The translations under genes and the position numbers were made by a program. Below, piece after piece: positions 1-32,569 of a stretch of 32,569 bases of DNA (the stretch's first letter is position 1; each line of letters starts with the position of its first letter). The notes below the pieces were generated by a model. It saw nothing but the letters and a program-made list of their open reading frames with translations, had not been told where the DNA came from and searched no databases. The DNA is from Duncaniella sp. (GTDB lineage: Bacteria; Bacteroidota; Bacteroidia; Bacteroidales; Muribaculaceae): the NCBI GenBank assembly GCA_029052375.1, contig JAIDJD010000334.1, positions 1 to 32,569 on the forward strand, written 5' to 3'.

Positions 1-53
1 CGAGATCTACACGCGTAAGCTCGTCGGCAGCGTCAGATGGGTATAAGCGACAG
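1..53 (+). other. Illumina P5 / i5 index / Nextera read-1 adapter sequence (non-genomic contamination)
   Basis: CGAGATCTACAC (1-12, end of P5) + 8-nt index GCGTAAGC (13-20) + TCGTCGGCAGCGTC (21-34) + AGATGgGTATAAGcGACAG (35-53), the Tn5 mosaic end with 2 mismatches. Confidence 0.97.
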
Positions 54-153
54 CCAGATCACCGTGCTCATGCCCGACGGCAAGACAACGTCCACCGTCG
101 GCTTCATGACCCGCGAGGAGTTTGTCAGCTTCCTCGAAGGAGCTTTCAAATAA
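54..153 (+). CDS. C-terminal fragment of a CDS (…QITVLMPDGKTTSTVGFMTREEFVSFLEGAFK*), possibly a thioredoxin-fold/DsbD-like C-terminus
   Basis: Open frame from 55 to TAA at 151-153, truncated by the contig end; the PDGK…GFM..EEF..FL pattern resembles thioredoxin-like C-termini. Confidence 0.5.
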
Positions 154-184
154 ATCTATCAGCTGAATACATCAACCCATCACC

Positions 185-216
185 TGTGTCATGGCATATC
201 CACGTGCCATGACACA
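185..216 (+). terminator. Strong hairpin between convergent genes
   Basis: Perfect 12-bp arms TGTGTCATGGCA / TGCCATGACACA, 8-nt loop, followed by TTCGTTTT. Confidence 0.75.
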
Positions 217-248
217 TTCGTTTTCATCCCGATTGTCCCCAACGCCCT

Positions 249-1307
249 CTACACGGCTCCTTGAAGCCTTCTGCGTATGCGGATTTCAACCATATTCAAT
301 ATCCAGGACAAGACCCAGACTACCGATATGCACAGCATAAATGCAGGCGCCGCGCTGACGCTCCCCTCTCCACGAAAATACACAAACATCTGAATTACTG
401 GAAAATGCATGAGATAAATATTGTACGAAATATTATCTCGTTTCCCTTCCCATGTTCCCCATCGGCCTACCATTGAAAACCACACGACCATAACAGACAG
501 GGCCAGCGGATGGATAAGAATATATCCATAAGGCACATAGTCGCACAACAGCATCAAAACAGCGGCCCCGACCATAAGCAAATACTTGTGTCTCATGAAT
601 TCGTCGAACCAATAGCGGCACAGCACCCCTATATAAAAATAAGACAACTGTCCCAGAAACTGACGTCCGACGATATTGTATATTTCCTCTTCTGTGTTCT
701 CGTACATGATACGGAAGGCAATCCTGTATCCACAAGCCGCAATATATATCAGCACAAACATCAGTGTCGGACTCACTCTTAGGCGCCTTATGAGCCAGGC
801 TACTGCCGGAGGTGTCAAATACAGGCACCACTCCACCTTCATAGTCCACAGAGACCCATTGACGGCAGGAATATCAAAGCCGCTGAATACCCCGGGGAGT
901 GCAGGCTGAAGAAAGTTGAGAAAGGCCATGTTGCACACGACATATCTCCAGAACTCTCCGGACAAAAAGTAATCCCTTATTCCGGCCGTAGAGATAAAAC
1001 CGAATACAAAGGCAAAAAACAATACCGTAATCCAGTATGCCGGGAGTATCCGCCGGGCTCTTGACAGCAGGTATGTCTTTAAGTCAGGCTTGCGGATATA
1101 ACTCCCGTAAATCAAGAACCCGCTCAGAGCAAAAAAACCTCCCACTCCCGAATAGCTTGACATCGGAAACCACACATCATAGCCCGCCAAAGTATTGAAA
1201 TGAGCGACTACCACAGCCAAAGCCAACACATAGCGCACGACCCCCATATTGTTTGGAGTCGGTATGGAACAGGGCACAGTATTGGGTCTTGATCCCGATT
1301 CAGCCAT
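249..1307 (-). CDS. Acyltransferase 3 (OafA/YrhL-like) membrane acyltransferase
   Basis: 352 aa, multiple TM segments; RYVLALAVVVAHF…GFFALSGFLI…SRARRILPAYW is typical of the acyltransferase-3 family. Confidence 0.85.
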   Translation of the reverse strand: MAESGSRPNTVPCSIPTPNNMGVVRYVLALAVVVAHFNTLAGYDVWFPMSSYSGVGGFFALSGFLIYGSYIRKPDLKTYLLSRARRILPAYWITVLFFAFVFGFISTAGIRDYFLSGEFWRYVVCNMAFLNFLQPALPGVFSGFDIPAVNGSLWTMKVEWCLYLTPPAVAWLIRRLRVSPTLMFVLIYIAACGYRIAFRIMYENTEEEIYNIVGRQFLGQLSYFYIGVLCRYWFDEFMRHKYLLMVGAAVLMLLCDYVPYGYILIHPLALSVMVVWFSMVGRWGTWEGKRDNISYNIYLMHFPVIQMFVYFRGEGSVSAAPAFMLCISVVWVLSWILNMVEIRIRRRLQGAV

Positions 1308-1357
1308 TGGAACAATTATTAAATCAGAAGAAACTTACAAAAATTGAAAACCGTCAG

Positions 1358-1389
1358 CAAAGGTAATCAACTTTGCCGGACACACCAAA
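1358..1389 (-). promoter_or_regulatory. Bacteroidetes-type promoter for the acyltransferase gene
   Basis: On the minus strand TTTG (1389-1386), 20-nt spacer, TACCTTTG (1365-1358). Confidence 0.7.
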
Positions 1390-1486
1390 TATTCGCGCCT
1401 GCCGCCAAAATAAAACCGTTCCCAAATCCGTTATACCCTGAGGGGCGGCTTGTCCGTGCCCGCCAAGACACAAGACCACCACACAG

Positions 1487-2068
1487 ATGCAGAAGATAGT
1501 ATTCGCCACCAACAATCCCCACAAGCTTGAAGAAGTCCGACGCATGGCCCAAGGCAAGCTCGAGATACTCTCCCTGGCCGACATCGGCTGTCACGAAGAC
1601 ATACCCGAGACCGCAGACACCCTCGAGGGGAACGCCCTGATCAAGGCACGCTATGTCAGCGACCGCTACGGGCTCGACTGCTTTGCCGACGACACGGGCC
1701 TCATGACAGACGCCCTCGGGGGCGCGCCCGGCGTCCTCTCGGCCAGGTATGCCGGCCCCGGACACGACAGCGCGGCCAACATGGCCCTCCTGCTCCGCAA
1801 CATGGAGGGTAAGGAAGACCGCTCGGCACGCTTTGTCACGGTCATAGCCCTTGTCCGCGGCGGCGAGACCACGCTCTTCGAAGGCCGTGTGGAGGGCACA
1901 ATCCTCACGGAACCCTCGGGCGAGGGCGGATTCGGCTACGACCCCATCTTCGCCCCCGCCGAGACCGGCATAGCCTTTGCCGCAATGACGCCCGAGGCCA
2001 AGAACGCCATATCTCACCGCGGACGTGCCACACGCAAGCTGATGGAGCATCTCCTCGGCAGGCCCTGA
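1487..2068 (+). CDS. rdgB: Non-canonical purine NTP pyrophosphatase (RdgB/HAM1)
   Basis: 193 aa; [18 protein letters not shown]…[25 protein letters not shown]…[11 protein letters not shown]… family signatures. Confidence 0.95.
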
Positions 2069-2127
2069 CAGCCCTGCGGCAGACATACGCCCCTCTCGCC
2101 ATCCTCAACCTTACAACACAGCCACCA

Positions 2128-4599
2128 ATGCTCAGACGCACAGCCTACATCCTGATTCTCATCCTTGCCTCAGCCCTCAACGCCTCGGCCACCATGGCCA
2201 CAGGGGCGTGGAAAAACTATCCCGTGGCAGGCGAGTTCTCTCACCTCATAGATGCCGGACAGCGTGTCTGGTATGTCTCCGGAGGCCGCCTCAGCTATTA
2301 CGACAAGGAGGCCGGCGAGACATACTCGTACGAGGCCGGACGTGACCTCAGCGACTTTGTCATCACGGGCCTCTACCGCAACAATGCAGGCAGATACGTC
2401 GTGGTCACATACGACAATTCCAACATAGACATCGTCTATGACGACGCCTCGAAAGGCGTGGTCAACATCCCCGACATCCGCGACTCGGCCATCAACGCCG
2501 ACAAGACTGTCACCTCCGTGGCCTTCCATGGAGACAACATATATGTAGGCACACTCTTCGGACTGGTGATCGTAGACGAGAAGCGAGCCGAAATCAAAGA
2601 GTCAGGCATATACAACAGCCACGGCATCAACTCGCTGTGCGCACTTGCCGACGGCCTGCTGATATCCCCCTCGGGATACAGCGACGACCACTACCCCCTG
2701 CTCTTCCACCGCTGGGGAGAGCGCATACACCGCTACGAGAACTTCACCGTGCTCATGCAGGATGCCGGCCACACCTTCACGTCGCTCACGCCGCTCGGAG
2801 GCAATATGGCGGCCGGACGTCAGTGGGGACGCGCAAAGCTCATACAAGCAAAGCCGTCGGTGCCCGGCGCCGGATTGGGCAACATCTACACCTCCTCTTC
2901 CGTCTACGAGTTCTCCCGGCTCCCGGACAAGGGCGTGGCCTTCCTCTCCACGGACGGATATCTCTGTTCCACCGACTCGCTCGGCCAGCTCTCGCAGTCG
3001 CGCTACGCGCTTCCGGAATCACTGCGCAAACAGCTCATGTCCACCTCGGGGAGCTATACACGCGGCTTCTGGCTCGCATCCGAGGATGGCCTCGGCGAAT
3101 ACCGCATACGTGAGGCCGACGGGTCGACCGAAGTGCTTCGCGACAAGAGCCGTCCCTCGGACGCCACCACCTTCAGCTCTATCTGCCGCATCTATCCCGA
3201 CGCCTCGGGACGCGGCTTCATAATCTCAAATCTCGGCACCAATACCGGACATCCCGTAGGCAAGGGAGACCGAATGGACATCCCGATGAAAGCCGATGCC
3301 TACATAGACGGTCAATTTACCGAGATAGACCCCGAGGTGACCACCTCCAGCAGTTTCACACAGGGCATCCAGAACTCGCTCGGAAAGAAGAAAGTCCTAT
3401 GCCCCACATGGATTTCTGAAGACCCCGACACTCCGGGACGCTATTACATATCCTCCGGAGCCGAAGGCCTCTATGTCGTGGACGGGAACAAGCAGGTGGC
3501 CCACTTCACCGAAGCCAACTCGCCCTTCTACCGTCCCTGGATGCTCTTCTGCTCCTACAACACCATAGACCACAAGGGCAATCTATGGGTTGCATCGACA
3601 ACTCTAACCAGCGGCAAAACTACCGTCTTCATGCTGCCAGCCGAGAAACGCCGCCGCGCCGACCTCTCGACCATCACCAAGGCAGACTGGGTAGAGACCG
3701 CTTTCGGCAACACCATTTTTGAAAAGGATGCATTCCTTGTTGTATGCAGACACTCCAACATCGTCCTCTCCTTTGACAGACATCCCTCTACCGCCTTTGA
3801 GGCGCTGCGCCACAACGGCAACCTCACGGATGCGGGCTCGTTCCGCTACGCATCATGGCCCTCTGTCACAGACACAGACGGCAAAGCCTTTGCTCCCAGC
3901 TGGAGATGCGGGGTTGAAGACAAGAAAGGCACTGTATGGATCGGGACTGACATGGGCGTTGTCACCATACCCAATCCCAACTCCGTCATGGAATCAGGAT
4001 TTGCCATCAACCGCGTCAAGGTGCCGCGCAACGACGGCACCAACCTGGCCGACTACCTGCTCGAGAGCGAGAACATCATAGCCATAGCCGTAGACAACTC
4101 CAACCGCAAGTGGATAGGCACGGCCAACTCCGGCCTCTACCTGGTCAGCGAGAACGGCGACGAGATAATATCCCACTACACCACAGACAACTCGCCACTC
4201 CCCTCCAATGCCATCTGCGGCCTCCATGCCGACCCCTCGTCCAACTCTCTGTTCATAGCCACGCTCTCGGGCCTGCTTGAGTTATCGACAGACTCCTCGC
4301 CCGCCATGGACGACTATTCAGAGGCCTATGCCTATCCCAACCCCCTGACACCCGACTATACCGGATGGGTGACCATCACGGGCCTCATGGCCGACTCTAT
4401 GGTAAAGATCGTAGACCAGAACATGAACCTCGTCTACCAGACCACCTCTGAGGGAGGCATGGCCACATGGGACGGGTGCAACATGAACGGACAGCGCGTC
4501 CGCTCGGGCGTCTACTACGTGCTGGCATCGTCCGGCGGAGAGAGCGCGGCCTCGGCCTCATCGGCGGCGGTGGCCACCAAGATTCTTGTCATAAACTGA
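2128..4599 (+). CDS. PorZ-like beta-propeller protein with a C-terminal T9SS CTD-like domain
   Basis: 823 aa with signal peptide; WKNYPVAGEFSHLIDAGQRVWYVSGGRLSYYD…DNSNIDIVYDD…IPDIRDSAINADKTV resembles the PorZ N-terminal propeller; C-terminus AYPNPLTPDYTGWVTI…ATWDGCNMNGQRVRSGVYYVLASS…KILVIN is CTD-like. Confidence 0.75.
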   Translation: MLRRTAYILILILASALNASATMATGAWKNYPVAGEFSHLIDAGQRVWYVSGGRLSYYDKEAGETYSYEAGRDLSDFVITGLYRNNAGRYVVVTYDNSNIDIVYDDASKGVVNIPDIRDSAINADKTVTSVAFHGDNIYVGTLFGLVIVDEKRAEIKESGIYNSHGINSLCALADGLLISPSGYSDDHYPLLFHRWGERIHRYENFTVLMQDAGHTFTSLTPLGGNMAAGRQWGRAKLIQAKPSVPGAGLGNIYTSSSVYEFSRLPDKGVAFLSTDGYLCSTDSLGQLSQSRYALPESLRKQLMSTSGSYTRGFWLASEDGLGEYRIREADGSTEVLRDKSRPSDATTFSSICRIYPDASGRGFIISNLGTNTGHPVGKGDRMDIPMKADAYIDGQFTEIDPEVTTSSSFTQGIQNSLGKKKVLCPTWISEDPDTPGRYYISSGAEGLYVVDGNKQVAHFTEANSPFYRPWMLFCSYNTIDHKGNLWVASTTLTSGKTTVFMLPAEKRRRADLSTITKADWVETAFGNTIFEKDAFLVVCRHSNIVLSFDRHPSTAFEALRHNGNLTDAGSFRYASWPSVTDTDGKAFAPSWRCGVEDKKGTVWIGTDMGVVTIPNPNSVMESGFAINRVKVPRNDGTNLADYLLESENIIAIAVDNSNRKWIGTANSGLYLVSENGDEIISHYTTDNSPLPSNAICGLHADPSSNSLFIATLSGLLELSTDSSPAMDDYSEAYAYPNPLTPDYTGWVTITGLMADSMVKIVDQNMNLVYQTTSEGGMATWDGCNMNGQRVRSGVYYVLASSGGESAASASSAAVATKILVIN

Positions 4600-4662
4600 A
4601 AACCTACTTATTTTTTCCGGCGTTATAAGAACAGCCCAGATTACGCAACAGATAGGATTCAT

Positions 4663-5190
4663 ATGGAAAAACTAAGATATGCCGACGAGACTGACCGATG
4701 CTTCGGCGCGGCCGGAATGGCTGTCAGCCTCGTGATATATGACGGCGAAGACCTCCTGACATCGATTTCGCTCGACAACGCCTCCGAGGCCGACACCGTG
4801 GAGATGAGCCCCGATTTCTACTTTGCCGGGAGCCCCGCCGTCTCTGCCAAGGCCTCCTGGCACCAGATGGTCAAGAACTACAATATAGGCGTGGCCATGG
4901 TGATAGCCAATCTCCTGTGCCGATACTACGTCAACCGCCACACCGGACTGCCCGAAGATATCCGCGCCACCCTGCGCGACATCGCGGCCGAAGAGGGCCG
5001 CGCCGCCTGCCAGCTGGACGACGACGAAATCGACTCGATATTCGAAAAGAACTTCAGCTATCTCTCGCGCGTATTCTCTCACCGCGGGGTACAGTCTGTG
5101 GTCTACGACTTCACGTCGGCCCTGGCGTCGAAGCGCACACTCTCGCGCCTCGACACCCTCGACCTGCTCTCTGCCCTGCAGTCGCTCTGA
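4663..5190 (+). CDS. Conserved hypothetical protein
   Basis: 175 aa ORF 63 nt downstream of the porZ-like gene, same strand; not recognised as a characterised family. Confidence 0.75.
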   Translation: MEKLRYADETDRCFGAAGMAVSLVIYDGEDLLTSISLDNASEADTVEMSPDFYFAGSPAVSAKASWHQMVKNYNIGVAMVIANLLCRYYVNRHTGLPEDIRATLRDIAAEEGRAACQLDDDEIDSIFEKNFSYLSRVFSHRGVQSVVYDFTSALASKRTLSRLDTLDLLSALQSL

Positions 5191-5194
5191 CGGC

Positions 5195-6373
5195 TCAGAC
5201 CCGCGCCTCGAGGGCGGCCTTGAGGCGTCCGAGCGCGTCGAGTATCACCGAGCGGGGCGACCCGACGTTGAGACGCATATATCCGCGTCCCTCGTCGCCG
5301 AAGATGGCGCCGTCGTTCAGCGCGAGGTGGGCGCCGCCGAGGAAGAGCTCTACAATCTGCTCGTGGCTCAGGCCTGTGCCGCGGCAGTCGAGCCATATCA
5401 GGAACGACGCGGCCGGGCGCACGGGCGTTATCTGGGGCAGGTGTTCCCTGCAATACTCCTCGACGGCCATGATATTGCCCTCGATATAGGCGGTGACGGC
5501 GTCGAGCCAGGGCTCTCCGTTGCAGTATGCGGCCTCGGCGGCCACTGTGGCCACGAAGGTTGGCTCTGAGAATTCGTTGACCTCCATCCATTCGTAGAAC
5601 CCGCGGCGGAGCTCCTCGTCCTTGACCACTATCCACGAGCTCGCGAGCCCCGGGATATTGAATGTCTTGGAGGGGGCGCCGAGCATTATGCCCGTGGCCT
5701 CGGCGTCGGCCGACACAGACAGATAGGGGATGTGGCCGCCGCCCCAGAGCATGATGTCGCCGTGTATCTCGTCCGAGATTACCTTGACGCCATAGCGCCT
5801 GGCCAGCGAAGCCACGCGGCGGAGGGTCTCGGCGCTCCACTGTATGCCCACGGGATTGTGGGGATTGCAGAGTATCATCATCGCCGGACGCTCGGCCCCG
5901 AACTTTCTCTCGAGGTCCTCGAGGTCCATCTCGTACCCCTCGGCCGTGCGCCTCAGAGGAGATGTGACACACACGAGGCCGTTGCCCTCTATCAGCCTGC
6001 GGAAAGGATGGTAGACGGGGGGCTGTATCAGTATCCTGTCGCCCTTGCGCGCAAAGTATTGGAGGATGAAGCCTATGCCCCTGACCACACCGTTGACATA
6101 CGCTATCTCTGCCTGGTCCACGGCCCAGCCGTGGCGGTGGCGCAGCCAGGACTGGATAGACCTCTTGTATCCCTCGGGCACCACGGAATAGCCGTAGATG
6201 TGATGGGCCATGCGGCGTTCGAGGGCCTCGGCTATCTCGGGCGCCACCTCAAAGTCCATGTCGGCTATCCACAGCGGCGTGGAATCTTCACAGCCGAAAA
6301 ACGCCTTGAGCGCATCGGTCTTAATGGCCCCGGTCCCCCGGCGGTCAATTATCTTGTCGAAATCATAGGCCAT
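5195..6373 (-). CDS. PatB/MalY-type PLP-dependent C-S lyase (cystathionine beta-lyase-like aminotransferase)
   Basis: 392 aa; YDFDKIIDRRGTGAIKTDAL…PLWIADMDFEVAPEI…ILCNPHNPVG…VISDEIHGDIML…APSKTFNIPGL. Confidence 0.92.
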   Translation of the reverse strand: MAYDFDKIIDRRGTGAIKTDALKAFFGCEDSTPLWIADMDFEVAPEIAEALERRMAHHIYGYSVVPEGYKRSIQSWLRHRHGWAVDQAEIAYVNGVVRGIGFILQYFARKGDRILIQPPVYHPFRRLIEGNGLVCVTSPLRRTAEGYEMDLEDLERKFGAERPAMMILCNPHNPVGIQWSAETLRRVASLARRYGVKVISDEIHGDIMLWGGGHIPYLSVSADAEATGIMLGAPSKTFNIPGLASSWIVVKDEELRRGFYEWMEVNEFSEPTFVATVAAEAAYCNGEPWLDAVTAYIEGNIMAVEEYCREHLPQITPVRPAASFLIWLDCRGTGLSHEQIVELFLGGAHLALNDGAIFGDEGRGYMRLNVGSPRSVILDALGRLKAALEARV

Positions 6374-6439
6374 AGCTTCTCTGTTTTAGGATGTTCAGGT
6401 ATGGAGCGGTTGGATTTTATCCGGATTGATTGTCGTTTG

Positions 6440-6447
6440 CAAAGATA
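6440..6447 (-). promoter_or_regulatory. -7 element for the patB-like gene
   Basis: TATCTTTG on the minus strand; -33 element not clear. Confidence 0.5.
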
Positions 6448-6513
6448 CAACATTTCCTGCAATTCCAGCCAACCCTTCGGCACAATCGCACCGCGAGGTG
6501 CAAAAAGAGACAC

Positions 6514-6521
6514 TAACTTTG
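6514..6521 (+). promoter_or_regulatory. -7 element for the holin-like gene
   Basis: TAACTTTG, divergent from the patB-like promoter; -33 not clear. Confidence 0.45.
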
Positions 6522-6627
6522 CACCGTCGTCCGACAGCGTCCCGGCCGCAGGGCCGGATGTCACGCGCCACGGGACACTCCGCAAGGACACACACCGCAA
6601 TATCAAACCTTTAAACCCCAAATCTCT

Positions 6628-7017
6628 ATGCCTATCCTGATCTTTCTTGCCGTGAGCTATACCGGAGTGCTCGCGGCCGTCGCCGCCGACCTGCTCACGG
6701 GCATCCTCCGCGCCAGGCGCACCGGCACCCCTCTCACCTCGCGCGGATACCGCCGCACCGTCGACAAGATACGCTCCTATCTCGGCGCCATGCTCGGCCT
6801 CACCCTTGTCGACGCCGTCATCATAGCGGCGCTCGCGGCCCACAGGGCGTGCGGGGGCTCGGCTGGGGCTGTCCCGTTCCCCTACCTCACCTCGGCCGGG
6901 GCCATCGGGCTCTGTCTCATAGAGGTAAAAAGCATGATGGAAAACTCGGAGAGACGCCTCGACTTCAAGCGCGCCGCCGAGCTCGCAAAACGCCTCTTTT
7001 CGCTCCTCAGAGGCTGA
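6628..7017 (+). CDS. Phage holin family (small membrane) protein
   Basis: 129 aa with hydrophobic segments; VAADLLTGILRARRTGTPLTSRGYRRTVDKIRSYLGAM…LIEVKSMMENSE resembles Phage_holin_4-type proteins of Bacteroidales. Confidence 0.7.
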   Translation: MPILIFLAVSYTGVLAAVAADLLTGILRARRTGTPLTSRGYRRTVDKIRSYLGAMLGLTLVDAVIIAALAAHRACGGSAGAVPFPYLTSAGAIGLCLIEVKSMMENSERRLDFKRAAELAKRLFSLLRG

Positions 7018-7108
7018 CCGCAAAGGCCCTCCGTCACATTTTCCGCCATAAACGTCCGACACCGAAAAACTTTTTGGATTTATGTTGGCAAATTCGGATT
7101 ATTCTCAT

Positions 7109-7116
7109 TATCTTTG
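7109..7116 (+). promoter_or_regulatory. -7 element for transketolase
   Basis: TATCTTTG with a weak GTTG 21 nt upstream; lies inside the longer ORF called from 7082, supporting a start at 7193. Confidence 0.55.
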
Positions 7117-7192
7117 CCAAAAGCGCCGACACAGCGCCGAGACTTATTGTATTTTGAACAATATACCCAACCCAACATATCCAACCACAAAC

Positions 7193-9226
7193 ATGAACTT
7201 TACTACCGTCAACCGTGCCGCAGACAACATCCGAGCCCTCGCGGCAGCTATGGTTGAGAAAGCCAAATCCGGCCATCCCGGAGGCGCAATGGGCGGCGCC
7301 GACTTCGTCAACGTACTCTACTCCCGTTTTCTTGTCACCGACCCCGACGACGGCCGCTGGATAGCCCGAGACCGCTTCTTCCTCGACCCCGGCCATATGT
7401 CGCCCATGCTCTACAGCGTCCTCGCCCTCTTCGGCCACTACACCACCGACGAGCTCTCCCAGTTCCGCCAGTGGGGCTCTCCCACCCCCGGCCACCCCGA
7501 GCTCCATCCCGAGCGCGGCGTCGAGAACACCTCCGGCCCCCTGGGCCAGGGCCACACCATGGCCGTGGGCTGTGCCATCGCAGAGCGCTTCCTTGCCGCC
7601 CGCTTCGGCGAGTGGCTCTCCCACAAGACATACGCCTTCATCTCTGACGGCGGCATCCAGGAGGAAATCTCCCAGGGCGCAGGCCGTCTTGCCGGCCACC
7701 TCGGCCTGAGCAACCTGATAATGTTCTACGACTCCAACAAGGTGCAGCTCTCCACAATGGTAGAGGCTGTCGACGCCGAGGACGTAGCCGCCAAGTACCG
7801 CGCATGGCACTGGAATGTGCTCGAGTGCAACGGCAACGACCCCGCCGAGATAGCCGAGGCCATCGTCAAGGCCCAGGCCGAGACCGAGAAGCCCACCCTC
7901 ATCATCGGCCACACCGTCATGGGCAAGGGCTGTGTCAAGGCCGACGGCACCTGCTACGAGGGCCAGTGCTCGACCCACGGCCAGCCCCTCAGCGCCGCCG
8001 GAGCCGACTTTGCCGCCACCCTCCGCAACCTCGGAGCCGACCCCGAGAACCCCTTCGTCATCTTTGACGACGTCAAGGCTCTCTACGACGCCCGCCGCGC
8101 CGAGCTCCGCGAGATAGTCAAGGCCCGCCGCGCCGAGCAGGCCGCATGGGAAGCCGCCAACCCCGAGCTGGCCAAGGAGCTCAACAGCTACCTCGGCGAC
8201 AAGCTCCCCGCCATCGACTGGCGCGCCATCCCCCACAAGGCCAACATCGCCTCGCGCCAGGCCTCGGCCGACGTCCTCGGCGTGCTTGCCGAGAAGGTGG
8301 GCAACATGATTGTCTCCTCGGCCGACCTTGCCAATTCTGACAAGACCGACGCCTTCCTCAAGAAGACACACCCCTTCTGCAAGGGCGACTTCTCCGGCGC
8401 ATTCCTCCACGCCGGCGTCTCCGAGCTCACCATGGCCGCCGTCCTCAACGGCATCGCCCTCCACGGCGGCGTCATCTCGGCCTGCGGCACATTCTTCGTC
8501 TTCAGCGACTACATGAAGCCCGCCGTCCGCATGGCGGCCCTCATGGAGCTCCCCGTCAAGTATATCTGGACACACGACGCCTTCCGCGTAGGCGAGGACG
8601 GCCCCACCCACGAGCCCGTCGAGCAGGAGGCACAGCTCCGCCTCATGGAGGAGCTCCGCAACCTCTCGGGCAAGCCCTCGATGCTCGTGCTCCGTCCCGC
8701 CGACGCCGCCGAGACATCCGTGGCATGGGAGCTGGCCATGGAGAACTTCGAGACTCCCTCGGCCCTCGTGCTCTCGCGCCAGAACCTCCCCGACCTCCCC
8801 GCCGCCAGCGGCGACCGCTTCGGCGAGGCCGAGGCCGGCACACGCAAGGGCGGATACACCGTAGTCGAGGCCGAGAATCCCGACGTTATCCTCGTGGCCA
8901 ACGGCTCTGAGGTCTCGCTCCTCTGCGACGTCGCCGCCGAGCTCAAGGCCGAGGGCATCACATCCCGCGTGGTGTCTGTGCCCTCCATCGGCCTCTTCCT
9001 CAACCAGCCCGTCGAGTACCGCCGCGGCGTAGTGACCCCCGGCATCCCCGTCTTCGGCCTCACAGCCGGTCTCCCCTCCACCCTCCGCGGCGTGACAGGC
9101 GCAGACGGCGAGGTCTTCGGTCTCGACCACTTCGGCGCATCCGCACCCTACAAGGTGCTCGACGAGAAGTTCGGCTTCACAACTCCCGCCGTCAAGGCCC
9201 GCGTCCTCAGCTTCCTCAAGAAGTAA
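7193..9226 (+). CDS. tkt: Transketolase
   Basis: In-frame ATG at 7193 (MNFTTVNRAADNIRALAAAMVEKAKSGHPGGAMGGADF…); LDPGHMSPMLYS, GPLGQGHTMAVG, KTHPFCKGDFSGAFLHAGVSE, EDGPTHEPVEQEAQLR. Confidence 0.95.
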   Translation: MNFTTVNRAADNIRALAAAMVEKAKSGHPGGAMGGADFVNVLYSRFLVTDPDDGRWIARDRFFLDPGHMSPMLYSVLALFGHYTTDELSQFRQWGSPTPGHPELHPERGVENTSGPLGQGHTMAVGCAIAERFLAARFGEWLSHKTYAFISDGGIQEEISQGAGRLAGHLGLSNLIMFYDSNKVQLSTMVEAVDAEDVAAKYRAWHWNVLECNGNDPAEIAEAIVKAQAETEKPTLIIGHTVMGKGCVKADGTCYEGQCSTHGQPLSAAGADFAATLRNLGADPENPFVIFDDVKALYDARRAELREIVKARRAEQAAWEAANPELAKELNSYLGDKLPAIDWRAIPHKANIASRQASADVLGVLAEKVGNMIVSSADLANSDKTDAFLKKTHPFCKGDFSGAFLHAGVSELTMAAVLNGIALHGGVISACGTFFVFSDYMKPAVRMAALMELPVKYIWTHDAFRVGEDGPTHEPVEQEAQLRLMEELRNLSGKPSMLVLRPADAAETSVAWELAMENFETPSALVLSRQNLPDLPAASGDRFGEAEAGTRKGGYTVVEAENPDVILVANGSEVSLLCDVAAELKAEGITSRVVSVPSIGLFLNQPVEYRRGVVTPGIPVFGLTAGLPSTLRGVTGADGEVFGLDHFGASAPYKVLDEKFGFTTPAVKARVLSFLKK

Positions 9227-9250
9227 CATACCGGACTTGACCCCACAAAG

Positions 9251-9288
9251 ACCCCCTCGTGTGTCCGCGGCGCGGACGGCGAGGGGGT
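9251..9288 (+). terminator. Rho-independent terminator after transketolase
   Basis: ACCCCCTCG … CGAGGGGGT arms with inner GTCCGC/GCGGAC stem. Confidence 0.8.
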
Positions 9289-9360
9289 TCCTTTGAAATG
9301 ACCGTCAACATTTTTTGAAGTTTTTTGTGCTAAAATACACGCTATTCAAAAAAAATGTTA

Positions 9361-9368
9361 TACCTTTG
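9361..9368 (+). promoter_or_regulatory. Candidate -7 element for the OmpA-like gene
   Basis: TACCTTTG about 206 nt upstream of the start codon; -33 element not evident. Confidence 0.45.
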
Positions 9369-9574
9369 GAGAAAATTTCTTTTTCGGATTGTGTCCGAGG
9401 ACTGCACCTCGGCCCCATCCGTTCTTCTCAAGGCTCTATAGGACATTTAATTACCTCTTCTATCAGGTGCATATCCAGGTGTTCTCCTCATTCTTAGACT
9501 GACACTCCACACCCGACACTGCAACCGCAATTCAGAAGCAACAATTTCAACTATTTTCCAAAAATAATTATTTT

Positions 9575-10774
9575 ATGAAGAAAAGTACTCTTCTTGGAAT
9601 GGTAGCTGCTCTCTTCATCGGCCAAAGCGCAATGGCCCAGAGCACTCCCGAGATCACCTACACCGAGGATCCCTCTCAGGGCTACCTCTTCAACCGCTTC
9701 AAGGACAACTGGTTCATCTCAGCTGAAGGCGGCATCAACTACTACTTTGACCGCAACAACACCGAGCGCGACTTCCAGGACCGCTTCTCTCCCAACGCCG
9801 GTCTCTGGGTCGGCAAGTGGTTCTCGCCCATCATCGGTGTCCGCGCCGGCGCCAACTTCACCCAGCTCAAGGGCCTCGGCAAGGACGGCGGATATGGCTA
9901 CTACGGCACATACAAAGAGTATGACAAGTTCAAGCGCAACGAGTTCGGCTTCTCCATCGACGGTCTCGTAAACCTGACCAACTGGTGGTGCGGCTACAAC
10001 CCCACCCGCGTCTACAACGCCATCGTTTACGGCGGTGCAGGCTACAACTGGGTATACGTGCCTGACTACAACAACAAGGGCGAGCGCGACGGCTGGGCCC
10101 GCGGCGGCGACGACAACCTCACCGCACACGCAGGTCTCATCAACAACTTCCGTCTCAACAAGCACCTCAACATCTACCTCGACCTCCGCGTCGTAGGCGT
10201 CACCGACGACACCAACTACAACGGCCTCCGCAAGAACCACATCGACGGCCAGGCCTACCTCGGTCTCACCTACAACTTCAACAAGACCACCTGGAACGCA
10301 CCCGTAGTTCCCGTCATTCCCCCCATGCCCACCTGCGACGAGGAGAAGGCTCGCCTCCAGGCTGCCGAGGGCCGCATCGCCGACCTCGAGCGTCAGCTCC
10401 GCGACTGCCTCAACCGCCCCGTGCAGACCATCGTCAAGGAGGCTGAGGGCCCCCTCTGCACCATCTACTACACCATCGGCAGCTCCCGCATCTCCCGCGT
10501 GGACAACAAGGTGCTCGGCGCCGTGGCTGAGGTCATGAAGGGCAACCCCGACACCAAGTACACCGTATGCGGCTGGGCCGACAACTACACCGGCTCTGAC
10601 GCTGTCAACGACCGTCTCCGCAAGGCCCGTGCCGCCGGCGTAGAGCGCGTGCTCCTCCGCAACGGCGTCCCCGCTTCTCAGCTTGACGTCACCACCAACA
10701 GCGCAAACCTCAACGAGATGGGCGAGAAGTTCGTATCTCTCGACCGCGCCGTTACCATCAAGGCCAACAAGTAA
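9575..10774 (+). CDS. OmpA-family outer-membrane protein
   Basis: 399 aa; signal peptide MKKSTLLGMVAALFIGQSAMAQ; N-terminal beta-barrel-like region; C-terminal OmpA-like YTIGSSRIS…VCGWADNYTGSDAVNDRLRKARA. Confidence 0.9.
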   Translation: MKKSTLLGMVAALFIGQSAMAQSTPEITYTEDPSQGYLFNRFKDNWFISAEGGINYYFDRNNTERDFQDRFSPNAGLWVGKWFSPIIGVRAGANFTQLKGLGKDGGYGYYGTYKEYDKFKRNEFGFSIDGLVNLTNWWCGYNPTRVYNAIVYGGAGYNWVYVPDYNNKGERDGWARGGDDNLTAHAGLINNFRLNKHLNIYLDLRVVGVTDDTNYNGLRKNHIDGQAYLGLTYNFNKTTWNAPVVPVIPPMPTCDEEKARLQAAEGRIADLERQLRDCLNRPVQTIVKEAEGPLCTIYYTIGSSRISRVDNKVLGAVAEVMKGNPDTKYTVCGWADNYTGSDAVNDRLRKARAAGVERVLLRNGVPASQLDVTTNSANLNEMGEKFVSLDRAVTIKANK

Positions 10775-10799
10775 TTCTGACATTACATAGCCCCACAAG

Positions 10800-10831
10800 C
10801 CTCCCCGCCGTCTCCAATGACGGCGGGGAGG
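10800..10831 (+). terminator. Rho-independent terminator after the OmpA-like gene
   Basis: Perfect 13-bp stem CCTCCCCGCCGTC / GACGGCGGGGAGG, loop TCCAAT, then TATTTTTTAT. Confidence 0.93.
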
Positions 10832-10856
10832 TATTTTTTATCCAAGGGAAAATGCT

Positions 10857-10864
10857 TACCTTTG
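10857..10864 (+). promoter_or_regulatory. -7 element for the biotin operon
   Basis: TACCTTTG 27 nt upstream of the bioA ATG. Confidence 0.55.
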
Positions 10865-10891
10865 CACGTACCATCATCCAACATTCCTGAC

Positions 10892-12175
10892 ATGGAAAGC
10901 CTAATCCACGACCCCTTCGACAGGGAACACCTCTGGCACCCGTACACATCCACCATAAATCCCCTGCCCACCTACAAGGTGGTCTCGGCTGAGGGCGTGC
11001 GCATCAGGCTCGCCGACGGGCGAGAGCTGATAGACGGCATGGCCTCGTGGTGGTGCATGATACACGGATACAACCACCCGGCCATAAACAGCGCCGCCAT
11101 AAGCCAGCTCTCCAAGGTGAGCCACGTGATGTTCGGCGGCCTCACCCACGAGCCGGCCATAGAGCTCGGCAAGATGCTCCTCGAAGAGGCGCCCCCCTCC
11201 ATGCACAACATCTTCTATGCCGACTCGGGCTCTGTGGCCATCGAGGTGGCCATGAAGATGGCTGTCCAGGCCGCGGTCTCGCGCCACGGCTCGCACAAGC
11301 GCACAAACTTCATCACCATACGCAGCGGATATCACGGCGACACATGGAACGCCATGAGCGTCTGCGACCCCGTGACGGGGATGCACGGCGCCTTCGGCCC
11401 GGCCCTGCCCGTGCGCTTCTTTGCCCCCGCGCCGCAGACCAAGCCCTGGGAGCCGTGGGACGACGCCGACTTTGCCCCGCTCGAAGAGATGATGCGCGCC
11501 AACGCCTCAGAGCTCGCCGCCCTCATACTCGAGCCTATGGTCCAGGGAGCAGGAGGCATGAGGTTCTACCACCCCGAATACCTGCGCCGCGCCCGCGCCC
11601 TCTGTGACGAGCTCGGCATCTACCTGATATTCGACGAGATTGCCACCGGATTCTGGCGCACGGGCCGTATGTTTGCATGGGAACACGCCGGCGTCGAGCC
11701 GGACATCATGTGCATAGGCAAGGCGCTCACAGCCGGATACATGACCATGAGCGCCGTCCTCACCACCCGCGGCGTGGCCGACACCATATCGCGCGGCGAG
11801 GCCGGCGTGATGATGCACGGCCCCACATTCATGGCCAATCCCCTCGCCTGCGCCATAGCCGCAGCCTCGCTCAGACTCCTGCGCGAGAGCCGCCCGGCAG
11901 AGAACGTCGAGCGCATCGAGCGCATACTCCGCGAGGAATTCGCCCCCGCCGCCGCTCTCCCGGGCGTCAGGGAGGTGAGAGTCTTCGGAGCCATAGGCGT
12001 CATAGAGATGAAGGAGCCGGTCGACGTCGGCGAGTTCCAGAAAGAGTGTGTCAGCCGGGGCATATGGGTGCGCCCCTTCGGCCGCAACGTCTACGTGATG
12101 CCCCCCTACATAATCTCGGACGACGACCTCCGCACCCTCTCGCGGCGCACGATAGACTGCATCAGAGACCTATGA
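10892..12175 (+). CDS. bioA: Adenosylmethionine-8-amino-7-oxononanoate aminotransferase
   Basis: In-frame ATG at 10892; [54 protein letters not shown]…[38 protein letters not shown]. Confidence 0.95.
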
Positions 12176-13293
12176 CATCGCCCTCGGAATACTATTCGGA
12201 GGCTCTGGCCGAGCTCGCCGCCCAGGGCAACCTGCGGGCCATACCCAGCGGAGACTCTCCCGCAGGGCTCACAGACCTCTCCTCCAACGACTATCTGGGG
12301 CTCTCGGCCCGCGCCGACCTCCAGGAGCGGTTCATGGCCGACGCCAGGAGGCGCACAATCCCCATGAGCGCCTCGGCCGCGCGCCTGCTGAGCGGCACCC
12401 AGCGCGAATTCGCCGCGCTCGAAGAGCTCCTCTCCGGGCTCTACGGGCGCCCCGCCCTGCTCTTCAACAGCGGATACCACGCCAACGCCGGGCTTGTCTC
12501 GGCCCTCGCCTCGGCCCCCGGGACCGTGGTGATGGCAGACCGCCTGGTCCACGCCAGCATCATAGACGGCATCACGCTGAGCCGCGCCCCGCTGCGGCGC
12601 TTCCGCCACAACGACACCGCCCACCTCGAGCGCCTCATAGAGAAGGAAGAGGCCGAGGGGCGGGCCAAGCGCTTCCTGGTCATAGCCGAGGGGGTCTACT
12701 CGATGGACGGCGACAGGGCTCCGCTGGAGGCACTCGCCGCCCTCAAGAGGCGCCACCCCGGCGTGATGCTCTACATAGACGAGGCCCACTCCTTCGGCGT
12801 CTGCGGCCCGAGGGGCCTCGGCCTCTCGATGGCCCTGCCCGACCCCTCCGAAGCAGACATCATCGTAGGCACGCTCGGCAAGGCCGCCTGCTCCTCGGGC
12901 GCATTCGCCATAATGCACCCCGACCTGCGCGACTGGGCCGTCAACCGCGCCCGCAGCTTCATATTCTCCACCGCCCTGCCCCCGATGCAGGCCGCGTGGA
13001 GCAGATTCGTGATAGAGCAGATGCTCGGCATGGACGCCGAGCGCGCCCGCCTCGACAGCCTCGCCCGCATCATAGCCCCCGCCATAGGCTCGGAGCCGAG
13101 CCATATCATGGCTCTGGTCACCGGAGACCCCGTCTCGGCTGTCTCGCGCTCGCGCGAGCTGCTGGCCGAGGGGTTCAAGGTGCTGCCCATACGTGTCCCC
13201 ACCGTCCCTCCAGGGACAGACCGCCTGCGCATAAGCCTCAGCGCGGCCCTGCCCGAAGAGGAAGCAATAAGATTCAAAAATCTACTGAGATGA
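12172..13293 (+). CDS. bioF: 8-amino-7-oxononanoate synthase
   Basis: ATG at 12172 overlaps the bioA stop (ATGA); [19 protein letters not shown]…[15 protein letters not shown]…[17 protein letters not shown]…GTLGKA. Confidence 0.95.
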
Positions 13294-14660
13294 TACTCTC
13301 GCCGCTACAGACCGTCCCGACATCCCCGCGCCTAATCCTCATCTTTGCCGGATGGGGACAGGACCAGACCCCGTTCGAGGGGCTTGCCGCAGACGGATAC
13401 GACATAGCCGTCGCCCACTCCTACGCCACGCCCGGCCAGCCCGACATACCGCAGGGCTACAAGGAGATAGCCGTGGTGGGATGGAGCTACGGGACGGGGC
13501 CTGCCGCCGAGTTCATACACTCGCACCCAGACCTGCCCGTCACAGCCCGCATAGCCGTCAACGGCACCCCCTGGCCCGTCCATCCCACCCTCGGGATACC
13601 GCCCGCGCTGTACGAGGCCACACTCGCCCGCCTCGACGACAAGGCCGTGCGCAAGTTCGAGATGCGTATGTGCGGAGGCGCCCGAGCCTATGCCTCATAC
13701 GAGCCGCGCAGGCCGAGGCGCGACACCGCCGACCTGCGCCGCGAGCTCGAGATACTCGGCACGGCCTCGTGGCCGCGGGTGACCTGGGACACAGCCGTCA
13801 TCCACACGGACGACGCCATAATCCCCCCCGCCAACCAGCGGAACGCATGGGAGACCGAGGCCGTGCGCATCATCTCGCTCCCCGGGCCGCACCTGCCAGA
13901 CTTCGGACAGATACTCCCCACGCTGCTCACCCACAAGGCTCTCGTAGCCGAGCGGTTTGCCGGAGCCGAGGAGACATACGACGGCGCCGCGCAGGTCCAG
14001 GCAGGCATAGCCGGGCGCCTGCTCTCGCTGATTCCGCCCGAGGCCTTCGGCGGCAGAGTCATAGAGATCGGCTCCGGCACCGGCCTGGCCACCGCAGGCC
14101 TCGCCTCCAGGCCGCACAGGAGCCTCGAGGCGTGGGACCTGCACGTCACACCCTCCGTGGCCGCCATACCGGGCGTCAAGACGCGACGCTGCGACGCCGA
14201 GACAGAAATCTTCACCCTCGCCGACGCCTCGGTAGACCTCCTCGTCAGCGCCTCGGCCGTCCAGTGGTTCAACTCGCTCCCCGCCTTCCTGCGCCAGACC
14301 CTCCGCGTCCTGACCCCCGGCGGCACCGCGGCCATCTCGACCTACGGGCCGGAGACCATGGCCGAACTCCATACAGCCCTCGGCACCCGCAGCCGGTTCC
14401 ACACCACGGAAGAGATAATGCGCATGATGCCCCCCGGGCTCGCCGTCAACGACCTGCGCGAGGAGCGCGTCACCCTTGGCTTTGCCACACCGCGCGACGT
14501 CATGCGCCATATGCGCCAGACCGGCGTCAACGCCATGGGCTCGGGCCCCTCGGCCGCGGCGGCCGCCCGCGCCCTGCTCGCCCGCTATCCCCTCGACGCC
14601 GACGGGCGCGCCCCCCTCACCTACCAGCCTATCCACATCCTGCTCCACAAACACTCATGA
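13290..14660 (+). CDS. BioG-BioC fusion: pimeloyl-ACP methyl ester esterase plus malonyl-ACP O-methyltransferase
   Basis: 456 aa from the ATG at 13290 (ATGA overlap with bioF). N-terminal half FAGWGQDQTPFEGL…VVGWSYGTG is BioG-like; C-terminal half VIEIGSGTGLATAGL…LVSASAVQWFNSLPAFLRQTLRVLTPGGTAAISTYG is BioC-like. Confidence 0.88.
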   Translation: MILSPLQTVPTSPRLILIFAGWGQDQTPFEGLAADGYDIAVAHSYATPGQPDIPQGYKEIAVVGWSYGTGPAAEFIHSHPDLPVTARIAVNGTPWPVHPTLGIPPALYEATLARLDDKAVRKFEMRMCGGARAYASYEPRRPRRDTADLRRELEILGTASWPRVTWDTAVIHTDDAIIPPANQRNAWETEAVRIISLPGPHLPDFGQILPTLLTHKALVAERFAGAEETYDGAAQVQAGIAGRLLSLIPPEAFGGRVIEIGSGTGLATAGLASRPHRSLEAWDLHVTPSVAAIPGVKTRRCDAETEIFTLADASVDLLVSASAVQWFNSLPAFLRQTLRVLTPGGTAAISTYGPETMAELHTALGTRSRFHTTEEIMRMMPPGLAVNDLREERVTLGFATPRDVMRHMRQTGVNAMGSGPSAAAAARALLARYPLDADGRAPLTYQPIHILLHKHS

Positions 14661-15298
14661 GCCAGACCATATTCATCTCCGGCATCGACACCGACGCCGG
14701 CAAAAGCTATGCCACAGCCCTGCTCGCACTCCGCCTCATCCGCGAGGAGGGACACACGGTCATCACCCAGAAGTTCATACAGACAGGCAACACAGGCATC
14801 TCGGAAGACATCGAGCTCCACCGCCGCATCATGGGCACAGGCCTGCTGCCGCGCGACCTCGACGGCACCACGGCCCCCGTCATATTCTCCTACCCCTGCT
14901 CGGCCCAGCTGGCCGCGCGCCTCGACGGGCGCGAGATAGACCTCGGCGTCATAGACCGGGCCACGGCCACGCTCGCCGCCGAGTATGACACTGTCCTCGT
15001 CGAGGGCGCCGGAGGCCTCATGGTGCCCGTCACAGACACCTTCACCACCATAGACTACATCTCGTCGCGCCGCCTGCCCCTCGTGCTCGTCACCAACGGG
15101 CGCCTCGGCTCCATCAACCATACCATCCTCTCGCTCGAGGCCGTCAAGGCCCGAGGCATCAAGCTCATGGAGGTGATATACAACCGCCACTTCGACTACG
15201 ACCCCGTCATAGCCGAGGACACCCTCGGCTACATCACCCGCTATCTCGCCCGCGAGTTCCCCTCGGCGCGCCTCTCCACCATCCCCTCGGTAGGCTAA
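14657..15298 (+). CDS. bioD: Dethiobiotin synthetase
   Basis: 213 aa from the ATG at 14657 (ATGA overlap with bioGC); FISGIDTDAGKSYATALLA…ITQKFIQTG…LVEGAGGLMVPVTD. Confidence 0.93.
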   Translation: MSQTIFISGIDTDAGKSYATALLALRLIREEGHTVITQKFIQTGNTGISEDIELHRRIMGTGLLPRDLDGTTAPVIFSYPCSAQLAARLDGREIDLGVIDRATATLAAEYDTVLVEGAGGLMVPVTDTFTTIDYISSRRLPLVLVTNGRLGSINHTILSLEAVKARGIKLMEVIYNRHFDYDPVIAEDTLGYITRYLAREFPSARLSTIPSVG

Positions 15299-15318
15299 AC
15301 CCGCCCCCCGGGTGAGAT

Positions 15319-15350
15319 TTTGGCTGTTATGCGGATTTTTAGTAATTTTG
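15319..15350 (+). promoter_or_regulatory. Bacteroidetes-type promoter for the exonuclease/FNT genes
   Basis: TTTG (15319-15322), 20-nt spacer, TAATTTTG (15343-15350). Confidence 0.75.
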
Positions 15351-15370
15351 CAGCCTAATCCCACCCACAG

Positions 15371-16168
15371 ATGGCCAACGAGATAGACATACATATATCC
15401 AAAGAGCAGGTAGCCGAGCTTCCGACTGTGAAGTTCGAGGGAGACATCACCCTGATAGACAGGCCAGAGGATGTCCGCGAGGCTGTGGCATACCTGCGCT
15501 CCCAGCCCCTGGTGGGTTTCGACACAGAGACCAAGCCCAACTTCCGCAAAGGGATGTCCAACACGGTCTCTCTGATGCAGGTCTCCAGCGAGGAGCGCAG
15601 TTTCCTGTTCAGGCTCAACAAGATAGGATTCTGCGATGAGCTGCGCGAATTCATGGAATGCGAGGATGTCCTCAAGGTGGGGCTCTCGCTCAAGGACGAC
15701 TTCCATATGCTCCACCAGATAGGCAGCTTCGAGCAGGCCAACTTCGTGGAGCTGCAGGACATGGTCAAGGAGTTCCGCATCACAGACGCCTCTCTCCAGA
15801 AGATATACGCCATCCTCTTCGGCGAGCGCATCTCCAAGGCCCAGCGCCTCACCAACTGGGAGGCCGCCACGCTGACGCCCGCCCAGATGGCCTATGCCTC
15901 GCTCGACGCCTGGGCCTGCCAGCGCATCTACCGCCTGCTCGAACAGGGCACATGGAGGCCCGAAGAGTCGCCCTACGCCGTGCCGCACGTCGAGGAGACC
16001 ATCACTCCCGAACAGGCCGAAAAGCGGGCCAGACGCAAGCTCGAGCGCCAGCAGCGCAAGGAGCGCAGGGCCGCGGCCAGAGACGCAGAAGCCACACAGG
16101 CCACACCCGCACGCAAGCGCACCCGACAGCGCAAGAGACCCACTCCCCCGCCACCACCAGCCAACTGA
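15371..16168 (+). CDS. 3'-5' exonuclease, RNase D/DnaQ-like fold
   Basis: 265 aa; PLVGFDTETKPNFRKG…VSLMQVSS…LKVGLSLKDDFHML…SLDAWACQRIYRLL; basic C-terminal tail. Confidence 0.88.
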   Translation: MANEIDIHISKEQVAELPTVKFEGDITLIDRPEDVREAVAYLRSQPLVGFDTETKPNFRKGMSNTVSLMQVSSEERSFLFRLNKIGFCDELREFMECEDVLKVGLSLKDDFHMLHQIGSFEQANFVELQDMVKEFRITDASLQKIYAILFGERISKAQRLTNWEAATLTPAQMAYASLDAWACQRIYRLLEQGTWRPEESPYAVPHVEETITPEQAEKRARRKLERQQRKERRAAARDAEATQATPARKRTRQRKRPTPPPPPAN

Positions 16169-16183
16169 CCTCACCAGAAAGCC

Positions 16184-16984
16184 ATGCGCATACTATCACC
16201 CCGCGACATCACAGCCGCGGCCGCCGACGCCGGGGCCGCCAAGGTCCGCCTCACACGGACAGACATCCCGCGCCTCCTGATATCGGCCATGCAGGCCGGA
16301 GCCTTCATCTCGCTCGGAGGCATACTTTCTGTAATCATAGGCTTCGGATTTCCCGAGCTCCAGGCCGCCAATCCCGCCATACAGAAACTGCTGAGCGGGG
16401 CCGCATTCCCCATAGGCCTCATCCTCACCGTGGTCCTCGGCGCCGAGCTCTTCACAGGCAACAATGCCGTACTCATCCCCTCCATGGCCCGCGGAGACCA
16501 CGGCCCCGGACTCACCCTGCTCAACTGGACCCTCGTCTACCTGGGCAATCTGGCCGGCGCGCTCCTCTTCACCTATTTTCTCGTATATCTCTGCGGACTG
16601 ACGGCCTCTGACCCCTACCTGAAGGCCGTCAAGGGGATAGCCGCGGCCAAGGTGTCGATGTCCTGGGGGACAGTCTTCCTCAAAGGCATCGGGGCCAACT
16701 GGTGTGTCTGCCTGGCCGTATGGCTCGCCCTCAGCGCCAAGACGCTGACAGGCAAGGCCCTCGGATGCTGGCTCCCCGTGATGGCCTTCGTGGCCCTCGG
16801 CTACGAACACTGCATAGCCAATATGTTCTTCATACCGCTCGGGATGATGCACGGCGCGGACATCACAGTGATGCAGGCCGTCACAGACAACTTTGTCCCC
16901 TCGACCCTCGGCAACATAGCCGGCGGAGCCATGCTCGTGGGCGCGGCAAGCGCCTACATACACCGGCCGGCGCTGAAAAAGTGA
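16184..16984 (+). CDS. Formate/nitrite transporter (FNT) family protein
   Basis: 266 aa; AMQAGAFISLGGIL…GAELFTGNNAVL…NWTLVYLGNLAGALLF…GIGANWCVCLAVWLA…ALGYEHCIANMFFIPLGM. Confidence 0.92.
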   Translation: MRILSPRDITAAAADAGAAKVRLTRTDIPRLLISAMQAGAFISLGGILSVIIGFGFPELQAANPAIQKLLSGAAFPIGLILTVVLGAELFTGNNAVLIPSMARGDHGPGLTLLNWTLVYLGNLAGALLFTYFLVYLCGLTASDPYLKAVKGIAAAKVSMSWGTVFLKGIGANWCVCLAVWLALSAKTLTGKALGCWLPVMAFVALGYEHCIANMFFIPLGMMHGADITVMQAVTDNFVPSTLGNIAGGAMLVGAASAYIHRPALKK

Positions 16985-17044
16985 ACCGCCCGCCCCGCCG
17001 GGACGTTATAGAGGCAGACAACAACCCTTTAAACATCTGCCTGT

Positions 17045-17338
17045 ATGACATACTCAGAAATCACAAGCCGTCCCGGCGTTATCCTTATTGAATTCTATGC
17101 ATCGTGGTGTCCCCACTGCCGCAAGATGATGCCCGTCGTCGAAAAGCTGCGCGATCAGCTCGAAGGGCAGGCAGACGTGGTGAGACTCGATGTGGACTCA
17201 GACACAGAGGCCGCCGAAGAGGCCAAGGCCAACAGCGTCCCCCTCTTCGTCATCTTCAAGGATGGCAAGGAGATGTGGCGCCAGTCGGGCGAAATGGACG
17301 GCCAGGCACTCCTGAGCAAGGTCCAGTCATATCTCTGA
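17045..17338 (+). CDS. Thioredoxin family protein with CPHC active site
   Basis: 97 aa; VILIEFYASWCPHCRKMMPVVEKL…VRLDVDSD…VPLFVIFKDGKEMWRQSGEMD. Confidence 0.92.
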   Translation: MTYSEITSRPGVILIEFYASWCPHCRKMMPVVEKLRDQLEGQADVVRLDVDSDTEAAEEAKANSVPLFVIFKDGKEMWRQSGEMDGQALLSKVQSYL

Positions 17339-17397
17339 GACATCATCCCCTCGGCAGGGAGAGGCCCGGCAGTCTCGCCGCCCCCCCCTCGCGTCGC

Positions 17398-20043
17398 CTA
17401 CTCTTTCTCTTCGGCACCCTTGCGGTAGGCGGTGGGAGTGGTGCCGTGGGCGGCCTTGAAACACTTTCCGAAATAGTTCAGGTCCGAGAAGCCGCAGTCG
17501 TAGGCTATCTCCTTGACAGCCATGCGCGTCTCTCTCAAGAGCTTGGCCGCGTGGTTGAGGCGTGTGCGTCTCATGAAGTCGGCGGGGCTGACGCCCATCA
17601 GCGACTTCATGCGGCGCGTCAGGTTGCTTCGGCTAACGCCGACGGCCTCGGCCATGCCCTCCACGTCGGCCTCGCTGTCGGCCATATGGGCGGTGACGTA
17701 GGCGCTGACAGCCTCCATGAATAGCGTGTCCTGCTCGTCGAGGCCCGTCTCCGGACGGGACTGCGGCGCCGGCTCAGAGACAGCGGGAGCGATGTCCGGC
17801 GCGGCATTGCGCGAGGCAATGGCCAGATAGGCCTCGAGTGTCTCGCGCTGCTTGCGCTTGATGGCCCGTATGTAGAGGCAGGTCCACACCACTCCGCCGG
17901 CGGCGAGCAATATCACCAGCCACATCAGGGCCTTGGCCCATACCGTCTCGTGCCAGCGCGGCACAACCTCAAGCGTCAGCGTCCTTACCGAGCCGGGGAC
18001 AAGGCGTCCCATATGGTCCGTGACCCTCACCTCGGCCGTGTAGATGCCGGGCGCGAGGTCGAAGAGCGTCAGGGTGCGCTCGGGCGCGGGGACGCTCCAC
18101 TGCCCGCCGTTGAGCCTGAAGGAGTAGCGTATGTCTTCGGGACAGCCAAACTCCACGGCCGCGCATCTCAGCGTCAGAGAGCGCTCGGAGGGGCTGAGCA
18201 CAAGCCTCTCCACCGACGGAGGCAGGATGGAGTCGCCGGCGGCTCCGAGGCTGACAGAGGTGAAGTAGACGGGCATCCACGTGCTTCGCGGAAGGGTGTC
18301 GGCCAGATTGACCAGCAGGCCGCCGTGCTCCGTGCCCACGAGCAGGCGCCCGTCGCCGAGCGGCAGGGGCCTCATGTCCGAAAATCTAAGGCGTCCGCGC
18401 CAGTAGGCCGGACCGTATATCACCACCTTGCCGTCGGGCGCCGAGGGGTCGAATGTGAAGAGCGAGCTGAGCCCGGCGGCCACCACACACCCTGAGCCGG
18501 GCAGGGAGGCGAGAGACCTCACCATCCCGAGATTGCGTGTGCGCAGCCAGGGAGCCACCTGCGTGAAGACGGCGCGCCCGAAGGGGTCTCCCTTCATCAG
18601 CGTGATGCCGTTGCTCTCCGTGGCCACGAGCCACGCCGAGTCTGAGAGCTGGAGTATGTCTGTGGTGGCTATGCAGGGGAGCGATTCAGACCGGCCCGGC
18701 TCGGTGAAGTGCAGCACAGACCGCTCCGAGGGGGCCGTGGGGTCGAAGGCGAGGACGCCGCCGGTGGTGGCCACTATCATCAGCGTGTCGGCGCAGAGCA
18801 TGGCCTTGCGGGCCCGCTCCGTGCCCCGGGGTGTGTCGTAGACGCCATGGCCTGGGCGTATGATGCCGCGGCCCATGGTGATGCCTACCAGCCCCTGTGT
18901 GGGATGGTGCAGGATGTCATATACATCGCCGTCGTCCGTATGGGCCACATCACGTCCGGGACGTATGTGGAAGAGCCCCTCGGGCTTGCATCCTGCCCAC
19001 ACACTGCCGTCGGCGTCTCCCTCGAGCGAGTAGACGCTGCGGCCGAACGAGACAAACGTGCGGCTCAGACGGCCGTCGGGACCTACATAGAGCGGGTCTC
19101 CGTCAGGCCCGTCGGGATAGAGGGCTATGGCCTTGCGCTCGGGCTCGGCCACCCACAGACACCCGCCGCCGTCGATAAAGGAGTCGAGTATGCGGCCGTC
19201 GTTGCCTCCCTTGAGCTCGGTGTATGGCAGTGTGCCGAGCTCAAGGCGGTGTGCGCCGAGCTTGCTCCTGAACCACAGGCCTCCGTCGAGGTCGGTGGCA
19301 CAGTAGTATAGCGACGAGTCGGATATGCGCAGGTCGGCCACCTCGACGGGAGGCGCTCCGGCCGAGTCGGCATAGAAGACACGTCCCTCATGGGTCACCA
19401 TCCACTGGTGGCCGCGCGCATCGGGACGTCCGTATGCCTGGTCGGCCATCCTGACCCCGGCAAAGTCTCCGACCTTCTCGCGCCGTCCGCGCTTGGGATA
19501 TACGAGCTTGGGGCGCTCGCGGCTTTCCACCGGGCGCATGGGCCCTACGGCAGGCAGGGCGTACCATCCGCCCTCGCGCAAGCTGACGGCCACGGTGTCG
19601 GCCGTGGCGTTCCAGCGCCAGGCCCGGATGTTGACCGAGCGGCCTATGGCCTGCTCGAATCTCTCGTGGACATCCTCCCACCTGTAGTCGGGCATGGCAA
19701 GGCGCACAAGGCGGTCGTCCACACGTCCCCACACCGAGCTGTCGGCCGCCACATATACGGCGCGGAAGCGCTGTGAGTAACGGCGCACGGTGTCGGCCGT
19801 CTGGGGCCTGATCACGCGGAAGTCATATCCGTCATAGCGGTTGAGGCCGTCCCACGTGGCCAGCCAGACAAAGCCGTCGGGACCGGCGGCAATACCCTTG
19901 ACACTCCTCTGGGACATCCCGTCGGTCTCGTCGTAGAGCCTTGCATGACAGTATGGACGGGCGCCCCGCACGGAAAGAGCGCACGGGAGCAGGCTTAGAA
20001 GCACTATGATCGGCAAGAGATGTTTCATGGTGTCTTGCCGCAA
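17398..20043 (-). CDS. Membrane-anchored sensor/regulator: signal peptide, periplasmic propeller plus Y_Y_Y-like domain, TM, cytoplasmic AraC-type HTH
   Basis: 881 aa; YDETDGMSQRSVKGIAAGPDGFVWLATWDGLNRYDGYDF; Y_Y_Y-like IRYSFRLNGGQWSVPAPERTLTLFDLAPGIYTAEVRVTD; TM ALMWLVILLAAGGVVWTCLYI; AraC C-terminus GMAEAVGVSRSNLTRRMKSLMGVSPADFMRRTRLNHAAKLL…IAYDCGFSDLNYFGKCFKAAHGTTPTAYRK. Start could be 20028. Confidence 0.9.
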   Translation of the reverse strand: MRQDTMKHLLPIIVLLSLLPCALSVRGARPYCHARLYDETDGMSQRSVKGIAAGPDGFVWLATWDGLNRYDGYDFRVIRPQTADTVRRYSQRFRAVYVAADSSVWGRVDDRLVRLAMPDYRWEDVHERFEQAIGRSVNIRAWRWNATADTVAVSLREGGWYALPAVGPMRPVESRERPKLVYPKRGRREKVGDFAGVRMADQAYGRPDARGHQWMVTHEGRVFYADSAGAPPVEVADLRISDSSLYYCATDLDGGLWFRSKLGAHRLELGTLPYTELKGGNDGRILDSFIDGGGCLWVAEPERKAIALYPDGPDGDPLYVGPDGRLSRTFVSFGRSVYSLEGDADGSVWAGCKPEGLFHIRPGRDVAHTDDGDVYDILHHPTQGLVGITMGRGIIRPGHGVYDTPRGTERARKAMLCADTLMIVATTGGVLAFDPTAPSERSVLHFTEPGRSESLPCIATTDILQLSDSAWLVATESNGITLMKGDPFGRAVFTQVAPWLRTRNLGMVRSLASLPGSGCVVAAGLSSLFTFDPSAPDGKVVIYGPAYWRGRLRFSDMRPLPLGDGRLLVGTEHGGLLVNLADTLPRSTWMPVYFTSVSLGAAGDSILPPSVERLVLSPSERSLTLRCAAVEFGCPEDIRYSFRLNGGQWSVPAPERTLTLFDLAPGIYTAEVRVTDHMGRLVPGSVRTLTLEVVPRWHETVWAKALMWLVILLAAGGVVWTCLYIRAIKRKQRETLEAYLAIASRNAAPDIAPAVSEPAPQSRPETGLDEQDTLFMEAVSAYVTAHMADSEADVEGMAEAVGVSRSNLTRRMKSLMGVSPADFMRRTRLNHAAKLLRETRMAVKEIAYDCGFSDLNYFGKCFKAAHGTTPTAYRKGAEEKE

Positions 20044-20177
20044 AATTACGACAGATAAGCATATTTTTATTGTTAAAAATACTTAATTCCTTGTGCGGTT
20101 TTCACTTTGTGCGTATCTTTATCCTGCCGCTCAGCACGGCACACACATACACACAACAGACCAAACGCACACACATC

Positions 20178-20390
20178 ATGCACATTGGCCACCGTATCCA
20201 AGAGGTGCTGAATGAGCAGAGACGCCCGGCCTCGTGGCTTGCATCCGAGATCTTTGTCTCGCGCACCCACATATACAAAATCTTCGAGAAGCCCTCGCTC
20301 GACTGCGTCATGCTCCTGAGAATATCCAGAGCCCTCGACCACGATTTTTTTGCCGAACTAAGCCTCCGCCTGAAGGCTGACGACAGGTGA
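20178..20390 (+). CDS. Small XRE-like HTH protein
   Basis: In-frame ATG at 20178 gives 70 aa MHIGHRIQEVLNEQRRPASWLASEIFVSRTHIYKIFEKPSLDCVMLLRISRALDHDFFAELS…; the ORF-track start at 20070 is probably too long. Confidence 0.8.
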   Translation: MHIGHRIQEVLNEQRRPASWLASEIFVSRTHIYKIFEKPSLDCVMLLRISRALDHDFFAELSLRLKADDR

Positions 20391-20472
20391 CCCACATATG
20401 TGTCGCCATTTTGCCGACAAAATGTATCCTTAGAGGAGACATGGTTTTAGGACTTGTTTAATTTTATTGTAA

Positions 20473-20480
20473 TACCTTTG
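20473..20480 (+). promoter_or_regulatory. -7 element for the lipoprotein gene
   Basis: TACCTTTG 48 nt upstream of the ATG at 20528. Confidence 0.5.
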
Positions 20481-20527
20481 CAATCGTAAACAAACAGTCC
20501 CAAAACAATACCCAATCCAAAGCAACA

Positions 20528-20935
20528 ATGTCAAAAATCTTCAAGACCTTCTTCCTCACCATGATGGTGGCGGCCCTCTGCGCAGGCTTCACCTCCTGCG
20601 GTTCTGACGACGACGAGGACGAGCCCATTAAGGTGACCTCTGTCATAGGCAAGTGGCAGCAGACCAACTCGTACGGCACCACCATCACCATCACCTTCAA
20701 GAAGGACGCCACAGGCAACATCTTCTATCAGTTCACCAGCGGTTCAGACCAGACAGAATACTTCGAATACCGCCTCCAGACAGACTCTGACGGCGACCAG
20801 ACCATATTCATCACCTCTGACGACTGCCAGCTCTCCGGCACCTACGACGTGATACTCACCCCCAGCACCCTTACCCTCTCGACATACATCAGCGGCGAGG
20901 GCAACGTGCAGTACAAGTTCAACAAGGTGAAGTAA
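20528..20935 (+). CDS. Small lipocalin-like lipoprotein, putatively surface-exported
   Basis: 135 aa; lipobox …AGFTSC followed by GSDDDEDE; IGKWQQTNSYGTTITITFKKDATG… lipocalin-like pattern. Confidence 0.75.
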   Translation: MSKIFKTFFLTMMVAALCAGFTSCGSDDDEDEPIKVTSVIGKWQQTNSYGTTITITFKKDATGNIFYQFTSGSDQTEYFEYRLQTDSDGDQTIFITSDDCQLSGTYDVILTPSTLTLSTYISGEGNVQYKFNKVK

Positions 20936-20972
20936 TCCCTGCCCCGGACAGGCAGACAGACGACAACGAGAG

Positions 20973-20996
20973 AGGCGGCGCCCCGGTGCGCCGCCT
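20973..20996. terminator. GC hairpin between convergent genes (candidate terminator)
   Basis: Perfect 9-bp stem AGGCGGCGC / GCGCCGCCT, 6-nt loop; no clear T-tract on either side. Confidence 0.45.
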
Positions 20997-21052
20997 ATCA
21001 CGTTGGAATATAGTCGTCCGGCGCAAAGGCCGACCACAGGAGAGGGACAGAA

Positions 21053-22723
<1,671 letters not shown>

Positions 22724-22785
22724 ATATGATATTTGATTGATTTAGAATTTGTAGGCCGATATGGACAGTGTACGGCATAATACGA

Positions 22786-22817
22786 CAAAAGTAATAATAT
22801 TTTGAAAATCCTGCAAA
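22786..22817 (-). promoter_or_regulatory. Bacteroidetes-type promoter for ettA
   Basis: Minus strand TTTG (22817-22814), 20-nt spacer, TACTTTTG (22793-22786). Confidence 0.72.
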
Positions 22818-22895
22818 TTTTAACCTCCCGGCGCATACGCGCGCTCTGCAAATCGTCGTCCTCGCGGACGCCGACACTGCCTCAATTCTAAATTC

Positions 22896-23819
22896 TCAAT
22901 TCCCCCTGTGGTTCCTCGGATGGTACATGAGTATGTCCTGGCGCAGCACAGAGCGGTCGAGGTGGAGGTAGATCTGGGTGGTGTCTATCGAGGCGTGGCC
23001 CAACATCTGCTGTATGGCCCTGAGATTGGCGCCGCCCTCAAGCAGGTGGGTGGCAAAGGAATGGCGCAGGGTGTGGGGCGATATCACCTTGCGGATGCCC
23101 GCCGCGTCGGCCAGAGCGCGGACTATCTGGAAAACCCTCTGGCGGGTGAGGGCCGTGCCGCGCGACGAGATGAAGAGCGTGTCGCGCGCCGAGGGAGCCA
23201 CACCCATGCGGGCGCGGTCTTTCATCCAGTCGGCTATGCACTCCACAGCGCTCTCGCTCATCGGCACCATCCTCTCCTTGTCGCCCTTGCCGCGCACAAC
23301 AAGATAGCCCTCCGAGGCATAGATTCTTGATATCTCGAGCCCCGTGAGCTCGCTGACGCGGAGTCCGCATCCGTAGAGCACCTCCATCATGGCCCTGTCT
23401 CTGTTGGCCTCGGCCTTCAGCGGGTCTATGGCGTCTATCATGGCGTCTATCTCCTCGACGGTGAGCACCTCGGGCAGACGCAGGCCGAGGCGGGGAGACT
23501 CGAGCAGGGCCGACGGGTCGGACGGGAGATACTCCTCGAGGCAGAGCCAGTGGAAGAACGACTTGGCCGAGGCCACCACACGCGCCTGTGTGCGCGGGGC
23601 TATCCCGAGGTCGTGCAGGTCGCCGAGATAGAGGCGGAGCGTCTCGAGGGTGACATCCCTCAGCCCCGTGCCGCTCTCGGCGAGCCACCCGAGCAGCCTC
23701 CGCAGGTCCGAGATATAGCTGATGCGCGTGTTCTCAGACCGGCCCCTGTCGAGTGTGAGGTTGAGCTCATACTCGCCGAGAGCCTTCTCTATGTCGAGGT
23801 GCCGCAAGTTTTTCTGCAT
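22896..23819 (-). CDS. xerD: Tyrosine recombinase XerD
   Basis: 307 aa; GRSENTRISYISDLRRLLGWL…LYGCGLRVSELTGLEI…GKGDKERMVPM…SPHTLRHSFATHLLEGGANLRAIQQMLGHASIDTTQIYLHLD. Confidence 0.93.
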   Translation of the reverse strand: MQKNLRHLDIEKALGEYELNLTLDRGRSENTRISYISDLRRLLGWLAESGTGLRDVTLETLRLYLGDLHDLGIAPRTQARVVASAKSFFHWLCLEEYLPSDPSALLESPRLGLRLPEVLTVEEIDAMIDAIDPLKAEANRDRAMMEVLYGCGLRVSELTGLEISRIYASEGYLVVRGKGDKERMVPMSESAVECIADWMKDRARMGVAPSARDTLFISSRGTALTRQRVFQIVRALADAAGIRKVISPHTLRHSFATHLLEGGANLRAIQQMLGHASIDTTQIYLHLDRSVLRQDILMYHPRNHRGN

Positions 23820-23822
23820 CGT

Positions 23823-24305
23823 TCACGAAAAATTTACCTCAAAGGTCTGCGGGGTGAGGTCGGGGCGCATCACCAGCAGGGCCATCCGCCCGTCTGTCAG
23901 GCAGATGCCGCGGTCTTCGGGCCCGAGCAGGGACCGGCCGGAACAGCGCCGCACAAACACCACGCCGCGCCGCGGAAGGGCCAGCGTCTCAGGGTCGGCG
24001 GCGAGAAAGATGAATGGCTCGGCCTCATGCCCGGGCAAGGACTTGGAAAACCTCACCGTAGAGCGGGCGGCACGGAAGGCCTCGCGCTCGGGAGGTGTCA
24101 GCCTGGTGCCCTCCGGGACTGTGACACAGCGGGGGTCAAACTCGCAGGCAACCCTGAAGAGCATCCTCTCGTAGTCTCCGCAGAGCCGTCCGTATCCATA
24201 CCACACGCATCCGTGGTCGCGCAAGACCCCGGTGACGAGCCTGAAAGCCAGCGGCGAATGTATCCCGTGGCCCTTCGAGCGCCACCAGCGTCCGAGTCTG
24301 CCCAT
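23823..24305 (-). CDS. Short HGIHSP-motif protein, possible degenerate SAM-methyltransferase relative
   Basis: 160 aa from the ATG at 24305, sharing 1 nt with the upstream stop (TGATG); MGRLGRWWRSKGHGIHSPLAFRLVTGVLRDHG…; no recognisable GxGxG motif. Confidence 0.65.
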   Translation of the reverse strand: MGRLGRWWRSKGHGIHSPLAFRLVTGVLRDHGCVWYGYGRLCGDYERMLFRVACEFDPRCVTVPEGTRLTPPEREAFRAARSTVRFSKSLPGHEAEPFIFLAADPETLALPRRGVVFVRRCSGRSLLGPEDRGICLTDGRMALLVMRPDLTPQTFEVNFS

Positions 24306-26845
24306 CACCCCTTGCGGCGCACAGCCATGCCTATGGCGGCGAGGCCCATGATGTAGATGAACGCCACAGAAATCCTGGCCATGAGGTCGGTGGTGTGGAG
24401 CGACTGCGGGTCGAAGGTCATGGAGAGCGTGTGCTCGCCCGCGGGCAGGGCTATGGCGCGCAGCACATAGTCGGCCCGGGCTATACCGACAGGCTTGCCG
24501 TCCACCTCGGCCTTCCATCCCCAGGGGAAATAAATTTCCGAGAAGACCGCCACGCGGGGCGCCGAGGCGCGGTAGCGGTAGGCGAGCCTGTGGGGCGCGT
24601 ATGCCGTCTCGGCTATATAGTCAGTGGAGTCGGCCGCGGCGGGGGCCACCCTGAGCATATCGGCAAACTGTCTGTCGGCGACTGCGTGGGTGCGGGGATT
24701 GATGTGCGAGAGGCCGGCCATCTCGGCGTCGGCGCCGGAGACAAAGCTGACAGAGTCTACAAACCACGCGTTGCCCATCGCCTCGGGGTTGTAGATGGGA
24801 TTTCCCTGCATATCCACCACGTATCTGGCGTTGAGCATATTGAGCACATTCCAGTCGGCGTCTGTCTGGGTGCCGTCAGTGAAGTGGCTCAGGTGGCGGT
24901 CTATGAGGTCCTGATAGCGGGTCAGCTTGGCCGCGTGATATCCGCCTATCATCTTGTGGTAATAGCTCGGGTCGGCGCTGTAGAAGCGCGGGATGTCCAT
25001 CACGCGGTAGTTCTGAGCGGTGTCCGCGAGTATCATGCGGTCTGCCTGAGTCATGGCTATCGGCGCGCCCACCTGGAGCGACGCGGGCACGAAGCAGTCG
25101 TGAGAGAGATAGCGCTTGTTGACGGTATAGAGGTCGGCGCCTGCCACGGCGGCCACCATCAGCGCCGCCCAGAGGGGCCTGAGGCGCCCCTTGGCGAACA
25201 GGAACAGCACGCCGGCGCCAATGATGATGAAGATGAGCGACCTCAGCGAGTCGGCCCTGACGAGGCTGTAGCGGAGCGTCTCGACGGCGTTCCAGATGGC
25301 GGGATTGGCCAGCGAGAACTGCGCGGCCTCGGCCGGCGAATAGCCCTGACCGGCGAGCGACTGGGCTATGTACCTGTCTATGGTGCGGTCGTTGTCGCTG
25401 ACGGCGTCGCCGAAGATGCCTGGCATCACCATGCCGGCCACGCACACGAGGGCGGCGAGACCGAAACACCATGCGGCGTGCTTGAGCCAGCGGCGGCGCT
25501 CGTCGGCGGGAGTGTCGAGCAGGCGCTGCAGGCCCATCATGGCCAGCAGGGGTATGGTGAACTCGGCTATCACGAGGATGCTCTCGACGGTGCGGAACTT
25601 GCTGTACATCGGCGCTATCGAGAGCATGATGTCTGTGAAGACCATGGCGTGGCGCCCCCAGGCAAGGAGGATGGAGAACACCGTAAGCGCCACCAGCGCC
25701 CACTTGAGCGGGCCCTTGACCATGACGGCGCCGAGCAGGAAGAGCGCGAAGATGAGGGCGCCCACATAGACAGGGCCGTTGGTCCCCTCGGGGTCGCCGA
25801 AATACTGGCTGAGGAAGCCGAGATACTGGGCCTGCATGGCGTCTATCTCGCCACGGTCTGCCATCTCGCGGCCCCTGTCGGTGTCGGCGAGCGACGTGGC
25901 CTTCATGCGTCCGGCCTCGGGGCGCGCCGAGGCGCCGCCCTTGATGTTGGGTATCAGCAGGGAAAATGTCTCGGAGGGCTGATAGCTGTATTGTGTGATG
26001 TAGTCCTTGTCGAGGCCTCCGGTCTCGCCTCCGGCCGAGGCGGGCTGGGCCAGCTCGCTGTGGCGTCCGCGCATGGTCTCCTTAGAGTACTCATACGTGT
26101 TGTAGAGGCTCGGCAGGTTGGCGCCGACGGCAAGCACGGCCGCGGCGGCGAGGGCTCCGGTGGCCTTACACCAGCGGGGCATCTCCCCGGACTTAAGCGC
26201 GCCAGCGAGCATGGCCGCCATTATGCCGAGAATCACGAAGAGGAAGTAGTAGGTCATCTGGACGTGGTTGCCCGCTATCTGCATCATCCCGAAGAGCGCC
26301 GCCATGGCCGCGCCCGCCAGATAGCGCCCGCGATAGCAGAGCATGACGCCGGCGATGGTAGGCGGGATGTAGGCCAGCGTGACAAACTTCCAGATGTGGC
26401 CCGCGCCTATTATTATAATAAAATAGGTGGAGAATCCGTAGGCTATCGCGCCCGCGAGCGAGACATACCACCTCATGCCCATGGCCATGAGCAGAATGAA
26501 GAAGCCCACCATCATCATGGCCGGGAGCTGGGCGGGCGAGGGGAGGCCGAGGCCCATGACGCTGTCTATCCACCTGTACCACCCCGACGAGGGATAGGCG
26601 GGAGATATCTGGAACGTGGGCATACCCGAGAAGAGCGAGTTGGTCCAGCGCGGCGTCTCGCCTGTGGCCTCGGCATACGCCTTGGCCTCCTGGCCTATGG
26701 CTATGCCCTGCTGCATATCGTGCTGGCGCAGGAGGTTGCCCTGCGCGGCGTCGGGATAGAAAAACGCAAACGAGATGGCCGCGATGACGGCCACCCCGAG
26801 CAGGAAGAAGAGCGGCCGGCGCCACTTGTCTGTTGCTGTATTCAT
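24305..26845 (-). CDS. YfhO family membrane protein
   Basis: 846 aa, many TM segments; WRRPLFFLLGVAVIAAISFAFFYPDAAQGNLLRQHDMQQGIAIGQEAKAYAEATGETPRWTNSLFSGMPTFQI…. Confidence 0.9.
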   Translation of the reverse strand: MNTATDKWRRPLFFLLGVAVIAAISFAFFYPDAAQGNLLRQHDMQQGIAIGQEAKAYAEATGETPRWTNSLFSGMPTFQISPAYPSSGWYRWIDSVMGLGLPSPAQLPAMMMVGFFILLMAMGMRWYVSLAGAIAYGFSTYFIIIIGAGHIWKFVTLAYIPPTIAGVMLCYRGRYLAGAAMAALFGMMQIAGNHVQMTYYFLFVILGIMAAMLAGALKSGEMPRWCKATGALAAAAVLAVGANLPSLYNTYEYSKETMRGRHSELAQPASAGGETGGLDKDYITQYSYQPSETFSLLIPNIKGGASARPEAGRMKATSLADTDRGREMADRGEIDAMQAQYLGFLSQYFGDPEGTNGPVYVGALIFALFLLGAVMVKGPLKWALVALTVFSILLAWGRHAMVFTDIMLSIAPMYSKFRTVESILVIAEFTIPLLAMMGLQRLLDTPADERRRWLKHAAWCFGLAALVCVAGMVMPGIFGDAVSDNDRTIDRYIAQSLAGQGYSPAEAAQFSLANPAIWNAVETLRYSLVRADSLRSLIFIIIGAGVLFLFAKGRLRPLWAALMVAAVAGADLYTVNKRYLSHDCFVPASLQVGAPIAMTQADRMILADTAQNYRVMDIPRFYSADPSYYHKMIGGYHAAKLTRYQDLIDRHLSHFTDGTQTDADWNVLNMLNARYVVDMQGNPIYNPEAMGNAWFVDSVSFVSGADAEMAGLSHINPRTHAVADRQFADMLRVAPAAADSTDYIAETAYAPHRLAYRYRASAPRVAVFSEIYFPWGWKAEVDGKPVGIARADYVLRAIALPAGEHTLSMTFDPQSLHTTDLMARISVAFIYIMGLAAIGMAVRRKG

Positions 26846-26886
26846 GTCTGTATGTAGGTTGGAGGGGGGATGAGAGAGTGTACTGG

Positions 26887-27450
26887 TTATTCGGCGGGGC
26901 GCAGCTCCAGGGGCACCTCGTCTGAGGCCGCCACGGTGTCGGCCGCCACGGTGTCGGCAGGCTCGGGTGCGTTGAGCGAGCCGTCGTGGATGGCATCATA
27001 CTGGGTGAGCCTCTCGCGGAAGGCCGCCGCCACAGAGTCGAAGTTGACAGAGGGGTTCAGCCTGCGGGCCTTCTCGAAAGCCGCGCGGGTGTCGGCGGGA
27101 TTGGCCGAGAGAGCTATGTCGTAGACATCCACATACTTGCGCAGGGTCTCGAGGTCTTTGCGTGTCTCCTTGGCCCTGACAGCCTCGTTGTGGATGGTGA
27201 GGAAGGCCGTCAGCACCTGCACGGTCTGTTCGGGCGTAAGGTCGTCCACCATCAGCGCCATGCTGTCGGCCATAGCCGAGGCCTCGCCGAGCTGTCCGCC
27301 GTTGAGGGCCACAGCCAGGCGCGAATTGTTCTCCTCGTTGGCGCGCAGCACAGCCCCGTCGGCCTCAGGCTCGGCCTTCTCTGCCTTCTGGCCGCAGGAC
27401 ACCGCAATGGCTCCGACCACAGCAAGAAGCAAATAGAGTATCTTCTTCAT
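26887..27450 (-). CDS. Hypothetical lipoprotein
   Basis: 187 aa; signal and lipobox MKKILYLLLAVVGAIAVSC; helical, low-complexity Ala/Glu content. Confidence 0.75.
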   Translation of the reverse strand: MKKILYLLLAVVGAIAVSCGQKAEKAEPEADGAVLRANEENNSRLAVALNGGQLGEASAMADSMALMVDDLTPEQTVQVLTAFLTIHNEAVRAKETRKDLETLRKYVDVYDIALSANPADTRAAFEKARRLNPSVNFDSVAAAFRERLTQYDAIHDGSLNAPEPADTVAADTVAASDEVPLELRPAE

Positions 27451-27461
27451 ATATTTGTATG

Positions 27462-27718
27462 AGTTTAATGTTTAGGGCCTTGCGGCCTGGGGTTTAAAGT
27501 TTAGCAAGGCCTGCGGCCTGGGGTTTAAAGTTTAGGGCCTTGCGGCCTGGGGTTTAAAGTTTAGCAAGGCCTGCGGCCTGGGGGTAGTTTAAAGTTTAGG
27601 GCCTTGCGGCCTGGGGTTTAAAGTTTAGCAAGGCCTGCGGCCTGGGGGTAGTTTAAAGTTTAGGGCCTTGCGGCCTGGGGTTTAAAGTTCAGCAAGGCCT
27701 GCGGCCTGGGGGTTTGGT
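27462..27718. repeat. Tandem array A: ~8 alternating 29-35 bp units, [GTTTAAAGTTTA][GGGCCTTGCGGCCTGG] / [GTTTAAAGTTTA][GCAAGGCCTGCGGCCTGG]
   Basis: GCGGCCTGG recurs at 27482, 27513, 27542, 27573, 27606, 27637, 27670, 27701 (spacings 31/29/31/33/31/33/31). Confidence 0.97.
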
Positions 27719-27753
27719 TTAAAGTTTAACAAGGTCTACACCTCGTCAAGAAA

Positions 27754-27969
27754 TAAACTTTAAACCGCGCGAAGCGCCTCATCAAGAAATAAACTTTAAA
27801 CCTGAGAGCGACGCTCCTAAACCTTAAACCGCGCGAAGCGCCTCATCAAGAAATAAACTTTAAACCTGAGAGCGAAGCTCCTAAACCCTAAACTGCGCGA
27901 AGCGCCTCATCAAGAAATAAACTTTAAACCTGAGAGCGAAGCTCCTAAACCCTAAACTGCGCGAAGCGC
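27754..27969. repeat. Tandem array B: 64-bp unit GCGCGAAGCGCCTCATCAAGAAATAAACTTTAAACCTGAGAGCGAAGCTCCTAAACCCTAAACT, 3 full copies plus ends
   Basis: GCGCGAAGCG at 27767, 27831, 27895, 27959 (exactly 64 bp apart); TAAACTTTAAAC at 27754, 27790, 27854, 27918. Confidence 0.97.
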
Positions 27970-27973
27970 ATCC

Positions 27974-28534
27974 TCACCGCCTCGGGGCGCACTTAACGGG
28001 ATAGTCACAGCGCACCTTGCCCGATATCATGGCGTTGAGCTTGCCCTTGAGCAGGCGGCGGCGTATCATCGAGACGTGGTCTATGTAGAGGCGGCCGTCG
28101 AGGTGGTCACACTCATGCTGCACGATGCGGGCCAGGAAGCCCGAAATCTCGCGCGACTGAGGCTTGAAGTCGGCGTCAACCCAGTCGAGGCGGATATGCT
28201 CCACGCGCGCCACCTTCTCAGAGAGGCCGGGGAGGCTGAGACACCCCTCCTCGCGGCTCACGGGCTCGCCGTCGAGCACGGTCACCACAGGATTGATGAG
28301 CGCGAATTTCTGGCCCTCGCACTCCGGAAAGCTCTCCTTGAGGCCGTCGGCGTCTATCACCACTATCTTTTCGGCCAGGCCTATCTGCGGAGCGGCCAGG
28401 CCGCAGCCGTCAGAGGCATACATGGTCTCGAACATATTGTCAAGGAGCTGGGCCAGGCCTTCGCGGCCCTCGGCTACATCGGCACACTCCTTGCGGAGCA
28501 CGGGGTGGCCATACACATATACGGGTAGTTTCAT
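27974..28534 (-). CDS. def: Peptide deformylase
   Basis: 186 aa from the ATG at 28534; MKLPVYVYGHPVLRKECADV…GCGLAAPQIGL…EEGCLSLPGL…QHECDHLDGRLYID. Confidence 0.94.
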   Translation of the reverse strand: MKLPVYVYGHPVLRKECADVAEGREGLAQLLDNMFETMYASDGCGLAAPQIGLAEKIVVIDADGLKESFPECEGQKFALINPVVTVLDGEPVSREEGCLSLPGLSEKVARVEHIRLDWVDADFKPQSREISGFLARIVQHECDHLDGRLYIDHVSMIRRRLLKGKLNAMISGKVRCDYPVKCAPRR

Positions 28535-28944
28535 TTCAGCGAATCGAGATAAGAATTGAGTATGATGACGGCGGCCATCCTGTCGATGGCCCCCTTGTCC
28601 TGTCTGGTCTTGCGTGCAAACCCGCCCTCTATCATGGCCTTGTGGGCCAGCGTCGAGGTGAAGCGCTCGTCCCACATCACCACCGGCATCTGCGGCAGGG
28701 CGTGGCGCAGGCGCCCGAGAGCCGGCTCTATGTAGCGCATCGACTCTGACGGCGAGCCGTCCAGCTGGCGCGGGAGGCCGACGATGATGGCGTCTACCTG
28801 ATTTTCAGCTACATAGCGCGTCACGTAAGGCAACAGCTCGCCGGCGGCCACCGTTGTCAGCGCGGTGGCCACAATGCGCAGGGGGTCGGTGACGGCTATG
28901 CCGCAGCGGCGCCGTCCATAGTCTATGGCAAGGAGTCGTCCCAT
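28531..28944 (-). CDS. ruvX: Holliday junction resolvase-like protein YqgF/RuvX
   Basis: 137 aa from the ATG at 28944; MGRLLAIDYGRRRCGIAVTDPLRIVA…IIVGLPRQLDGSPSES…WDERFTSTLAH; ATGA overlap with def. Confidence 0.92.
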   Translation of the reverse strand: MGRLLAIDYGRRRCGIAVTDPLRIVATALTTVAAGELLPYVTRYVAENQVDAIIVGLPRQLDGSPSESMRYIEPALGRLRHALPQMPVVMWDERFTSTLAHKAMIEGGFARKTRQDKGAIDRMAAVIILNSYLDSLK

Positions 28945-28965
28945 CTCAGAGGTAGTTTTGCACCG

Positions 28966-28973
28966 CAAAGATA
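28966..28973 (-). promoter_or_regulatory. -7 element for ruvX-def
   Basis: TATCTTTG on the minus strand about 21 nt upstream of the ATG. Confidence 0.5.
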
Positions 28974-29003
28974 CAAAAAAAACTGCAAAAAACAGCCTGA
29001 CCC

Positions 29004-29035
29004 TTTGGCACATCCGCCAAATATTCGTAACTTTG
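29004..29035 (+). promoter_or_regulatory. Bacteroidetes-type promoter for rplS
   Basis: TTTG (29004-29007), 20-nt spacer, TAACTTTG (29028-29035). Confidence 0.8.
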
Positions 29036-29118
29036 CACACGATTCCGCAATCTCTGGACGGGACAAGCGGCCCTCTACATTGCGGCTAATGTTCACATTT
29101 TAAACTTACAAAGGAAAA

Positions 29119-29478
29119 ATGGATTTAATCAAAGTAGTCGAAGAGAAGTTTGCCACCGGCAAGCAGCACCCCGACTTCCAGCCCGGCGACACCATCACCG
29201 TGGCCTATCGCATCAAGGAAGGCAACAAGGAGCGTATCCAGCAGTACCGCGGCGTAGTCATCCGCATCTCCGGCGAGGGCACCAAGAAGCGCTTCACCGT
29301 ACGCAAGATGTCTGACAACATCGGCGTAGAGCGCATCTTCCCCATCGAGTCGCCCTTCATCGACTCCATCACCATCAACAAGTACGGCAAGGTGCGCCGC
29401 GCCAAGCTCTACTACCTCCGCGCCCTCACAGGCAAGAAGGCACGCATCAAGGAGCGCCGCGTCGTCAAGAAGGCCTGA
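29119..29478 (+). CDS. rplS: 50S ribosomal protein L19
   Basis: 119 aa; [65 protein letters not shown]. Confidence 0.97.
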
Positions 29479-29503
29479 TTCCCTTCCCTACCCCAAAGCG
29501 AAC

Positions 29504-29536
29504 AATGAGCCCGGGACTCTCCTCCCGCGGCTCATT
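29504..29536 (+). terminator. Rho-independent terminator after rplS
   Basis: AATGAGCC-c-GGGA … TCCC-gc-GGCTCATT stem followed by TATTTTT. Confidence 0.85.
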
Positions 29537-29540
29537 TATT

Positions 29541-29571
29541 TTTGGAAATTAAATTAATTTTTGTAAATTTG
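29541..29571 (+). promoter_or_regulatory. Bacteroidetes-type promoter for rnfDGEA
   Basis: TTTG (29541-29544), 19-nt spacer, TAAATTTG (29564-29571). Confidence 0.78.
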
Positions 29572-29621
29572 CACCCAAATCTATACCATTCCCACATCAC
29601 GGTTCATTCATCCCAAACTAA

Positions 29622-30578
29622 ATGAATAATCTAATCACCATCTCACCGTCGCCGCACGCACAGACCCCGACCACGGTGACGCGACTGATGATGCACGTCA
29701 TCATCGCCCTGATTCCGGCTGTCCTGGTGGCCCTCTACTGCTTCGGGCTCGGCGCCGCGATAGTCATCCTCACCTCCATCGCAGGCTGTGTCGCCGCCGA
29801 GTATCTCATCACCCGCTTCATGCTGGGACAGAAACCCTCGATAGGCAATCTCTCGGCCGTCCTCACAGGCCTCCTGCTCGCCCTCAACCTCCCCTCCAAC
29901 CTCCCCGTCTGGACCATCCTCATAGGCTGTGTCGTAGCCATCGGCATAGGCAAGATGACATTCGGAGGCCTCGGATGCAACATCTTCAACCCCGCCCTCG
30001 TCGGCCGCGTATTCCTGCTGCTCTCCTTCCCCGTGGCCATGACATCGTGGCCCGAGCCCCTGGTCAACCGCATGGCATACACCGACGCCTCCACCGGCGC
30101 CACCGTCCTCGGCCTGCTCAAGCAGGGCCTCATCGACCCCTCCGAGATCAGCCTCACCGACGCCCTCCTCGGCCAGATGGCAGGCTCGCTCGGCGAGGTG
30201 GGAGCCATAGCCCTCATCATAGGCTTCATATATATGCTCTGTATGCGCGTCATCACATGGCACACCCCCGTAGCCATCATCGCCACAGTGGCCCTCTTCA
30301 GCCTCTGCGTCGGCGCGCCCGTCGGCGTTGAGCTCCTCTCCGGAGGCCTCCTGCTCGGCGCCATATTCATGGCCACAGACTACGTCACATCGCCCATGTC
30401 CCACAAGGGACAGCTCCTCTACGGCGTCATGATAGGCATCATCACCCTCGTCATCCGCCTCTGGGGCGCATACCCCGAAGGTATGTCGTTCGCCATACTC
30501 ATAATGAACGGCGTCACACCCCTCATCAACCGCTATATGAAACCCCGCAAGTTCGGAGAAGGGAGGGCCGCCGCATGA
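29622..30578 (+). CDS. rnfD: Rnf electron transport complex subunit D
   Basis: 318 aa; SPSPHAQTPTTVTRLMMHVIIALIPA…GKMTFGGLGCNIFNPALVGRVFLLLSFP…DASTGATVLG…ATDYVTSPMSHKGQLLYG. Confidence 0.94.
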   Translation: MNNLITISPSPHAQTPTTVTRLMMHVIIALIPAVLVALYCFGLGAAIVILTSIAGCVAAEYLITRFMLGQKPSIGNLSAVLTGLLLALNLPSNLPVWTILIGCVVAIGIGKMTFGGLGCNIFNPALVGRVFLLLSFPVAMTSWPEPLVNRMAYTDASTGATVLGLLKQGLIDPSEISLTDALLGQMAGSLGEVGAIALIIGFIYMLCMRVITWHTPVAIIATVALFSLCVGAPVGVELLSGGLLLGAIFMATDYVTSPMSHKGQLLYGVMIGIITLVIRLWGAYPEGMSFAILIMNGVTPLINRYMKPRKFGEGRAAA

Positions 30579-31153
30579 AGTCGACTCTCCTTAACATGGT
30601 GCTCTCGCTCGGCATCATAACCATCGTGGCCGCAGGCCTCCTCTCGTGGACATTCACCATCACGGAAGAGCCCATCGCACAGGCCAAGGCACAGAAACAG
30701 CAGGATGCCATCGGACAGGTGCTCCCCGGCATCGCATTCAACAACGACCCCGGCGCCGAGGCCGTAAGGATAGCCGTCGGCACAGACTCGCTCACAGTCT
30801 TCCCCGCCCTCCAGGACGGCGCTCTCGCAGGCCTCGCCGTAGAGAGCCACGACTACAACGGATTCTCGGGCCTCATCACCGTCATGTACGGCTTCAACGC
30901 CCAGGGCGACATCACCGGATATGCCGTCATGCAGCACGCCGAGACCCCCGGCCTCGGCTCCAAGATGGGCGAATGGTTCTGCGGACAGGGCCACTCGATC
31001 ATAGGCCTCAACCCCAAGACCGCCAACCTCACCGTCAGCAAGGACGGAGGCGACGTGGACGCCATCACGGCCGCCACAATCACATCGCGCGCCTTCCTCC
31101 GCGCCCTCGGACTCGCCAACCAAGCTTTCGACCAGTACAACGCACAGCAATAA
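30575..31153 (+). CDS. rnfG: Rnf subunit G (FMN-binding)
   Basis: 192 aa; ATGA overlap with rnfD; GYAVMQHAETPGLGSKM…DVDAITAATITSRAF flavinylation-type motif. Confidence 0.92.
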   Translation: MKSTLLNMVLSLGIITIVAAGLLSWTFTITEEPIAQAKAQKQQDAIGQVLPGIAFNNDPGAEAVRIAVGTDSLTVFPALQDGALAGLAVESHDYNGFSGLITVMYGFNAQGDITGYAVMQHAETPGLGSKMGEWFCGQGHSIIGLNPKTANLTVSKDGGDVDAITAATITSRAFLRALGLANQAFDQYNAQQ

Positions 31154-31162
31154 CATCAGGCC

Positions 31163-31750
31163 ATGAACGACAAACTGAGAATACTCTTCAACGGCATCAT
31201 CGCCGAAAACCCGACATTCGTGCTGATGTTAGGTATGTGTCCCACACTGGGCACCACCGGCTCGGCCCTCAACGGCATGAGCATGGGCCTCGCCACGATG
31301 GCGGTGCTCATATGCTCCAACGTCGTGATCTCGCTCATCAAGAACTTCGTGCCCTCCAAGGTGCGCATCCCCGCCTACATCGTGGTCATAGCCGCGTTCG
31401 TGTCGATGCTCCAGCTGGTGATGGAGGCATACGTGCCCGCCCTCTACGCCACCCTCGGCATCTTCATCCCCCTCATCGTCGTCAACTGTATCGTGCTCGG
31501 CCGCGCCGAGTCGTTCGCCTCGCGCCACGGCGTCTTCGACAGCTGTCTTGACGGCATAGGCATAGGCCTCGGATTCACCATGGCCCTCACCCTCCTCGGA
31601 GCCGTCCGCGAGCTCCTCGGCACAGGCAAGATATTCGACCTCGCCATCTATCCCGAACAGTTCGGCTCGCTCGTATTCGTGCTCGCCCCGGGTGCATTCA
31701 TCGCCCTCGGCCTCCTCATCGCTCTCTTCACCAAGCTCCGCAAGGCCTGA
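31163..31750 (+). CDS. rnfE: Rnf subunit E
   Basis: 195 aa; NGIIAENPTFVLMLGMCPTLGTTGSALNGMSMGLAT…VVNCIVLGRAESFAS. Confidence 0.93.
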   Translation: MNDKLRILFNGIIAENPTFVLMLGMCPTLGTTGSALNGMSMGLATMAVLICSNVVISLIKNFVPSKVRIPAYIVVIAAFVSMLQLVMEAYVPALYATLGIFIPLIVVNCIVLGRAESFASRHGVFDSCLDGIGIGLGFTMALTLLGAVRELLGTGKIFDLAIYPEQFGSLVFVLAPGAFIALGLLIALFTKLRKA

Positions 31751-31777
31751 ATCCAACACCCCTAAAGACAAACAGCT

Positions 31778-32359
31778 ATGTTAGAGTACATCTCCATAAT
31801 CATCACGGCAATCTTTGTCAACAACATTGTCTTTGCCCAGTTTCTCGGCATCTGCCCCTTCATCGGAGTCTCGCGCAAGCTCTCCTCGGCCGTCGGCATG
31901 GGCGCCGCCGTCACATTCGTGATGGTGATAGCCACAGCCATCACATGGCTCCTCCAAGACCTCGTGCTCACACCCTTCAAGCTGGGCTTCATGCAGACCA
32001 TAGTCTTCATCCTGGTCATCGCCGCCCTCGTACAGATGCTCGAGATCATACTCAAGAAGATTGCACCCGCCCTCTACAGCGCCCTCGGCGTGTTCCTCCC
32101 CCTCATCACCACCAACTGTGCCGTCCTCGGCGTAGCCATCACCGTGGTGCAGAAGAACATGAACCTCGGCGAGAGCCTCGTCTACGCCGTAGCCACAGCC
32201 ATCGGCTTCACCATGGCCATCTCCATCTTCGCAGGCATCCGCGAACAGCTCACCCTCACCGCCGTCCCCAAGGCAATGAAAGGTGTGCCTATCGCCCTCA
32301 TCTGCGCAGGCCTCCTCGCCATGGCCTTCATGGGCTTCTCCGGCATCAAAATCGGCTGA
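31778..32359 (+). CDS. rnfA: Rnf subunit A
   Basis: 193 aa; [45 protein letters not shown]…[11 protein letters not shown]. Confidence 0.94.
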
Positions 32360-32376
32360 CAATCCACACCCCAGAT

Positions 32377-32407
32377 AAAAAAAGGCACGCACCAGCGTGC
32401 CTTTTTT
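32377..32407 (+). terminator. Rho-independent terminator after rnfA
   Basis: AAAAAAAGGCACGC-ACCA-GCGTGCCTTTTTT near-perfect stem with T-tract. Confidence 0.95.
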
Positions 32408-32457
32408 CGTTTTCAGTTGTTATATATACAAGCCCCCCAGCCACTGCCAGACCTATC

Positions 32458-32489
32458 AGGCTTATAAATCTTATATATCGTATAAGCCT
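32458..32489. repeat. Inverted repeat AGGCTTATA / TATAAGCCT
   Basis: Perfect 9-bp arms at 32458-32466 and 32481-32489, 14-nt AT-rich spacer. Confidence 0.85.
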
Positions 32490-32569
32490 TATAAACCCAA
32501 TCTGCCCTTACAATAAACCAGCCCCACAGGCCGTTAGTCAAGGGGTATGGCGGGTTAGGGTGGGAAAAA

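Follow-up and report, generated by a model that had tools for sequence, protein, structure and literature searches.

Why does a gap of 523 bp (27451-27973), nearly all of it repeat, separate two minus-strand genes, the peptide deformylase gene def and a small lipoprotein-like gene, when the same gap measures 5, 21 and 46 bp in three congeners that share this gene order? The gap lies in the window, by which we mean the whole stretch of 32,569 nucleotides that was analysed. An initial annotation had seen in it two blocks of tandem repeats in opposite orientations, and had offered a REP/BIME-like or MITE-like family, a cruciform element or a regulatory spacer of the lipoprotein gene as possible explanations.

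Structure of the gap

As listed in Table 1, the gap holds two arms of 12-nucleotide cores that meet at a short junction. The cores of array A start at 27463, 27492, 27523, 27552, 27587, 27616, 27651, 27680 and 27717, two of them with one change, and alternate with the hairpins GGCC-TTGC-GGCC and GGCC-TGC-GGCC. In array B the exact cores start at 27754, 27790, 27854 and 27918 and the variant cores, with 1-2 changes each, at 27818, 27882 and 27946, alternating with the hairpins GCGC-GAA-GCGC and GAGC-GAA-GCTC. Direct reading and the core scan agree with the initial annotation on about nine plus-strand copies in array A (seven exact, two variants), and all the GC hairpins that it named beside the cores are present. 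Its four copies in array B are the exact reverse complements, and the three variant cores had gone uncounted. The picture of modular AT-cores and GC-hairpin cassettes in arms facing each other is borne out, and these modules are dispersed through the genome.

Table 1. Positions of the arrays and flanking genes in the window, and of unit-bearing centres at other loci
Feature	Position	Strand	Basis
Small lipoprotein-like gene, without Pfam family	26887-27450	-	Pfam search
Array A: nine GTTTAAAGTTTA cores (7 exact)	27463-27728	+	direct reading, core scan, TRF
Junction where the arms meet, belonging to neither array	27729-27753	.	direct reading
Array B: seven reverse-complement cores (4 exact)	27754-27957	-	direct reading, core scan, TRF
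Peptide deformylase gene def	27974-28534	-	Pfam PF01327, E 3.3e-47
Centre with 9-10-bp units	L039 about 240-290
Centre with 9-10-bp units	L053 5770-5830
Centre with 9-10-bp units	L061 about 3260-3300
Centre with 9-10-bp units	L114 about 1930-1980

When up to 2 mismatches were allowed, the 32.6-kb window was found to contain 18 core matches, 16 inside the arrays and 2 elsewhere, against an expectation of 0.24 for the whole window from dinucleotide-preserving shuffles. Successive cores follow at a period of 28-37 bp with the hairpin spacers between them. TRF resolves each arm into a composite unit of about 64 bp, with 4.2 copies and 95% matches in array A and 3.5 copies and 96% matches in array B, whose right limit it extends to 27976. 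Copy number may be inexact in the source MAG, as other arrays of the genome hold N runs or sit at contig ends. Array B, reading GTTTA... downstream of def, adjoins the stop codon of that gene; array A, reading TAAAC... upstream of the lipoprotein-like gene, lies 12 bp from the start of the latter. Of 26 other genomes of the genus that were searched, 25 have an orthologue of the lipoprotein-like gene. Near the 3' end of its coding sequence in the window there is also a perfect 15-bp tandem repeat, GGCCGCCACGGTGTC, in 2.2 copies (TRF, 26926-26958). The Rfam scan of the window gave no match, and no intrinsic terminator, that is, a GC hairpin with a T tract, was predicted in 27300-28100.

Distribution of the family

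Is the repeat confined to this gap? A search for the core in the genome and its relatives, as proposed in the initial annotation, found 96 exact cores in the source genome (G000; 2.28 Mb, 481 contigs, 86% complete) and 0 of the reversed control. The arrays sit between unrelated gene pairs throughout this genome, and in the window they lie inside a pair that is tightly packed in relatives, so the suggestion of a spacer specific to the lipoprotein gene does not hold. A single construction is used across the genome, in which GTTTAAAGTTTA (or GTTTAGGGTTTA, GTTTAAGGTTTA) alternates with GC cassettes 16-20 bp long; it occupies dozens of further gaps here and in the sister species G011. In both genomes the core usually runs for two heptads before a hairpin cassette breaks it, and long uninterrupted heptad tandems are not the rule. 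The outermost units vary by locus, being GTTTAAA, GTTTAGG or GTTGAAA.

Among the congeners, G011 has 58 exact cores, another species (G015) has 34, and most other members of the genus have 0-2. The arrays of G011 bear hairpins like those of G000; those of G015, a genome 99% complete, are mostly bare heptads such as GTTTAAAGTTTAGAGTTTA, mostly without hairpins. Searches of phages, plasmids and IMG/VR with the array or the core gave no match, and a scan of named genomes with GTTTAAAGTTTAGGGCC found, beyond the sister Muribaculaceae MAG, only isolated matches in three other records. The array family is fast-changing and lineage-specific, and is akin in kind to known bacterial intergenic hairpin repeats.

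Polarity and placement

Is there any rule in where the arrays lie and how they are oriented? Gaps were assigned in G000, G011 and G015 by a purpose-made simple codon-usage gene caller, which is crude at start codons, and whose stop positions and strands should suffice for gap counts. In the three species all plus cores lie left of all minus cores in 27 of 27 two-armed gaps. Where a gap has one orientation only, the cores are nearer the expected gene end (plus left, minus right) in 28 of 31 cases, the three exceptions being plus cores in G015. None of the 59 array gaps is divergent, versus 32 of 162 other gaps (p 2.3e-5). The motif TAnnTTTG, the -7 promoter motif of Bacteroidetes, is also rarer in array gaps (5 of 46 tandem array gaps vs 37 of 111 other tandem gaps, p 0.003), and it is absent from the def/lipoprotein gap of the window.

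Then what causes the polarity? Base composition fits at starts, where regions without arrays are likewise G-poor in G000 (G 0.13, C 0.27), but it does not fit after stops, and the G-bearing arm there is left unexplained by the background. Stop codons in all frames were rejected as the sole cause, because on sequence inspection the GTTTAAA heptad has a stop in both orientations.

Growth and turnover of gaps

The def/lipoprotein gap is not the only one that is long in G000. Another gene has arrays on both sides, in gaps of 131 and 274 bp, and in 25 congeners, with one exception, these gaps do not exceed 92 bp. In G011 the same two gaps (L148) contain other short repeats, the nonamers GATAGCTAN and ATAAGACTT and TCAACTT or AATTCTC heptads. 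The short gaps of the congeners and the different repeats at the same gaps of G011 indicate that gaps grow by lineage-specific short repeats with rapid turnover. Identity at lag 7 in array gaps is 0.42 in G000 and 0.41 in G011, and strict lag-7 and lag-14 windows are enriched also in gaps of other congeners, including those without a GTTTAAA array. The GTTTAAA-plus-hairpin repeat is one of several lineage-specific short-repeat families growing in gaps. Only 2 gaps with GTTTAAA arrays are common to G000 and G011, and 1 to G011 and G015. Together with the other repeats at the same gaps of G011, the few gaps common to G000 and G011 show that the sequence lacks the conservation expected of a functional site.

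Hairpin cassettes and folding

Perfect stems of at least 4 bp are found in 51 of the 69 distinct cassettes of G000 and G011, while shuffles give a mean of 5.5 and a maximum of 12. The stems have several alternative sequences, a pattern that selection for pairing, or a copying process favouring it, leaves behind. On the TAAAC strand, the loop is C-GAA-G or C-GCAA-G in 69 of the 96 cassettes with a perfect stem; GCAA is a GNRA tetraloop, and GAA is the triloop of the mini-hairpin d(GCGAAGC), which is very stable. As RNA, the gap folds better than its shuffles, with z -7.7 in gene sense and -4.0 in antisense. The likeness of cassettes between the two arms is weak (0.18 within a gap vs 0.07 between gaps, permutation p 0.03). 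Thus the GC hairpins probably act locally, with the AT cores supplying the long-range complementarity.

Discussion

What process could produce such arrays, and do they have any role? The family, its construction, its polarity, the hairpin cassettes, the absence from divergent gaps and the short gaps in relatives are direct observations. From them we tentatively propose that heptad repeats and hairpin cassettes gather in transcribed, promoter-free gaps and form a BIME-like spacer at the RNA level, a reading whose chance we put a little short of even, and for which we infer the transcription, the origin by slippage and the effect on mRNA. The family would have grown within its lineage by local expansion, through slippage or recombination, of a heptad-type core. 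This core, GTTTAAA GTTTA, is of one form with the GTTTAGG, GTTGAGA and ATTGAGA heptads found nearby and in relatives, and would have been joined with the GC cassettes of 16-20 bp. The arrays would accumulate downstream of stop codons and within operons, in promoter-free gaps that are presumed to be transcribed. A transcript of either strand would carry GUUUAAAGUUUA in its 5' arm and UAAACUUUAAAC in its 3' arm, so the gap could fold to one long hairpin that bears the short GC hairpins along its length. The sequence by the downstream start is G-poor and A/C-rich, as at ordinary starts of G000. Such a structured mRNA spacer may protect the upstream message at its 3' end and uncouple the two genes. 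Against it count that no T-tract terminator is predicted, that few array gaps are shared by G000 and G011 and the same gaps hold other repeats in G011, and that the G-bearing orientation after stops has no background explanation. If the RNA-level role is true, the arrays would serve as transcript-boundary elements in bacteria in which 3' ends have been little characterised.

Could the arrays have no function at all? Slippage may expand heptads and hairpin-prone units wherever they are harmless, with promoter gaps purging them and starts tolerating only the G-poor orientation. The excess of period 7 and period 14, which many congeners show in their gaps with differing heptads, is what such growth would give, as are the rapid turnover at the same gaps and the G-poor ordinary starts. 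It leaves unexplained, however, the conservation of hairpin stems with their loop identity, and the strict opposite orientation after stop codons, convergent gaps included; we regard neutral growth as a possible but somewhat unlikely account of the whole. A mobile element of the MITE kind, with inverted ends, an internal minisatellite as in BrickBuilt and a transposase acting in trans, seems unlikely. The inverted polarity and the filled versus short gaps in relatives are what it predicts, and it has a precedent in Bacteroidales (PMC4596501). However, no constant terminal inverted repeats were seen in the inverted arms: the units at the outer ends differ between loci, and many arrays have a single arm; G015 follows nearly the same polarity rule with bare heptads that lack cassettes; and no copy was matched in phages, plasmids or IMG/VR. 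No target-site duplication was seen, the orthologous gaps of relatives being short and too diverged for base-by-base alignment, and no partner transposase with matching ends was found among Y1 transposases, the sole type searched. What survives of the MITE-like suggestion is the inverted arms and the empty sites in relatives. A bolder idea, which we consider improbable, is that an active process throughout the genus writes 7-bp-phased repeats of fixed polarity into gaps, such that the G-bearing strand reads into the gap from each gene end; the heptad word would change by species, and hairpin cassettes would be added in some, to build structured transcript boundaries.

The remaining explanations have far less in their favour. 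Short palindromes in high copy in intergenic DNA recall a REP family mobilised by a RAYT, and G000 has a Y1 transposase gene, as do 13 of 27 congeners. The count of Y1 genes follows the count of heptad tracts over 27 genomes (Spearman rho 0.62, uncorrected for phylogeny and assembly quality), but its correlation with the GTTTAAAGTTTA count is not significant (rho 0.29, p 0.14). Only 2 of 118 cassettes carry the GTAG tag and 7 of 118 CGTC, and other palindromes, never the array repeat, flank the Y1 gene of G000 and those at the 20 congeneric loci examined. Membership of the REP/RAYT family fails on the terminal tag and on these unrelated transposase flanks, and mobilisation by a RAYT is most improbable. 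The REP/BIME-like suggestion of the initial annotation keeps its BIME-like part, that is, the placement in non-divergent, promoter-poor gaps. The search for a RAYT that it advised found a single Y1 transposase gene in G000 (L071:4540-5480, contig C401), whose flanks carry a different palindrome, AAATACGCCTCGCGAGAGGCGTATTT, and a GAGAATTGAGAATT heptad tract. A cruciform or nucleoid-protein site, in which the extruded hairpins matter in double-stranded DNA, would agree with inverted arms and with GAA and GCAA loops on one strand, and these loops are favourable in single-stranded DNA too. The absence from divergent, promoter-bearing gaps points rather to a transcript context, and we know of no protein partner; such a DNA-level element is very unlikely. 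The chance of an assembly artefact is negligible. The MAG is in 481 contigs and some of its arrays have N runs or lie at contig ends, but many arrays are short and lie far from contig ends, and the same architecture recurs in G011, which was assembled separately, and in a form without hairpins in G015 (99% complete).

How do the arrays compare with known systems? As in REP/BIME, where short hairpins cluster between genes, in many cases downstream of a gene, and are plausibly transcribed (PMC3733652), their hairpins are clustered and intergenic; here the arrays are absent from divergent gaps. They differ in having stems of 4-6 bp, no GTAG/CGTC tag, no cognate RAYT flanks, an AT-core between hairpins and a strict plus-then-minus polarity across the gap. 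Heptamer repeats are known as TAACTGA in Beggiatoaceae, cyanobacteria and a few Bacteroidetes, and as the GGGAATC type in Xanthomonas and Nostoc; the 7-bp phase, intergenic position, orientation to gene ends and patchy distribution are common to them and our arrays (PMC4679880, PMC4692102). Here, however, the heptad is another one, hairpin cassettes lie between the cores, divergent gaps are excluded, and each gap may have two inverted arms where the known tracts are one-directional. BrickBuilt, a minisatellite MITE of Porphyromonas gingivalis, is likewise a Bacteroidales intergenic element of tandem units in an inverted-repeat setting (PMC4596501), but its 23-bp units have no spacers and lie between a fixed leader and tail, and it has promoter activity; the present arrays are spaced by hairpins, have no constant leader or tail and avoid promoter gaps. 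Another Bacteroidales repeat is also high-copy, lineage-specific, intergenic and without a known mover, but is a dispersed 188-bp unit without terminal inverted repeats and not a hairpin-cassette array (PMC4755523). The arrays combine heptamer repeats with hairpin repeats, both of them known kinds, and their rules of orientation, placement and loop identity in a Muribaculaceae lineage are unusually clean; no description of the family or of its two-armed heptad-plus-hairpin arrangement was found in the literature, within open-licence texts. Even if the arrays are neutral, they explain the growth of gaps inside operons, and probably some breaks of MAG contigs in this group too.

Two further observations concern the two-armed layout. 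Other heptad vocabularies occur as inverted arms in one gap, GTTTTAG/CTAAAAC and TGATTCA/TGAATCA (L199 and L200; G019 and G001), which suggests that the layout extends beyond GTTTAAA. Several two-armed gaps (Table 1) have at their centre another repeat, made of 9-10-bp units, for example TATTGGTCCAATAAGAC or ATAAGACTT, that are partly palindromic.
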